Of a DNA stretch of 64,000 nucleotides, positions 1-64,000 are shown piece by piece. Source of the DNA: Agromyces bauzanensis (lineage in GTDB: Bacteria > Actinomycetota > Actinomycetes > Actinomycetales > Microbacteriaceae); assembly GCF_014645655.1 (NCBI RefSeq), contig NZ_BMMD01000009.1:1-64000 (forward strand). Reading direction: 5' to 3'. Under the pieces are notes generated by a model that worked only from the letters and a program-made list of their open reading frames with translations, searched no databases and was not told the DNA's origin. Position numbers and translations under genes: made by a program. Positions within the stretch are counted from its first letter, which is position 1; every line of letters starts with the position of its first letter.

Positions 1-81
1 CCTCCGGCCAGCCTTGACGCCGGCTCCGGGCGCCACCAGGCGGCCGCTATCGGGGGGGAAGGATCCCCCAAAATCATGTCT

Positions 82-1113
82 CTACGGTTTCAGGGGATTG
101 CCGCCGCCCAGCGCCAGGGTCAGCTGGTCCTTGGGGATGGTGCGGCGCTTGCGGGCCCGCCCGGTCGGGACCTTGTCCGCGGTGATCCTGGTACGCCGCG
201 CGATGCACACCACGCCCTCGGTTGGCCAGGCGCCGGGCAGGTAGTCGATCACGGCCAGCTCGGTGTTCTCCATCCCGATCGCCGGCGTCCACTGGTGATC
301 GGGGATATGGGAGGCGGCCGCGAAGACCGGGGCGGTGCGGGTCACCCCGATCGCGAACTGCACCCCGCGCTCCACGCAGGCGTGGGCGAGGTCCTTGGCG
401 AAGTAGCCCGCGTCCCACCGGGCCCGCACTTGCCCCACCCCGGCTGGGAGGGCAGCGATGGCCCGGTCGAGCATCGCCACGCTGTTGGACCGCGGGTCCG
501 CCGCGCCGGCCATCAGCTCCGCGGCCAGCGGCACCCCAGCCTCGGCCCAGTGCGCGATGTGCGGGCGCAGATTGCGCTGGCCGGTGTGGTTGTACTCCGC
601 CCGCTCCTTCGTCCGCCCGTAGACCTCCACGTCGGTGGTGTCCCCGTCGATCGTGGCGACCTTCAACAACGACAACCGCCGCACCGGCCCCACCAATCCC
701 AGCATTCGGGTGTTGATCGCGCCGATCGCGGTCTCGATCCCGCGCAACTGCTCGTCGGGGAACCGCCGGGCGATCCCGGTCGCGGTCGTCGCCGCCGGGG
801 TCGGGACCGGCTCAAGGAGCTGCCCGGCGACGTCATCACGGCGCCGGTCCAGGCTGACCAGGAAGTCACCCTCGCTCATCTGGCACGACGCCACCGCCAT
901 CACCAGCCCGCCGCCCGATACGCCCCGGCGGCGGACCTTCACCGCGCCAATGCCCTCCTCGAGCGCCGCGGTGATCCCCAACACCCGGTCCAGCTCACGG
1001 ACCGCCCCCACACCCGCGGACGAAGTCAGCCGCGCGTCCGGCGCGCCGACCCGCACCCGACGCGCCCGCGACCGCTGCTTCCCACCCTGCTTGCCCTTGC
1101 GTAGAGTTGCCAC
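82..1113 (-). pseudogene. IS1380-family transposase, C-terminally truncated
   Basis: DDE transposase of the IS1380 type. The start is taken as GTG at 1113 (reads MATLRKGKQG); the frame is open a little further upstream to a TTG. Visible are the N-terminal arginine-rich part, the motif ATIDGDTTDVEVYGRTK with the following RAEYNHTGQ typical of the first catalytic region, and RARWDAGYFA of the second. The protein is about 343 residues, whereas family members usually run well past 400; it stops at PLKP just after DQLTLALGGG, so the C-terminal part is missing. The remaining 81 bases to the window edge do not restore it. It is probably inactive. It lies where parA normally follows rsmG. Confidence 0.8.
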
Positions 1114-1117
1114 CGAA

Positions 1118-1185
1118 CAGATGCCCTTCGCCTGGATACATGAAGTCCTCGACAAACCTCATACTTCCAAGGCAAAGGGCATCTG
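1118..1185. repeat. Inverted repeat at the transposase 5' end
   Basis: Perfect 11-bp arms, CAGATGCCCTT at 1118-1128 and AAGGGCATCTG at 1175-1185, separated by 46 bases. They sit just upstream of the transposase start. This could be the element's terminal or subterminal repeat, or a leader hairpin limiting transposase translation. The outer end of the element cannot be fixed from one copy. Confidence 0.5.
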
Positions 1186-1503
1186 CCCGTCACGACCCGC
1201 CAAGCACTACTCGCGGATCTGGGTCAGACGAAGGTGGGTCAAGATGCGCGGCGCGGCGAGCTCAATCGGGGGAGTGGGTGGCCTCGAGTCGGTCTGACCG
1301 ACTCTCGCGCGAGGCGCATGGTCCCCACCTGCCGTGGCTCGGTGCAGCGTTCAACGGAGCCGAACCACAAGCCACCCGGCAGACGTCAGCTGTCAGCAAC
1401 ACTGCCGAGTTGTCACGGAACCTGAACGGAGGCGTTCGAAGCACACTCTCGGCTCGTCCACACCACTCGTCAACGCGAACATCGACGCAGGTGGCCAACG
1501 GCG
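1186..1503. other. Gene-free stretch between IS remnant and rsmG
   Basis: No convincing reading frame on either strand. It lies downstream of rsmG, where the parA leader or start would be expected in related genomes, but no ParA sequence and no second parS site are visible. It may contain the rsmG terminator and IS flank. Confidence 0.5.
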
Positions 1504-2157
1504 TCAGCCGACGGTCGCGAGGAACACCCTGGTGACGTCGTCGACCACACCCTCGCCGAGCACGAGCACCTCGTGGTCATGGACGTGGAACTTACGGATC
1601 GCCTTCTCGGCGGCAGCGATCTCGGCGTCCACGCCAGCGCCCTTCATGAGCACGAGCTCACCTCCCGGCCGCAGGAGCGGAGCGCTGATCGGGATCAAGG
1701 TGCGCAGGGCACTGACCGCGCGCGCGGTCACCTGATCCAAAGCGCCCTTCAGCTTCGCCTCCTCCGCCCGCGCGCGCACGACGTCGACGTTGGCCAACTC
1801 GAGCTCCCCGGCCTGACGCTCGAGCCACGCCACTCGCCGCTCCATCGGCTCGATCAGGGTGAACGAGACATCCGGTCGCATGATCGCGAGCACCAGGCCG
1901 GGAAGCCCGGCACCGGAGCCGATGTCGCCGACCCGACCCGGGCGCAGCAACGGTGCGACGAGCGCGCTGTTGAGGATATGGCGAGTCCACAGCCGGGGGA
2001 GCTCGAGTGGACCGATGAGCCCGAGCTCCTCGCCGTGGCGCGCAAGCGATTCTGTGAACGCGCGACCGCGCTCCAGATGCTCACCGAAGATCCGTAGTGC
2101 GACCGCGGGCTCCGGCTCGAGTGCGTCGGTCATTGTTTCACGTGAAACGTCAGGCAC
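1504..2157 (-). CDS. rsmG: 16S rRNA (guanine-N7) methyltransferase RsmG
   Basis: SAM-dependent methyltransferase that modifies G527 of 16S rRNA. The SAM-binding loop is visible as VGDIGSGAGLPGL, followed by LIEPMERR and the conserved VTARAVSAL stretch. At 217 residues it is full length. The chosen start is GTG at 2157, which overlaps the jag stop by 8 bases and puts the parS palindrome inside codons reading VSRET; an ATG at 2133 is the alternative. It is the last gene of the rpmH-rnpA-yidD-yidC-jag-rsmG leftward group. Confidence 0.93.
   Translation of the reverse strand: MPDVSRETMTDALEPEPAVALRIFGEHLERGRAFTESLARHGEELGLIGPLELPRLWTRHILNSALVAPLLRPGRVGDIGSGAGLPGLVLAIMRPDVSFTLIEPMERRVAWLERQAGELELANVDVVRARAEEAKLKGALDQVTARAVSALRTLIPISAPLLRPGGELVLMKGAGVDAEIAAAEKAIRKFHVHDHEVLVLGEGVVDDVTRVFLATVG
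2134..2149. promoter_or_regulatory. parS centromere site
   Basis: TGTTTCACGTGAAACG matches 15 of 16 bases of the ParB-binding consensus TGTTTCACGTGAAACA. It lies at the rsmG 5' end, about 2.8 kb from dnaA, a usual place for an origin-proximal parS. This implies that a ParABS system exists in the genome although parA and parB are not in the window. Confidence 0.9.
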
Positions 2158-2644
2158 CGCGCGTGATGACCGCGTGACGCTCGGAACCCTCGCCCCTGGA
2201 CTCGGAGTGGAAGCCGCGCTCGCTCACCAGATCGTGCACGAGCTTGCGCTCGTACGACGACATCGCCGGAAGCGCGGCCTCGGCGGCGCCCCCGTCGATG
2301 CGCTCGATTGCCCGCGACACCAGCGTCGCGAGCTCGTTGCGGCGTGCATCGCGCGACCCGCCGATGTCGAGGATCAGGCGAGAGAACACGCCGGTCTTCG
2401 TCTGCACCGCAAGTCTGGTGAGCTCCTGGAGCGCGCTCACGGTCTCGGGCTTCGACAGCACGTTGAGATTCGCCCCTTCACCGGCATTCACCGAGACGTA
2501 CGCCCTGCCGTTGCGAGCGTCGATATCGATGTCACCGTCGAGATCGCAGATGTCGAGGACTTCCTCGATGTAGTCGGCGGCGATGTCGCCTTCCTCCTCG
2601 AGCTGCGCGATGGAACGGTCCTCGTCCTGGTGAACGTTCGTCAT
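2150..2644 (-). CDS. Jag/KhpB-type R3H-domain RNA-binding protein
   Basis: Protein of 164 residues with an acidic N-terminus, a KH-like middle region (residues about 45-95) and a C-terminal R3H domain marked by MSSYERKLVHDLV and RHAVI. The family binds RNA and partners YidC and cell-wall regulators. The ATG at 2644 follows yidC by 3 bases, so the two are probably translated together. Confidence 0.9.
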   Translation of the reverse strand: MTNVHQDEDRSIAQLEEEGDIAADYIEEVLDICDLDGDIDIDARNGRAYVSVNAGEGANLNVLSKPETVSALQELTRLAVQTKTGVFSRLILDIGGSRDARRNELATLVSRAIERIDGGAAEAALPAMSSYERKLVHDLVSERGFHSESRGEGSERHAVITRGA

Positions 2645-2647
2645 GGC

Positions 2648-3604
2648 TTACTTCCCGCCCTGTTTCTTCGCACGCGACTTGCCCATAGGCTGCTGGCGCT
2701 GGGTCTTCTTCGGTTCCTCGACGGCGACGGCGCTGTCCTGCTTCTCCTCGACCACCAGCTTGCCCTTCTTGGCGAGACGCGCCTCCCGAGCGCGCGCCGC
2801 TTCGCTGCCGGGCGTGGGCATGTTGCGGATCACGACGAACTGCTGGCCCATCGTCCAGAAGTTCGAGACGAGCCAGTAGAACATCACGCCGAGCGGGAAA
2901 GCGACGCCTGACACGGCGAACACCAGGGGAAGCAGGTAGAGGAGAATGCGCTGCTGCCGGAACATGGGGCTCGCCTTGGTCTCGGGCGACATGTTCTTGG
3001 AGACGATCTGCAGTTGCGTGATGAACTGCGACGCGGTCATCAGCACGATCATGATGGCCGCGACCACCATGACCTGCCACGGCCCACCGGCGTTCATGGC
3101 GTTGATGAAGGTCGAGTTGAGCGGCGCGCCGAGGAAGACCGCGTTGGCGAACGAATCGGCGAGGTCCTGGCTCAACGCCCCGACACCGGCCTGGTCCTTC
3201 ACCGACGCGTCGTTGAGCACCGAGAACAGACCGAAGAAGATCGGCATCTGCAACAGCAACGGGAGACATGACGACAGCGGGTTGGTGCCCGTCCGCTTGT
3301 AGAGCTCCATGGTCTCGCGCGACATCGCCTCGCGGGAGAACTGGTCCTTCTTGCCCTTGTACTTGTCCTGGATCTTCTTCAGCTGCGGCGCAACCTCGAG
3401 CATGCGTCGCTGGCTCTTGATCTGGCGGACGAAGATGGGAATCAGCGCCGCACGCACGACGATGACGAGTCCGACGATCGACAACACCCAGGTGATGCCC
3501 GAGTCGGGATCGAGCCCGAAGAACGTCCACATCGAGTGGAACGAGACGAGGATCAGCTCGATGACCCATTTGATGGGCCAGAGGATCAGACCAATGAAGT
3601 CCAT
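2648..3604 (-). CDS. yidC: Membrane protein insertase YidC
   Basis: Oxa1/YidC/Alb3 insertase of 318 residues. Five hydrophobic segments are visible: near residues 3-30 and 37-60, then PIFFGLFSVLND (about 130-145), MVVAAIMIVLMTASQF (about 185-205) and a C-terminal pair. The conserved membrane arginine lies in RAALIPIFVRQIK. The C-terminus is a lysine-rich tail ending in SRAKKQGGK. It sits between yidD and jag in the usual order. Confidence 0.95.
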   Translation of the reverse strand: MDFIGLILWPIKWVIELILVSFHSMWTFFGLDPDSGITWVLSIVGLVIVVRAALIPIFVRQIKSQRRMLEVAPQLKKIQDKYKGKKDQFSREAMSRETMELYKRTGTNPLSSCLPLLLQMPIFFGLFSVLNDASVKDQAGVGALSQDLADSFANAVFLGAPLNSTFINAMNAGGPWQVMVVAAIMIVLMTASQFITQLQIVSKNMSPETKASPMFRQQRILLYLLPLVFAVSGVAFPLGVMFYWLVSNFWTMGQQFVVIRNMPTPGSEAARAREARLAKKGKLVVEEKQDSAVAVEEPKKTQRQQPMGKSRAKKQGGK

Positions 3605-3613
3605 GGGTGCGGA

Positions 3614-4051
3614 TCAGTCCTTTCGGGACAGGATGGGGGACGAGTTCGTGGTCTCCGTTGCCGGCGCAGGGGCTGAAGCATGATCGGCGGCGCGATGCGT
3701 GTGCTCGTGCACAAGTCGAGCGGCCGCGGCATCCGCTTCGGCCTTCGGGAACATGCCGCGCGGCACCACCCAGCCGAACGGAGTCACCGCGTAACGGCCG
3801 TGGCGAGCGGGGCGAACGTCGTCGATGCCACCGGCCGTCCACGGGTTGCACCGAAGGATGCGCCAAGCCGTGAGTGCCGACCCGACGAGCAGTCCGCTCT
3901 GCTGCACCGAGCCCAGGCCGTACGCGGAGCACGATGGGTAGTACCGGCAGACGTCGCCGTACAGTGGCGAGATCACCGCGCGATAGCCGCGGAGCAGCAG
4001 CACGCCGAGGTTGCGGGGGAAGAGGAGCAGGAAGAGCAGGAGGTTGCGCAT
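3614..4051 (-). CDS. yidD: Membrane protein insertion efficiency factor YidD
   Basis: Small DUF37/YidD protein. The family core is clear: RGYRAVISPLYG, CRYYPSCSAYGL and WRILRCNPWTAGGIDDV. The start ATG at 4051 (MRNLLLFLLL) is one base after the rnpA stop; an upstream extension in the same frame is the antisense shadow of rnpA. At 145 residues it is longer than typical, with a C-terminal extension rich in Ala, His and Thr. Confidence 0.93.
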   Translation of the reverse strand: MRNLLLFLLLFPRNLGVLLLRGYRAVISPLYGDVCRYYPSCSAYGLGSVQQSGLLVGSALTAWRILRCNPWTAGGIDDVRPARHGRYAVTPFGWVVPRGMFPKAEADAAAARLVHEHTHRAADHASAPAPATETTNSSPILSRKD

Positions 4052-4052
4052 C

Positions 4053-4424
4053 TCAGGCGCCCTTCGAGACGAGCGTCGACGCACCGGCGTGTGGCGGCCG
4101 CCGGCGAAGCGCGTCGAGCACCTCGGCCCGCAGCACTGGCCACGCGGCATCCGACGCGCCCGGAAGTGCACGAACGACGACGTCCACACCTCGAACGCCG
4201 TCGACGACGGCCTCGTGACAGGCTGCCTTGAGGCGGCGGCGCACGAGATTTCGCCGCACTGCAGTGCCGACCTTCTTGGAGACGATGAAGCCGAAACGCG
4301 CGTCGGTGCCCGACTCCCGTGAGCGCAGATAGCTCACGGTGTGGGCACCGGCGACCTTCGCACCTCTGCGCACGATGACTCGGTAGTCGTCCGCGCTCGT
4401 GATGCGATTGGCTTTGGCGAGCAC
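4053..4424 (-). CDS. rnpA: Ribonuclease P protein component
   Basis: Protein subunit of RNase P. GTG start at 4424 (reads LAKANRITSADDYR). The RNR-type signature appears as KKVGTAVRRNLVRRRLKAA. 123 residues, as expected. The start lies 7 bases after the rpmH stop. Confidence 0.93.
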   Translation of the reverse strand: MLAKANRITSADDYRVIVRRGAKVAGAHTVSYLRSRESGTDARFGFIVSKKVGTAVRRNLVRRRLKAACHEAVVDGVRGVDVVVRALPGASDAAWPVLRAEVLDALRRRPPHAGASTLVSKGA

Positions 4425-4431
4425 CGAGCGA

Positions 4432-4569
4432 CTAGGCGGAGAGTTCGGTGCGACCCTTGGCGCGGCGTGCCGACAGAATGGCACGGCCGGCGCGGGTGCG
4501 CATGCGAAGGCGGAAGCCGTGCTTCTTGGCGCGACGACGGTTGTTCGGCTGGAACGTACGCTTGCTCAT
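4432..4569 (-). CDS. rpmH: 50S ribosomal protein L34
   Basis: 45 residues, beginning [18 protein letters not shown] and ending [11 protein letters not shown], a complete L34. Preceded by a good ribosome binding site (GGAGAAGAAG). First gene of the leftward operon, divergent from dnaA. Confidence 0.97.
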
Positions 4570-4663
4570 TCTTCTTCTCCGGCTTTCGGATCTCCGTGTC
4601 GTGCAGCCATGCGATGCGCCGACGGGAAAACTGGGTGCCCATTGGGCTTGGGTCAACCTACTA

Positions 4664-4692
4664 AAACTACGGCCTCGGAGTGCCGGGGTCAA
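4664..4692 (-). promoter_or_regulatory. Candidate rpmH operon promoter
   Basis: Reading leftward: TTGACC (4692-4687), 17-base spacer, TAGTTT (4669-4664). This leaves an untranslated leader of roughly 90 bases before the rpmH start at 4569. Confidence 0.6.
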
Positions 4693-4801
4693 ACCGGGCG
4701 CACCTCGCGCCCGACCATAGTGCAAACACGACAGTATCCCGCTTCCCTCCGGATCCCCTGTGGACCGACACGCCCATCCCGTCGAATCCCTGCTCCGGCA
4801 T

Positions 4802-4830
4802 TTGTCCCCGGGGGCTGGATTCGCTACCGT
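4802..4830 (+). promoter_or_regulatory. Candidate dnaA promoter
   Basis: TTGTCC (4802-4807), 17-base spacer, TACCGT (4825-4830). The DnaA-box-like TTATCCCCA begins 10 bases downstream, close to the expected transcript start, which fits repression by DnaA. Confidence 0.5.
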
Positions 4831-4995
4831 GTGAGACCAGTTATCCCCAGCTTCGCACGCAGAATCTCGGGCCTCTCTCCGAATCTGCCCACAGGACGTG
4901 GATAACGCAGTGAACACTTCGCGTCGCGCCGCTCGCATGTCGATCGGGGGATCGATGGGCGGCACACGACGGCACCGGAACGATTGCGGGGAACG

Positions 4996-6417
4996 ATGAC
5001 AGAGCAGCCCATCTCGGAAACATGGGCCACCGTCCTCGACCGGCTTTCGGACGACGAGGCCATAACGCCGATGCTCCAGGGGTTCCTGAGCCTCGTCGAG
5101 CCCAAGGGCATCGCCGCCGGTACCTTCTACCTCGAGGTGCCGAACGACTTCACGGCCAGCATGCTCAACCAACGCATGCGGGTCTCCCTGCTGTCGGCCA
5201 TGAGCGTCATCGAGTCCCCGTCCGCGGTGACATCGTTCTACGTCGTCGTGAATCCCGAGCTCGAGGAGGCGCGGACCCCCGAGCCGCAGTCCATCCCGCT
5301 CGGCGACTATCCGAACCCCGTCGAGCTGCCCGCGTCGCCGCAGTCGGTGTTCGGGAACACGAGTCCCGATCGGCCGCGCGACGCGCGCCTCAACCCGAAG
5401 TACTCGTTCGACAGCTTCGTGATCGGCCAGTCCAACCGCTTCGCACATGCCGCGGCGGTGGCCGTGGCGGAGGCGCCGGCGAAGGCGTACAACCCCCTCT
5501 TCATCTACGGCGACTCCGGACTCGGCAAGACGCACCTGCTGCACGCGATCGGCCACTACGCGATGAGCCTCTATCCCGGCATCCGGGTGCGGTACGTCTC
5601 CAGCGAGGAGTTCACGAACGACTTCATCAACTCGATCGCGAACAATCGCGGCTCCCTCTTCCAGCAGCGGTACCGCAACATCGACATCCTGCTGATCGAC
5701 GACATCCAGTTCCTGCAGGGCAAAGCGGAGACGCAGGAGGCGTTCTTCCACACCTTCAACACGCTGCACGATCACAACAAGCAGGTCGTGATCACGAGCG
5801 ATGTGCCGCCGAAGCACCTGACGGGCTTCGAGGACCGCATGCGCAGCCGGTTCGAGTGGGGCCTCATCACCGACGTGCAGGCGCCCGACCTCGAGACCCG
5901 CATCGCCATCCTCCGCAAGAAGGCGCAGTCCGAGCGCCTGCAGGTGCCCGACGAGATCCTCGAGTACATGGCCTCGAAGGTGTCGAGCAACATCCGTGAA
6001 CTCGAGGGCACCCTCATCCGCGTCACCGCCTTCGCGAGCCTCAACCGCACTCCGGTCGACATGCCCCTCGTGCAGACCGTGCTGAAGGACCTCATCTCGG
6101 ACGACTCCGACAACGTCGTCGCGCCGGTCGACATCATCACGGTGACCGCCGAGTACTTCAAGCTCACGGTCGACGACCTCTACGGCTCGAGCCGCTCGCA
6201 GGCCGTGGCCACAGCCCGCCAGATTGCGATGTACCTCTGCCGCGAGCTCACGAGCCTGAGCCTGCCGAAGATCGGCCAACTCTTCGGCAACCGCGACCAC
6301 ACCACGGTGATGTACGCGAACAAGAAGATCTCCGAGCTCATGAAGGAGCGCCGGTCGATCTACAACCAGGTCACCGAGCTCACGGCGCGCATCAAGCAGA
6401 CGAGCCGCTACCGCTGA
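4996..6417 (+). CDS. dnaA: Chromosomal replication initiator DnaA
   Basis: AAA+ initiator that binds DnaA boxes and opens the origin. 473 residues from ATG at 4996 ([13 protein letters not shown]); a TTG four codons upstream is less likely. Visible are the Walker A motif [10 protein letters not shown], Walker [10 protein letters not shown], sensor region [10 protein letters not shown] and the domain IV signature [14 protein letters not shown]. The linker between domain I and the ATPase is short and proline-rich, as in actinobacteria. Confidence 0.98.
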
Positions 6418-6885
6418 TCGGATGCCGCGGCCGGCACGGTCGGCCCTCGGCGCGAGCGCGTTCGATCCCCTCGCCGACCCTGCTCTCCGACGCCCTGGAG
6501 CCGCGCTGACGGCGATTCCCACAGCTGTGGAGAACTTGTGGATTATTCGCGAGCAACCCCGTCAACGCTGTTGAGACAACGTCGCACCCTGTGCACAACT
6601 CGCGATCGAACGAACCAGCGGTACGCGTCATCCGCTGCGAAACCCACACACTGTGCACAGATCGGATGCCCCGTCTCGGGCCTCATTCCGCCGATCGCTG
6701 CGCGCCATCCACAGTTTCCACAGCGGTTAACACCGTTAAGAGAGAACCGGTTAACCAGGGGACCCCACAACATTCGAGTCGGCGGCCGGGCCGCCCGAGT
6801 TCCGTGGCGCCGAATCTCCCGGCGCGGCAGGGTGCCTGCGGATAGCATGGGAACCCACGACTGCGCCATCCACGACGGGAGAACC
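6418..6885. other. Origin of replication (oriC), dnaA-dnaN intergenic region
   Basis: 468 bp without a gene, carrying clustered DnaA-box-like nonamers: TGTGGAGAA 6526-6534, TGTGGATTA 6537-6545, TGTGCACAA 6590-6598, TGTGCACAG 6652-6660, CCATCCACA 6705-6713 and GTTTCCACA 6714-6722. A comparatively AT-rich patch with two GGTTAAC motifs follows (about 6724-6755). The position between dnaA and dnaN is the classic actinobacterial oriC site. The box calls are by eye. Confidence 0.85.
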
Positions 6886-8034
6886 GTGAAGTTCCAGGTC
6901 AATCGGGACGTCTTCAGTGAGGCCGTTTCCTTCGCCGTCAAGCTGCTGCCCCAGCGCACGACGCTGCCGATCCTCTCGGGCATCCTCATCCAGGCGAACG
7001 CCGACGGGCTCGTGCTCTCGTCCTTCGACTACGAGGTGTCGTCCCAGACCGAGATCCAGGCGGATGTCGAGGAGCCCGGCGCGGTGCTCGTCTCCGGCCG
7101 CCTCCTCGCCGAGATCGCGGGCCGCCTGCCCAACGCACCCGTGCGCGTGACCACCGAGGATGCCCGCATCTCAGTGAGCTGCGGCTCCTCCAACTTCACC
7201 CTGCTCTCGATGCCGGTCGAGGAATACCCGTCGATCCCCGAGATCTCGGGCGAGACCGGAGTCGTGCCGGCCGAGGAGTTCGCCACCGCCGTCGCACAGG
7301 TCGCGGTCGCGGCATCCCGTGACGACGTGACGCCGGTCATCACGGGGGTGCAACTCGAGGTGCGTGAGAACCACCTCGGGCTCGTCGCGACCGACCGCTA
7401 CCGTGTGGCCGTGTGCGAGATCGACTGGGACGGCGGAGCCGTCGCCGGCGACGAGACCCTCACCGCACTCGTTCCCGCGCGCACTCTGCAGGAGGTCGGC
7501 AAGACCTTCGGCCACTCGGGCACGATCTCGATCTCGATCACCAGCCGCGACGATCGCGAGCTCATCGCGTTCAGCGCCGACCGCAAGACGGTCACCTCAC
7601 TGCTCATCAAGGGCAACTTCCCGCCCGTTCGACGGCTCTTCCCCGAGACGGTCGACAACTACGCGGTCATGAGCACGGCAGACCTCATCGAGGCGACCCG
7701 CCGGGTCGCCCTCGTGCTCGAGCGCGAGGCCGCCCTGCGGTACACGTTCACCGCCGAGGGCCTCACGCTGGAGGCCATCGGCAGCGAGCAGGCGCAGGCG
7801 TCCGAGTCGATCGACGCGATCCTCACCGGCGACGACACCGTCGTCTCGCTGAAGCCGCAGTTCCTGCTCGACGGGCTCGGTGCGGTGCACTCCGAGTTCG
7901 TGCGCATCTCGTTCACGAAGACCGAGAATCCCAACAAGCCCGGCCCGGTGCTCATCACGAGCCAGTCGTCGCGCGACCAGGCCGGCTCCGACACGTACCG
8001 ATACCTGCTGCAGCCCAATCTCCTCCTTCGCTGA
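6886..8034 (+). CDS. dnaN: DNA polymerase III beta sliding clamp
   Basis: Clamp that tethers the replicative polymerase. 382 residues from GTG at 6886, chosen because the family begins MKFxV and a purine-rich GACGGGAG site lies just upstream. Conserved stretches include LPQRTTLPILSGI, DYEVS, ATDRYRVAV and the C-terminal residues YLLQPNLLLR, slightly divergent from the usual MP(M/V)R end. Confidence 0.96.
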   Translation: MKFQVNRDVFSEAVSFAVKLLPQRTTLPILSGILIQANADGLVLSSFDYEVSSQTEIQADVEEPGAVLVSGRLLAEIAGRLPNAPVRVTTEDARISVSCGSSNFTLLSMPVEEYPSIPEISGETGVVPAEEFATAVAQVAVAASRDDVTPVITGVQLEVRENHLGLVATDRYRVAVCEIDWDGGAVAGDETLTALVPARTLQEVGKTFGHSGTISISITSRDDRELIAFSADRKTVTSLLIKGNFPPVRRLFPETVDNYAVMSTADLIEATRRVALVLEREAALRYTFTAEGLTLEAIGSEQAQASESIDAILTGDDTVVSLKPQFLLDGLGAVHSEFVRISFTKTENPNKPGPVLITSQSSRDQAGSDTYRYLLQPNLLLR

Positions 8035-8040
8035 CCGGAG

Positions 8041-8080
8041 GGTTCTCGAGACGCCGCTTCGCGGCTCCTCGACCACCGGG
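8041..8080. repeat. REP-like GC-rich palindrome after dnaN
   Basis: Short palindromic unit with core GCCGCTTCGCGGC (8053-8065) framed by CTCGAG and CTCGACCACCGGG. The same core occurs at 22231-22243 and a related unit at 33696-33742. It may act as a dnaN terminator or mRNA stabiliser. Confidence 0.5.
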
Positions 8081-8143
8081 AGGTCGGCGGTGGCCGGTAG
8101 CGTGGGAAGCCCCGGATGCCGCGTGATCGAAGGGAGTCCAGCC

Positions 8144-9337
8144 GTGCATGTCGCCCGCCTCTCCCTCATCGACTACCGCAACTACGAGCGCGCCGAACTC
8201 GACCTCGGGCCGGGCGCGACCGTGTTCGTCGGGCGGAACGGTCAGGGCAAGACCAACCTCGTCGAAGCCATCGGCTACCTCTCGACGCTGGGCTCGCACC
8301 GCGTTTCAGGCGACCAGGCGCTCATCAGGGCCGGGTCGGATGCCGCGATCATCCGTGCACTCCTGACGCACGGCGGCCGCGAGGTGCTCGTCGAACTGCA
8401 GCTCAACCGCCAGGGCGCCAACCGCGCGCAACTGAATCGCTCGCCGGTGAAGACGAGGGAGCTGCCGCGGTACGCGCACAGCGTGCTCTTCGCGCCCGAA
8501 GACCTCGCGATCGTGCGCGGCGAGCCGTCGGTGCGGCGCCGCATGCTCGACGAGCTGCTGGTACAGCGCACGCCGCGACTCGCCGGCGTGATGGGCGACT
8601 ACGAGCGGGTTCTGAAGCAACGTAACTCGCTGCTGAAGAGCGCCCGTGCCCGGGGGCTCGCGGCCGCGAAGCTGCCCACGCTCGACATCTGGGACGAACG
8701 CCTCGTCGGACTCGGCTCGGAGATCATCGACCAGCGCGTGGCGCTCATCGGTGAGCTCGGTGCTCCGCTCGCGGCGGCCTATCGCTCCATCGTGGATGCC
8801 GACCACGGGCCCGAGCTCCGGCCGCTCCTGTCGGTCGACGGGGGCGACCCTGATGGGGAGGATCTCGATACCGCGCTTCACGCCGACTCGACCACCGGCG
8901 GCGACACGGTGAAGCAGCCCGCCGGCACCGCGGCACGGTTCGCCGAGGCCGTGCGCCGGTTGCGGCCGAAGGAGCTCGATCGCGGTGTCACCCTGGCCGG
9001 GCCGCACCGCGACGACGTGGTGCTGCTCCTCAACGGCCTGCCCGCGAAGGGCTACGCGAGCCACGGCGAGTCGTGGTCGTTCGCGCTCGCCCTGCGACTC
9101 GCCTCTGCCGAGCTGCTTCGCCGCGACTCGTCGACGGGCGACCCGGTGCTCGTGCTCGACGATGTGTTCGCCGAACTCGATCGGCTGCGCCGTGAGCGTC
9201 TGGCCGCTGCGGTCGGCGGATTCGAGCAGGTGCTCGTCACGGCGGCCGTGCTCGAGGACGTGCCCGAGCCGCTCACGAAGCGCATCGTGCATATCGACGC
9301 CGGCCGCATCGTCGAGAGTGAGACCACCGATGTCTGA
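8144..9337 (+). CDS. recF: DNA replication and repair protein RecF
   Basis: SMC-like ATPase that helps load RecA at gaps. 397 residues from GTG at 8144 (HVARLSLIDYRNYE), with GGGAG eight bases upstream. Walker A is GRNGQGKTNL; Walker B is VLDDVFAELD; the signature region is GPHRDD. Its 3' end overlaps the next gene by 8 bases. Confidence 0.95.
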   Translation: MHVARLSLIDYRNYERAELDLGPGATVFVGRNGQGKTNLVEAIGYLSTLGSHRVSGDQALIRAGSDAAIIRALLTHGGREVLVELQLNRQGANRAQLNRSPVKTRELPRYAHSVLFAPEDLAIVRGEPSVRRRMLDELLVQRTPRLAGVMGDYERVLKQRNSLLKSARARGLAAAKLPTLDIWDERLVGLGSEIIDQRVALIGELGAPLAAAYRSIVDADHGPELRPLLSVDGGDPDGEDLDTALHADSTTGGDTVKQPAGTAARFAEAVRRLRPKELDRGVTLAGPHRDDVVLLLNGLPAKGYASHGESWSFALALRLASAELLRRDSSTGDPVLVLDDVFAELDRLRRERLAAAVGGFEQVLVTAAVLEDVPEPLTKRIVHIDAGRIVESETTDV

Positions 9338-9806
9338 GGCGGCTCGGGTCTACCAGCACTTCCGCGAGATCTTCGGCGACACCCGCCCGCGCCCGGGTCG
9401 CGCCCGGAACCGGGTGCGCGAGGCATCCGGAAGCGAGCCCTTCACACCGGGCCGCGACCCGCGGCCGCTCGGCGACGCGATCGACGGGCTCACGACCCAG
9501 CTCGGGTGGACGGCTCCGCTCTCGCAGCACGAGGTGCTCGCGTCGTGGGCCGACGTCGCGGGCGAGGAGATCGCCAGGCACTCCGAGGCGATCGCGATCG
9601 AGAACGGCGTGCTGCAGGTGCGTTGCGAGTCGACGGCGTGGGCGACGCAGCTGCGCCTGATGCGTACCGAACTCGTCACGCGCATCCTCGACCGGAGCCC
9701 GGAGGCGGGCGTCGAGACCATACGCTTCCAGGGCCCGGATGCCCCCACCTGGAAAAGGGGTCCCAGATCGGTTCCAGGGCGTGGTCCGCGCGATACCTAC
9801 GGCTGA
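9330..9806 (+). CDS. DUF721 (DciA-like) protein
   Basis: 158 residues. The DUF721 core is recognisable: WADVAGEEIARHSEAIAIENGVLQVRCESTAWATQLRL. Family members such as DciA help load the replicative helicase in bacteria without DnaC. The ATG at 9330 overlaps the recF stop, so it is translationally coupled. The tail is short and basic. Confidence 0.85.
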   Translation: MSEAARVYQHFREIFGDTRPRPGRARNRVREASGSEPFTPGRDPRPLGDAIDGLTTQLGWTAPLSQHEVLASWADVAGEEIARHSEAIAIENGVLQVRCESTAWATQLRLMRTELVTRILDRSPEAGVETIRFQGPDAPTWKRGPRSVPGRGPRDTYG

Positions 9807-14547
<4,741 letters not shown>

Positions 14548-14553
14548 CCGTCC

Positions 14554-14958
14554 ATGAGTAGCGTCGCCGAGAAGTTGGCCCGCAAGTCGAACCGCCGACC
14601 CCCGGCGAAGCAGGTGCGTCTGCGCCTCGTCTACATCGACTTCTGGTCGGCGGTGAAGCTGTCCTTCCTCGTGGCGGTGGCCCTCGCGGTGATCAGCATC
14701 GTCGTCACGTTCCTCGTGCACACGGTGCTGAGCTCCACGGGCATCTTCGAGCAGGTCAACTCGCTCGTTCAGGATGTCGCCGGTTCGAGCGGCGACCTCA
14801 CGGCGGTGCTCTCGCTCGGCAACGTGATGGGCTTCGCGGTCGTGGCTGCGCTGCTCAACCTGGTCGTGACCACCGCGCTCGGCGCGATCGTCGCGGTGCT
14901 GTACAACCTCAGCGTGAAGATCACGGGTGGCCTGCTCGTCGGCTTCACGAACAGCTGA
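14554..14958 (+). CDS. DUF3566 membrane protein
   Basis: 134 residues with a basic N-terminus, then two long hydrophobic segments (AVKLSFLVAVALAVISIVV, about residues 30-52, and a second at about 85-118) around an extracytoplasmic loop. This family nearly always follows gyrA in actinobacteria; its molecular role is not known to me. It follows gyrA by 6 bases. Confidence 0.88.
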   Translation: MSSVAEKLARKSNRRPPAKQVRLRLVYIDFWSAVKLSFLVAVALAVISIVVTFLVHTVLSSTGIFEQVNSLVQDVAGSSGDLTAVLSLGNVMGFAVVAALLNLVVTTALGAIVAVLYNLSVKITGGLLVGFTNS

Positions 14959-15022
14959 CCCGCGCGTCGGCTCGATTCGGAGATCGCCCCACGGTCGGGT
15001 AGTCTGTCCTTCGGCCGAATTC

Positions 15023-15096
15023 GGGGATATAGCTCAGGCGGTTAGAGCGCTTCGCTGATAACGAAGAGGTCCGAGGTTCAAGTCCTCGTATCCCCA
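15023..15096 (+). tRNA. tRNA-Ile (GAT)
   Basis: Full cloverleaf: acceptor GGGGATA pairs with TATCCCC, anticodon loop CTGATAA with anticodon GAT, and T-arm GGTTCAAGTCC. 74 bases, CCA not encoded. Confidence 0.97.
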
Positions 15097-15140
15097 CTCC
15101 GAACAATTCCACACCGGCGGATGCCGCGGCCTCCGTCCTC

Positions 15141-15213
15141 GGGGCCTTAGCTCAGTTGGTAGAGCGCCTGCTTTGCAAGCAGGATGTCAGGAGTTCGATT
15201 CTCCTAGGCTCCA
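15141..15213 (+). tRNA. tRNA-Ala (TGC)
   Basis: Acceptor GGGGCCT pairs with AGGCTCC (one G-T pair), anticodon loop TTTGCAA with anticodon TGC, T-arm GAGTTCGATTCTC. 73 bases. 44 bases after tRNA-Ile, probably one transcript. Confidence 0.97.
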
Positions 15214-15326
15214 CATTCAGATCACGATGAATCCAGCCGAGACGATGATCCAGCCGATCAAGCTGTGATAGCGGGCTTCCGGGGGATCACGCCGGCGCGC
15301 CGCAGGTTGCGGGGTACAGTGACGAG

Positions 15327-15773
15327 ATGGACATCCGCATCGCCGCGTACGGGGTGATCATCCGTGACGGGCGGATCCTGCTGTCCCACTGGAACGAACA
15401 CGGTCGCTCCGGATGGACGTTGCCAGGCGGCGGAGTCGACGGCGCAGAGCATCCGGTGCAGGCCGCCAGGCGCGAGATCCTCGAGGAGACCGGCTACGTG
15501 CCCGCCATCGACCGCCTGCTCGGCATCGACACGTTGGTGGTGCCCGCGACGAAGCGGCACACCGGCCGGGCGCCGCTGTACGCGATGCGCGTCGTCTACC
15601 GCGCGAGCGTCGTCAGTGGTGAACCGCGCAGCGAGATCGGCGGCTCGAGTGACGAGGCAAGGTGGTTCCCGCTCGAGCAGGTGCCGAACCTGCATCGGGT
15701 GAGCCTGCTCGACATCGCGCTTCGCCTGAACGCCGAGGAGCCGCCCGACGGGGTGCCGCCTGCGGCATCCTGA
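15327..15773 (+). CDS. NUDIX hydrolase
   Basis: 148 residues. The Nudix box runs from GGGVDGAEHPVQAA into RREILEETGY with all catalytic Glu and Arg residues in place. It begins MDIRIAAYGVIIRDG. The substrate, some nucleoside diphosphate derivative, cannot be told from sequence. Stands alone downstream of the tRNA pair. Confidence 0.88.
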   Translation: MDIRIAAYGVIIRDGRILLSHWNEHGRSGWTLPGGGVDGAEHPVQAARREILEETGYVPAIDRLLGIDTLVVPATKRHTGRAPLYAMRVVYRASVVSGEPRSEIGGSSDEARWFPLEQVPNLHRVSLLDIALRLNAEEPPDGVPPAAS

Positions 15774-15934
15774 GCGACCTCAGCAGTGCAGCACGGCGAC
15801 GACGACAACGCAGCGACCGGATGGTCGATGCGCTCCCGACGACGCCGTGTGCAGCCGAGGCCCCCGCGGAGCGATCCCAATCGTCGACGGGGTCGCGTGC
15901 CACGGGGGTTCGGTGGTGTCGGTGCCCATGGCCG

Positions 15935-16186
15935 TCACGCCATCGGGCTGCCCAGCAGGGCGAGCCGCTGGAACTGGTCGTCACGGGCGCGGGTGCCCGC
16001 GAGTTCGGCCTGCCGACGCAATTGCATGGCGCTGGAGGTGCGGCGCTCGTCCTGGCGCCGGCTCCACGCGAGCAGCGCGAGGCCTGCGCGCCGTGCCAGG
16101 CGTCCGTACAGCTGGGGCGCCTGGGGACTCAGTTCGACGGGTCGACCCACGCGGGTCGTGCCGGCGGTGAGGGGATTCGCGTTCAC
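15935..16186 (-). CDS. Small hypothetical protein
   Basis: 83 residues from GTG at 16186 (NANPLTAGTTRVGRP), with AAGGA 7 bases before the start. The C-terminal half is rich in Arg, Ala, Leu and Gln and is probably helical. Not recognised. The good ribosome binding site and typical composition argue that it is real. Confidence 0.5.
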   Translation of the reverse strand: MNANPLTAGTTRVGRPVELSPQAPQLYGRLARRAGLALLAWSRRQDERRTSSAMQLRRQAELAGTRARDDQFQRLALLGSPMA

Positions 16187-16520
16187 GATGATTCCTTCTG
16201 GTTCGGATGTCGTGATGTGGATGGTCCGAACGGCTGGTGCCGGTTCGGGATGGAGCGATCCGCGGTGGAGCGGTGGAGCGGTGGAGCGAGAAGCGTGCGT
16301 CCGGACGGATCAGCGCAGGCGCGCGTTGGTGAGGCTGGCGAGGGCGCGCGAGAGCGCGCCGCGAGATGGGCTGCGGGACCGCGAGACTCATGCGGTCGCG
16401 GCATCCGTGGCCGGTTCGACCGTGACGACGAGGTCGTCGGATGCCGCAGCTGAAGCCGCTGGTCACACCCGAGGGGGCGGAGTGACGATCAGGCGCCGAA
16501 GCGCGTGACGTCGGAGCGGG
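16187..16520. other. Gene-poor stretch
   Basis: 334 bp between two small leftward genes. Several frames are open but none has a good start and ribosome binding site or recognisable product. It contains two copies of a GGAGCGGTGGAGCGG-like direct repeat near 16265-16290. Confidence 0.4.
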
Positions 16521-16589
16521 CTAGCAGGCCGCCGTGTACGCGAGGAGGACTCCCGTGTGCGGCTCAACGAAGATGTGGCTGGTCATCAT
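16521..16589 (-). CDS. Putative 22-residue peptide
   Basis: Begins MMTSHIFVEPHTGV and ends YTAAC. It has a strong ribosome binding site (GAGAGGAG, 9 bases before the ATG) and a good promoter 45 bases upstream, giving a short leader. It may be a leader peptide for downstream genes or a free microprotein. No homologue is recognised. Confidence 0.4.
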   Translation of the reverse strand: MMTSHIFVEPHTGVLLAYTAAC

Positions 16590-16634
16590 GGGTGTCAACT
16601 CCTCTCTGGTTTCGGCTCAAACTGCCGAATCAAG

Positions 16635-16664
16635 ACACTAGCGGGAATCTCAGCGCGAACGCAA
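16635..16664 (-). promoter_or_regulatory. Promoter for the 22-residue peptide
   Basis: Reading leftward: TTGCGT (16664-16659), 18-base spacer, TAGTGT (16640-16635). It predicts a transcript start about 35-40 bases before the peptide's ATG. Confidence 0.5.
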
Positions 16665-16849
16665 GGTGATTTCCCAGATTCGTCGAAATCGCGGACGACG
16701 GCGAGGTGGCGGCGGATGGGTCGCCCGGCGCGGGGATGCGGGCGGTGAACCTGGGACCGAGGCCCACCGCCCGCCGAGATCGGACCGCGATCAGGGCGAC
16801 CCGTCGCGGTTGACGAGCCGATCCCTCGACACGACCCGCGGCGGGGCCG

Positions 16850-17143
16850 TCACTCGTAGGTCTTGAGGATCTCGAACTCGTCCGGCTGGCCGTCTTCGAT
16901 CATCGACATGTACCGCGCACACACCTCGTCGTCCTGTTCGGCGGCGATGACCCGCTCCATCGCCTCGCTGCTCTCGAAGAACACGATGTCGGCGTATCCG
17001 CCGGTGAGGTCGCGGACGAGGACCCGTCGGATGATCCCGTCCTGGTGCTGTACCAATCCGTCCTCGAACTCGTCCGATGCACTGAGCAACCCCTCCTCGG
17101 TGACCCCGGGCTTGAGCGTGAACCGCGCCAGTGCGATCTGCAT
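16850..17143 (-). CDS. Small ABM-superfamily-like protein
   Basis: 97 residues from ATG at 17143 (MQIALARFTLKPGVTEE), with AAAGGAGAAG upstream. Alternating strands and helices and a mid-protein YADIVFFESSEAME resemble dimeric alpha-beta barrel (antibiotic monooxygenase-like) proteins. Divergent from the WYL regulator next door, which probably controls it. Confidence 0.6.
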   Translation of the reverse strand: MQIALARFTLKPGVTEEGLLSASDEFEDGLVQHQDGIIRRVLVRDLTGGYADIVFFESSEAMERVIAAEQDDEVCARYMSMIEDGQPDEFEILKTYE

Positions 17144-17193
17144 GGCTTCTCCTTTCGTCTTCACCGGGATGGTATCGGTGAATATTCCGTTCA

Positions 17194-17940
17194 ATGTCAT
17201 ATGGGATGGGCGGCCACCGTCACACGAGCAGAGCCGAGCGGCTGGAGGTTCTGAAGTCGTTGCTGGGCGGTCGGGATCACGCGACCGTCGCCGAACTGGC
17301 CTCCGAGCTGGACGTGAGCGTGCGGACGCTGCACCGGGACCTGGCGTTCCTTCGCGACCAGGGCATTCCGGTGGACGGCGATCGTGGACGAGGCGGCGGG
17401 CTGCGACTGGAACACGGCTGGTCGCTCGGCCGGGTGCACCTCAACGAGCTCGAAGCCATCGGCCTGCTGGTGAGCCTGACCGTCGCCGAGAAGGTCGGAT
17501 CACCCACCCTCCTGGGAGACACGCGTGCGATCGCGCGCAAGATCGCCACGTCCTTCGCGCCCGCGCAGGCGCGACGTATCCGTGCCGTCCGATCTCGGAT
17601 CCTGGTCGGCTCCCACGCGTCGGGAGCGGTGCTCGCGAGTCACGCCGCGCCACCGGACTCGGTCACCGGGCCGCTGCTCGACGCCTTCGCCAACCGACGG
17701 ATCGCCATCATCAGGTATCAGGATCAGCAGGCCAGCATCACCGACCGTGAGATCGAGCTTCAGTACCCCTACTACAGCGTGCCGGTCTGGTACGTGCTCG
17801 CGTGGGATCGACTGCGCGACGATGTTCGCACCTTCAGGATCGACAGGATCAGAGACATCCGCCTCCTGCCCGATCAGTTCGGACTCCGCCGTGACGACCA
17901 GTTCCTCGCCGCGGGCGAGGCGACGGCCAGAGCCCTGTGA
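17194..17940 (+). CDS. HTH-WYL transcriptional regulator
   Basis: 248 residues. The N-terminal helix-turn-helix (VAELASELDVSVRTLHRDL, about residues 30-50) is followed by a glycine-rich wing, GDRGRGGGLRL. The C-terminal WYL domain includes YYSVPVWYVLAWDRL and TFRIDRIRDI. YafY-like family, usually one-component ligand sensors. Only 50 bases separate it from the divergent small gene; this gap holds a GAATATTC palindrome that could be the operator. Confidence 0.85.
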   Translation: MSYGMGGHRHTSRAERLEVLKSLLGGRDHATVAELASELDVSVRTLHRDLAFLRDQGIPVDGDRGRGGGLRLEHGWSLGRVHLNELEAIGLLVSLTVAEKVGSPTLLGDTRAIARKIATSFAPAQARRIRAVRSRILVGSHASGAVLASHAAPPDSVTGPLLDAFANRRIAIIRYQDQQASITDREIELQYPYYSVPVWYVLAWDRLRDDVRTFRIDRIRDIRLLPDQFGLRRDDQFLAAGEATARAL

Positions 17941-18071
17941 GTCGCGCTCGCCGACCATCGCACCAGGTGGCTCTCCCATCCGTGACCTGAGTCACCGCAA
18001 CCGCGCGGATGAGACGAGGCCCTGCCCCGAGGAGGGGCGGGGCCTCGCGAAAATCGCTGAGGAACCCGGGG

Positions 18072-18584
18072 TCAGGCGACGGGAGGCGCGGCCGATGGCG
18101 CAGCAGTCGGCATGGGCTCGTCGTCAGCGACCCAGAGTTCGTCGTCGGCGCGGAACGTCTGCCACACCGCGTAGGCGACGCCGGCCGCAACGACCACTGC
18201 GGCACCGATCGCCAGGTACGTGCCGACGCCCGGCCCTCGTTTCTGCTCGACGACCACTGCCGCTCGCGGCGACACCCGCGCAAGCGCCCGACGCACCCGG
18301 GTGTCGTTCGCGACGTCGCCGATCGACAGCACCGAGCCGAGCGCATTGCCGAACGTGCGTTCGATCGCGCCCCGCGCCTGCTCGACGCCGGGACGCACAT
18401 AGCTTTCGTAGCCCGTGCGCACACGTGGAACGACCTCCTCGCGGGTGAGGTTGCCGAGCGCACGGCTGGCATCCCGCGCGACGGCGTTCGCCTCCGCGAG
18501 CACGCGCTGCTGGTCCTCCCAGAGTTCTTCCGCACTGCTGCGCAGTCGTTTGAGTTCCTTCCGGCGCTTGCGTGACAGGCTCAT
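18072..18584 (-). CDS. Hypothetical single-pass membrane protein
   Basis: 170 residues from ATG at 18584, preferred over the in-frame ATG at 18596 because GGAGG lies 5 bases before it. Charged helical N-terminal part (SLSRKRRKELKRLRSSAEEL), then one membrane helix (about residues 120-140) and a short Ala-Pro tail. Not recognised. It precedes ppiB divergently. Confidence 0.65.
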   Translation of the reverse strand: MSLSRKRRKELKRLRSSAEELWEDQQRVLAEANAVARDASRALGNLTREEVVPRVRTGYESYVRPGVEQARGAIERTFGNALGSVLSIGDVANDTRVRRALARVSPRAAVVVEQKRGPGVGTYLAIGAAVVVAAGVAYAVWQTFRADDELWVADDEPMPTAAPSAAPPVA

Positions 18585-18703
18585 CTCGACCTCCATCGTT
18601 GTGCAGCGAACCCCTCCATCTTGCCACCGAAACGGCTGGAAACATGGTGGGAGTGAGAAACCTGCATGCCGGTTGACGAATCCGCGCGTGACAGAATAGG
18701 AGA

Positions 18704-19243
18704 ATGCCCATCCACACCGCAGTCGCGACGCTCAACACCAACCACGGATCGATCAAGGTCGACCTCTACGGGCACCACGCACCGAAGACCGTCAAGAACT
18801 TCGTCAGCCTCGCGACGGGTGAGATCGAGTGGACGCATCCCGGCACCGGGGCCAAGACGACCGACCCGCTGTACGAGGGCGTGGTCTTCCACCGCATCAT
18901 CCCCGGCTTCATGATCCAGGGCGGCGACCCGCTCGGACAGGGCATCGGCGGCCCCGGCTACCAGTTCGACGACGAGATCAATCCCGAGCTCGACTTCACC
19001 GAGCCGTACATGCTCGCCATGGCCAACGCCGGAATCCAGGGCGGCCGCGGCACCAACGGCTCGCAGTTCTTCATCACGGTCGGCCCGACCACGTGGCTGC
19101 AGGGCAAGCACACCATCTTCGGCAAGGTGACGGATGCCGCGAGCCAGGCCGTCGTCGACAAGCTCGCCTCGATTCCGACCGACGGGCGCGACCGCCCCCT
19201 CGAGGACGTCGTGATCGAGAGCGTCACCGTCGAGCAGGCCTGA
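18704..19243 (+). CDS. Peptidyl-prolyl cis-trans isomerase, cyclophilin type
   Basis: 179 residues. Cyclophilin hallmarks are FHRIIPGFMIQGGDP, TNGSQFFITVG and HTIFGKVTD. No signal peptide, so cytoplasmic, like actinobacterial PpiA. AGGAGA lies directly before the start. It is followed 8 bases later by the rhomboid gene; the pair is conserved near actinobacterial origins. Confidence 0.94.
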   Translation: MPIHTAVATLNTNHGSIKVDLYGHHAPKTVKNFVSLATGEIEWTHPGTGAKTTDPLYEGVVFHRIIPGFMIQGGDPLGQGIGGPGYQFDDEINPELDFTEPYMLAMANAGIQGGRGTNGSQFFITVGPTTWLQGKHTIFGKVTDAASQAVVDKLASIPTDGRDRPLEDVVIESVTVEQA

Positions 19244-19250
19244 CGCCGCG

Positions 19251-20108
19251 GTGAGCGACGCCGACGCCGGCCGCACGGGATTCTGCTACCGGCATCCCGA
19301 TCGGCCGAGCTACATCCTCTGCCAGCGGTGCGGGCGCACGATCTGCCCCGAATGCCAGACGCAGGCACCTGTCGGGGTGATCTGCCCCGAGTGCATGCGC
19401 GAGCAGCGCTCCGCCGCGCCTCGCACCAAGCCGGCAGTCATCACGCGCGCCCGCTCGGCCGCCGGCCGGGGCGCACCGGTCGTGACGTATACGCTCATCG
19501 GCATCACGCTCGCGGTATTCCTGCTGCAACTGATCCCGGGTCTCGCGGTCACCGAGCGGCTGCTCTACGCCGGCGTCTACTCACTGCCGTTCAACTTCGA
19601 ACCGTGGCGCATGCTCACGTCGGTGTTCGTGCACTCCACCGCCCTGTTGTTCCACGTGCTGCTGAACATGTACACGCTCTGGATCTTCGGCCAACTGCTC
19701 GAGGGGCTCCTCGGCCGTTGGCGATTCCTGGCGCTCTACCTCATCGCCGGATTCGCCGGGTCGGTCGGGGTGCTCTGGCTCGGCGACCCGCGCACGGGCG
19801 TGGTCGGGGCATCCGGTGCCATCTTCGGGCTCATGGGGGCGTTCCTCGTGATCCAGCGACGGCTCGGAGGGCAGACCACGCAGTTGTTCGTGCTGCTCGG
19901 CATCAACCTCGTCATCGGGTTCGTGCCGGGTTTCAACATCGCCTGGCAGGCCCACCTCGGCGGGCTCGTGGCCGGAGCGCTCATCGGGCTCATCTACGTC
20001 GAGACCCGCAAGCGCTCGCAGCAGGCCCTGCAGGTGTGGCTCCTCGTCGCGCTCGTCGCCGTGCTCGTCGTGCTGAGCCTGCGCTACTTCTACCTTCCGA
20101 TCGCCTGA
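19251..20108 (+). CDS. Rhomboid-family intramembrane serine protease
   Basis: 285 residues from GTG at 19251. The N-terminus has a zinc-binding Cys/His domain (CYRHPDRPSYILCQRC, then CPECQ and CPECM). Six or seven membrane helices follow; the catalytic serine is in GASGAIFG and histidine in AHLGG. The zinc domain plus rhomboid arrangement is common in actinobacteria. Confidence 0.92.
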   Translation: MSDADAGRTGFCYRHPDRPSYILCQRCGRTICPECQTQAPVGVICPECMREQRSAAPRTKPAVITRARSAAGRGAPVVTYTLIGITLAVFLLQLIPGLAVTERLLYAGVYSLPFNFEPWRMLTSVFVHSTALLFHVLLNMYTLWIFGQLLEGLLGRWRFLALYLIAGFAGSVGVLWLGDPRTGVVGASGAIFGLMGAFLVIQRRLGGQTTQLFVLLGINLVIGFVPGFNIAWQAHLGGLVAGALIGLIYVETRKRSQQALQVWLLVALVAVLVVLSLRYFYLPIA

Positions 20109-20140
20109 GGCGGGGTCCGGCCGCCCTGCCGCCGGCTGAG

Positions 20141-20241
20141 TTATCCACAACACCGTCCACAGTTGGGGAGAGTTACACGCCTGTAGTTGACGCCCATTCA
20201 GGGGACACCCGGTGGGCGAGGTGTGCAGAACCTGTGGAGAA
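20141..20241. promoter_or_regulatory. DnaA-box cluster outside oriC
   Basis: Lies in the 186-bp gap between the convergent rhomboid and crgA genes. Contains a perfect TTATCCACA (20141-20149), CCGTCCACA (20153-20161) and TGTGGAGAA (20233-20241, one mismatch on the other strand). About 13.5 kb from oriC. Confidence 0.6.
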
Positions 20242-20294
20242 CACGGCTGTGGGCGGATGCCACAGCACCCGCCGACCGGTCGGAATCAGCCGGT

Positions 20295-20534
20295 TCAGCG
20301 CCAGCGTGTCGTCATGAGGAAGCCGACGAAGGCGATGCCGAAGCCGATGAGGATGTTCCACGAGCCGAGGTCGGCGACGGGCAGCCGGCCCTGGCTCACG
20401 TAGAACACGATGATCCAGGCGAGACCGACGAGCATGAAGCCGAACATCACCGGCTTGAACCAGACGGGGTTCGGGGCATCTTCGCCGCTCACCTGTTCTG
20501 CGCGCGCGGGCTTCGTGGATTTCGTACGTGCCAT
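20295..20534 (-). CDS. crgA: Cell division protein CrgA
   Basis: 79 residues from ATG at 20534 (MARTKSTKPARAE). Two membrane helices (PVMFGFMLVGLAWIIVFYV and WNILIGFGIAFVGFLM) joined by a short loop, ending TTRWR, as in CrgA/UPF0233. CrgA helps assemble the division septum in actinobacteria. Encoded near sortase, PabA and the Pkn operon, as is usual. Confidence 0.92.
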   Translation of the reverse strand: MARTKSTKPARAEQVSGEDAPNPVWFKPVMFGFMLVGLAWIIVFYVSQGRLPVADLGSWNILIGFGIAFVGFLMTTRWR

Positions 20535-20605
20535 GCGGGCGATTCTATCCGAGTGGGCTGGGGACTCCCAGCCGGGTTCGGGGCGGCGCCAATAGAATCG
20601 CTCCC

Positions 20606-21400
20606 ATGTCCGTCGAGCAGCCCGAGCAGCCTGCTGCGCCTGGCGCATCGACCGCCGGCGAACGTCGGCGCATCAGCGTGGTCGGCGCGCTGGGCGAGCT
20701 CCTCCTCATGGCCGGCGCGCTGATCCTGCAGTTCCTCGGTTGGCGGTTGTGGTGGAACGACGCGATCATGCCGGGCCAGCAGCCGACCGCGGCATCCGAC
20801 CTCAGCACCGGATGCCTCGAGGAGGCCCGGGCCGACCGCACCGACGCTCCGGCCGCCGAGCCGACGGACTCCGGTGAGCCCGTGGTGGGTCCCGAGTCAT
20901 ACGCCAACGGCACGCCCTTCGCCGTCATGTACGTGCCGCGCTTCGGCGATGGCTCGCAACACAGCATCGCCGAGGGTACCGGCCTCGACGTGCTCAACAG
21001 CTTCGAGCTCGCGGTCGGCCACTACCCCGGAACGCAGATGCCGGGTCAGGTGGGCAACTTCGCGATTGCGTCGCATCGCAGCGCCTACGGCGGCGGCATG
21101 CACGAGATCGAGCAGCTCCGACTCGGTGACGCCATCTACATCCGGACCCGCGATGACTGGTATACTTACCGGTTCCGCGACCTCGAATACGTGACGCCCG
21201 AGACCGTGGAGGTGCTCGCTCCGGTGCCGAACATCCCCGACCTGCAGCCGACTGATCGCCTCATCACGCTCACCAGCTGTTATCCGCTGTACTCGACGGC
21301 GGAGCGCATCATCGCGTACGGCGTGCTGGAGTCATGGCAGCCGAGCAGCACCGGACCGCCCGCCGAGATCACCGACGTCGTCGCAAGCTGGGAGTCCTGA
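20606..21400 (+). CDS. Class E sortase
   Basis: 264 residues with one N-terminal membrane helix (GELLLMAGALILQFLGW). The catalytic triad is visible: histidine in AIASHRSAYG, cysteine in LITLTSCYPLY and arginine in AERIIAYG. Class E enzymes attach proteins or pilins to the actinobacterial wall. No sorting-signal substrate is encoded beside it. Confidence 0.9.
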   Translation: MSVEQPEQPAAPGASTAGERRRISVVGALGELLLMAGALILQFLGWRLWWNDAIMPGQQPTAASDLSTGCLEEARADRTDAPAAEPTDSGEPVVGPESYANGTPFAVMYVPRFGDGSQHSIAEGTGLDVLNSFELAVGHYPGTQMPGQVGNFAIASHRSAYGGGMHEIEQLRLGDAIYIRTRDDWYTYRFRDLEYVTPETVEVLAPVPNIPDLQPTDRLITLTSCYPLYSTAERIIAYGVLESWQPSSTGPPAEITDVVASWES

Positions 21401-21401
21401 G

Positions 21402-21557
21402 ATGTACGCTGCACTCTGGCGGGTGTTGCCCGGTCCCGCGCGGCTGCGGGTCATCCTGCTGCTGCTGATCGCCGCGGCCGTCGTGTTCGCACTCTTCACG
21501 TGGGTGTTCCCGTGGGTCGACGGCATCGTCAATCCGTTCGAAGTCACGGTGGAGTGA
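21402..21557 (+). CDS. Small membrane protein
   Basis: 51 residues (MYAALWRVLPGPARLRV...), one hydrophobic helix then a PWVDGIVNPFEVTVE tail. The start lies one base after the sortase stop, and its stop abuts the next ATG directly. Such a short gene is common between sortase and the amidotransferase in actinobacteria; its role is unknown. Confidence 0.8.
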   Translation: MYAALWRVLPGPARLRVILLLLIAAAVVFALFTWVFPWVDGIVNPFEVTVE

Positions 21558-22196
21558 ATGACCCGAGTACTCGTCATCGACAACTACGACAGCTTCGTCT
21601 ATACGCTGAACGGCTACCTGCAGGAGCTCGGCGCCGAGACCGAGGTCGTGCGCAACGACGCGATCGCGCCCGAGGATGTTCCGGCGCGCATCGCCGAGTA
21701 CGACGCCGTGCTCATCTCACCCGGGCCAGGCAAGCCGTCGGATGCCGGGGTGTCGATCCCGGTGGTCGAGGCCGCGCTCGCGACGGGTCAGCCGCTCCTC
21801 GGGGTGTGCCTCGGGCACCAGGCGATCGCTGAAGCGTTCGGCGCCGTCGTGACGAACGCCGAGGAGCTCATGCACGGCAAGACCTCGAGCATCACGCACG
21901 ACGCCAGTGACTTCTACGCCGACGTGCCGCAGCCGTTCACCGCCACGAGATATCACTCGCTCGCCGTCGTCGACGGCACCGTGCCGCCCGAGCTCGTGGT
22001 CACGAGCCGGACGCAGGGCGGCGTGATCATGGGCCTGCGGCACGAGTCGGCGCCCATCTACGGCGTGCAGTTCCACCCCGAGTCGGTGCTCACCGAAGGC
22101 GGCTATCGCATGCTCGGCAACTGGCTCGCGGTGGCCGGGCTGCCCGACGCGCGCGAGCGCTCGAAGCACCTCAACCCGCTGGTGCGCGCAAGCTGA
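21558..22196 (+). CDS. Aminodeoxychorismate/anthranilate synthase component II
   Basis: Class I glutamine amidotransferase, 212 residues. The catalytic cysteine is in GVCLGHQAI; His-Glu appear in GVQFHPES. It supplies ammonia for p-aminobenzoate (PabA) or anthranilate (TrpG) synthesis. The location beside sortase and the Pkn operon favours PabA, but the partner is not in the window. Confidence 0.9.
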   Translation: MTRVLVIDNYDSFVYTLNGYLQELGAETEVVRNDAIAPEDVPARIAEYDAVLISPGPGKPSDAGVSIPVVEAALATGQPLLGVCLGHQAIAEAFGAVVTNAEELMHGKTSSITHDASDFYADVPQPFTATRYHSLAVVDGTVPPELVVTSRTQGGVIMGLRHESAPIYGVQFHPESVLTEGGYRMLGNWLAVAGLPDARERSKHLNPLVRAS

Positions 22197-22230
22197 ACGG
22201 GGCGCCCGCGTATCGTGCCCGATTTCGAAC

Positions 22231-22243
22231 GCCGCTTCGCGGC
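22231..22243. terminator. GC hairpin between convergent genes
   Basis: GCCGCTTCGCGGC, a 5-bp stem with a 3-base loop, in the 72-bp gap where the amidotransferase and pknB converge. Same core as the palindrome after dnaN. No U-tract, so a classical terminator role is uncertain. Confidence 0.35.
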
Positions 22244-22268
22244 TCGTCTGTCCCAGGTGTCGCCGCGG

Positions 22269-23963
22269 TCAGCCGGCGCAGTAGGTGAGCTCGACGTCGG
22301 ATCGTTGCGGCACATCGCCCGGCGGCAGCGACTGCTGCGTCACGGGGGAGCCGGGCTGCGACTTGCACGACGGGTCGGGCTTCGGAATCGGGTTGAGTTG
22401 CAGGTTCTCGGCCGACAGATAGGATGACGCCGCCGACAGCGTCTGCCCTGTGAGGTCGGTGAGCGTGACCATGCCGCTCGAGATGCGGAAGTCGACGCTC
22501 GACCCCGCCTCGACGGAGCTGCCGCCTTCGGGCGAGGTGCCGAGCACGGTGTCGGCGGGCACGGAGGGGGAGTTCTCTCGCGTCTCGGCGCCGGGCGTGA
22601 GCCCCACCGCCTGCAGGTCGGCCTTCGCCTGCTCGAGCGACTTGTTGCGCACGTCGGGCACCGTCACCGCCTCGCGACCGGACGACACCCAGATCGTCAC
22701 CGCCGTCCCGGCGTCGACGATCTCGGCCGCGGGCGGGTCGGTGCGGATCACCTGGCCGGCCGCAACGGTCTCGCTCGTCTCATCGATGCGGCTCGCCGGC
22801 AGGCCGAGCTCCTGGAGCTGCTGCACGGCCTCCTCGTACGTCACGCCGGCCAGGGCCGGGATCTCGCGCGCATTCGAGGGGAGGTCGTCGCTCGGCTGCA
22901 GGTTGAACGCCCAGTACATGACGGCGACGACGATCACGACGACGCCGATGATGCCCGACCAGATCCAGATCGCAGGCGGACGCCGCTGGGTGCGCGTCAT
23001 CGTCTCGTCCTCGGTGAGCTGGCGAAGCGCGAGCTCCGATGTCGAGAGGGCGGCTGTCGGCGCGCCGAACAGCAGCGTCGCCTCGTCGGGCTGCTGGTGC
23101 ACGGGGACCCGACCGGTCGCCGCGACGTCGACGTCGGCGCGGAACTCGGCGGCCGTCTGGTAGCGCTCGTCACGGTTCTTCGCGAGCGCGTGCATGACGA
23201 CGGCGTCGAGAGCCGGGGAGACCTTCGGGTTGATGACGCTGGGCTTGACCGGCCGCTCACTGACGTGCTGGTATGCGACGGCGACGGGAGTGTCGCCGCG
23301 GAACGGCGGTCGACCGGTGAGCATCTCGAAGAGCACGACGCCCGTCGAGTACAGGTCGGTGCGGGCGTCGACGGTCTCGCCCTTCGCCTGCTCGGGCGAG
23401 AAGTACGACGCGGTGCCGAGGATGGCCGTGGTCTGGGCGACCGTCGTCGCCGAGTCGGAGACCGCGCGGGCGATGCCGAAGTCCATCACCTTGACCTGTC
23501 CGGTGGACGTGATCATGATGTTGCCGGGCTTGATGTCGCGATGCACGACTCCCGCACGGTGCGAGTACTCGAGGGCGGTGAGCACGCCGTCGATCACGCG
23601 CACGGCAGCGATCGGCTCGAGGGGACCGTCGTGGACGATGTCTTTCAGGAGCCGGCCCTCGACGAACTCCATGACGATGAACGGCAACTGCACCTCGTGT
23701 CCGGCGGAATCGACCACCGTCTCCTCGCCGGCGTCGAAGACGCGGACGATCGTCGGGTGCGCCATGCGAGCGGCCGACTGAGCCTCCTGGCGGAACCGCA
23801 TCCGGAACGCAGGATCGGTCGCGAGCTGCGGCTTCAGGAGCTTGATCGCGACCTGACGGCCGAGACGGGCGTCGGTTCCGACGTGCACGTCGGACATGCC
23901 GCCGCGACCGATGAGCGCACCAACGCGGTATCGACCCGCGAGCACGCGTCCTTCATCGCTCAT
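22269..23963 (-). CDS. pknB: Serine/threonine kinase PknB with PASTA repeats
   Basis: 564 residues. Kinase domain (about 11-270): glycine loop GRGGMSDVHVG, AIKLLKP, HRDIKPGN and DFGIA. One membrane helix at about 325-345, then three PASTA repeats (about 355-560), which bind peptidoglycan fragments. Controls cell growth and division. Last gene of the leftward fhaA-pknB operon. Confidence 0.95.
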   Translation of the reverse strand: MSDEGRVLAGRYRVGALIGRGGMSDVHVGTDARLGRQVAIKLLKPQLATDPAFRMRFRQEAQSAARMAHPTIVRVFDAGEETVVDSAGHEVQLPFIVMEFVEGRLLKDIVHDGPLEPIAAVRVIDGVLTALEYSHRAGVVHRDIKPGNIMITSTGQVKVMDFGIARAVSDSATTVAQTTAILGTASYFSPEQAKGETVDARTDLYSTGVVLFEMLTGRPPFRGDTPVAVAYQHVSERPVKPSVINPKVSPALDAVVMHALAKNRDERYQTAAEFRADVDVAATGRVPVHQQPDEATLLFGAPTAALSTSELALRQLTEDETMTRTQRRPPAIWIWSGIIGVVVIVVAVMYWAFNLQPSDDLPSNAREIPALAGVTYEEAVQQLQELGLPASRIDETSETVAAGQVIRTDPPAAEIVDAGTAVTIWVSSGREAVTVPDVRNKSLEQAKADLQAVGLTPGAETRENSPSVPADTVLGTSPEGGSSVEAGSSVDFRISSGMVTLTDLTGQTLSAASSYLSAENLQLNPIPKPDPSCKSQPGSPVTQQSLPPGDVPQRSDVELTYCAG

Positions 23964-23991
23964 CCTGCAGCTCCGCTCCGACCCGTCCCCG

Positions 23992-25707
23992 TCAGCCGTT
24001 CCCGTTGGCCTGCTCGATCTGCACCGTGAGGGCAGGCGAGAACGGGGAGTCGAGCTGGCCGCAGAAGTAGCGGAAGGTGACGTCGAACGAACCGCCGGGC
24101 GCGTCGTCGACGTTGATCTGCGCGCTCGTCGTGCCGGGTCCGAAGACCGGGTTGTTCGGCACGGACGCGTCGCCCGTGACGGCGACCTCGTACCCGCTCA
24201 GGGTCTGCCCGGAGGGGCACGACTGGACGTTCCAGCTGACGGTGATCTGCCCGACGTCTGCCGGGACCGGGTTGACGTCGGTGGTCGGCGGGGCGCTCGG
24301 GGCGCTCGGGGCGACGGGATCGGTGAGGTAGGTGAGCGTGATGGTGGTGCCGGGCTGCACCGGTCCGCTCGGGTTCACCTCCGAGACGGTGTTCGCAAGT
24401 CCGGGCTCGGTGGCGGGAGAACCGGCCTGGCGCGTGACCGGGAGGCCGAGCCCCTCGATCGCAGCGGCCGCCTCGTCGATGTTCATGCCGATGTAGGAGT
24501 TCCGGTCGATCTGGATCGTCTGCGGCGCCTCGGTCGTGGGCGGAGTGGTCGGCGTCGGCGTCGGCGTCGCCGTCGCAGTCGGGCGGGTCGTGGTCGTCGG
24601 GGGGTCGTTCCGGTCGCCCTGGTTGAGTGCGAGCGCGATGATCGTGCCGATGAGTACGATCGCGAGGATCGCGATGAGCACGATGAGCGGCCAGGTCCAC
24701 GGGCTGCGCTTGCGCTCGATCTCCTCCTCCTCCTCGGTCTCGGTCGTGCTCATGCCGCCCGCACCGCCGGCGGCCGAAGGCAGCACCGTGGTCGCCGCCG
24801 TGGCCCCCTGCTGGGGCATGAGCATGGTCGCCGCCGTGGCGCCGGCGGCGCCGAGCACGGCGGGGACGGCCGCGGCCGCGGCCTGCACGTCGCCCCGGCG
24901 GAGGGCCGTCGCGGCACGCGCGAGATGCGCCGCCGACTGCGGTCGGTCGGCCGGGTTCTTCGCGATCGACGAGTAGACGAGATTCCGCACCGGCTCGGAC
25001 ACCGTGACCGGCAGGTCGGGCGGAGTCTCATTGATCTGCGCCATGGCGATCGCGACCTGCGACTCGCCCGTGAAGGGCCGGCGGCCGGCCAGCGCCTCGT
25101 AGGCGACGATGCCGAGGGAGTAGATGTCGGTCGTCGGCGAGGCGGGGTGTCCCGATGCCTGCTCGGGGGAGAGGTACTGCACCGTGCCCATGACCTGGCC
25201 GGTGGCGGTGAGGGGCACCTGGTCGGCGATGCGCGCGATGCCGAAGTCGGTGATCTTCACGCGCCCGTCGGGGGTGATGAGAAGGTTGCCGGGCTTGATG
25301 TCGCGGTGCACGAGGCCGGCGGCGTGGGCGGCCTGCAGCGCGCCCGCGGTCTGCGCCACGATGTCGAGCACCTTGTCGGTGGAGAGCACGTGCTCGCGCT
25401 CTAGGATGGTCGAGAGCGCCTCGCCAGGCACGAGCTCCATGACGAGGTAGGCACTGCCCTCCTCCTCGCCGTAGTCGAAGACGTTCGCGATGCCCTCGTG
25501 GTTCACGAGCGCGGCGTGCCTGGCCTCGGCGCGGAAGCGCTCGAGGAAGCCCGGGTCGCCGAGGTACTCGTCCTTCAGGATCTTGATCGCGACCTGACGG
25601 CCGATGACCAGGTCGGTGGCCTGCCACACTTCGCCCATGCCGCCGATGGCGATCCGGGACTGCAGTTCGTAGCGCCCACCGAAGGTGAGCCCTGCGCTCG
25701 GTCTCAT
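23992..25707 (-). CDS. pknA: Serine/threonine kinase PknA-like, with PASTA and Fn3-like domains
   Basis: 571 residues. Kinase domain with AIGGMGEVWQ, AIKILKDEY, HRDIKPGN and DFGIAR. A Ser/Thr/Ala linker, membrane helix at about 328-352, Thr-Pro spacer, one PASTA repeat (about 390-455) and a C-terminal beta-rich region that looks fibronectin-III-like (VSWNVQSCPSGQTLSGYEV). Its ATG overlaps the pbpA stop (ATGA). Confidence 0.92.
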   Translation of the reverse strand: MRPSAGLTFGGRYELQSRIAIGGMGEVWQATDLVIGRQVAIKILKDEYLGDPGFLERFRAEARHAALVNHEGIANVFDYGEEEGSAYLVMELVPGEALSTILEREHVLSTDKVLDIVAQTAGALQAAHAAGLVHRDIKPGNLLITPDGRVKITDFGIARIADQVPLTATGQVMGTVQYLSPEQASGHPASPTTDIYSLGIVAYEALAGRRPFTGESQVAIAMAQINETPPDLPVTVSEPVRNLVYSSIAKNPADRPQSAAHLARAATALRRGDVQAAAAAVPAVLGAAGATAATMLMPQQGATAATTVLPSAAGGAGGMSTTETEEEEEIERKRSPWTWPLIVLIAILAIVLIGTIIALALNQGDRNDPPTTTTRPTATATPTPTPTTPPTTEAPQTIQIDRNSYIGMNIDEAAAAIEGLGLPVTRQAGSPATEPGLANTVSEVNPSGPVQPGTTITLTYLTDPVAPSAPSAPPTTDVNPVPADVGQITVSWNVQSCPSGQTLSGYEVAVTGDASVPNNPVFGPGTTSAQINVDDAPGGSFDVTFRYFCGQLDSPFSPALTVQIEQANGNG

Positions 25708-27158
25708 TTGTTCAGCACCGCCTCTAGTACCTGCTTTGCGACGGGTGCGGCGATGAGATTGCCGTACCCCTCCTGACCAAGTCCCCCGCCATCCTCCACG
25801 AGTACCGTGATCGCATACTGAGGGTCGTCGGCGGGGGCAAAACCCGTGAACCAGAGAGTGTAGGGGTCACTCTCACCGTTCTCTGCTGTACCCGTCTTAC
25901 CGGCCACGCTGACGCCGTCTATTCTTGCATTACTCGCGGCACCGTTCTCGACGCCGTTCACCATCATCTGCACCATGGCGGCGGCAGTCTGCTCGCTGAT
26001 GGCGCGGCCGAATTCCGAGGCCGAGAACTCCTGCAGCGGCGTGAAGTCGGGGGCCGTGATGGCGTCGACCAGATTGGGGTTCATCACGATGCCGCCATTG
26101 GCGATCGTGGCCGACACCATGGCCATCTGGAGCGGCGTCGCGCGCACGTCGCCCTGGCCGAATGCGCTGAGTCCGGTCTGCGGTTCGTCGAGGACGCGGG
26201 GGTAGGTGCTGGCCTCGGTCGCGTTGGGGATCTCGAACTCGGTATTGAACCCGAACTTCTCGGCCTGTTCCCGAATGGCGGCGTCGCCGAGCTCCATGCC
26301 GAGTTCTGCCATCGGGATGTTGCATGAGAGCCGCAGCGCGTCGGCGAGCGTCACCTCCGCGCCTCCGCCGCACGTGCCGCCGCCCGAGTTGCGCACGACC
26401 GTGTCGGTTCCGGGCAGCGTCAGCGTCGCGGGGTTCGGGAAGGTCGACTGCGGCGTGTATCGACCCGACTCCAGCGCGGCGGCGGTCACGACGAGCTTGA
26501 AGGTCGAACCGGGCGGGTTCATGTCGCCGCCCGTCGCGCGGTTGAACAGCGGGTCGCTCGGGTCTGCCAGGAGGCCCTCGTAGGTGGCCTCGACCTGGGA
26601 CCCGTCGTGCACCGCCATCGAGTTCGGGTCGAAGGTGGGCTTCGTGACCATCGCGATGACGCGGCCGGTCGCCGGCTCGGTCACGATCACGGCGCCGGTG
26701 TAGCCGCCCAGCGCGTCCCACGCGGCCTGCTGCGCCACCGGATCGATCGACACCTCCACGGATGCCCCCATCGGATCCTGCCCGGAGATGAGCCGGTTCA
26801 GCTGGTCGAAGAACTGGCTCGACGACTGGCCGCTGAGGTAATCGTTGAGCGACGCCTCGAGGCCGGTCGCCTCGCCGTTCACGGGGATGTATCCGGTGAC
26901 GGGCACGAAGAGCTGGCCGTTCGCGTAGACGCGCTGGAACTTGTAGTTGTCGTCGGACGGCTGCGAGAACGCGATGGGCGTGCCGTCGACGAGGATCGGC
27001 CCACGCTCGACCGAGTAGCTCTCGTACAGCGTGCGCGAGTTGCGCGGGTCGGCGGCGAGGTTCTCGGCCTGCACGTACTGGATGATCGTCGTCGACACGA
27101 ACAGGGCGAGGAACATGAGAAGCGCGACGATCGTCACGCGCTTGAGTTCGCGGTTCAT
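25704..27158 (-). CDS. pbpA: Class B penicillin-binding protein PbpA
   Basis: 484 residues; transpeptidase that crosslinks peptidoglycan. N-terminal membrane anchor (ALLMFLALFVSTTII). Catalytic motifs: PPGSTFK (Ser), SCN, and KTGTAEN. Start ATG at 27158 overlaps the rodA stop by 4 bases. Works with RodA and is controlled by the kinases encoded downstream. Confidence 0.95.
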   Translation of the reverse strand: MNRELKRVTIVALLMFLALFVSTTIIQYVQAENLAADPRNSRTLYESYSVERGPILVDGTPIAFSQPSDDNYKFQRVYANGQLFVPVTGYIPVNGEATGLEASLNDYLSGQSSSQFFDQLNRLISGQDPMGASVEVSIDPVAQQAAWDALGGYTGAVIVTEPATGRVIAMVTKPTFDPNSMAVHDGSQVEATYEGLLADPSDPLFNRATGGDMNPPGSTFKLVVTAAALESGRYTPQSTFPNPATLTLPGTDTVVRNSGGGTCGGGAEVTLADALRLSCNIPMAELGMELGDAAIREQAEKFGFNTEFEIPNATEASTYPRVLDEPQTGLSAFGQGDVRATPLQMAMVSATIANGGIVMNPNLVDAITAPDFTPLQEFSASEFGRAISEQTAAAMVQMMVNGVENGAASNARIDGVSVAGKTGTAENGESDPYTLWFTGFAPADDPQYAITVLVEDGGGLGQEGYGNLIAAPVAKQVLEAVLNK

Positions 27159-28558
27159 CCTTCGATCACCAGCCTCGGATGGTTGCGAACGGTGTCGGAG
27201 AGCCTGAGCAGCAGTGCGACGATGATCCAGTTCGCCACGAGCGAGGAACCGCCCGCCGCGAGGAACGGCGTCGTGAGGCCCGTGAGCGGGATGACGCGCG
27301 TGACGCCGCCGACGACGATGAAGACCTGCAGCGCGATGACGAACGCGAGACCGACGCCGAGGAGCTTGCCGAAGTCGTCCTGGCCGGCGAACCCGATGCG
27401 GAAGCCGCGGGCGACGAACAGCACGTACAGCGCGAGGATCGCGAAGATGCCGGCGAGGCCGAGCTCCTCGCCGAGGCTCGCGATGATGTAGTCGCTCTGC
27501 GGCACCGGGGTGATGTCGGGCCGGCCCTGTCCCCAGCCGGTGCCGATGAGGCCGCCGTTCGCCAGGCCGAACATGCCCTGCACCAGCTGGTAGCTCCCGC
27601 CGAAGTCCTGGTCGAACCGCTCGGGGTTGAACGGGTCGAGCCAATTCGCGAAGCGGTTGCCCACGTAGTCGAGCGTCTGGCTCGCCACCAGGGCGCCGGC
27701 GACGAACAGGCCGAGCCCGAGCACGACCCACGAGAGCCGGCTGGTCGCGACGTAGAGCATGACGAGGAACAGGCCGAAGTACAGCAGCGCGGTGCCGAGG
27801 TCGCGCTGGAACACGATGACGGCCATCGAGAGCGCCCACACCACGAGCAGGGGCCCGAGGTCGCGAGCGCGCGGGAATCGCATGCCGAGGAAGGTCTTGC
27901 CGACCATCGACAACGAGTCCCGGTTGCGCACGAGGTAGCCCGCGAAGAACACCGCGAGGGCGATCTTCGCGATCTCGCCGGGCTGGAAGGTGGCGATGTC
28001 GCCGATCCCGATCCACACCCGCGCGCCGCTCTCCTCGCGACCGATTCCGGGCACGAGGGGGAGCAGCAGCAACACGATCGCGACGAGCCCCGAGAGGTAC
28101 GTGTAGCGGAACAGCACGCGGTGGTTGCGGATCAGGAGGATCGTCGCGATTGCAGCGGCGATCGCGATCGCGCTCCACACGATCTGGCGCACCGACGCGC
28201 TCTCCCACCCGGCCTCGTTGTCGGCTATGTCGATGCGGTAGATCATGGCGATGCCGAGGCCGTTGAGCACGGTCGCCACGGGGAGCAGGAACGGGTCGGC
28301 ATCGCGCGCCACGAACCGCATCGCGATGTGCAGCCCGAACGCGAGCACCGCGAGGCCCACCCCGAGCAGCGCGACCTGCGTGTCGACGTGGCCCAGGGTG
28401 CCGAACTGCACGAGCAGGATGGCGCCGATGTTGATGAGGCTCGCGAGGAGCAGGAGCCACAACTCGGTGTTGCGGAGTCGTTGGGGGAGTCGGATGCGGC
28501 GTACGCCGCCCGGTGGCGTGCCGGTGGAGACTCCGCCCGCGGTTCGCTGGTCAGTCAA
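27155..28558 (-). CDS. rodA: FtsW/RodA/SpoVE-family peptidoglycan glycosyltransferase
   Basis: SEDS glycosyltransferase, 467 residues, about ten to twelve membrane helices. Conserved stretches: FQPGEIAKIALAVFFAGYL, FQRDLGTALLYFG, GTGWGQGRP and DYIIASLGEELGLAG. Start taken as TTG at 28558, overlapping the pstP stop by 8 bases; no nearer ATG or GTG fits. Confidence 0.93.
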   Translation of the reverse strand: MTDQRTAGGVSTGTPPGGVRRIRLPQRLRNTELWLLLLASLINIGAILLVQFGTLGHVDTQVALLGVGLAVLAFGLHIAMRFVARDADPFLLPVATVLNGLGIAMIYRIDIADNEAGWESASVRQIVWSAIAIAAAIATILLIRNHRVLFRYTYLSGLVAIVLLLLPLVPGIGREESGARVWIGIGDIATFQPGEIAKIALAVFFAGYLVRNRDSLSMVGKTFLGMRFPRARDLGPLLVVWALSMAVIVFQRDLGTALLYFGLFLVMLYVATSRLSWVVLGLGLFVAGALVASQTLDYVGNRFANWLDPFNPERFDQDFGGSYQLVQGMFGLANGGLIGTGWGQGRPDITPVPQSDYIIASLGEELGLAGIFAILALYVLFVARGFRIGFAGQDDFGKLLGVGLAFVIALQVFIVVGGVTRVIPLTGLTTPFLAAGGSSLVANWIIVALLLRLSDTVRNHPRLVIEG

Positions 28559-29783
28559 CGGATTCCTCCAGTCGCTGCACGATGCGGTCGGCCTCGGCGA
28601 ACGAGCCCGCGCTGATGGTCTGTTCGACGCGCTGCTGGTCGTAGGTGCGCAGGTCGGCGACGTCGATCGTGGTCTCGGTGTGCAGCTCGTGCAGCGAGAT
28701 GGGACCGAGGTCCTGCTGGATGCCCTGGAAGATCGCGACGCGGCCGTTCGACTCGCCCACGTAGTAGCGGGTCTGCGTCCACTGGTAGCCGAGCACGAAC
28801 GTGGTCGCGATGGCGCCGATGAGCAGCACGATCCAGAAGGTCCACACCCAGCGCCGACGCCGGCGGCGGCGCTCGTCCTCCTCGATGAGCTCGTCGAAGT
28901 AGTCCTCGGAGTCGGGCTCGAAGTGCGTCTCCTGCACGGGGTGCGGCCGGAACGGGGCGAGACGGATGCCGCGGGGTCGCACCGGTTCCGCCGCCGCACC
29001 GAACGCGAGCGGGGCTGCCGCCGAGCCGACCACGAGGGGCGGCGTGGCCGGAGCGGGCGGTTCGCCGATGTCGACGATCACGACGGTGACGTTGTCGGGC
29101 GCACCACCGTCGAGCGAGGCCTTCACGAGCCGGTCGGCCACCTGCTTCGCGCCGGCGTCGGCCGAGAGGAACTCGTGCAGGTCTTCGAACGAGACGACGC
29201 CGGAGAGGCCGTCGGAGCAGAGCATCCAGCGGTCGCCCGGGCGCGTGTCGAGCACCATCGAATCGATCTCGGGCGAGCTCTCCACGTCGCCGAGCACGCG
29301 CATGAGCACCGAGCGCCGAGGGTGCACCATCGCCTCCTCGGCGGTGATGCGTCCGGCGTCGACGAGCCGCTGCACGAACGTGTGGTCGGTGGAGATCTGG
29401 CTGAGTTCGCCCGAGCGCAGCAGGTAGATGCGGGAGTCGCCGATGTGCGAGATCACCACGCGGTCGCCCTGAACCAGCAGCGCGCTCACCGTGGTGCCCA
29501 TGCCGGTGAGCTCGGAGTGCTCGGCGACGGTCTCGGCGAGTCGGCGGTTGGCGGCGACCAGTGTGCCCTCGAGGGCCGCCGCGGCATCCGGTGCCGAGGG
29601 GTACTCGTCGTCGGCCTCGGCGATGCGCCTCGTCGCGATCGCGCTCGCCACGTCACCGCCCGCGTGACCGCCCATGCCGTCGGCGACGAGGAACAGGTGG
29701 CGCCCGGCGTAGCCGGAGTCCTGGTTGTTCGAGCGGACTCGCCCGACGTGCGAGACCGCGGCGCTCGCCTTGACCGTCGCCAT
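28551..29783 (-). CDS. pstP: PP2C-type serine/threonine phosphatase PstP
   Basis: 410 residues. Metal-binding motifs SNNQDSGYAG, VADGMGGHAGG, SHIGDSRIYLL, LCSDGLSG and GGAPDNVTVVIVDIG place it with PP2C phosphatases. One membrane helix (about 310-335), with an extracytoplasmic tail. Reverses phosphorylation by PknA and PknB. Confidence 0.95.
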   Translation of the reverse strand: MATVKASAAVSHVGRVRSNNQDSGYAGRHLFLVADGMGGHAGGDVASAIATRRIAEADDEYPSAPDAAAALEGTLVAANRRLAETVAEHSELTGMGTTVSALLVQGDRVVISHIGDSRIYLLRSGELSQISTDHTFVQRLVDAGRITAEEAMVHPRRSVLMRVLGDVESSPEIDSMVLDTRPGDRWMLCSDGLSGVVSFEDLHEFLSADAGAKQVADRLVKASLDGGAPDNVTVVIVDIGEPPAPATPPLVVGSAAAPLAFGAAAEPVRPRGIRLAPFRPHPVQETHFEPDSEDYFDELIEEDERRRRRRRWVWTFWIVLLIGAIATTFVLGYQWTQTRYYVGESNGRVAIFQGIQQDLGPISLHELHTETTIDVADLRTYDQQRVEQTISAGSFAEADRIVQRLEESVD

Positions 29784-29786
29784 GGG

Positions 29787-30338
29787 CTACCGCCGCAGCT
29801 CGAATGTCGTCGCTCCGACCTTCACCGTGGCTCCGAGCGGGATCGGCGTCGGCACGGTCACTCGGGAGCCGTTGAGGAAGGTGCCGTTCGTGGAGTCGAG
29901 GTCCTGGATCATCCAGCGGCCGTTCCACAGCATGAGTCGGGCGTGGTGGGTGGAGGTGTAGTCGTCGCGGATGATGATCGCCGAGTCGCTGGAGCGTCCG
30001 ATCGTGATCTCGTCGCGGCCGAGCGGGAACTCGGCGCCCGACTTCTGGCCGCTCGTGATCACGAGCCGCGTCGCGTTCTCGGTGGACGCGGTCTCGCCGC
30101 CCGGACCGGATGCGGGCGCAGCCGGGTGCGAGGCGGCCGCGGTCGGAGCCCCCGGGGAGGTGCCGGCGGTGGGGAAGACGGATGCCGCGACCGGCGCCGC
30201 GGCGGAAGCATCGGGCTGGAGCTTGCGCACCCGCTGGCCGAAGAGGTCGCTGCGCAGGGCGTACACGATCGCGAACACGAAGACCCAGAGCAGCAGGAGG
30301 AATCCGAGCTGGAGGACAAGGAGGGTGAGTTCGCTCAT
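29787..30338 (-). CDS. fhaB: FHA-domain membrane protein FhaB
   Basis: 183 residues. N-terminal membrane helix (LLVLQLGFLLLLWVFVFAI), Ala/Pro linker, then an FHA domain (about 100-180) with IGRSSDSAIII, STHHARL and STNGTFLNG. Binds phosphothreonine on partners. ATG at 30338 overlaps the fhaA stop; 3 bases separate it from pstP. Confidence 0.94.
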   Translation of the reverse strand: MSELTLLVLQLGFLLLLWVFVFAIVYALRSDLFGQRVRKLQPDASAAAPVAASVFPTAGTSPGAPTAAASHPAAPASGPGGETASTENATRLVITSGQKSGAEFPLGRDEITIGRSSDSAIIIRDDYTSTHHARLMLWNGRWMIQDLDSTNGTFLNGSRVTVPTPIPLGATVKVGATTFELRR

Positions 30339-31078
30339 TCGCCGGGCCCCCAGAATCCGCCCATGTCGTGGCGCTGGGTTGCCGGGTCGGGTCGGCCACC
30401 GGGGGCCGGAGCGGATGCCTGGGCGAGCACGCGGAAGACGATGCGGGTGCTTCCGATGGTGATGACGGAGTCGGGTTCGAGCACGGCCTCCTTCACCGGG
30501 GCGCCGTTCAGCTGCGTGCCGTTCGTGGAGCCGAGGTCGCGGACGCGGGCGCGGGTGCCGTCCCACTGCACCTCGGCATGGCGCCGCGAAGCACCGGAGT
30601 CGTCGAGCGTGACATCGGCTTCGCTGCCGCGGCCGATGACCGTGTGGCCCTTGAGGATCGGATGGCGGGTGCCGCCCACGTCGAGGACCGGGGTCCACGC
30701 GACCTGGCCCTTCACGTTGCGCGAGTCCACCTGCACTATGCCCTCGGTGAGGCCGGGGTCGGCCTGGAGCGCGATGGAGATGCCGCCCGCGAACTGGAAG
30801 CGCTGGCTCGCGGCGTGCTTCTGCACGAGGTCGGTGAGCTCGTCGATGAGCGCGGGACCGAGCCCGGCCATCCGGTCATGGTCGGCTGGCGACATCCGCA
30901 CCGAGAACATGTTGGGCACGAGCACGCGGTCACGCGAGACGACCGCCGCCTTCGTGTCGATCTCGCGCTTGAGCGCCGCGGTGATCTCGACGGGCTGCAG
31001 CCCCGAGCGGAAGGTCTTCGCGAATGCGCCGTTGACGGCGCGCTCGAGACCCTTCTCGAAGTTGTCCAGTAGGCCCAC
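30335..31078 (-). CDS. fhaA: FhaA, DUF3662 and FHA-domain protein
   Basis: 247 residues from GTG at 31078 (GLLDNFEKGLERAVN), with GGGAG upstream. DUF3662 domain N-terminal (about 1-120), short linker, FHA domain C-terminal with IGRGSEADVTL, SRRHAEV and STNGTQLNG. First gene of the leftward division/wall operon; a TACCAT -10-like element lies about 35 bases upstream (31113-31118). Confidence 0.94.
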   Translation of the reverse strand: MGLLDNFEKGLERAVNGAFAKTFRSGLQPVEITAALKREIDTKAAVVSRDRVLVPNMFSVRMSPADHDRMAGLGPALIDELTDLVQKHAASQRFQFAGGISIALQADPGLTEGIVQVDSRNVKGQVAWTPVLDVGGTRHPILKGHTVIGRGSEADVTLDDSGASRRHAEVQWDGTRARVRDLGSTNGTQLNGAPVKEAVLEPDSVITIGSTRIVFRVLAQASAPAPGGRPDPATQRHDMGGFWGPGE

Positions 31079-31144
31079 AGGTCTCCCGATCCGGTTTCCG
31101 TGATTGTGTGACATGGTAGCCCGAGCGGCTGGGAACACCCGCGA

Positions 31145-33655
31145 TCAGTCCACCGCGACCGGCAGTTCCTCCTCGTCGACGTCGAGCGAGAGGGTCGGGA
31201 TCGACGCCGTGAGCAGCGTGCCGTCGGCGCGGCGCGATCCGGTGACGTCTCGCATGGTAGGGGCGCCGTAGAGGCGCGGCCCCTGCCCCTCGAGCGGCAC
31301 GGTCACGGGGGCACCGGCGCCGATGACGACATCGAGGCCGCGGACCTTCACGTGCGCGCCGTCGCCAGATTCGACGGTGAACGTGATCGACTCGGGCTCG
31401 AGCGTGGCGCGGAGCCGCGTGCCCCGGAGCGTGACGCGGTAGGTGAGACGCGTCCAGTCGTCGGGGAGCCGCGGATCGATCGTGAAGACGCCGTTGTGGT
31501 CGCGGAACCCGCCGAAGCCCGAGACCAGGGCGCTCCACACCCCGCCAGTGGACGCGACGTGAACGCCGTCGGCGGCGTTGTGGTGCAGGTCCGCGAGGTC
31601 GACGAACAGCGCCGAGCGGAAGTACCGCATGGCGAGCTCGTGGTAGCCCACCTCGGCGGCGATGATCGACTGCACGATGGCCGAGAGCGTCGAGTCGCCC
31701 GTGGTCAGCGGGTCGTAGTACTCGAAGTTGGCGCGCTTGTCCTCGCTGGAGAACCGGTCGCCCTGCAGGTAGAGCGCGAGCACGACGTCTGCCTGCTTGA
31801 GCACCTGGAAGCGGTAGATGACGAGCGGGTGGTAGTGCAGCAGCAGTGGCCGGCGGTCCTCGGGCGTGTTCTCGAGGTCCCAGAGTTCCTTCTGCAGGAA
31901 CGCGGAGTCCTGGGGGTGGATGCCGAGCTGCTCGTCGTAGGGGATGTGCATGTGCGCGGCCGCGCGACGCCAGCTCGCGACCTCGCCAGGGGTGACCCCC
32001 AGGCGCTCGACGAGCTTGTGGTATGCGATCGGGTCGAGCATCTGCAGGTTGTCGACCGCGCTCGCGGCGGAGGCGAGGTTCGCACGCGCCATGACGTTCG
32101 TGTAGAGGTTGTCGTTGACGACCGTGGTGTACTCATCGGGCCCGGTGACGCCGTGGATGTGGAACACGTCGTCGGCGTTCGAGCGCCAGAAGCCGAGGTC
32201 CTCCCACATGCGGGCCGTCTCGACGAGGATGTCGATCGCGCCGCGGGCGAGGAAATCCTCGTCGCCGGTGGCTGCGACGTACTGGCACAGTGCATAGGAG
32301 ATGTCGGCGTCGATGTGGTACTGCGCGGTTCCGGCCGCGTAGTACGCGCTCGACTCCTGGCCGTTGATCGTGCGCCACGGGAACAGGGCCCCGTGCTGGT
32401 TCAGCTCCATCGCCCGGCCGCGGGCGGCGTCGAGCATCCGCTGCCGGAAGCGCAGCACGTTGCGTGCCACGATCGGGGCGGTGTAGCTGAGGAACGGGAG
32501 TACGTAGATCTCGCTGTCCCAGAAGTAGTGGCCGCCGTACCCCGAGCCCGACACGCCCTTCGCGGCGACGCCGCCGCCGTCGGTGCGGGCGGTGGCCTGC
32601 GCGAGCTGGAACAGGTTCCAGCGGGCGGCCTGCTGGATCGCCGGCTGCGCCTCGATCTCGACGTCGGAGCGGGTCCAGTAGTCGTCGAGCCAGGAGCGCT
32701 GCTGGTCGAACACCTCGGCGACGCCGAGCTCGGCCGCGCGGTCGAGGGTGCGATCGCAGCGATCGACGAGCTCCCGGGAGGGCACCTTGTGGGCGGTGTG
32801 GTAGCTGATCGTCTTGGTGATGCGGATCGGCTTGCCGCGGCTCGCGTGCACCCGGTAGATGTGCTTCGCGAGGTCGTCGCCGATCGAGCCGGTCTCGGTG
32901 TACGGATTCTCGGTCGCGATCGAGTGCTCGGCGCCGACCGCGAGGGTCATGTTCGAGTTCGTGGTCTGGTAGCCGAGCACGTACCTGGCGTTCTCGGCCC
33001 GTTTGAATCGCGGCTGGAGCACGCGCTCGTTGAACTGCTCGGCCCTGCGCGGGTCGAACCCGGCAGCGGTCTCGGGCACACCCGACCGGTACTCGTCGCG
33101 GCCGTCCTGACGGTTCAGGATGTGGCTCGTGAGCGTGACCGCGGCATCCGCGTCGAGCAGTTCCACCTCGTAGTCGAGCACCGCGAGGTGACGGTCGGTG
33201 AACGACACCATGCGCCGGCTCGTGATGAGCACGCGCTTGCCCGACGGCGTGCGCCACTCGATGGACCGGCTCAGCACCCCGAGCCGGAAGTCCAGGCGTC
33301 GCTCGTAGGAGAGGAGCTCCGCCTCGGTCAGCACGAGCGGCTCGTCGTCGACGTAGAGCCGGATGATCTTGGCATCGGGGACGTTCACGATCGTCTGCCC
33401 GACGCGTGCGAACCCGAACGCCTCCTCGGCGTGCCGGATCGGCCAGGTCTCGTGGAATCCGTTCACGAACGTGCCGTGGTAGTGGCCGTCGCGGCCCTCC
33501 TCGACGTTGCCGCGGAGGCCCAGGTAGCCGTTGCCAACGGCGAACAGCGTCTCGGTGCGACCCATGTCGTCGACGCCGAACTCGTGCTCGACGAGCGCCC
33601 ATTCATCCATGGGGAACCGCGTGCGGTTCAGGGGGTCGTGGTCGGCGAACCTCAC
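31145..33655 (-). CDS. GH65 family glycoside phosphorylase/hydrolase
   Basis: 836 residues. The GH65 (alpha/alpha)6 barrel is indicated by FAVGNGYLGLRGN, HYFWDSEIYVLPF and VTGPDEYTTVVNDN, where Glu is the general acid. Family members phosphorolyse maltose, trehalose, kojibiose or nigerose, releasing beta-glucose-1-phosphate. GTG start at 33655 overlaps the HAD stop (GTGA), so the pair is coupled: phosphorylase followed by beta-phosphoglucomutase. The exact disaccharide cannot be told. Confidence 0.9.
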   Translation of the reverse strand: MRFADHDPLNRTRFPMDEWALVEHEFGVDDMGRTETLFAVGNGYLGLRGNVEEGRDGHYHGTFVNGFHETWPIRHAEEAFGFARVGQTIVNVPDAKIIRLYVDDEPLVLTEAELLSYERRLDFRLGVLSRSIEWRTPSGKRVLITSRRMVSFTDRHLAVLDYEVELLDADAAVTLTSHILNRQDGRDEYRSGVPETAAGFDPRRAEQFNERVLQPRFKRAENARYVLGYQTTNSNMTLAVGAEHSIATENPYTETGSIGDDLAKHIYRVHASRGKPIRITKTISYHTAHKVPSRELVDRCDRTLDRAAELGVAEVFDQQRSWLDDYWTRSDVEIEAQPAIQQAARWNLFQLAQATARTDGGGVAAKGVSGSGYGGHYFWDSEIYVLPFLSYTAPIVARNVLRFRQRMLDAARGRAMELNQHGALFPWRTINGQESSAYYAAGTAQYHIDADISYALCQYVAATGDEDFLARGAIDILVETARMWEDLGFWRSNADDVFHIHGVTGPDEYTTVVNDNLYTNVMARANLASAASAVDNLQMLDPIAYHKLVERLGVTPGEVASWRRAAAHMHIPYDEQLGIHPQDSAFLQKELWDLENTPEDRRPLLLHYHPLVIYRFQVLKQADVVLALYLQGDRFSSEDKRANFEYYDPLTTGDSTLSAIVQSIIAAEVGYHELAMRYFRSALFVDLADLHHNAADGVHVASTGGVWSALVSGFGGFRDHNGVFTIDPRLPDDWTRLTYRVTLRGTRLRATLEPESITFTVESGDGAHVKVRGLDVVIGAGAPVTVPLEGQGPRLYGAPTMRDVTGSRRADGTLLTASIPTLSLDVDEEELPVAVD

Positions 33656-34545
33656 GCGGGTTCCTCTCGGGCGGTGCTGGGGGAGGGGTCGTTCGCTGGT
33701 CGAGTAGCGCCGCCCGGCGCAGCCGGACGCGTATCGAGATCCGCGGATGTCGCGGCGGCGCGCTCGACGGCGGGGATGAGCTCGTCGAGCTCGTCGACGA
33801 TCACGTCGGCGCCGAGCTTCTCGAGGGCATCGCGTCCGACACCGCGATCGACCCCGATGACGATGCCGAACTCGCCGGCAGCTCCCGCCTTCACGCCCGA
33901 CTCGGCGTCCTCGACGACGGCGCAGGCCGTGGTGGGCAGGCCGAGGAGCTCGGCGGCGCGTTCGAAGGTGTCGGGCTCGGGCTTTCCGGGGAGGCCCCCG
34001 CGCGCGGCCACGGCGCCGTCGACGACGACCTCGAACCGGTCGGCGAGGCCGGCGGCCTTGAGCACGGCGGGCGCGTTCTTCGAGCTCGAGACGACGGCCA
34101 CGTGGCATCCGCTCGCCTGTACCGCGTCGAGGAACGCGACGCTCGCGGGGTAGGCCTCGACGCCCTCTTCAGCGAGCGTGGCGTTGAAGGCGTCGTTCTT
34201 GCGATTGCCGAGGCCGTGCACGGTGTCGTCGGAAGGGGCATCCGTCACCTCGCCCTCCGGCGCCACGATGCCGCGGCTGGCGAGGAGGCTGCGCACGCCG
34301 TCGTAGCGGGGCTTGCCGTCGATGTGGGCGAAGTAGTCGGCGTCGGTGTACGGCGCGGCGCCGTGCTCTTCGAGGTACGGCGTGAACAGGCGCGACCAGG
34401 CGTGCATGTGCACGACGGCGGTCGGCGTGAGCACGCCGTCGAGGTCGAAGAGGTAGCCGCGGATGCCGCTGAGGTCGAGGTTCTGGGGCACGGTGGACTC
34501 GGAAGGGGGGTTCATGGAATGGGGGGAGGTGTCGTGCGCGGTCAC
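33652..34545 (-). CDS. HAD-superfamily beta-phosphoglucomutase-like protein
   Basis: 297 residues from GTG at 34545. HAD motifs: DLDGVLTPT (nucleophile and acid Asp), VVSSSKN, GKPEPDTFE and VVEDAESGV. It probably turns beta-glucose-1-phosphate from the coupled GH65 enzyme into glucose-6-phosphate. The last 25-30 residues, Pro/Ala/Arg rich, are encoded partly by a REP-like palindrome. Confidence 0.88.
   Translation of the reverse strand: MTAHDTSPHSMNPPSESTVPQNLDLSGIRGYLFDLDGVLTPTAVVHMHAWSRLFTPYLEEHGAAPYTDADYFAHIDGKPRYDGVRSLLASRGIVAPEGEVTDAPSDDTVHGLGNRKNDAFNATLAEEGVEAYPASVAFLDAVQASGCHVAVVSSSKNAPAVLKAAGLADRFEVVVDGAVAARGGLPGKPEPDTFERAAELLGLPTTACAVVEDAESGVKAGAAGEFGIVIGVDRGVGRDALEKLGADVIVDELDELIPAVERAAATSADLDTRPAAPGGATRPANDPSPSTAREEPA
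33696..33742. repeat. REP-like palindrome inside the HAD gene 3' end
   Basis: Begins CTGGTCGAGTAGCGCC and ends GACGCGTATCGAGATCC around a GCGCC..GGCGC core. Resembles the GC-rich intergenic palindromes seen elsewhere here, but lies in coding sequence and encodes about 15 residues of the HAD C-terminal tail. Confidence 0.45.
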
Positions 34546-34692
34546 GGTCGTCCTCTCGTCGTGTCGGTCGGGGCACCGGACCCGCTGATCGATGCTATTC
34601 CCGTGCGACGGGGCGAGCGCAAGTGGCAGTGGAACTCGAAGCAATCCTGAAGGGTCACCGGGGCCGGGCCTGTACCTCACCCCTGTCACCCC

Positions 34693-34754
34693 ATGTTTCC
34701 GTTCCCGCGCGGGGTGCTCGTTGTAGCGGTCGCACTGCGCGCGAACGGAAGCAT
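34693..34754. repeat. 62-bp dispersed hairpin repeat, copy 1
   Basis: Arms ATGTTTCCGTTC and GAACGGAAGCAT at the ends of a 62-bp unit. A second copy of exactly the same length and arms lies at 59184-59245. It is in the 318-bp gene-free gap between the HAD gene and tRNA-Leu. Confidence 0.75.
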
Positions 34755-34863
34755 CGGGCGAGCGGCGGATGTCGCGGGCCGCCGCCTGCCGGTCGCCGAA
34801 TGGCGATTGCCCGGGTCGAGGTGATAACCTCGGTTGGTTGGCGCACTCCGGTGCGCCCCACGT

Positions 34864-34950
34864 GCGCGAGTGGCGGAATTGGCAGACGCGCTGGCTTCAG
34901 GTGCCAGTACTCGCAAGGGTGTGGGGGTTCAAGTCCCCCCTCGCGCACCA
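34864..34950 (+). tRNA. tRNA-Leu (CAG)
   Basis: Acceptor GCGCGAG pairs with CTCGCGC; anticodon loop TTCAGGT with anticodon CAG; long variable arm typical of class II; T-arm GGGTTCAAGTCCC. CCA is encoded at 34948-34950. Confidence 0.97.
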
Positions 34951-34996
34951 CAACGGAACGGTGGCACCTTGGGATACCGCCGTTCGCTGTCGGGGG

Positions 34997-35113
34997 GGTG
35001 AAGGTCCGCCGCCGGGGCGAATCGGGCTGGTGATGGCGGTGGCGTCGTGCCAGATGAGTGAGGGTGACTTCCTGGTCAGCATGGACCGGCGCCGCGATGA
35101 CGTCGCCGGGAAG
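34997..35113 (+). mobile_element. IS1380 transposase fragment
   Basis: About 115 bp nearly identical to part of the transposase at the left end of the window (830-950, other strand), including the residues VMAVASCQMSEGDFLVS, with a 7-base deletion. A dead scrap, 46 bases beyond tRNA-Leu. Confidence 0.75.
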
Positions 35114-35330
35114 ACGATGACCGACCGGTGGGCGAGGAGCACCCACGACGCGGCCGCACGCGGGGACGCCGGGAACCGGCGCCTGCACCACCGCTGGAAG
35201 GTCTTGACCTCGTCCCGCAAGAAGCACACCGTCGCGAACACCGCGATCGCGCGCGAGCTCGCCGGCTGGTGCTGGTCCCTGGCCAGCATGGACCGACCGA
35301 AGACTCGTTCACCGGGACCCCCCGAGACGA
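35114..35330 (+). mobile_element. IS110-family transposase C-terminal fragment
   Basis: Directly follows the IS1380 scrap in the same open frame. The residues LHHRWKVLTSSRKKHTVA and IARELAGWCWSLA resemble the extreme C-terminus of IS110/IS1111-type transposases. The rest of that gene is absent. The frame runs on to the right with no recognisable content. Confidence 0.6.
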
Positions 35331-35401
35331 ACGACGAAGCGGCCGCCGAGCAGCCAGCCCGGCCGCCGCTTCACCCTGCCCCTGACAAAACGAGCTACAT
35401 A

Positions 35402-36106
35402 TCAGTCGAGCGGCTCGATGAGCGACGGATCCTCGGGGTCGGCGGTGCGCGAGTTGTTGACCTTGCGGTCGACCTCGTAGCTGGCGATGGTCGACGCGAC
35501 CTTCTCGGACTCGGCATCGAGCAGCGCCACCATGTGCTCCTTGCCGGCGTCGTCGAGCTTCACGGGCGCGAGGTACTCGTCCCACGCGTCGCGGTCGAGG
35601 AACACGGGCATGCGGTCGTGCACCTCGCCCGAGGCATCCCGGGCCTCGCGCGTGACGATCGAGGTCGAGACCTCCCACCCGTCGCCCACCTTCCGCGCCG
35701 TGTAGATACCGGCCGCGGCGAGCATCGGCTGCTCGCCGTGCAGGAAGAAGGCCTGCTTGTGCCCGGGCTCGCCCGTCCACTCGTAGTAGCCCCGCATCGG
35801 CACGAGGCAGCGCGATGACGCGAACGCGCCCTTCCAGAGCCCGTTGCTGGCCACCGTCTCGATGCGGGTGTTGAACTGCGGCCGCTTGGACTCCTTCATG
35901 AACGACGGGTGGAAGTTCCACACGGCCGCATCGACAGAGCGGGTGACCTCGCCGGTGTCGCGATTCTGGCGCTCGCGCACGATCGGGATGACCTGGGTGG
36001 GGGCGATCGAGTACTGCGGCCGCCAGTCGCGGTAGTCGCCGCCCTGTGCGACGAACTCCTGGATCATCTCGTCGACCTTGGCGTCGTTGGCGAAGCGTCC
36101 GCACAT
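35402..36106 (-). CDS. SRAP domain (YedK/HMCES-like) protein
   Basis: 234 residues from ATG at 36106, chosen because the catalytic cysteine must be residue 2 (MCGRFAND). Other family motifs: RPQYSIAPTQ, NTRIETV, PMRGYYEW and HDRMPVFL. The protein crosslinks to abasic sites in single-stranded DNA to shield them. Acidic C-terminal tail. Confidence 0.93.
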   Translation of the reverse strand: MCGRFANDAKVDEMIQEFVAQGGDYRDWRPQYSIAPTQVIPIVRERQNRDTGEVTRSVDAAVWNFHPSFMKESKRPQFNTRIETVASNGLWKGAFASSRCLVPMRGYYEWTGEPGHKQAFFLHGEQPMLAAAGIYTARKVGDGWEVSTSIVTREARDASGEVHDRMPVFLDRDAWDEYLAPVKLDDAGKEHMVALLDAESEKVASTIASYEVDRKVNNSRTADPEDPSLIEPLD

Positions 36107-36151
36107 GCTGCCAGTCTGCACCCGTCCGCCGACATGCGCACGGCCTCGGGT

Positions 36152-36304
36152 TCAGCCGGGCCGGGCGATCGGCAGCACCTCCGCTCCGCTCGCGGTATCC
36201 GCTCCGCTCGCGGCCGCTGCGGTCTCGAGGGCGGCGGCGGTGGGCGCGGCGAGGAGCGAGGGGGATTCGCGGGCGGGAGCGAACTCGAGCGTTCCGAAGC
36301 GCAT
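36152..36304 (-). pseudogene. Possible N-terminal remnant of a YbaK/EbsC-like gene
   Basis: 50 codons, beginning MRFGTLEFAPARESPSLLAA and ending EVLPIARPG. The start resembles the N-terminus of actinobacterial YbaK/EbsC aminoacyl-tRNA deacylase-like proteins, which are about 150-200 residues; the rest is missing. The next 270 bases to the right hold no recognisable gene. Confidence 0.35.
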
Positions 36305-36576
36305 GGTGGCTTCAGCGTACGACGGATGCCGCTCAGCCCTCGCGCCTCGTTCGCGAACCGCCGGCTGCCCACCTCACGGCCCGTCATCGATGGAGCCGCT
36401 GGGGTGGACTCCGGCATTGATGCCAGGACAGCATCCGTGTCGCAATCAGTCAGGGATCGACGCCCGGCTCGGCCCGCGCACCAGCAGCGGCCCGTCGGGG
36501 CACGCCGTGATCGAGAACGGGCCAGCGGGGCGAGCGTGCAGAGCGGATGCCTAGCGAGCGGATGCCTCGGCGCCCG

Positions 36577-37301
36577 TCACAGCGGCCTCCGCAGCGCCGA
36601 CTCGCCACGCTCGAACCGCTCGCGCAGGCCGCCCCAGAGCCGCCCGTCGACCGAGAGGCACGCCGCCACGCCGAACAGGAGGTCGCGGGCCAGGTGCGGC
36701 TCCTCCTCCGCGAGCGCACCGGCGAGATCGCGAGCGGCAAGCTGCTCGTGCACCGCGTCGGCCTCAACGTGCTCGTCGAAGTGGTCGGCGACGTCCTCGC
36801 CGAAGCCCAGCCGCCGCAAGCCGTTCGCGTAGGCGCGGCAGGGCAACGACGACGTCATCTCGTATGCGGCGAGGTGGCCGACGATCGCGCCGCGTAAGCG
36901 CCGCCGGTGCAGGCCGAACAGCGACCGATCGAGCGGCAGGCGAGGATCTCGCGCACCTGCGCTGCGGTGGCATCCCGTTCGACGAACGCCGACAGGCCCG
37001 GCGATCCGTCGTCGCCCACGAGCGCGAACAGGGCCTCGGGCACGCCACGCGTGGCGACCGGTTGCCGCACCGAGCGCCGGAGCGTCTCCTCGAACTCGCA
37101 CTCGCGTTCGATCGGCACGCGCACGGCGAGCGGGCGCGGATCCCACTCCCACGAGTCGGACACGTCCTCGAGCCCGCCGTAGTGCAGCTCGTACATGAGG
37201 AAGAGGGCGAGTTGCACGTCGTCGTCGGTGAGCAGGTCCACGGATGCCGCGAGCCCTTCGGTCGTCGGGTGATGGTCATGACTGCCCCCTCGGTCGGTCA
37301 T
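36577..37301 (-). pseudogene. Iron-containing redox enzyme (haem-oxygenase-like), disrupted
   Basis: The N-terminal part from ATG at 37301 (DLLTDDDVQLALFLMYELHY) stays in frame to about 36930; the C-terminal part (LRGAIVGHLAAYEMTSSLP, then FDEHVEADAVHEQ) is in another frame to 36577. The middle, which in intact relatives carries further helices and metal ligands, is missing. So there is a deletion plus frameshift. It is divergent from the universal stress protein and shares its upstream box. Confidence 0.6.
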
Positions 37302-37358
37302 GCCCCCACCGTACGGAGGTCGCCGCCCGGCGCCGCAGGGGTTGACCGGGAACCCCAT

Positions 37359-37372
37359 GTGACCTTCGGCCC
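37359..37372. promoter_or_regulatory. DevR-like box 1
   Basis: GTGACCTTCGGCCC, 35 bases before the universal stress protein start at 37408. Member of a set of five near-identical boxes in this cluster. Confidence 0.6.
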
Positions 37373-37407
37373 GATCTCCCACGCTCCCCTGCGGCGATGA
37401 TTCGGAC

Positions 37408-37887
37408 ATGGCGGAGACACCGAGGGATCCGAATCCACCAGAGCCGAGCCATGAGCCCGAACCGGGTCCCCCGGGCGTGATCGTCGGCGTCGACGGATCC
37501 GAGTCGTCGGTGGCGGCCCTGCGGTACGCGGCCGACCTGGCGCCGAAGCTGGGCCTCCGTGTGCGTGCCCTCGCGGTGTGGAACTACCCGGTGTTCATCT
37601 ACGGCGGGTACTACCCGCAGATCGACTGGACGCCCGAGGACGACGCCGAGCGCATCGTCGCGCGGTCGGCCGAGGAGGTGTTCGGCACCGAGCTGCCCGA
37701 GTGGTTCGCGACCCGCATCCGTCTGGGGCGCCCGGCCGAGACGCTCATCGACGAGTCGAGGTACGCCGAGATGCTCGTCGTCGGCAGCCGCGGACACGGA
37801 GGGTTCGCCGGGTTGCTCCTCGGATCGGTCAGCGCCGCGTGCGCCGAGCACGCGCACTGCCCGGTGCTGGTCGTGCACGGGCGTTGA
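37408..37887 (+). CDS. Universal stress protein
   Basis: 159 residues, single UspA domain with ATP-binding motifs VGVDGSESS and VGSRGHGGFAGLLLGSVS. Proline- and glutamate-rich N-terminus. Only 5 bases before the metallo-beta-lactamase gene. Preceded by DevR-like box 1. Confidence 0.92.
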   Translation: MAETPRDPNPPEPSHEPEPGPPGVIVGVDGSESSVAALRYAADLAPKLGLRVRALAVWNYPVFIYGGYYPQIDWTPEDDAERIVARSAEEVFGTELPEWFATRIRLGRPAETLIDESRYAEMLVVGSRGHGGFAGLLLGSVSAACAEHAHCPVLVVHGR

Positions 37888-37892
37888 TCCCG

Positions 37893-39284
37893 ATGGCGGC
37901 ACGCCTGCGGTTCCTCGGCGCGGCCGACAGCGTCACCGGTTCGAAGTTCCTCATCGACACCGGCGACACCCGGGTGCTCGTCGACTGCGGGCTGTTCCAG
38001 GGCTTCAAGGTGCTCCGCGAGCGCAACCGCGCGCCGTTCCCCGTGCCGCCCGAGTCCATCGATGCGGTGGTGCTGACCCACGCCCACCTCGACCACTCGG
38101 GGTACCTTCCCGCGCTCGTACGCAACGGATTCCACGGACCTGTGTACACGACCGGCGGCACCGCCGAGCTGTGCGGGGTCATCCTGCCCGACAGCGGGTA
38201 CCTCCTCGAGGAGGAGGCCAGGCACGCGGCATCCGGCCGCTGGTCCTCCCACCGCGACCCGACTCCGCTGTACACGGCGGCGGATGCCACGCGGTCGCTG
38301 GAGCGGTTCGTCCCCGTCGACTTCGACGAGACCCGCCGGATCGGGCGAGAGCTCGTATTCACCCTCGTGCCGGCCGGCCACATCCTGGGGGCCGCGGGCG
38401 TCCGCGTGCGGGTCGGCGGATCCGTCGTGCACTTCACGGGCGACCTGGGCCGGCCGAACGACCCGCTCATGCACCCTCCACGTCCGCTCGAGTCGGCATC
38501 CGTGCTCGTGGCCGAGTCCACCTACGGCGACCGACTGCATCCCCCGGCCGACGTCGAGGAAGAGCTCGGCAGCGTCGTGCGCCGAGTCGCGAAGCGAGGC
38601 GGCGTCGTGCTCATCCCGGCGTTCGCCGTCGGCCGCACCGAGACCGTGCTCCTGCACCTGTCGCGCCTCCGGGATCGCGGCGAGATCCCCGACCTCCCCA
38701 TCTTCCTGAACAGCCCGATGGCGGTCGACGCCGCCGCGATCTACCGACGCCACCCCGAGGAGCATCGGCTCGACTCCGACGAGCTCGCGCGCATGTATGG
38801 GCTCGCCACGCCCGTGCACACGGTCGACGACTCGAAGCTCCTGAACCTTCGCGGCGGACCGATGATCATCGTCTCGGCGAGCGGCATGCTGACCGGCGGC
38901 CGCATCCTGCACCACCTCGTCGCCTACGGACCCGATCGCCGCAACGCGATCGTGCTCACGGGCTACCAGGCGGGCGGCACCCGCGGCTCGACGCTCCTCG
39001 GCGGTGCGACGTCGCTGCGCATCTTCGGCGAGGACGTGCCGATCCGCGCCGAGGTCGTCTCCATCGACGGCATGTCCGCGCACGCCGACGCCGACGAGCT
39101 CATGGCGTGGATGCGCACCGTCGACGAGCCGCCCGACATGGTCTACGTGACGCACGGCGAGGCCGTCGCGTCCGACACCCTTCGCGCCCGCATCAAGCGG
39201 GAGCTCCACTGGCAGGTGCGCGTGCCCGAGCACCTGGAACGCGTGCGGATCGACGCACCCGAACGACAGGAGGTCGCATCATGA
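37893..39284 (+). CDS. Metallo-beta-lactamase/beta-CASP RNase-like protein
   Basis: 463 residues. N-terminal MBL fold with HAHLDHSG metal motif and HFTGDLG; beta-CASP region with LIPAFAVGRTE; C-terminal RMMBL motifs SGMLTGGRILHH and DGMSAHADADEL. The family includes RNases and CPSF-type nucleases. It ends in ATGA overlap with the next stress protein, so it belongs to the stress operon. Confidence 0.9.
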   Translation: MAARLRFLGAADSVTGSKFLIDTGDTRVLVDCGLFQGFKVLRERNRAPFPVPPESIDAVVLTHAHLDHSGYLPALVRNGFHGPVYTTGGTAELCGVILPDSGYLLEEEARHAASGRWSSHRDPTPLYTAADATRSLERFVPVDFDETRRIGRELVFTLVPAGHILGAAGVRVRVGGSVVHFTGDLGRPNDPLMHPPRPLESASVLVAESTYGDRLHPPADVEEELGSVVRRVAKRGGVVLIPAFAVGRTETVLLHLSRLRDRGEIPDLPIFLNSPMAVDAAAIYRRHPEEHRLDSDELARMYGLATPVHTVDDSKLLNLRGGPMIIVSASGMLTGGRILHHLVAYGPDRRNAIVLTGYQAGGTRGSTLLGGATSLRIFGEDVPIRAEVVSIDGMSAHADADELMAWMRTVDEPPDMVYVTHGEAVASDTLRARIKRELHWQVRVPEHLERVRIDAPERQEVAS

Positions 39285-40111
39285 CCGATCACGTGATCCT
39301 CGCCCTCGACGGCGGCGCCGCCAACGCGGTCGCCGAACGCTGGGTGGCCGAGCGGTGGCGGCACTTCGGCGTGGACGTCGAGGTGACGACCGTGCTCGAG
39401 CACGTGCCGCTGGCGGCGGGATACCCCGACGTCGAGCGCGACCGACGTCGGGAGCGGCTGGATCGCGTCGCCGAGCGGTTGCGCGAGCGGCTTCCGGATG
39501 CCACGGTGCGCGTCGTCATGCGCCAGGGCGACATCGTCGACGAGCTCCTCGACGCCTCGAGGTCGGCCAACCTCGTCGTCATCGGCATGACCTATGTCGA
39601 CGCCATCGACGAGCTCGCGCACCTGCCGCTCGGACTGCGCCTCGCGGGCCGCACGAAGGGCGTACTCGTCGTGGTCCCGACCGCGTGGGAGGGCGGCGGC
39701 ACCGGCGTGGTCGCCGGGTGGGATATGGATGCCGCCGGCGAGGCCGCCATGGCGTTCGCCGCCCGCGAGGCGCGGCACGCGGCATCCGCGCTGACCATCG
39801 TGCACGCCGGCCACGGCGACCTGCCACGCGACCTCGAACTCGCGGCCGAGCGGATCCGCGCGAGTCACCCCGAAACCCCGGTGAACGTGGTGCCGAACGA
39901 GCGGTCGGCCGCCGACGCGATCCTCGAGACCGCGCGCGGCGCCGCCCTCGTGGTGGTGGGATCGCGCGGTCGGGGCCCGCTCGAGGACCTGTTCCTCGGG
40001 TCGGTGAGCGAACACGTGCTCGCCAGGTCGTCGGTGCCCGTCGCCGTCGCGCCGGTGCCCGCCGAGCCGATCGACGTGTCGCCGGGCCTCGAGGATGAGG
40101 ACCTCATGTGA
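39281..40111 (+). CDS. Tandem universal stress protein
   Basis: 276 residues, two UspA domains. The first is degenerate (ILALDGGAAN at the start, no full ATP motif). The second has VVGSRGRGPLEDLFLGSVS. ATG at 39281 overlaps the MBL stop. Convergent with the next stress gene. Confidence 0.9.
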   Translation: MTDHVILALDGGAANAVAERWVAERWRHFGVDVEVTTVLEHVPLAAGYPDVERDRRRERLDRVAERLRERLPDATVRVVMRQGDIVDELLDASRSANLVVIGMTYVDAIDELAHLPLGLRLAGRTKGVLVVVPTAWEGGGTGVVAGWDMDAAGEAAMAFAAREARHAASALTIVHAGHGDLPRDLELAAERIRASHPETPVNVVPNERSAADAILETARGAALVVVGSRGRGPLEDLFLGSVSEHVLARSSVPVAVAPVPAEPIDVSPGLEDEDLM

Positions 40112-40119
40112 CGCGAGGG

Positions 40120-40956
40120 TCAGTCCCGCGGCCCGACGATCATGAGCGGCACCGGTAGCGAGACGAGCAGCTCGTGGCTCACCGAGCCCAGGAGGAACCT
40201 CACGACGTTGCCACCGCCGTGGCTGCCGACCACGAGCAGCGCCGAGCCCTCCGCGACCCGCTGCAGCACCTCGGCGGCAGGCCCGGGCTCGAGCCGGCCG
40301 GTCGCGCGTGAGTGGAGGCCCCTGGCGAACTCGACCGCCTCGTCGAGGACGCCGCGGTGCATGTCCTCGAGGGCCTCGACGTCGCCCACGTACTCGCCGT
40401 AGGCCGCGTTCCACCCGGGTGGGATGCTCCACGCGTGCACGACCTCGAGGTCGGCGCCGAGGCGCTTCGCCTCGGCGGCGGCCGTCTCGACGGCTCGCAT
40501 CGACGCGGGGGAGCCGTCGACTCCGACGACGACGGCGGAACGTGCGCCCGTCGTCGGAGCCGACGGGATGACCGCCACGGTTCCCCCGCCGTGACGGCCG
40601 GCCAGTCGGGATCCCACGGTCCAGCGGGAGCCCCGATGCGTCGCTGGTGCGCCCACGACGACCAGCGTGTCGGGGCCGAGCTCCTCGGCGAGCGCGCTGC
40701 TCGGCGAGCCATGCTCGGTCTCGGTCGTGATGCTCAGGTCGGGCCGGCCGGCACGAAGCCGCTCGGCCACCTCCATGAGTCGGACGCGCTCGGTCGACAG
40801 TTCGCCGCCCGCCCGCTGGTACTCGCCCGACGTGGCCGTGCCGCCGATCGCACGCACGATCTTCAGCGGCGTTCCGACTCCGCGGGCGACCGCCCACTCG
40901 AGTGCGGCCTCCGATTCCGGCGTGCCGTCCCAGCCGACCACGATGCGTGTGAACAT
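40120..40956 (-). CDS. Tandem universal stress protein
   Basis: 278 residues, two UspA domains; both keep parts of the ATP motif (VVGWDGTPESEAALEW, VVGAPATHRGS; VVGVDGSPASMRAVE, VVGSHGGGNVVRFLLGS). Preceded by a DevR-like box 35 bases before the start. Confidence 0.92.
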   Translation of the reverse strand: MFTRIVVGWDGTPESEAALEWAVARGVGTPLKIVRAIGGTATSGEYQRAGGELSTERVRLMEVAERLRAGRPDLSITTETEHGSPSSALAEELGPDTLVVVGAPATHRGSRWTVGSRLAGRHGGGTVAVIPSAPTTGARSAVVVGVDGSPASMRAVETAAAEAKRLGADLEVVHAWSIPPGWNAAYGEYVGDVEALEDMHRGVLDEAVEFARGLHSRATGRLEPGPAAEVLQRVAEGSALLVVGSHGGGNVVRFLLGSVSHELLVSLPVPLMIVGPRD

Positions 40957-40991
40957 GACGGCAGGCTGCCCCAGCAGGCGGCGCCGACATC

Positions 40992-41005
40992 GGGTCGAAG
41001 GTCAC
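40992..41005 (-). promoter_or_regulatory. DevR-like box 2
   Basis: Reads GTGACCTTCGACCC leftward, 35 bases before the leftward universal stress protein; the same spacing as box 1. Confidence 0.6.
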
Positions 41006-41032
41006 ATGGGTTTGGCCCAGGGGCGCCGACGA

Positions 41033-41046
41033 GGGACCTTCGGCCC
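41033..41046 (+). promoter_or_regulatory. DevR-like box 3
   Basis: GGGACCTTCGGCCC, 69 bases before the Hsp20 start. A TACGTT at 41069-41074 could be the -10. Confidence 0.6.
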
Positions 41047-41115
41047 GGCCCCGGCATCCGTGGGCTCGTACGTTCGAAGCACACCGGTTGAGCATCGCTC
41101 ATGAAGGGAGCCACC

Positions 41116-41571
41116 ATGGCTGGATCACTCAGCCGCTTCGACCCGTTCGCCGAGCTCTCGGCGCTGCAGAAGCAACTCTTCTCCGAGGGGTTGTTCGGTT
41201 TGGGCCGACGGCCGTTGCCGACCACCGACATCTTCACGGAGGACGACTCGAAGCTGACCGTCGAGGCGCACCTCCCCGGATTCGCGGAGGGCGACATCGA
41301 GATCGACGTCGACCAGGGCGCGCTCGTCATCCGCGCCGAGAAGCACGAGAAGGAAGAGGACAAGGGCAAGAAGTACGTCGTGCGCGAATCGAGCTCGAGC
41401 TACTACCGCCGCATCCAGTTGCCCGAGCAGGCCGATGAGGACGCCGTGACGGCGTTGTTCGAGACGGGCGTGCTGCGGGTGACGGTGCCGTTCAAGGAAC
41501 TGCCGAGCCCGCGGAAGATCTCGATCAACCGCGGCGGGCCGTCCGACGCCGGAGGTGGCGCGGCCTCGTGA
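41116..41571 (+). CDS. Hsp20/alpha-crystallin small heat shock protein
   Basis: 151 residues from ATG at 41116 (MAGSLSRFDPFAELSAL), preferred over the ATG at 41101 because AAGGGAG precedes it. Alpha-crystallin domain with DIFTEDDSKLTVEAHLPGF and ETGVLRVTVP. C-terminal tail KISINRGG resembles the IxI motif. An HspX counterpart in a DevR-type regulon. Confidence 0.93.
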   Translation: MAGSLSRFDPFAELSALQKQLFSEGLFGLGRRPLPTTDIFTEDDSKLTVEAHLPGFAEGDIEIDVDQGALVIRAEKHEKEEDKGKKYVVRESSSSYYRRIQLPEQADEDAVTALFETGVLRVTVPFKELPSPRKISINRGGPSDAGGGAAS

Positions 41572-41617
41572 CGTTCGCGGGCCTGACAGGGGTCCTGGGC
41601 CTGTCCGGCCCGGTCTC

Positions 41618-41631
41618 GGGACCTTGGGCCT
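41618..41631 (+). promoter_or_regulatory. DevR-like box 4
   Basis: GGGACCTTGGGCCT, 34 bases before the PNPOx-like gene. A related GGCCTGTCCGGCCC lies just upstream and may be a second half of a tandem site. Confidence 0.55.
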
Positions 41632-41665
41632 TGCCGACGGATGATCCGCCCGCGAGACTCGAGGA

Positions 41666-42112
41666 ATGACAGACGACGTTGACGACCGACCGCCGACTCG
41701 AGCCCTCACCGAAGACGAGTGCTGGCAACGCATCGCCGAGGCATCCTTCGGGCGTGTCGCGGCGGCGGCGGCCGGCGAGGTCGACATCTTCCCCGTGAAT
41801 CACGCGGTCGACTCGCACGGCGCCGATGCCCGCACGATCGTGTTCCGCACGTCGCCGGGCACCAAGCTCATCGAGCTGACCATCCACGAGGGTGTCGCAT
41901 TCGAGGTCGACGGGTTCACCGACGCCGAGGCGTTCAGCGTGGTCGTCAAGGGCACGGCGGAGCAGTTCGACCGTCGGGGCGAGGTCGAGGCCGCCGAGAA
42001 GCTCGGCGTCACCCCGTGGGCTCCCGAGGAGAAGACCCGGTGGGTGCGGATCACCCCACGCGAGGTGAGTGGTCGCACGTTCCAGCGACGGCGGGTCGCG
42101 CCGGTCGGCTGA
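41666..42112 (+). CDS. Pyridoxamine 5'-phosphate oxidase-like flavin protein
   Basis: 148 residues. Split-barrel fold suggested by FGRVAAAAAGEVDIFPVNHAV, IVFRTSPGTKL and FEVDGF. Close to the DUF/PNPOx proteins found in mycobacterial DosR regulons. Cofactor FMN or F420 not decidable. Confidence 0.82.
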   Translation: MTDDVDDRPPTRALTEDECWQRIAEASFGRVAAAAAGEVDIFPVNHAVDSHGADARTIVFRTSPGTKLIELTIHEGVAFEVDGFTDAEAFSVVVKGTAEQFDRRGEVEAAEKLGVTPWAPEEKTRWVRITPREVSGRTFQRRRVAPVG

Positions 42113-42162
42113 CCGCGTGGCCCGGACGACGGATGCCGCGGGGTCGACCTCGTGGCATCCGC

Positions 42163-42801
42163 TCACCGCGGCTGGTCGCGGTGCTCGAGCTGGTAGACGG
42201 CTGCCTGCGTGCGCCGTGCGAACCCGAGCTTGCGGAGCAGGCCCGAGACGTAGTTCTTGACGGTCTTCTCGGCGAGGTCGAGATGCTCGCCGATCTGCCG
42301 GTTGGTGAGGCCCTCGGCGATGAGGGCGAGCACCTGCCGCTCGCGCAGGTTGAGGGAGCCGAAGCGCGGGTCGTCACGATCCTCGGCCGCGGCGCTCGCC
42401 GCCACCCGCTTCGTGGCGGCGGCATGCAGCAGGTTCCGCCCCCCCGCGGCGGCTCGTACGTGGTCGACGAGCTTCGAGCCGTTGATGTCCTTCAGCACGT
42501 GACCCGACGCCCCCGCGAGCACCGCGCTCATCGCGGCCTCGTCGTCGTCGTACGCCGTGAGGATCAGGCACCGGATCTCGGGATGCCGCGACCGGATCTC
42601 GCGGCACAGCGCGACGCCGTCGCCGTCGGGCAGCCGCATGTCGAGCAGCGCGACGTCGGGCAGGGTGGCGTCGATGCGGGAGAGGGCCCGCGCGACGTCG
42701 CCCGCCTCGCCGACCACCTCGAGGTCGTCCTCGCGTCGCAGCAGCTCGGCGACCCCCCGCCGCACGATCTCGTGGTCGTCCACAAGGAACACGCGCGTCA
42801 T
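42163..42801 (-). CDS. DevR/NarL-type response regulator
   Basis: 212 residues. Receiver domain: acidic pocket VDDHEIV, phosphoacceptor Asp in ALLDMRLPDG, LTAYDD and lysine in VLKDI. C-terminal LuxR-type HTH: LNLRERQVLALIAEGLTNRQI and EKTVKNYVSGLLRKL, strongly like DosR/DevR. ATG overlaps the sensor kinase stop. Proposed to bind the five boxes in this cluster. Confidence 0.93.
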   Translation of the reverse strand: MTRVFLVDDHEIVRRGVAELLRREDDLEVVGEAGDVARALSRIDATLPDVALLDMRLPDGDGVALCREIRSRHPEIRCLILTAYDDDEAAMSAVLAGASGHVLKDINGSKLVDHVRAAAGGRNLLHAAATKRVAASAAAEDRDDPRFGSLNLRERQVLALIAEGLTNRQIGEHLDLAEKTVKNYVSGLLRKLGFARRTQAAVYQLEHRDQPR

Positions 42802-44516
42802 GCGTCGACTCCATCCACCGGGTCCGCGGGAACCGTCCAGCGCACCGTGGTGCGACCGGGCTCGGAATCGATGTGCAGGCGGCCACCGCGGCGTTCGGCG
42901 CGGGTCTGCACGTTCGCGAGGCCGCTGCGCCGGCCCGAGGCGGGGATGCCCGTGCCGTCGTCGTCGACGGTGACGCGCACGGCGGTCTCGTTCGCCACGA
43001 TCGAGAGCCGCACGGTGGAGGCAGAGGCATGCCGGACGGCGTTGGTGAGCAGTTCCCGCGACACGGCGGCGACGTCCTCGGCGACATCGCCGGTGACGAT
43101 GAGGTCGACGGGTCCGCTGAAGCTCACCGCGATGGGCTGGGGCAGCGATGGCGAGCACTCGGCCGCGATGTCGAGGAGGCGGCGGCGGAGCGAGCTGTCG
43201 GCCTCGGGGCGCGGCGACATCGCGAAGATGATGGTGCGGATCTGCGTGATGGTGTCGTCGAGCGTCGTGACCGCCGACTGGAGTCGCCGGGCGAGCTCCC
43301 GTTCCGGGGTCGAGCCCGCGAGCGCCTGGAGTTCGAGACCGGCGCCGAACAGCTGCTGGATGACGTGGTCGTGCAGGTCGCGCGCGATGCGGGAACGGTC
43401 GTCGGCGAGCAGCGCCCGCTGGCGCTCCTCGCGGGCGCGCGCCAGTTCGATCGCCAGGCCCACCTGATTGGCGAGGTCGTCGCCGATGCCGAGCTCGGCC
43501 GGCGTGAAGTGCCCCTTGCCCGGGGCCCGGCCCACGGCCACGACGCCCCAAGCCGAGGACGGGTTCTTCAGGGCCAGGAACATCGTCGGTCCGACGCCGT
43601 CGCCGTCCATGACGGCCAACGCATCGCTGGTGCTTCCCGCCCGCCCGCCCGGTCGCGCGCGGGACTCCCCGCTCTCGAACACCACCGCGGCGGCGGTGCG
43701 CATCCACGGGATCACCGCACCGCCGAGCGTCTCGGCACCGAGGCCGCGCGCCTCGGCGACGCGGACCGTGAGCGGGTCGGGGCCCGGAACGACGATGCAG
43801 ATGCGGTCGGCCCCGGTGCGCGCGATGAGCTCGTCTGCGAGCATCGGCACCGCCGCGGCGCTCGCCGTGCCGAGCAGCGCCGACGTGATCTGCGCCGACG
43901 ACGCGGTCCACGACTGCCGCACGCGCGTCTCGTCGTACAGCCGGGCGTTGGCGATCGCGAAGCCCGCGGTCGCCGCGAGAGCCGTGACCAGGTCTTCGTC
44001 CTCCAGGGTGAACTCGCCCGCTCGCGGGTTCGAGAGGTAGAGGTCGCCGAAGACGTCGTCGCGTACCCGGATGGGCACGCCGAGGAATGCTTCCATCGCC
44101 GGATGCCCCTTGGGGAAGCCCACCGAGCGCGGGTCGTCGGAGATGTGCCGCAGCCGGATGGGACGCGGGTCGTCGATGAGTGCCCCGAGCACGCCGTGGC
44201 CCTCGGGAAGGTGACCGATCCGCGCCACCGCATCGGGAGCCATGCCCACGTGGATGAACTCCTCGAGCCCGCCCTCGGGCGCTACGACGCCGAGCGCACC
44301 GTACTCCGCGTCGACGAGTTCGACGCCGGCCCGGACGATGCGCTCGAGCACCATGGGCAGCTCGATGGGCTCCACCACGGCCTGGGTGGCGTGCAGCAAC
44401 GCCCGCAGGCGGCCCTGCGTGGCGGTCACGTCGTCGGCGCGGTCGACGAGATCGTGCAGCGCTCGGTCCAGCTCCGACCTCGGCTGGTCGGAAGGCGGCA
44501 GCATCCGCTCCGGCAC
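42798..44516 (-). CDS. GAF-domain histidine kinase, DevS-like
   Basis: 572 residues from GTG at 44516. Two GAF domains (about 55-200 and 225-370), HisKA_3 with the phospho-His in SRIARDLHDHVIQQL, and an HATPase domain with VDDDGTGIP and GLANVQTRAERRGG. No membrane helix, so a cytoplasmic sensor; in DevS/DosT the first GAF binds haem and senses O2, NO or CO. Whether a haem-ligating His is kept here cannot be confirmed by eye. Confidence 0.92.
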   Translation of the reverse strand: MPERMLPPSDQPRSELDRALHDLVDRADDVTATQGRLRALLHATQAVVEPIELPMVLERIVRAGVELVDAEYGALGVVAPEGGLEEFIHVGMAPDAVARIGHLPEGHGVLGALIDDPRPIRLRHISDDPRSVGFPKGHPAMEAFLGVPIRVRDDVFGDLYLSNPRAGEFTLEDEDLVTALAATAGFAIANARLYDETRVRQSWTASSAQITSALLGTASAAAVPMLADELIARTGADRICIVVPGPDPLTVRVAEARGLGAETLGGAVIPWMRTAAAVVFESGESRARPGGRAGSTSDALAVMDGDGVGPTMFLALKNPSSAWGVVAVGRAPGKGHFTPAELGIGDDLANQVGLAIELARAREERQRALLADDRSRIARDLHDHVIQQLFGAGLELQALAGSTPERELARRLQSAVTTLDDTITQIRTIIFAMSPRPEADSSLRRRLLDIAAECSPSLPQPIAVSFSGPVDLIVTGDVAEDVAAVSRELLTNAVRHASASTVRLSIVANETAVRVTVDDDGTGIPASGRRSGLANVQTRAERRGGRLHIDSEPGRTTVRWTVPADPVDGVDA

Positions 44517-44596
44517 GGCTCCCCCTCCGATTCGCGGGTTGTCCGCAGGCTATCACCGGTCTCGCGTCACGCACGAGGGCGCGGCCGGGCATCGGA

Positions 44597-44610
44597 GGGA
44601 CCAATGGCCC
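44597..44610. promoter_or_regulatory. DevR-like box 5
   Basis: GGGACCAATGGCCC in the gap between the divergent DevS-like kinase and the next stress protein; 80 bases from the former and 97 from the latter, so it could serve both. Confidence 0.6.
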
Positions 44611-44707
44611 GATGCGCGATGCGCGATCAGGTGATGCTGGGACGAAGCGATCGGTAACATCGCGGCAGCGCCTTCGCCGCGTCGCATCGCAGGAAAGACG
44701 GTGAAGC

Positions 44708-45529
44708 ATGGAACGGGCGATCCTCGTCGGCGTCGACGGCTCGATCGCGAGCCGGGCGGCGGTGGCGTGGGCGATCGAACGGGCTGAGGACATCGGGGCG
44801 GATGTCACGCTGCTGTTCGTGGTCGACGACGAGTGGGGCACGATCAGCGATCGGGACCTCACGGAACTCCGCAGCACTGCCGAGCAGACCGCCGCGCGCG
44901 AGCTCGAGTACGCGCGCGAGCAGGCCGGTGCCGTCGCCGTGAGCGCCCGCGTGGCCGTGGGGGCGCCCATGCTGGTGCTCGCCTCCGAGGCGTCCGCGTT
45001 CGAATCGGTCGCGATCGGCACGCACAAGGCGGGGTCCTTCCACGGCCATGCGCTGGGCTCCCGGAGCCTGCAGCTCGCGGCAATGGCGCCCGTGCCGACG
45101 ACGATCGTTCCCGTCTCGGCGTCACCCGGCCGCAGCGGCGTGGCCGTGGGCGTCGGCGACGAGCCCGGCTGGATGGACCCGGTGCGCTTCGCCGCGCACG
45201 AGGCCGTGCGACTCGGGGAGCGCCTCATGCTCATCCGTTCGGGCGGGCCGGATTCGACCGACGACGAACGGGCCCTCGGCCTCGTGCGGGAACTCCCCGA
45301 GACGAGCGAGCTCGAGGCCGGCATCGTGGTGCGCCGGTCGACCTCGTCGCCCGGCGAGGCGCTCGCCGCGGTGTCACGCCGCGCCGTGGTCACGGTGAGC
45401 GGGCGGCCGACCGCCCCCGGCGTGCAGGGCTTCCGGCCGCTGGGGCGCACGAACAACGATCTGCTCATGAACGCCGGCGGACCGGTGATGATCGTCCCGT
45501 TCCGAGCCGCCGCGCCCGTCACCGCCTGA
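44708..45529 (+). CDS. Universal stress protein
   Basis: 273 residues. N-terminal UspA domain (ILVGVDGSIASRAAVAW); the C-terminal domain lacks a clear ATP motif. The GTAACATC just upstream (around 44653) may be the -10. Last member of the stress cluster, with box 5 upstream. Confidence 0.88.
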   Translation: MERAILVGVDGSIASRAAVAWAIERAEDIGADVTLLFVVDDEWGTISDRDLTELRSTAEQTAARELEYAREQAGAVAVSARVAVGAPMLVLASEASAFESVAIGTHKAGSFHGHALGSRSLQLAAMAPVPTTIVPVSASPGRSGVAVGVGDEPGWMDPVRFAAHEAVRLGERLMLIRSGGPDSTDDERALGLVRELPETSELEAGIVVRRSTSSPGEALAAVSRRAVVTVSGRPTAPGVQGFRPLGRTNNDLLMNAGGPVMIVPFRAAAPVTA

Positions 45530-45785
45530 CGCGTCGCCGCTCCAGCAGGAGGGCACCGGCGCCGGCCGCCGCGCCCCACGCCGCGAGCACGGCCAGGTCG
45601 AACCACGGCACCGTCGCGGCATCCTTATTCATGCGGCGGTGAGCCCGTGCTGCACGTGCACGAGGGGGAACACGGCCGCCACCGACACGATCTCGGCGGT
45701 GCGCGCCGAGGGGGCCACCGACGCCACGGCAATGCCCAGGGCGCAGGACGACGCGAGCGCGACGGCAGCTCTCCCGACGGATGCC
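45519..45785 (-). pseudogene. ABC-2-type permease remnant
   Basis: Two hydrophobic pieces in different frames: LGIAVASVAPSARTAEIVS with VAAVFPLVHVQHGLTAA, then FDLAVLAAWGAAAGAGALLL ending RRRVRR. They resemble the last two membrane segments of drug-export ABC-2 permeases with the intervening loop deleted. Its end overlaps the stress protein's end by 11 bases, convergently. Confidence 0.5.
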
Positions 45786-46006
45786 CCGCGCCCTGTTCTT
45801 GGCCGCTGCGGCCGGGTTCCCGACGCTCATCCGGATCTTCGTGTCAGATGGTGTTCATCCCGTTCAGCGTGCTGCTGGCGGTGTATTTCGCGCTCGGCCT
45901 CGAGGAGTTGGGGTTCGTGATGCTGCTGCTCGGCCTGTTCGGCCGCCGGTCGTCCGCCCCCCGATTCGGTGACAGCAGGTCGCTTCGCCCGGTATGGTGC
46001 TGGATC

Positions 46007-46333
46007 ATGGGGGCAATCGACACCGAATCCATCGCAGAGAAGCCGAAGCAGTTCTCCATGCAGGGGGCGCCGGCGAAGGTGCTCTGGTGGGGAATCGTGG
46101 TAGCCGTGGTCGGGGCGCTGCTGCTCGTCTTCGGGCCGGTGTTCCTGGACCAGCTGGATCTCGGCGCCGTCGGGCTGGGCCAGACCATCCGCATCGCGCT
46201 CGAACTCGCCCTGCTGTTCGTTCGCGGAATCCTCCCGCCGCTCGGCGCCGCCCTCATCGCAGCGGGGATCGTGATGGCCTTCATTCAGGCCCAGTACCCG
46301 CGCCGGAAGTCGGTTCGCCACAACTGGAAGTGA
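46007..46333 (+). CDS. Hypothetical two-helix membrane protein
   Basis: 108 residues from ATG at 46007 (MGAIDTESIAEKPKQFSMQG). Two hydrophobic helices (WWGIVVAVVGALLLVFGPVF and LLFVRGILPPLGAALIAAGIV) and a basic tail. No strong ribosome binding site; the frame is open farther upstream (another ATG at 45850), so the start is uncertain. Not recognised. Confidence 0.6.
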   Translation: MGAIDTESIAEKPKQFSMQGAPAKVLWWGIVVAVVGALLLVFGPVFLDQLDLGAVGLGQTIRIALELALLFVRGILPPLGAALIAAGIVMAFIQAQYPRRKSVRHNWK

Positions 46334-46391
46334 CGATTGCGGCGGCATATGCCCGTCGGTCGCTGTCAGGCGCGTGGGGCACACTGGAGCA

Positions 46392-47309
46392 GTGATCGCC
46401 GAGCATGCCCTGACCTGGAGCCCGCGGCATCCGACCGACCTGCACCAGACGATCGGGTCGCTGCGGCGGGGGCCCGGCGACCCCACCTTCCACGTCGACG
46501 CCGCCGGCGGGCTATGGCGCACGACCCGCACCGACGAGGGCGCGGCCGCGCTCCGGTACACGCAGCCGGCCCCCGACGAGCTGCGCTGCGAGGGCTGGGG
46601 CGCGGGGGCGCGCGCGGCGGTCGCGTCGGCGCCCGAGCTCCTCGGGGAACGTGACGATCCGACCGGCTTCGACCCCGGCATCCGGATGCTCGACGACGCG
46701 CACCGGGGCAATCCCGGCCTGCGCATCCCGCGCACCGGGCGCGTGCTCGACGCCCTGGTGCCCGCGATCCTCGAGCAGAAGGTCATCACGCTGCAGGCGC
46801 ACGACTCGTGGCGGCGACTCGTGTGGCGGTTCGGCGAGCCCGCGCCCGGGCCCACACCGCGCCGAATGGTGGTCGTCCCGACCCCCGAGCGCTGGGCATC
46901 CATTCCCGTGTGGGAGTGGCACGGCGCCGGCGTGGACCCGCGTCGGGCCCGCACGATCGTCAACGCAGCGCGCTACGCGGCCCGGCTCGAGGAGGCGGTC
47001 GGCATGAGCCCGGAGGATGCCGCGGCGCGCCTCACCCTGCTGCCCGGCATCGGGGCCTGGACGGCCGCCGAGGTGGCGCAGCGCGCTCTCGGCGACGCGG
47101 ATGCCCTCTCGGTGGGCGACTACCACCTGTCGAACTACGTGGGCCACGCCCTGTGGGGCCGCGACATGACCGATGCCGAGATGGTCGAGGCCATGGCGCC
47201 GTGGGCCGGGCATCGATACCGCGTCGTGCGCCTGCTCGGCGCGGCCGGGGTTCGCGACCGGCCGCGGCGCGGGCCGCGCATGCCGTTCGTGGATCACCGC
47301 GCGATCTGA
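46392..47309 (+). CDS. HhH-GPD family DNA glycosylase (AlkA-like)
   Basis: 305 residues from GTG at 46392. The helix-hairpin-helix LTLLPGIGAWTAAEVA followed by ALSVGDYHLSNYV carries the catalytic Asp. Similar to 3-methyladenine glycosylases acting in alkylated-base excision. GGAG lies 3-6 bases upstream. Confidence 0.88.
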   Translation: MIAEHALTWSPRHPTDLHQTIGSLRRGPGDPTFHVDAAGGLWRTTRTDEGAAALRYTQPAPDELRCEGWGAGARAAVASAPELLGERDDPTGFDPGIRMLDDAHRGNPGLRIPRTGRVLDALVPAILEQKVITLQAHDSWRRLVWRFGEPAPGPTPRRMVVVPTPERWASIPVWEWHGAGVDPRRARTIVNAARYAARLEEAVGMSPEDAAARLTLLPGIGAWTAAEVAQRALGDADALSVGDYHLSNYVGHALWGRDMTDAEMVEAMAPWAGHRYRVVRLLGAAGVRDRPRRGPRMPFVDHRAI

Positions 47310-47369
47310 GCCGACCCTCCGGCCGAAGCGGGTCCGCGCCGGTCAGGCTCCGTCGGTCGGACCTCGCCG

Positions 47370-48280
47370 TCAGTCGCCGCCGGTCAGCGCCTGGGCGGAC
47401 GTGAAGACCCCGGCAGGATCCCACTCGGCTTTCGCCGCGCGAAGCCGGCCGAGGTTCTCGGCGAAGTACTGCTGCGGCCAGTCCTCGATGGCCCGATTCG
47501 GGAAGTTCTGGTAACTCTCTCTGGGGGTGTGCGCCTCGAGCACATCGGTCGCGGCGCTCGTCCACCCCTCGAGGTCGGCGACGAGCGCGGCATCCGTGAG
47601 GTTCGCCCAGACCGGCGTCGGACGCAGCAACTCGGTCATCCACGATGCGCTGCAGCGCCGCCTCGGGCAACGGTGCATCGGCGTACCGCGAGATGTCACC
47701 CCACGAGTGGTCCTCGGACTCGGGATTCGTGAACCGGGGTGCAACCTCCCAGAACGGTTCAACGCGGATGTCGCGGCTCGACGGCGGGGGAGTGGCCTCG
47801 TCGAGGAGCGGCGCCACGATCGCCATGAAGTCGTCCTCGGAGCCGAGGAACTGGCCGCGTACGAAGACGTCTTTCGCGGCCCGTCGTCGCCGGCCGGGGT
47901 CGCCTGGATACCGAACGGAGACGGTCGCTCGTGAGGCCCGCCCAGCGCGAGTGGTAACCCGATGCCGCCGCCGTGCACGAGCCGGCCGACCCCGACGCTG
48001 AGGCACGTGCCGCCGGGCAGGAGCCACCCGCCGTCGCGCGTCGCGGCGAGGATGTCGGCGTTCGTCGCAGCGCCGCCCACCGTCATGCGGCCGTCGGATC
48101 CGACCCGTACCGACGAAAGCCGCGACAGGTCGATGACGAGGCCGGTCGTCGTCGACAGCCCGGCATAGTTGTGGCCGCCCCCGCGCACGGTGAGCGGCGG
48201 TCCGTGCACGCCGCGAGCCCGACGCCGGCTACGGCGAGCGTTCCGGCGAGGAGGAACGTGCGGCGGTCGAACGCCGGCAC
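47370..48280 (-). pseudogene. FAD-linked oxidase (BBE type), multiply disrupted
   Basis: Starts with an intact-looking Tat/lipoprotein signal (DRRTFLLAGTLAVAGVGLAA, 48280) then runs directly into TVRGGGHNYAGLSTTTGLV in another frame, with the first part of the FAD domain missing. Further frame changes follow (SRDIRVEPFWEVAPRFTNPE in one frame, FPNRAIEDWPQQYFAENLG in another). At least three lesions. Confidence 0.8.
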
Positions 48281-48287
48281 GGTCGTC

Positions 48288-48683
48288 TCAGTACTTGTCG
48301 CCCAGTGCCTTCGCCTTCAGCGCCTCGAACTCGCCCTGCGTGATCACGCCCTGGTCGCGCAACGCCTGCGCCTTGGCGATCTCGTCGGTCGGGCTCGCGA
48401 ACGACACCGAGCGGACGTACGCGTCGCTGTACTCCTGGTACTCCACCTGCTTGCGCGCCGACCGCTCCGCCATGCCCTTGCCGCGCGCGATGACGTAGAC
48501 GAGCGCGGTGATGAACGGGACGAACACCAGGAAGATCAGCCAGACCGCCTTGAGCCAGCCGTTGAGCGATCGGTCGCGGAAGATGTCGAAGATGACATAG
48601 AAGAGCGCGAACAGGTAGACCATGTACGCGAAGATCCAGAACAGCAGCCAGAACCAGTCCCAGATGCCCTGCAGGAAGTTCAT
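48288..48683 (-). CDS. SHOCT-domain membrane protein
   Basis: 131 residues. Two membrane helices (WLLFWIFAYMVYLFALFYVIF and VWLIFLVFVPFITALVYVIA, PLDc_N-like), then a C-terminal SHOCT motif (ALRDQGVITQGEFEALKAKAL). Common small membrane protein of unknown role. Confidence 0.85.
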   Translation of the reverse strand: MNFLQGIWDWFWLLFWIFAYMVYLFALFYVIFDIFRDRSLNGWLKAVWLIFLVFVPFITALVYVIARGKGMAERSARKQVEYQEYSDAYVRSVSFASPTDEIAKAQALRDQGVITQGEFEALKAKALGDKY

Positions 48684-48897
48684 GTGGAGTCCATTCTCGT
48701 CCCGCCGAGCCGGGTGGCCCGGTCCCCTGGCGTCAACGTAGCGCAGTCGCGAGGCCGGAGGCCAGAGGCTGAGCCCGTCGACTCAAGCCCCGCGTCGCGC
48801 CGTTCCGGTTGCGGCGGCTAGCCACCGCCTCGCGATGCCGACCGCGGTGCACCACCATGGGAGCAGCGCACACTCGCCACGAATCGATCGGAGCACG

Positions 48898-51183
48898 ATG
48901 TACTACGGCCACGAGTTGCAGTTCGGCACCTTCATCACGCCGCGCAACGGCCCGCCGCATGCGGCCGTTCGCCTCGCGGAGCTGAGCGAGGCATCCGGCT
49001 ACGACCTCGTCACCTTCCAGGACCACCCCTACCAGCCGGCGTTCCACGACACCCAGACGTTGCTCACGTGGGTCGCGGCACGCACCGAGCGCATCCACCT
49101 CTCGGCGAACGTCGCGAACGTGCCGCTTCGCCCGCCCGCCGTGCTCGCTCGTGCTGCGGCGAGCCTCGACCTGCTCTCGGGCGGTCGTTTCGAGCTGGGG
49201 CTGGGGGCCGGTGGGTTCTGGGACGCAATCGAGGCCATGGGTGGTCGCCGGCTCACGCCGGGGCAGGCCGTCGACGCACTGTCGGAGGCGATCGACATCA
49301 TCCGCGGAATCTGGGACCAGGGCGACCGCACGCGCTTCGAGGTCGACGGCCGGTACCACCGGGTGAGCGGTGCGAAGCGTGGACCGGCACCCGCGCACAA
49401 CATCCCGATCTGGATCGGCGCGCTGAAGCCCCGGATGCTGCGCCTCGTCGGGCGCAAGGGCGACGGCTGGCTCCCCTCGCTCGCGTACCTGCAGCCGGGC
49501 GACTTCGCCAAGGGCAACGCGACCATCGACGAGGCCGCCCGGGCGGCCGGGCGCGACCCCCGCGAGATCCGCCGCATCGTGAACGTCGGCGGGCGGTTCT
49601 CGGCGGGCTCTGGCGGCGGATTCCTCGACGGACCGGCCGAGCAGTGGGTCGACCAGCTGCTGCCGTACGTGGTCGACGACGGCGTCGGCACTTTCATCCT
49701 TGCGAGCGACGATCCCGGCACGATCCAGCACTTCGCCGTGGAGGTGGCGCCAGCCCTCCGGGAGGCGGTCGCCCGAGAGCTGAGGCGATCGGATGCCGCC
49801 ACCGTCGTCGCGCCGTCCACCTGGGTCGCCCGCAGCTCGGCGGTGCGCGCGAAGCGCCGCGACGGGATCGACTACGACGGACTCCCGCCCGCGCTCGCCG
49901 CGGATGCCATCGAGCCGGGCGACGCCGGTTACACGCGGGTGCGGTCGACGTACCTGCGAGGCGGCTCACCGGGACTCGTGCTCCGGCCCCGCACCCCCGA
50001 GGAGGTCGCACTCGCCGTGGGGTACGCACGCACGCATCGCGGCCTGCCTCTGGGCGTGCGCAGCGGCGGCCACGGGATCAGCGGCCGCTCGACCAACGAC
50101 GGTGGGATCGTCATCGATGTGTCGCGTCTCGACGGCATGGAGGTACTCGACGCGTCGTCGCGGCTCGTGCGCATCGGTGCGGGCGCACGATGGAAGGACG
50201 TCGCCGAGTTCCTCGCCCCGCACGGCTGGGCGCTCTCGTCGGGCGACTACGGCGGGGTCGGCGTGGGGGGACTCGCGACCGCGGGCGGCATCGGCTGGCT
50301 CGTGCGCGAGCACGGCCTGACGATCGACCATCTGCGCGCCGCCGAGCTGGTGCTCGCCGACGGTCGCATCGTGCGAGCGGATGCCGCGGAGCATCCGGAG
50401 CTCTTCTGGGCCGTGCGCGGCGCCGGCGCGAACGTCGGCATCGTCACCGCGTTCGAGTTCGAGGTCGACGAGGTCGGTGACGTCGGCTTCGCCCAGCTCG
50501 CCTTCGACGCGAGCGACACGGTCGGGTTCCTGCAGGCGTGGGGCGACTGGGTCGTCGACGCGCCGCGCGACTTGACGAGCTTCCTCATCATGGGCGGCGC
50601 GGCTCCCGGGCAGACTCGGGTGGCGCAGGTCATGGCCGTCGTCGACTCCGATGACCCCGCGACGGTGCTCGAGCGGTTGCAGCCGCTCGCCGAGGTGGCG
50701 CCGCTCCTTGCGCAGGACGTGCGCATCACGAGCTATCGGCAGGTCATCTCGAACTCCTCCGACGATGCCCACGGCGCCGAGGGGGAGCCACTGTCGCTCT
50801 CGGGCCTCATCGGCCGAGTCACGCCCGAGTTCGCCCGCGACGCCGCGCGGTTCCTCGATGACGGCGGCACGTACTTCTTCCAGCTGCGTGCGGTCGGCGG
50901 CGCGGTGCACGACGTGGCGGCGGATGCCACGGCCTTCGCGCACCGCTCGTCGGAGTTCTCCGTGGTGGCGCTCGGCACCGCGCGCCTTCGCACCGACGAG
51001 TTGTGGCGCGAGTTGATCGCCCCGCACGTCGACGGCGCCTACCTGAGCTTCGACACCCGGCAGGACGACGAGCAGGTCGAGGCGGTGTTCCCGCCCGCGA
51101 CGCTCGCGCGGCTCCGGTCGATCAAGGCGGAGGTGGACCCCGACAACCTGTTCCGCGACAACGCGAACGTGCGGCCGATGTAA
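48898..51183 (+). CDS. Fused luciferase-like monooxygenase and BBE-type FAD oxidase
   Basis: 761 residues from ATG at 48898 (MYYGHELQFGTFITPRNG), with GGAG upstream. Residues about 1-290: LLM-class flavin (FMN or F420) oxidoreductase, with DLVTFQDHPYQPAF, LSANVANVPLRPPAVLARA and ELGLGAGGFWD. Residues about 325-761: PCMH-type FAD oxidase with VRSGGHGISGRS and a C-terminal BBE region (DPDNLFRDNANV). The His for 8-alpha FAD linkage is kept; the usual second Cys site reads SSGDYGGVG, so 6-S-cysteinyl linkage is absent. Substrate unknown. Confidence 0.88.
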   Translation: MYYGHELQFGTFITPRNGPPHAAVRLAELSEASGYDLVTFQDHPYQPAFHDTQTLLTWVAARTERIHLSANVANVPLRPPAVLARAAASLDLLSGGRFELGLGAGGFWDAIEAMGGRRLTPGQAVDALSEAIDIIRGIWDQGDRTRFEVDGRYHRVSGAKRGPAPAHNIPIWIGALKPRMLRLVGRKGDGWLPSLAYLQPGDFAKGNATIDEAARAAGRDPREIRRIVNVGGRFSAGSGGGFLDGPAEQWVDQLLPYVVDDGVGTFILASDDPGTIQHFAVEVAPALREAVARELRRSDAATVVAPSTWVARSSAVRAKRRDGIDYDGLPPALAADAIEPGDAGYTRVRSTYLRGGSPGLVLRPRTPEEVALAVGYARTHRGLPLGVRSGGHGISGRSTNDGGIVIDVSRLDGMEVLDASSRLVRIGAGARWKDVAEFLAPHGWALSSGDYGGVGVGGLATAGGIGWLVREHGLTIDHLRAAELVLADGRIVRADAAEHPELFWAVRGAGANVGIVTAFEFEVDEVGDVGFAQLAFDASDTVGFLQAWGDWVVDAPRDLTSFLIMGGAAPGQTRVAQVMAVVDSDDPATVLERLQPLAEVAPLLAQDVRITSYRQVISNSSDDAHGAEGEPLSLSGLIGRVTPEFARDAARFLDDGGTYFFQLRAVGGAVHDVAADATAFAHRSSEFSVVALGTARLRTDELWRELIAPHVDGAYLSFDTRQDDEQVEAVFPPATLARLRSIKAEVDPDNLFRDNANVRPM

Positions 51184-51239
51184 CGCGGTTCGCTAGTCGT
51201 CGACTGTTTCGCTTCGGATGTCGGTGCCGGGGTGCCGGG

Positions 51240-51769
51240 GTGCCGGAGTGTCGGCACTTCGGAATGGAGGACTCTCGCCGGCGCTCCGCCGATCAGCGCG
51301 TCGAGGCGCGGGCGCAGGTGCCGCGTCGTGAGCACGGATGCCGCGTGCCGTGCCCCCGCCTGCAACGCCTCGGGCAGCGGCGACCCTGCGAGCGTCGCAT
51401 CGAGAACGCCCGCCATGAACGCGTCATCCGCACCGTTGGTGTCGAGCACTTCGACGGGGCCGCGGCGACGGCGTGGCGGGTCATCCGCTCTTCGACCGCG
51501 ATCGCGCCGTCGGCCCCCAGCGTGCAGACCAGGAGCGACGCGTCGCCCTCGATGCACCGCCCCCTGAACGGCAGCGGGTCGTCGCCGATGCGGTCGGTGT
51601 TCATGAAGATCGCGTCTGCCGCCTCGATGAAGGGACGGTGGAATTCCCACCGTCTCCCAATCGCCGAGTGCGAACTGCATGTGCGGCACGGGCTCCGGCA
51701 GCCGGTCGAGTTCGACGATGTGGTTCCAGGAGGCGGGTCAGGCGATGAAGATGTGATCGGTCACCCGAT
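51240..51769 (-). pseudogene. PfkB-family carbohydrate kinase, decayed
   Basis: Opens MTDHIFIA, then an in-frame TGA where relatives have glycine, then PASWNHIVELDRLPEPVPHM. The middle is deleted; later pieces are in two frames: FIEAADAIFMNTDRIGD with LLVCTLGADGAIAVEE, and VLDTNGADDAFMAGVLDATL, which contains the catalytic GADD motif. At least one nonsense, one deletion and one frameshift. Confidence 0.75.
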
Positions 51770-51954
51770 CATTCTGTCGCCTGCTGCACCTCGAACTCGA
51801 CGGTGGGGCTGACTTGCTCGCCGAGACGCACGGCGATGCGGTGGGTCCCGCCGGTATTGGTGAGGCGCAACGTGACCTCGAGCAGCGTGCGGCGCCCCGC
51901 TCCGCGAGCGATCTCGACGTGCAGGTCGAGCTCGAGCCCCCTCGACTTGTTCAC
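51769..51954 (-). CDS. Small hypothetical protein, coupled
   Basis: 61 residues from GTG at 51954 (NKSRGLELDLHVEIARGAG), overlapping the upstream gene's stop as GTGA. Predicted beta-strand protein ending PTVEFEVQQATE. Unrecognised; could equally be the frameshifted C-terminus of the upstream gene. Confidence 0.45.
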   Translation of the reverse strand: MNKSRGLELDLHVEIARGAGRRTLLEVTLRLTNTGGTHRIAVRLGEQVSPTVEFEVQQATE

Positions 51955-52596
51955 GTCACCGCCCCCACCGATGTCCGGGTGGTGTTCGCACCCTGCTTGC
52001 TCACCGTCGTGGTGCCTGAGGAATCCACGAGGAAGAGTTGGATCGTGGTGACGAACGGCGTGCCGCCGCCAGCGCCGCCCACGATCCTGAACCGATTGGG
52101 GATCGACCAGAACCATCCCCCGCCGAAGAACCTCGGGGGCGGGAAGAACCGTCGGAAGGGCGGCGCGAGTGGGAAGCCGCTGCCGCACTGGTCGTGGAGG
52201 AAGTGGTTGTCGGGGCGGAGCGTGACGAAGTTCGGGTTCGGGTGGTGTTCGAGGTCCATGGCCGTGCCGTTGCCGAAGCGGAAGTAGCCGTGCACGGCGC
52301 TGGGCGGGCCGGGAACCTCCAACCACTGCACCCGGGAGAAGCTGACCTCGTGGTGGCCGAAGTCGACATCGGTCAGCATGTCGGCGCCCGCCTGTCCGGC
52401 GGGAATGGGATTCACGACCGCCCGGGTCATCCGGATCGAATCGGGCGGCACCACCTGGAACGTGGTCACCGTGGCCGGGCCTCGGGCCGGGGTGGCGGTC
52501 ACGGCGATCGATCCGGACTCGGGCGCGGTCCACCGCGGTCTCGTTCCAGTCCACGTCGTCGGTCGAGGCATCCGCTCGCTCGCGCATGAACAGCAT
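51951..52596 (-). CDS. Hypothetical protein, probably with a 5' frameshift
   Basis: A strong GAGGAGG site precedes ATG at 52596 (MLFMRERADASTDDVDWNET), but that frame soon loses sense. The frame open from 52571 gives the plausible body: IAVTATPARGPATVTTF, VDFGHHEVSFSRVQWLEVPG, VHGYFRFGNGTAMDLEHH and a Pro/Phe/Gly-rich stretch, ending at 51951. So a frameshift near 52530-52560 is likely. Not recognised. Confidence 0.4.
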
Positions 52597-52688
52597 GGGT
52601 TCCCTCCTCGTTAGAGCCGGATGCGCGCCACGATCGCGCCACGATACGCCGATGTCCAGGCGCCGGTAGGGTCGAGTCGTGCGTATCG

Positions 52689-52862
52689 GTGGGTGCCTGG
52701 GTGCTCACGGCCGCGGCCTACGTCATCCCGCTGGTCTGGATCGTGTCGCTGTTCGTCGCCGGTGGGCGCACGCCGTACGACCGGATCAGCGGCACGATGG
52801 TCGTGCGTCGCGCGACGCCGGCGCTCGGGGGTGGCAGGCATCCCGTCGACCGGCAACGGTGA
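52689..52862 (+). pseudogene. RDD-family protein C-terminal remnant
   Basis: AAYVIPLVWIVSLFVAGGR then TPYDRISGTMVVRRA is the end of an RDD membrane domain. Only the last membrane helix and the cytoplasmic motif remain. Confidence 0.5.
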
Positions 52863-52936
52863 CCTCCGCTACGCTGAGCGACGCCGCACACCGCCGCAGC
52901 GCGTGTCCCGCCGCGCCCCGACCGGAAGGATGAGTC

Positions 52937-53166
52937 GTGCCCCGTTTCGATCTGCCCGTCGATGAGCTCCGCGTCTACGGCGGTCGACGCCGCGCACCTT
53001 CGACCGGGTTGACGCCGCGCACGTCACGGTGTGCGGCGGCAGCCAGGGCGGCGGCATCGCCATCGCCGCGGCGGGCCTCTCGGAGGGACTCTTGGCGGCG
53101 ATGCCCGAGGTGCCGTTCCTGTGCCACGTCGAGCGTTCGGTCGGCCTCACCGACCGGTTGCCATAG
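52937..53166 (+). pseudogene. AXE1-family acetyl xylan esterase, decayed
   Basis: N-terminal piece from GTG at 52937 (PRFDLPVDELRVYGG) matches the start of AXE1/cephalosporin-C deacetylases. A jump of more than 100 residues and a frame change lead to FDRVDAAHVTVCGGSQGGGI, which holds the nucleophile Ser, and MPEVPFLCHVERSVGLTD before the stop. An AXE1-like C-terminal phrase, IVEYAFNEHEGG, lies on the opposite strand at about 53180-53250. Confidence 0.65.
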
Positions 53167-53298
53167 CCAGTGCGCTGCCGCGCCGCCCTCGTGCTCGTTG
53201 AACGCGTATTCGACGATGTCGGCGGGCTCGCCGAGCGGCTCGGCTGAGACCCGCGCGGGCGCGTCGCCGCCCGGCCCAGGCGAGCGGATGCCGCGGCC

Positions 53299-53775
53299 TC
53301 AGGCCCCCGCGTAGCGCACGAGGTACACCTCGAGGCGGTCGAAGCCGCCGACCCAGGCCATCGTCTCGAAGAAGTCGCGCACCTCGGGCGTCGGGAATCC
53401 GGTCTGCTCGACGGTCACGAGCGTGCCGCCGTCGTTGGCCTCGAACGTCATGACGATGTGCGTCGTCATCGAGTTGCCATCGGGCTCGCTGCCCGTCGAC
53501 TCGGTGACGAGCCGGTTCGGGCGATCGATCTCGAGGAACGTCTGCGTCTCGCGGAAGAGCGTGTCGCGGTCGGGGCCCCAGACGGCGGTCTGCGTGCCGC
53601 CGACCCGCAGGTCGACCTCGATCTCGACGACGCCGGGCTCCTCGTCGAGGATCGAGAACCAGATCTTCTGCTTCTCGGCGTCGGTGTAGGCGTCGAAGAC
53701 CTCCTCGGGCGTGGCGGCCAGCTGTCGCTGCAGCCGCAGGCCGATGGTCTCTGTCGTCTCGCTGGTCTCGCTCAT
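53299..53775 (-). CDS. SRPBCC/AHSA1-domain protein
   Basis: 158 residues from ATG at 53775. Activator of Hsp90 ATPase-like START fold: RQLAATPEEVFDAYTDAEKQ, IDRPNRLVTES, VEQTGFPTPEVRDFF and GFDRLEVYL. The start overlaps the ArsR stop (ATGA). The ArsR/AHSA1 pair is very common in actinobacteria. Confidence 0.9.
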   Translation of the reverse strand: MSETSETTETIGLRLQRQLAATPEEVFDAYTDAEKQKIWFSILDEEPGVVEIEVDLRVGGTQTAVWGPDRDTLFRETQTFLEIDRPNRLVTESTGSEPDGNSMTTHIVMTFEANDGGTLVTVEQTGFPTPEVRDFFETMAWVGGFDRLEVYLVRYAGA

Positions 53776-54116
53776 GATTCCGTTCCTTTCGTTCCGTTCC
53801 GGAGGGTGAAGTAGGTCTCGAGACCGTCGAGTCGACGCTCCCAGAGCCGTTGATAGAAGGTGATCCATGCCATCGCGTCGTCCAAACGCTCGGTGCCGAG
53901 CCGCACCTGTCGCACGCGGCCGACCTTCTCGGTCGTGACGAGGCCAGCGGCCTCGAGCACGTCGACGTGCTTCCGGATGCCGGTGAGGGTCATGCCCGCC
54001 GGATCCGCGAGCTCGGTGATCGTCGCCGGTCCGTCGCCGAGGCGGGTCAGGATGCCGCGGCGCGTCTCGTCGGACAGGGCGGCGAACGCCCGATCGAGTG
54101 CCTGTTGCTGAACCAT
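53772..54116 (-). CDS. ArsR-family transcriptional regulator
   Basis: 114 residues. Winged HTH: ALSDETRRGILTRLGDGPA, then LTGIRKHVDVLEAAGLV. No metal-binding Cys motif. Coupled to the SRPBCC gene. A perfect palindrome ends three bases upstream of the ATG, with a TATACA-like -10 inside it, so the transcript is probably leaderless and autorepressed. Confidence 0.92.
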   Translation of the reverse strand: MVQQQALDRAFAALSDETRRGILTRLGDGPATITELADPAGMTLTGIRKHVDVLEAAGLVTTEKVGRVRQVRLGTERLDDAMAWITFYQRLWERRLDGLETYFTLRNGTKGTES

Positions 54117-54118
54117 CT

Positions 54119-54141
54119 GGTTCAGTGTATATCACTGAACC
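54119..54141. promoter_or_regulatory. ArsR operator overlapping its promoter
   Basis: GGTTCAGTG, TATAT, CACTGAACC: perfect 9-bp arms with a 5-base centre. On the leftward strand it contains TATACA, 9 bases before AGATG. Confidence 0.75.
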
Positions 54142-54168
54142 GAAATGTTCAATATCACGGTCGCTCCG

Positions 54169-54269
54169 TGTTCAGAATTCGGGAAGGACAGGCGCGTACC
54201 GAGCGGTCAGGCGGGGTTTCGGAGCACCGCAGTGCGGGAAGTCGGGTGCGAGGTCCTGAATTCTGAACA
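54169..54269. repeat. 101-bp element bounded by 12-bp inverted repeats
   Basis: TGTTCAGAATTC (54169-54180) and GAATTCTGAACA (54258-54269) are exact inverted copies; AGGAC/GTCCT follow internally. No coding potential inside. MITE-like, or paired regulatory sites. Confidence 0.5.
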
Positions 54270-54299
54270 GGGGCGGGGAGCCCGCGGCATCAGCTCGGC

Positions 54300-55679
54300 T
54301 CACGCCATCGTGTCGAGGATGCCCACGAGCTGCTCGAACGTGGTCATCGGGTTGACGATCGCGAACCGCGTGTTGGGCCGGCCGGCGTGCGAGCTCGGCG
54401 TGACGAAGGCGCGCTGCTCGTCGAGGAGCCGCGCCGACCACGCGGCGTAGTCCTCACGCGACCAGCCCTCGCGCTCGAACACCACGACCGACAGCTGCGG
54501 GTCGCGCACGAGCCGCACGCCGTCGCGCGACGAGATCTCGCGGGCGATGTCCTGCGTCAGCTGGAGCGACCCCGTGATCGCGTCGCGGTACGCCGCACCG
54601 CCGTAGGTGGCGAGCGAGAACCACAGCGGCAGGCCGCGCGCGCGCCGGGTGAGGTGCGCGGCGTAATCCGACGGGCTCCACTCGCTCGTCTCGGTGAGCG
54701 TGTCGAGGTACTCGGCGTGCTGCGTGTGCGCGCGGCGCCCGGTCTCGGGGTCGCGGTAGATGAGCGCGCACGCGTCGAACGGCGCGAACAGCCACTTGTG
54801 CGGGTCGACGATGAGCGAGTCGGCGCGCTCGACTCCCGCGAAGCGGTCGCGCGCGAGCGGCGAGAGCATGGCCGCGAGGCCGTAGGCGCCGTCGACGTGC
54901 AGCCAGAAGCCGAACTCGTCGTTGAGGGCGGCGATGGACGCGACGTCGTCGACGATGCCGAAGTTCGTCGAGCCCGCGGTGGCGACCACGGCGAAGACGG
55001 ATGCCCCGTGCTCTTCGAGCGCGGCCCGCACGGCGTCGCCCCGCAGAACGCCGTCGGGGCCCGGGTCCACCGGTACCACGTCGACGTCCATGACGCGCGC
55101 GGCGGACGCGATCGACGAGTGCGCCTCGGCGCTGCACACGACCTTCCAGCGGCCCGGGTGATCCGTGCCCGCCTCGCGCAGGGTGAGGCGCGCCTGCTCG
55201 CGGGCCGCGACGAGCGCCGAGAGGTTGCCGAGCGTGCCGCCCTGCACGAACACGCCGCCCGCCGTGGACGGGAGCCCGAACTCGTTCGCGAGCCAGGCCA
55301 GCACCTCGTTCTCGGCGTGCACCGCGCCAGCGCCCTCGAGCCACGACCCGCCGTAGAGCGCGCTCGCCGAGACTACGAGGTCGAACGCGATCGCGGCCTT
55401 CGTCGGTGCCGTCGGGATGAAGGAGAGGTACTGCGGGTGGTCGGTCGTGATGCACGCCGGGGCGAGCACGTGCTCGAAGAGCGCCAGGGCGCGCCGGGCG
55501 CCGATGCCGTTTTCGTCGATCGTGCGGCCGGCGAGCCGGTCGAGCTCGAACTCCGAGATCGGCTTGTCGAGCGGGGTGTCGCTCGCGAGGATGCGGCGGC
55601 GCGAGTAGTCGAGCACGAGGTCGACGATCTTCGCGGTCTCGGCGGTGACCGCGTGCATGCGGGTGGCCTGCGATTCCAT
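54300..55679 (-). CDS. Pyridoxal-dependent decarboxylase (group II)
   Basis: 459 residues from ATG at 55679 (MESQATRMHAVTAETAKIV). Fold type I with FVQGGTLGNLSAL, FWLHVDGAYGLAA and the PLP lysine in DPHKWLF. Could be an aromatic amino acid, glutamate or aspartate decarboxylase; substrate not decidable. An 8-bp tandem repeat lies 14 bases upstream. Confidence 0.9.
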   Translation of the reverse strand: MESQATRMHAVTAETAKIVDLVLDYSRRRILASDTPLDKPISEFELDRLAGRTIDENGIGARRALALFEHVLAPACITTDHPQYLSFIPTAPTKAAIAFDLVVSASALYGGSWLEGAGAVHAENEVLAWLANEFGLPSTAGGVFVQGGTLGNLSALVAAREQARLTLREAGTDHPGRWKVVCSAEAHSSIASAARVMDVDVVPVDPGPDGVLRGDAVRAALEEHGASVFAVVATAGSTNFGIVDDVASIAALNDEFGFWLHVDGAYGLAAMLSPLARDRFAGVERADSLIVDPHKWLFAPFDACALIYRDPETGRRAHTQHAEYLDTLTETSEWSPSDYAAHLTRRARGLPLWFSLATYGGAAYRDAITGSLQLTQDIAREISSRDGVRLVRDPQLSVVVFEREGWSREDYAAWSARLLDEQRAFVTPSSHAGRPNTRFAIVNPMTTFEQLVGILDTMA

Positions 55680-55693
55680 GGGGTGATCCTCTC

Positions 55694-55749
55694 GTGGCGG
55701 CGTGGCGGCGTGGCGGCGTGGCGGCGTGGCGGCGTGGCGGCGTGGCGGC
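55694..55749. repeat. Seven-copy 8-bp tandem repeat
   Basis: Unit GTGGCGGC repeated seven times without error, directly upstream of the decarboxylase and divergent from the endonuclease. The leftward frame through it is open and joins the decarboxylase. Confidence 0.9.
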
Positions 55750-55954
55750 GGGTCGGCGGGGGCGGGGGCGGGGGCGTGGACGCCCGCGGGCCCAGAGAAG
55801 GGTCGCACGAGGGATGCCGCGGCTGCAAGATCGGCCAACGGATGCTGCCACAGGCGCACTGATCGTGCGCTCCCTGCTTGCCGCACGCAGGTTTCCGGCG
55901 CACGCCGCAGTTGCTGGTCGCGCCCGTGTCGGGGGTCCATGGTCGAGTGTGAGC

Positions 55955-56815
55955 ATGGGCTTCGACGCGCAGTTCCTGGGGGTGGCCGCGGCGATGCCGC
56001 GGGTGGATGAAGCGGATGCCGCGACATCCGGCGAACTCGACTACCTGCACTTCACCGTGGTGCTCGACTGCGCTCGGCGACTCGCGCGGGTCACGGGCGT
56101 GAACGTCGATGGCGCTCAGCTCGTGGAGATCGAGCGCGGCGATCGCTGGCAGCTCGACGAGCGCATCCCGGCCGACTGGCAGGCGGGGCCTGAGATCTAC
56201 GCCGCCAACGACCTCGACCGCGGCCATCTCGTGCGCCGCCGCGACCCGGTGTGGGGAAGCCCCGAGGTGGCGACGCGCGCGAACGCCGACACGTTCCGCT
56301 ACCCGAACGCGGCGCCGCAGGCGTCGGACTTCAACCAGTCGAAGGAGCTGTGGCTCGGCCTCGAAGACCACGTGCTCGAGCACGCCCGTGCGCACCGGAT
56401 GCGGCTCAGCGTGTTCACGGCCCCGGTGCTCGCGGCCGGGGATCCGCCGTACCGCGGCATCCGGGTGCCCCTGAGGTTCTGGAAGATCGCCGCATGGAGC
56501 ACGGGCGCCGAGCGCACGGGCCCCGAGAACACGGGTGCCCAGAGCACGGGCGTCCAGAGCACGGGCGCCCAGCTCGCCTCCGTCGGATTCGTGGTCGACC
56601 AGGCCCCGCTCGTCGACACCGCCGAGGCGCGAGAGCCCGAGCCCGGCGAGGCGCCTCCGCTCGGCCCGTTCCGCACGTTCCAGGTGCCGATCGCCGACAT
56701 CGCCGCGCTCACGGGGCTCGTGATGCCCGACCTCGTCGTCGCCGACCGGATGCCTTCCGCGATCGCGGAGGTCGGCTGGCGGCGCATCGAGCAGCCCGGC
56801 GACATCCTGCTCTGA
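55955..56815 (+). CDS. DNA/RNA non-specific endonuclease
   Basis: 286 residues from ATG at 55955 (MGFDAQFLGVAAAMP); GTG at 55949 is an alternative. Catalytic motif DLDRGHLVRRRDPVWG, then FRYPNAAPQASDFNQ. His-metal nuclease of the NucA type. No signal peptide seen. A low-complexity insert of STGA/NTGA repeats (about residues 182-206) interrupts the C-terminal half. Confidence 0.88.
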   Translation: MGFDAQFLGVAAAMPRVDEADAATSGELDYLHFTVVLDCARRLARVTGVNVDGAQLVEIERGDRWQLDERIPADWQAGPEIYAANDLDRGHLVRRRDPVWGSPEVATRANADTFRYPNAAPQASDFNQSKELWLGLEDHVLEHARAHRMRLSVFTAPVLAAGDPPYRGIRVPLRFWKIAAWSTGAERTGPENTGAQSTGVQSTGAQLASVGFVVDQAPLVDTAEAREPEPGEAPPLGPFRTFQVPIADIAALTGLVMPDLVVADRMPSAIAEVGWRRIEQPGDILL

Positions 56816-56838
56816 GCTCCGCCTCGAGCGCCCGTCGG

Positions 56839-58062
56839 TCAGCCCTCGTCGGCCGGCGGCTGCCCAGCCGGCGGTTGCCCAGCCGGCAGCTGCCCGGCCT
56901 TCCGCGCCCTGCGGGCGGCCTTCAGCTCCGCGTCCGACTCGGCCATGATCACCTTCGTCTCGCCGAGGTCGCCGAGGACGGGCCGCATCCAGAGCATCGA
57001 TGGATGGGAGTCGACCAGCAGCATTCGCACGAGCAGGGTGAGCGGGATCGCCAGGATCGCGCCGATCGGGCCGATGACGATCGCCCAGAACAGCACCGAG
57101 AAGAAGGTGATGCTCTGGCTCAGCGCGACGGCGTTGCCGACGACCCGCGGCTGCACGACGGACTGCACGCCCGCGTTCACGATGCCGTAGACGACGATGA
57201 TGGCGATGACCGTGGGCCAACCGCCCTCGAGCGCGCCGAACACGATCGGCGGGATGATCGCGATGAAGTAGCCGACATTGGGGATGAAGCTGCAGAGGAA
57301 CGACAGCAGCCCCCAGATGAACGCGCCGGGTACGCCGAGTAGCACGAGCGCGAACCAGTTGATGAGTCCCTGGGCGATCCCGAGCAGGGTCGTCACCACC
57401 ATGTAGCGGCGCACGTTCGCCGCGAGGTCCGAGAGCGCCCTGACTGCGAGTGGGCGGTACGGCTGCATCTGCCGCAGCAGGGTCGGCAGGAACGCCGCAT
57501 CCATTGCCATCAGCAGCAGCATCGTGAAGATGATCACGAGCACCGAGATCAGGCCGGTGAGGCTTCCGAAGAGCTCGCCCACGAACCCGACGATGGCGAG
57601 CGGGTCGAACTCGGCCGCGGCATCCGCGACCGGTTGAGCGCTGATCCCGATCGTCTCGAGCCACACGGCGAACGCCTCGGCCGCCGACTGGAGTTGCGGT
57701 GCGTACTGAGGCAGCAGGTCGGCGAACTGGCCGAACGCCACGAGGGCGGCGTACCCGAACGCGAGGAGCAGCAGGAACACCGTCGTGATGACCGAACCGG
57801 TGGCGAGGCCACGGGGGATGCCGCGTTGCTCGAGCGCGACCCGGAGCGGATGCACGCAGATCGTGAGCACGAGGGCAAAGAACACCGGCGCGAAGATCGA
57901 ACCGATGGCGGCGATCCCGAACGCCGCGAGCACCGCGCCGCCGAGCCCCGCGAGGAGGAACGCGTTGCGGTGCTCGCGGCCCTCGGACTCGAGGGGAATC
58001 GTCTCGTCGGCCGCCCTCGCCGCAGACGCCTCGTTCGCCGATCGTCTCCTGGTCCACCACAT
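56839..58062 (-). CDS. AI-2E-family transporter
   Basis: 407 residues from ATG at 58062 (MWWTRRRSANEAS). About eight membrane helices; family motif in LLSFLCSFIPNVGYFIAIIPP and GPIGAILAIPLTLL. The function of this family ranges from autoinducer export to Na+/H+ transport. C-terminal AGQPPAGQPPA repeat. Confidence 0.88.
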   Translation of the reverse strand: MWWTRRRSANEASAARAADETIPLESEGREHRNAFLLAGLGGAVLAAFGIAAIGSIFAPVFFALVLTICVHPLRVALEQRGIPRGLATGSVITTVFLLLLAFGYAALVAFGQFADLLPQYAPQLQSAAEAFAVWLETIGISAQPVADAAAEFDPLAIVGFVGELFGSLTGLISVLVIIFTMLLLMAMDAAFLPTLLRQMQPYRPLAVRALSDLAANVRRYMVVTTLLGIAQGLINWFALVLLGVPGAFIWGLLSFLCSFIPNVGYFIAIIPPIVFGALEGGWPTVIAIIVVYGIVNAGVQSVVQPRVVGNAVALSQSITFFSVLFWAIVIGPIGAILAIPLTLLVRMLLVDSHPSMLWMRPVLGDLGETKVIMAESDAELKAARRARKAGQLPAGQPPAGQPPADEG

Positions 58063-58117
58063 GAGGACTCCGATCCGCGAGAGCCGCCCCGACCCGCGCT
58101 CGTGCCTACCATAGCGA

Positions 58118-59165
58118 GTGGATGCCGCGTGGTGCGGGAGTTGGGGTATCGCCGATGCGGCGGGTGAGGAGCTCCGGACCGACGTGCTCGTGGTGGGTGC
58201 CGGCCCGGGCGGGCTCATGCTCGCGGTCTGCCTGGCGAGGCTCGGCGTCGACGTGACGGTCGCCGACGGCAAGGACGGGCCCACGCGCGAGTCGTGCGCA
58301 CTCGGCGTGCAGGCGCCGCAACGAGCGCCTCCTCGTCGATGCGCTCGCCGAGTCCGGGCGCGAGGTGCGGTGGCGGCACCGGCTCGAACGGCTCGAGGTC
58401 GTGGGCGGTGACCGTGCGGACGCGGCATCCGTCATCGCGACGCTCGATGGACTCGACGGCGCGACCGTCGTGCGCGCCCGGTACACGTTCTACATCGTGG
58501 ATGCCGCCGACGTGACGGGCCTGGTCGACGGATCGATCAACATGCGGTTCACCGAACACCACTTCCTGCTCGTCTTCCCGATGGGCGGCGGGCGGATGCG
58601 CCTGCTCGGCGTCGTTCGCGACGTCGACCTCGACGACGACGGGCGGCTTCCCGAGCAGAACGTGCGGTCGCTGGTGCGCCGTGAGTTCGGCGTCGAGTAC
58701 TCGGAGGCGTCGTGGTTCACCACCTACCGGGTGTCCCACCGGCTGGCCGCGAGGTTCCGCGACGGACCGTGCTTAATCGTGGGCGACGCGGCGCACATCC
58801 ATTCGCCGGTGGGAGCGCAGGGCATGAACACGGGACTGCAGGAGGCCCACAACCTCGCGTGCGCCATCGCCGACGTGGCCGTCGGTGGCATGCCCGACCG
58901 CCGGCTCGACCGGTACGAGGCCGAACGGCGCCCGGTCGGCAGGACGCTGGTCGCCACGACCGATCGGCCCTTCGGCCAGGTGACGTCGGAGTCCCGGTTC
59001 GCCCGGGCCGCGGGCCGCCGCGACCGGGTCGTGGGTCGCCGCCTGCAGTGGTCGGGCTCGAACTTCGGTGCGCTGCGCTCGATGACGTGGCAGGTGCACG
59101 GCTACGGCTCGTACGAGCCCGAGCCGAGGTGCGGGCGATCGCCCGACTCGCTCGGCCTGGAGGCG
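58118..59165 (+). pseudogene. FAD-dependent monooxygenase (PheA/TfdB type), decayed
   Basis: FAD-binding start TDVLVVGAGPGGLMLAVCL and ESCALGVQA are in one frame; from about 58320 the sequence continues in another (ERLLVDALAESGREVRW). A second in-frame deletion joins VRARY to TFYIVDAADVTG. The GD motif FRDGPCLIVGDAAHIHSPV and GAQGMNTGLQEAHNLA remain. The end runs into the second 62-bp hairpin repeat. Confidence 0.8.
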
Positions 59166-59183
59166 CACGCGTTCCCGGCGCGG

Positions 59184-59245
59184 ATGTTTCCGTTCGCGCG
59201 CAATGCTCCCGGTGTGCGGGGCACATCGCGCGCGAACGGAAACAT
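59184..59245. repeat. 62-bp dispersed hairpin repeat, copy 2
   Basis: ATGTTTCCGTTCGCGCGC at the left and GCGCGCGAACGGAAACAT at the right, perfect 18-bp arms. Same length and outer arms as 34693-34754, with a different loop. Confidence 0.8.
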
Positions 59246-59314
59246 TCGCCGGGCAGGGACCGAACGGATGCCACGGATGCCGCGCGCGTCACCCGTGGCG
59301 CGTATCGTCGTGTG

Positions 59315-60241
59315 GTGCCGTCGAACGACCTTCAGGACCAGGATGCCACGCTCCGCCGTCGGAGGTTCACGGGCGCCGCGACGCAGATCGGCACCGAGGT
59401 GTCGATCGGCTTCGGATCGTCGCTGGCCGGTCTTGTCATTCCGATCGTCGGATCGTTCGTCGTCGTCACCGCGCGGCAGCTCGTGACCGTGCTCGCGATC
59501 CTGCCGTTCTACCGGCCCAAGCGGGCCGAGCTCACCTGGCGGCGCCTCTGGCCGGCGCTCGCGCTGGGCGTCGTGCTCGCGGTCATGAACCTCGCGTTCT
59601 ACGAGTCGGTGCACCTGTTGGGGCTCGGCATCGCGGCGACCATCGAGTTCCTCGGGCCCATCGTCCTGGCGCTCGCGACATCGAGGCGCCTCCTCGATGT
59701 CGTGTGCGTGCTCGCCGCGGGCGGTGGCGTGATGCTCCTCATCGGCCCCGGGTCCTCGGATGCCTCGGCGATCGATCCGTGGGGCCTCGCACTCGCGCTG
59801 ACGGCCGCGGCGAGCTGGGCGGCCTATATCGTGCTCACGCGTCGCGTCGCCGTGGGGCTGCCGGGCCTCGAGGGACTCACCGTGGCGAGCATCGTGAGCC
59901 TCGCGCTGCTGCTGCCGTTCGCGGTCGTGACCTTCGACCCGGCCGCCGTCGACTGGCGGGTCGCGGGCCTGCTTCTCGGCGTCGGGGTGCTCGCGTCGGC
60001 GTTGCCGTACAGCCTCGACACGTTCATCCTCCGCCGTATCACGCCGCGGCTGTTCGCCATCATCACGAGCTTCGGCCCGGTGATCGCGGCGCTGTTCGGA
60101 TGGCTCGTGCTGGCGGAGACGTTCACGATCGTGGAGATCGCGGCCATCCTCATCGTCTGCGGAGCGGCATTCACCGCCATCGCCACTCAGCGCGAGCGTC
60201 CGAGCAGCGACCTCGAGCGGACGGCGGCGGGCCTGGCATAG
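59315..60241 (+). CDS. EamA-family (RhtA-like) exporter
   Basis: 308 residues from GTG at 59315 (PSNDLQDQDATLRRRR); GTG at 59312 also possible. Ten membrane helices in two EamA repeats; motifs FYESVHLLGLGIAATIEFLG and ALPYSLDTFILRRI fit the threonine/homoserine exporter group. No ribosome binding site; a leaderless start is possible. Confidence 0.88.
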   Translation: MPSNDLQDQDATLRRRRFTGAATQIGTEVSIGFGSSLAGLVIPIVGSFVVVTARQLVTVLAILPFYRPKRAELTWRRLWPALALGVVLAVMNLAFYESVHLLGLGIAATIEFLGPIVLALATSRRLLDVVCVLAAGGGVMLLIGPGSSDASAIDPWGLALALTAAASWAAYIVLTRRVAVGLPGLEGLTVASIVSLALLLPFAVVTFDPAAVDWRVAGLLLGVGVLASALPYSLDTFILRRITPRLFAIITSFGPVIAALFGWLVLAETFTIVEIAAILIVCGAAFTAIATQRERPSSDLERTAAGLA

Positions 60242-60281
60242 TGCACGCGACATCCGCTCCTGTGTGCGGTGAGGCGGGGCG

Positions 60282-60665
60282 TCAGTCGTCGGGCATCGCG
60301 CGGCGGTCGCCGACCTGGCGCTCGCTGCGCGGGAATGCCAGCGATCCGGCCCCGACCCACCACTCCATCACGTCGTAGGCGAGGCGCCCCGCGATGACAG
60401 GCGGGTCTGCGTCCGAGAGGCGGGCCGCCTCAGCGGGATCGCAGGCGAAGATCGACATCCCGCGATACGACGGATCGCTCTGCTCGTCGAAGGGGCCGTT
60501 CGCGACCACGGCGCCCCGCCGCACCAGCTCGGCGCGGTAGGCGAGGTGACGTGCCTGGAGCGCGTCGAGCTCCTCGTCCGAGAACTCGGGCGCATCGGCC
60601 GGCCGCCGCAGGACCACGACCGTGTACACGTCGAACGCGTCGGGGATGTCCGGATTGCGCGGCAT
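60282..60665 (-). CDS. YciI-like protein
   Basis: 127 residues from ATG at 60665 (MPRNPDIPDAFDVYTVV). Ferredoxin-like YciI fold: LDALQARHLAYRAELV, VVANGPFDE, RGMSIFACDPAEA. Family function uncertain. Convergent with the EamA exporter. Confidence 0.82.
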   Translation of the reverse strand: MPRNPDIPDAFDVYTVVVLRRPADAPEFSDEELDALQARHLAYRAELVRRGAVVANGPFDEQSDPSYRGMSIFACDPAEAARLSDADPPVIAGRLAYDVMEWWVGAGSLAFPRSERQVGDRRAMPDD

Positions 60666-60779
60666 TCCTCGATGGTAAGCGATGTGCACAAACGCTCACC
60701 GGCGAGCTGCTGCAGCTCGCGATCATCCTGGTGGGCGTCACGACCTTCCTGACGGGCTGCCTGCCGACGCTCGACGAGA

Positions 60780-60851
60780 CGCAAGGTCGTCACCACCCGC
60801 TGGCCCGAGCCGAGCGAGAGCCAGATCGACCTCGGGTTCCCGACGCACTGA
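60780..60851 (+). pseudogene. Aldehyde dehydrogenase C-terminal scrap
   Basis: RKVVTTRWPEPSESQIDLGF followed by PTH and a stop, the extreme C-terminus of an actinobacterial aldehyde dehydrogenase. Nothing recognisable precedes it. Confidence 0.5.
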
Positions 60852-60861
60852 GACCGCTGTC

Positions 60862-61415
60862 ATGTCGAGGGTCATCACCGGGGCGGTGCTCGAGGAACTC
60901 CGGCGCGACACTCCGACCTCTCGGTCGTCGAGGAGGTCGGCGCCGCGGCTTCCGCTGCGGGCTTCGCCGTCGGCGACCGCGTGGTGACGGCGTTCCTCCC
61001 CGCTGCCGGGAGTGCGACGGATGCCGCGCCGACGGCGTCGAGCCCCTGCACCACCACCTGGGCGTCTCGGGGTTCGCGACGCACGCCGTGGTCGATCACC
61101 GCTCGGCCGTGGCGGTGGGCGCGGATGTGGCTCCGGATGTCGCGGCCGTGCTCGGGGCATCCACCGCTCCCGCCGCCAGACGCCCGCTCGCAGGTCTCGC
61201 CGCTCACGATCACCGCCGAGGTGCGCACGATCGTGGGCAGCTACCTCGTCTCGGCGGTGCCGTCGCGCGAAATCCCGCGGTACGCGGGACTCTGGCGGCA
61301 GGGACGGCTGCCCGCCGAGGCGCTCCTCGCGTCGCACATCGCGCTCGACGAGGTGAACGCGGCCATGGACACCCTCGCCGACGGTGCGGCGATCCGGCAG
61401 GTCATCCGGTTCTGA
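60862..61415 (+). pseudogene. Zinc-type alcohol dehydrogenase, decayed
   Basis: Pieces in at least three frames: VITGAVLEELR (start, 60862), VGDRVVTAFLPA, GVSGFATHAVVDHRSAVAV with VAPDVAAVLG, then, after loss of the NAD-binding core, IVGSYLVSAVPSREIPRYAG through MDTLADGAAIRQVIRF. Follows the aldehyde dehydrogenase scrap, as these genes do when intact. Confidence 0.75.
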
Positions 61416-61562
61416 CGCGAGCCGACGCTGTCCGCGGCCGCCGTCATCCTTCTGTCATCTGGTTCCGTTGCCCGCTCGTGGTGCCGTCCGTAGGGTGGGA
61501 GGCGCGGGCACCGGTCGGTCCCGCAGGGCACGCGCTTCGCGTCGACGACGTCGGGAGGGGCC

Positions 61563-62480
61563 ATGGCGACGATCGCCTGGATCGGGTTGGGCAACATGGG
61601 CGGTCCGATGGCGGGCCATCTCGTGTCGGCGGGCCACACCGTCAGGGGCGTCGATCCCGTCGCCGAGGCGCGCACCGCGGCGGCGGAGCGCGGCGTGCAG
61701 CTCACCGACTCGATCGCCGAGGCGGTGCAGGGCGTCGATGCGGTCCTCACCTCGCTGCCGCGCAACGAGCACGTGCGGTCGGTGTACGGCGGCGACGACG
61801 GCATCTGGGCGAACGCGCCGGCCTCTGCCCTGCTGCTCGACACGTCGACGGTGGATGTCGCGACCTCGCGCTGGTGCCATGACGGCTCGGCAGAGCGCGG
61901 ATTCCGCTTCGTCGACTCACCGATCTCGGGCGGCATCGCGGGAGCACACGCCGGGAGCCTGACCTTCATGCTCGGCGGCGACGAGGCCTCGGTGGCCGAG
62001 GCGGCCACGCTCGTCGAGCCGATGGCCGGGCACGTCTTCCAGGTCGGCGGTCCGACCATGGGCATCGCGGCGAAGCTCGCGAACAACCTCATGCTCTTCG
62101 TGTCGCTCCTCGGCGTCGCCGAGGGCACGCAGCTCGGGGCAGAGCTCGGGCTCGACCCCGAGACGTTCTTCAAGGTCGCCTCGGTCTCGTCGGGCGACTC
62201 GTGGCCTCTGCGCACGTGGTACCCGGTTCCGGGCGTGGTGCCCACGAGCCCGGCGAACCGCAACTTCGACGCGACGTTCACGACGCAGCTCGCCGACAAG
62301 GACCTGCGCTTCGCGCTCGCGGCAGCCGAACACGGCAGGCTCAACACGCCCGCAGCACGGCTCGCGCTGCGGCAGTTCGACCAGCTCATCGAGGAGGGCT
62401 ACGGCGAGAAGGACTGCAGCCTGGTCGTGAAGTTCGTCCCGCGCGACGGTCACGTCGCCGGCTTCGATCCGGGCATCTGA
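61563..62480 (+). CDS. NAD(P)-dependent 3-hydroxyisobutyrate dehydrogenase-like oxidoreductase
   Basis: 305 residues. N-terminal Rossmann motif IAWIGLGNMGGPMAGHL; substrate loop FVDSPISGGIAGAHAG; catalytic lysine in GIAAKLANNLM. The beta-hydroxyacid dehydrogenase family covers hydroxyisobutyrate, tartronate semialdehyde and similar substrates. Intact, unlike its upstream neighbours. Confidence 0.9.
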   Translation: MATIAWIGLGNMGGPMAGHLVSAGHTVRGVDPVAEARTAAAERGVQLTDSIAEAVQGVDAVLTSLPRNEHVRSVYGGDDGIWANAPASALLLDTSTVDVATSRWCHDGSAERGFRFVDSPISGGIAGAHAGSLTFMLGGDEASVAEAATLVEPMAGHVFQVGGPTMGIAAKLANNLMLFVSLLGVAEGTQLGAELGLDPETFFKVASVSSGDSWPLRTWYPVPGVVPTSPANRNFDATFTTQLADKDLRFALAAAEHGRLNTPAARLALRQFDQLIEEGYGEKDCSLVVKFVPRDGHVAGFDPGI

Positions 62481-62489
62481 GGAGCGACG

Positions 62490-63092
62490 ATGACGGATGC
62501 GCCTGCGCCTGCGCGTCGCCGCCGTCTCTGGTGGTGGATCGGCGGCGGCGCGCTCGTCGCGCTCGCCATCGCCGCCGCCCTCGTGTTCCAGCCGTGGCTG
62601 CTGTTCGTGGACGTCCGCGTCGACGACGATATCCAGATCGCGTCGGCGGCGCCCACGTCGGAGCCGAGTGCGAACGCGTCCGCGCCGCCCAGCGCGAGCG
62701 GCACGCCCGCGCCTTCGACGCCGTCCGCGCCCGCCGCTCCGGTGGAGCTCTCGCGTGGCACGCTCATCAGCCACGAGCACGAGACGACGGGCACGGTGCG
62801 CGTGATCCAGCTGCCCGACGGCTCGCGCCAGCTCGCGCTCGAGAACCTCGACACGACCAACGGCCCCGACGTGCACGTGTGGCTGAGCGCCGGCGCGGTG
62901 GTCGAGGGGTTCGACGGCTGGTTCACCGCGGGCGGGCACCCCTACGTCGACCTCGGCATGATCAAGGGCAACCAGGGCAACCAGGTGTACGACATCCCGG
63001 CCGACGTCGACCTGTCGGCGTACCCCACGGTCGACCTGTGGTGCGTGCAGTTCGCGGTGTCGTTCGGCGCCGCGGCGCTGGCCGCGAGCTGA
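62490..63092 (+). CDS. Membrane-anchored DM13-domain protein
   Basis: 200 residues. Membrane helix (WWIGGGALVALAIAAALVF), Ser/Ala/Pro linker, then a DM13 domain: LSRGTLISHEHETTGTVRVI, NTTGP-like DTTNGPDVHVWLS, and DLWCVQF with the conserved Cys. DM13 is thought to act in extracytoplasmic electron transfer. Starts 10 bases after the dehydrogenase. Confidence 0.85.
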   Translation: MTDAPAPARRRRLWWWIGGGALVALAIAAALVFQPWLLFVDVRVDDDIQIASAAPTSEPSANASAPPSASGTPAPSTPSAPAAPVELSRGTLISHEHETTGTVRVIQLPDGSRQLALENLDTTNGPDVHVWLSAGAVVEGFDGWFTAGGHPYVDLGMIKGNQGNQVYDIPADVDLSAYPTVDLWCVQFAVSFGAAALAAS

Positions 63093-63137
63093 CCGGGCTC
63101 ACTCGCCGGCGCGCGTCGGCAAAGAACCGGCGGCGCG

Positions 63138-63722
63138 CTACGCCCCGTCCCGCGCGAGCGCACGGCTCACCCAACGGCCGTACTGCGACCACGGGTCGTC
63201 GACGCCCTCGCGCAGCTCGCCGACGTGCGCGAGCAGCGCGTCGTGCACGGCGAACCACTCGGTGCCCGGGAACCGGTGCTCGGCGAACTGCGCGTGCCGA
63301 CGCTGCTCGAGCGTGCGGCCCCCGCGCTCGAACGCGAGCAGCTCGTCGTGGGGGAGGGTCGCGAGCCGCATCCGCGGGTTCGTCGACGTGCCGATCTTCA
63401 CTTGGTCGCGATACCGGATGTAGTAGACCACCTCGACCACGGGCCGCAGGAGCTCGTCGTCGGGCCGGTTGCCGACCCGCCACTCGCACTCGGCGCAGAC
63501 CCATCCCGACGCGTACCGCACGCCGACCGGCGAGCCGCACGCCGCGCACGGTGTCGGCAGCAGGTCGGTGACTCCCGCCTCACGTGCGACCCAGTCGTGG
63601 GCGACGAGCAGGTGCTCGGTGCAGAGGTTCACGGGCGCGCCGGATTCGACCGGCCGCGCGCAGGCGCGACCGTCGGCCTGGACGATGCCGCAGCGGCGTC
63701 CGTCGACCTCGGCCTCACCCAT
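63138..63722 (-). CDS. GIY-YIG-like protein with N-terminal zinc motifs
   Basis: 194 residues. N-terminal Cys-rich part (CGIVQ, CARPV, LCTEH) and a zinc ribbon CAACGSPVG with CAECEW, then a GIY-YIG-type core VYYIRYRDQVKIGTSTNP with FPGTEWF. Related to T5orf172/Bro-N-associated nuclease domains. Role unknown. Confidence 0.78.
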   Translation of the reverse strand: MGEAEVDGRRCGIVQADGRACARPVESGAPVNLCTEHLLVAHDWVAREAGVTDLLPTPCAACGSPVGVRYASGWVCAECEWRVGNRPDDELLRPVVEVVYYIRYRDQVKIGTSTNPRMRLATLPHDELLAFERGGRTLEQRRHAQFAEHRFPGTEWFAVHDALLAHVGELREGVDDPWSQYGRWVSRALARDGA

Positions 63723-63841
63723 GGGGGCAGGCTACGCGCGTCCGCTGACAGCGCCTCCCGGTCGCGGCCTCGCGATAGGCTCGATCTCCGACCGCACGGC
63801 GGCGGCGGACACGGTCGTTCGAGGCGAGAGGCAAGCAGCGG

Positions 63842-64000
63842 ATGCCCATCTGGCAGTGGCGGCGGAAGCGCAGGGGCGCTGAGTTCACGCCGTTCGACCG
63901 CGCGAAGCTGCCGGAACCCGAGCCCCTCACCTTCGAGGAGTCCTTCGCCGAGGGGCTGCTCGTCGCGGAGTCCGCGGCCCGCATGGCGTTGAAGAACCGC
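63842..64000 (+). CDS. Hypothetical protein, cut by window end
   Basis: At least 53 codons from ATG at 63842 (MPIWQWRRKRRGAEFTPFDR), continuing past the window. GAGAGG lies about 10 bases upstream. N-terminus basic and Trp-rich, then acidic. Not recognised. Confidence 0.6.
   Translation, partial: MPIWQWRRKRRGAEFTPFDRAKLPEPEPLTFEESFAEGLLVAESAARMALKNR

Follow-up and report, generated by a model that had tools for sequence, protein, structure and literature searches.

A probable DevR–DevS-type stress regulon with five candidate DevR boxes in Agromyces bauzanensis

Described DevR-type systems

In Mycobacterium tuberculosis, Rv3134c and devR form one operon that is positively autoregulated through a box, a trait which is not strictly defining for systems of this kind. 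According to PMC5069765, Rv3134c, located upstream of devR, codes for a universal stress protein (USP). The same paper gives the box consensus of Streptomyces coelicolor OsdR as AGGGCCGATCGGCCCT and lists a SCO5979 site, CGGGACCTTCGGCCCT, which contains the 14-mer of one of the boxes described below (box 3) and belongs to an intergenic region reported to be bound in gel shifts (PMC5069765). With regard to the sensors, DosT-type kinases are reported to form a stable oxygen complex (PMC4082495), and about a quarter of the transcripts of M. smegmatis are without leader (PMC6448022).

In this study, we focus on a cluster lying in a 64-kb stretch of Agromyces bauzanensis DNA, analysed as a whole and hereafter called the window. 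The proteins and their residues, the boxes and their co-occurrence with the kinase, the spacing of the −10-like hexamers and the placement of the ATG codons can be read from the sequence. Very probably, the cluster represents a DevR–DevS (DosR/OsdR-type) haem-sensing two-component stress regulon, of a kind already known, and its promoter layout is unusually clear for such a system.

The gene cluster, its regulator and its kinase

Table 1. Genes and candidate DevR boxes of the cluster (positions in the window).
Feature	Coordinates	Strand	Box sequence	Details
DevR box 1	37359..37372	+	GTGACCTTCGGCCC	usp1 promoter; 14.5 bits; −10-like GATGAT, offset 24; predicted +1 is the ATG
usp1, universal stress protein, single domain	37408..37887	+		PF00582, E 2.5e-25; box gap 35; predicted leaderless
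beta-CASP/RMMBL ribonuclease (TTHA0252/CPSF73-like)	37893..39284	+		Pfam; PDB 2dkf (Ribonuclease TTHA0252), E 1.1e-72
usp2, tandem universal stress protein	39281..40111	+		PF00582, E 9.3e-22; 4-base overlap with ribonuclease gene
usp3, tandem universal stress protein	40120..40956	-		PF00582, E 1e-30; box gap 35; predicted leaderless
DevR box 2	40992..41005	-	GTGACCTTCGACCC	usp3 promoter; 14.4 bits; −10-like CAGCCT (weak), offset 24
DevR box 3	41033..41046	+	GGGACCTTCGGCCC	hsp20 promoter; 20.0 bits; −10-like TACGTT, offset 23
hsp20, small heat-shock protein	41116..41571	+		PF00011, E 5.1e-21
DevR box 4	41618..41631	+	GGGACCTTGGGCCT	pnpox promoter; 15.0 bits; −10-like GAGACT, offset 23
pnpox, pyridoxamine-5'-phosphate-oxidase-like protein	41666..42112	+		PF12900, E 2.5e-28; box gap 34; predicted leaderless
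devR, NarL/LuxR-type response regulator	42163..42801	-		PDB 3c3w (DevR), E 3.3e-67; D54, K179, K182, N183 kept
devS, haem-GAF-type histidine kinase	42798..44516	-		PDB 2vzw, E 6.7e-42; DevS 2w3d, E 3.4e-40; Pfam GAF, HisKA_3, HATPase_c
DevR box 5	44597..44610	+	GGGACCAATGGCCC	20.3 bits; −10-like GATGCT, offset 23, toward usp4; geometry faces usp4, not devS
usp4, universal stress protein	44708..45529	+		PF00582, E 1.4e-20; divergent from devS

Four of the five USP genes of the genome lie within this single 8-kb cluster (Table 1), whose content, according to Pfam, is mostly USPs and Hsp20. The ribonuclease gene is flanked by usp1 and usp2, all three on the forward strand. The hsp20 gene has a leader with a Shine-Dalgarno-like AAGGGAG; its start at 41116 is preferred, the ATG at 41101 being also possible. 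A tRNA-Leu is present at 34864.

Structure matches and residues bore out the DevR-like regulator and the GAF kinase recognised in the initial annotation: the former is of the DevR type, and the latter belongs with the haem-GAF kinases DevS and DosT. DevR is composed of a receiver and a LuxR-type helix-turn-helix domain, and its best solved match is DevR itself. It retains the phospho-acceptor D54 and K179, K182 and N183, which we take to be the base-contacting residues, and its recognition helix, EKTVKNYVS, is identical to that of the known DevR. DevS harbours HisKA_3 and HATPase domains and a GAF-A domain with equivalents of the proximal His149 and distal Tyr171 of DosS/DosT, namely the predicted haem ligand His138 and Tyr160, in addition to Gly76 and the kinase His382. 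Since a glycine occupies the position of DosS Glu87, the kinase is considered DosT-like. In relatives, the residue check comprised 81 rows, two of which (L169 and L185) represent a single A. ramosus locus. In 76 of the rows devR was detected, all with D54, K179, K182 and N183, and DevS kept the haem His in 80 and the distal Tyr in all 81. A loss of devR in A. ramosus, returned by the gene caller, was ruled out, as tblastn detects the gene.

The cluster had also been described as a portable island. It shows the patchy presence of a genomic island, and in four genomes without DevS the genes on either side of its site are direct neighbours, which suggests that the claim is partly right. No integrase or transposase was found among the nine cluster proteins scanned with Pfam.

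Candidate DevR boxes in the window and in the genome

All five boxes were found at the positions and on the strands initially annotated. They precede the start codons by 35 (usp1), 35 (usp3), 69 (hsp20, ATG 41116), 34 (pnpox) and 97 bases (usp4), so that the count of three boxes at 34–35 bases was correct. Their assignment to USP, Hsp20 and PNPOx genes likewise stands, but not that to a kinase gene, as the box at 44597, located between usp4 and devS, serves usp4 by its geometry.

Taken alone, the raw box evidence is weak because a plain consensus with up to three mismatches is not enriched in the 64-kb window (45 matches, against a shuffle mean of 41.7). Such counting did not separate the boxes from chance, and a matrix learned from relatives was used instead. 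In a scan of the window with this matrix, these exact five sites occupy ranks 1 to 5, and five sites reach at least 14 bits, against a mean of 0.32 and a maximum of 2 in 50 shuffles. The GTG-variant boxes 1 and 2 score below the others, and box 2 has an exact duplicate within a coding gene, at 59927, which ranks sixth with 13.8 bits and is probably due to chance. Genome-wide, 59 consensus matches with one mismatch were obtained, versus 31 for the control; 57 of them were classified (20 intergenic and 37 within genes), the remaining two being boxes 4 and 5 of the window. Outside the cluster, 19 of the 20 GTGACC matches of the genome scan fall within called genes. One distant box, C1:192467, has a spacing that looks right, and a small RNA was considered; no ORF of at least 60 residues starts in the 99 bases to its left or right, and a terminator scan was negative.

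Boxes in related genomes

The motif was learned de novo from the devS-upstream DNA of 77 of the 80 named loci (upstream DNA is missing for L154 and L168, and L173 was omitted). It is the same box as in the window, with a log-likelihood of 286 versus 102 and 103 in two shuffles (60 seeds for the real set, 30 for the shuffles). The 80 loci contain 227 intergenic boxes, including those of the devS-upstream training regions, versus 15 with the reversed matrix (about 15-fold), and 37 versus 42 in coding DNA, where there is no excess. Boxes precede 74 of 129 USP, 15 of 35 PNPOx and both Hsp20 genes, compared with 2, 0 and 0 in the control; genes were called with a simple codon-usage program that fails at some lower-GC loci and whose start choices are approximate. 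Boxes are thus associated with USP and Hsp20 genes and with stress genes related to them, as in a DosR-type regulon, and the random scatter named beforehand as the contrary outcome was looked for and is not what the data showed. The ribonuclease (mbl) genes have a box directly upstream in only 2 of 15 cases. Other boxed genes (87 of 88 scanned, 25 of 58 families shown) include, among the matches listed, cytochrome bd oxidase, phosphoketolase, zinc alcohol dehydrogenases and PPDK. For Microbacteriaceae relatives, these data define the box, the geometry of its promoters and what is likely a wider regulon.

The low consensus counts, both in the window and genome-wide, are what chance GC-rich palindromes of a GC-rich genome would give. 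However, the first five ranks under the relatives' matrix, the excess confined to intergenic DNA and the −10-like spacing common to all five boxes make this reading, already disfavoured, extremely improbable.

In Agromyces, 41 perfect boxes were counted in 14 genomes with DevS and 7 in 23 without (Mann-Whitney p 3.3e-6), the reversed-control boxes numbering 12 and 26, respectively. As exceptions, perfect boxes are absent from one genome with DevS (G007), and one or two occur in 6 of the 23 lacking it. The association is weaker beyond the genus, with 28 boxes in 7 genomes with DevS and 17 in 16 without, 6 of the latter in G058 alone. Three genomes without DevS (G009, G019 and G031) carry a pnpox or usp3 relative at the cluster site, with no 11-bit box directly upstream.

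The boxes might also belong to a different regulator, either another NarL-type protein or one of the general stress response, with DevRS merely nearby. Since the genome codes for four NarL-type paralogues, 40–43% identical to DevR over nearly their full length, another protein could in principle bind them, and boxes are also found far from devRS. Against this, box number tracks DevS presence over the 37 Agromyces genomes, the recognition helix is that of the known DevR, and the 14-mer of box 3 recurs within the OsdR site cited above (PMC5069765), which makes a different regulator very unlikely. We favour the reading that the five matching boxes probably turn on the stress genes of the cluster.

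Promoter geometry

All five boxes are followed by a −10-like hexamer 22–23 bases downstream. In the case of usp1, usp3 and pnpox, the predicted +1 falls on the ATG, and their mRNAs are predicted to be leaderless. This spacing class recurs in relatives as an ATG pile-up at a box-to-ATG distance of 34–36 bases (for genes with several boxes, the one with the gap nearest 45 was taken). Leaderless transcription of dormancy-type genes thereby becomes a directly testable prediction. In the literature consulted, no leaderless class tied to a fixed box-to-ATG distance within one regulon was found.

It is not supported that box 5 mediates positive autoregulation of devRS, because this box, although near devS, is oriented toward the divergent USP gene; a site might still act at another distance. 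Of 45 boxes, 2 are followed by a −10-like hexamer toward devS (background 4.8%) and 28 by one in the direction away from it.

A bolder and decidedly doubtful proposal is that, in this bacterial family, the DevR box acts as a ruler, set 34–36 bases before the ATG, which would make part of a low-oxygen regulon obligately leaderless. As ordinary translation declines, these messages would be translated through another initiation route, and the co-regulated CPSF73-like ribonuclease would help to remove other mRNAs. If true, dormancy would be controlled at the levels of transcription and message selection.

Proposed mechanism

In the mechanism that we propose, DevS would bind haem in its first GAF domain, and the loss of bound oxygen, or the binding of NO or CO, would lead to its autophosphorylation, the phosphate then passing to Asp54 of DevR. 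DevR would bind GGGACC-N4-style boxes and, from a position just upstream of the −10 element, replace the −35 contact (class II activation). It may thereby activate usp1-RNase-usp2, usp3, hsp20, pnpox, usp4 and a handful of distant sites, the ribonuclease gene being presumably cotranscribed with usp1 and usp2. For usp1, usp3 and pnpox, transcription would start at the start codon and yield leaderless mRNAs.

It may also be that oxygen is not the signal of DevRS, which would instead respond to redox, NO, CO or a further stress and govern a general stress response, not a dormancy or hypoxia programme. The predominance of USPs and Hsp20 in the cluster would fit such a role, as would the cydA locus of A. 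bauzanensis, which has no box at 9 bits and was ruled out as a target. We nevertheless consider it rather unlikely, given the glycine at the DosS Glu87 position, typical of kinases with the stable oxygen complex described in PMC4082495, and the boxed genes of relatives named above, from cytochrome bd oxidase to PPDK. As for the dormancy or hypoxia regulon initially proposed, its regulator, its kinase, the co-occurrence of boxes with the kinase within the genus and their position at stress genes are borne out. A box serving the kinase gene is not.

Comparison with known systems

The Agromyces cluster would offer a compact model of a DosR-type oxygen switch in an environmental (soil) bacterium. 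It shares with the M. tuberculosis DevR/DosR–DevS/DosT system the recognition-helix residues, the haem-GAF kinase and GGGAC-type boxes, as well as target families, namely USPs and a heat-shock protein (PMC5069765). In contrast with M. tuberculosis, usp4 is divergent from devS-devR with the box facing it, the cluster contains a CPSF73-like ribonuclease, and one DevS-like kinase was found, which is DosT-like. The OsdR–OsdK system of S. coelicolor resembles it in that USP, nitroreductase and PPDK targets surround the regulator (PMC5069765). However, OsdR also binds developmental genes. In the Agromyces clade, one half-site of the learned motif reads GGGACC, and the predicted leaderless class is found among the promoters. 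With mycobacterial leaderless transcripts, the mRNAs predicted for usp1, usp3 and pnpox have in common that they would lack a leader, but in Agromyces this predicted class goes with a constant spacing of 34–36 bases between box and ATG within one regulon.

Gene content of the cluster

By Pfam and coordinates, the cluster (37359-45529) comprises the universal stress protein (USP) gene usp1, a beta-CASP ribonuclease gene, usp2, usp3, hsp20, the pyridoxamine-5'-phosphate-oxidase (PNPOx)-like gene pnpox, devR, devS and usp4, with usp3 on the opposite strand, as are devR and devS, which overlap by four bases. Four of the five universal stress genes of the genome (seven domain matches in five genes) lie inside it, and its DevS kinase has an 87% match in an Agromyces sp. 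H66 record. The five boxes of the initial annotation were all found where it had placed them. Divergent from box 1 lies a gene broken into two reading frames (pseudogene or sequencing error); both parts match a single intact gene in a relative (L095:17318-18367), a Haem_oxygenas_2 iron-containing redox enzyme. A relative of the TTHA0252/CPSF73-like ribonuclease was found at 15 of the 80 named devS loci.

Coordinates of boxes and other features
Feature	Position	Strand	Remark
tRNA-Leu(CAG)	34864-34950		roughly 0.5 kb past the SRAP-like flanking gene
Flanking gene	35405		SRAP-like (name read from translation)
Split gene	36577-37301	-	divergent from box 1
Box 1	37359	+	usp1
Ribonuclease	37893-39284		TTHA0252/CPSF73-like, between two USP genes
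Box 2	40992	-	usp3
Box 3	41033	+	hsp20
Box 4	41618	+	pnpox
Box 5	44597	+	80 bases from devS start
Flanking gene	46395		DNA-glycosylase-like (name read from translation)
Copy of box 2	59927-59940		exact; within transporter-like coding sequence
Distant box, own genome (G000)	C1:192467-192480 (L059:6468)		high-scoring; -10-like element at usual spacing
Distant box pair, own genome (G000)	C1:233181-233224 (L060:17182, 17212)		30 bases apart

The boxes as probable regulatory sites

Matches to a loose consensus were no more numerous in the window than expected by chance. A motif learned from random starts in the devS-upstream DNA of 77 relatives (350 bases each) converged on CAGGGCCGAAGGTCCC, the reverse complement of box 3 plus two extra bases, with a log-likelihood of 286 (60 seeds) against 102 and 103 for two dinucleotide shuffles (30 seeds each). 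When the window was scanned with this matrix, exactly the five boxes ranked top (20.3, 20.0, 15.0, 14.5 and 14.4 bits); four of them are not at a devS gene, which makes these four independent of the type of region used for training. Five sites reached at least 14 bits, against a mean of 0.32 and a maximum of 2 in 50 shuffles; the sixth-ranked site (13.8 bits), the copy of box 2, is likely due to chance. Across the 80 named loci, intergenic boxes numbered 227 with the matrix and 15 with its reversed form; coding DNA held 37 and 42, respectively.

Genes with a box within 250 bases upstream, named loci of relatives
Gene family	With box	Control
USP	74/129	2
PNPOx	15/35	0
Hsp20	2/2	0
devS (belongs to training set)	42/74	0
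Ribonuclease	2/15	0
devR	0/66	0
Other	99/945	10

Boxes also co-occur with the kinase. A search at E 1e-80 identified DevS in the own genome and in 13 of its 36 same-genus relatives. The GGGACCWWNGGCCC pattern occurs 41 times in the 14 DevS-positive Agromyces genomes versus 7 times in the 23 DevS-negative ones (p 3.3e-6; 37 and p 6.5e-6 with the own genome left out), and its reversed form 12 versus 26 times. Exceptions are G007, DevS-positive but lacking a perfect box, and six DevS-negative genomes with one or two. Beyond Agromyces the link is looser, order-level genomes outside the genus having 28 boxes in 7 DevS-positive and 17 in 16 DevS-negative genomes, six of the latter boxes in a single genome, G058; here a diverged kinase could have escaped the E 1e-80 threshold. 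Three DevS-negative Agromyces keep a relative of a cluster gene between the same flanking genes, of pnpox in G009 and of usp3 in G019 and G031, and no box of at least 11 bits lies directly upstream of these retained genes; in G031, one 14.5-bit site falls within a called ORF some 2 kb from the usp3 relative.

Promoter layout and predicted leaderless transcription

Among 218 aligned boxed promoters of relatives, a TANNNT-like element followed by G-rich sequence begins 23-24 bases past the end of the box (perfect TANNNT in 22 promoters at offset 23 and in 9 at offset 24), so that the box would span about -48 to -35. All five window promoters carry NANNNT at one of these offsets, toward usp1, usp3, hsp20, pnpox and usp4 (background rate at two such offsets, 4.8%), and that of hsp20 is the only one with full TANNNT.

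In-frame ATGs pile up at box gaps of 34, 35 and 36 bases (18, 13 and 6 genes), flanked by 3 at 26-32, 2 at 33, none at 37-40 and 3 at 41-44; a second, broad class extends from 45 upward, with up to 11 genes at one distance. Of 225 boxed genes, 37 (at 25 loci) belong to the 34-36 class, and some of these have a later in-frame ATG that is possibly the true start. Shine-Dalgarno-like tetramers precede 6 of these 37, versus 93 of 176 leadered boxed genes; the figure for genes without a box is 331 of 1040. This spacing suggests leaderless transcription of the class, including usp1, usp3 and pnpox, whose ATG coincides with the predicted +1. The hsp20 gene has a leader with AAGGGAG.

A role of box 5 as the box of the devS kinase gene is not supported: of the 45 devS-upstream boxes of relatives, only 2 are followed by a -10-like hexamer toward devS, against 28 with one toward the other side. 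A box is present in 34 of 36 loci where the upstream gene is divergent and in 3 of 25 where it runs with devS. Judged from these arrangements, box 5 appears to serve the divergent gene, here usp4, in which case devRS may be expressed without a positive loop through this box; alternatively, devRS may be regulated by a site acting from another distance.

A possible wider regulon

Exact GKGACCWTNGRCCC sites number nine in the genome, seven of them outside called genes and three of these within the cluster; allowing one mismatch raises the number to 59, compared with 31 in the reversed control. Intergenic sites far from the cluster lie upstream of a GH15-like hydrolase gene followed by glucose-6-phosphate-dehydrogenase-like and CoA-disulfide-reductase-like genes, of a sulfatase-like gene, of a gene for a TM2-like small protein, and of one for a membrane protein of 63 residues, where TAACTT stands at offset 23 (all names read from translations). 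As 19 of the 20 GTGACC-type matches outside the cluster fall within called genes, the case for boxes 1 and 2 is one of position and spacing.

Of the boxed genes of relatives that belong to none of the query families, 87 were scanned; among them are zinc alcohol dehydrogenases (13), flavodoxins (7), BON proteins (5), cytochrome bd subunit I (3), phosphoketolase (3), PPDK (2) and nitroreductase (2), which fits low-oxygen metabolism. No box was found at the own genome's cydA locus. Near the distant box at C1:192467-192480, no ORF of at least 60 residues starts within 99 bases and a terminator scan found none; it possibly marks a small RNA. The distant box pair lies between cation/proton-antiporter-like and Xaa-Pro-peptidase-like genes (names read from translations).

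The locus within the genus

The flanking genes, 10.3 kb apart in the own genome, are directly adjacent in four DevS-negative genomes (G008, G014, G025 and G027; 73 to 202 bases between matches). In G007, G009, G019, G029, G031 and G035 they are separated by 5.5 to 13.2 kb of differing content; in the remaining genomes they are spaced differently, fall on different contigs, or only one of them was located. Of the 14 DevS-positive genomes, 4 (own, G007, G029 and G035) have DevS between the flanking genes; in the others, as far as matches show, it is not there. The site is thus variable, and the locus occupies more than one place within the genus. GC content is 72.0% in the cluster and 69.6% in the window. 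The initial annotation's label of a portable island gains from this variability and from flanks that adjoin in four DevS-negative genomes. Pfam revealed no integrase or transposase among the nine cluster proteins; 'portable' is a fair but unproven description.

Relation to known systems

The best solved match of DevR is M. tuberculosis DevR (3c3w, E 3.3e-67), with an identical recognition helix, EKTVKNYVS. K179, K182 and N183, the base-contacting residues, are present in each of the 76 DevR proteins identified (81 rows, one locus entered twice). DevS matches the GAF domains of DosT (2vzw) and DevS (2w3d); its proximal histidine is conserved in 80 of the 81 rows and its distal tyrosine in all 81. 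Where DosS has Glu87, 79 of 81 rows have glycine (alanine in one, unaligned in one), as in DosT, for which a stable oxygen complex has been reported (PMC4082495). Among the literature matches listed, which leave subscription journals mostly uncovered, there was no report of a DosR/DevR regulon in Agromyces, Microbacterium or Microbacteriaceae. Streptomyces OsdR is described as binding M. tuberculosis DevR target promoters as well as similar sites of its own (PMC5069765), and the Agromyces cluster is thus most likely a further member of that kind.
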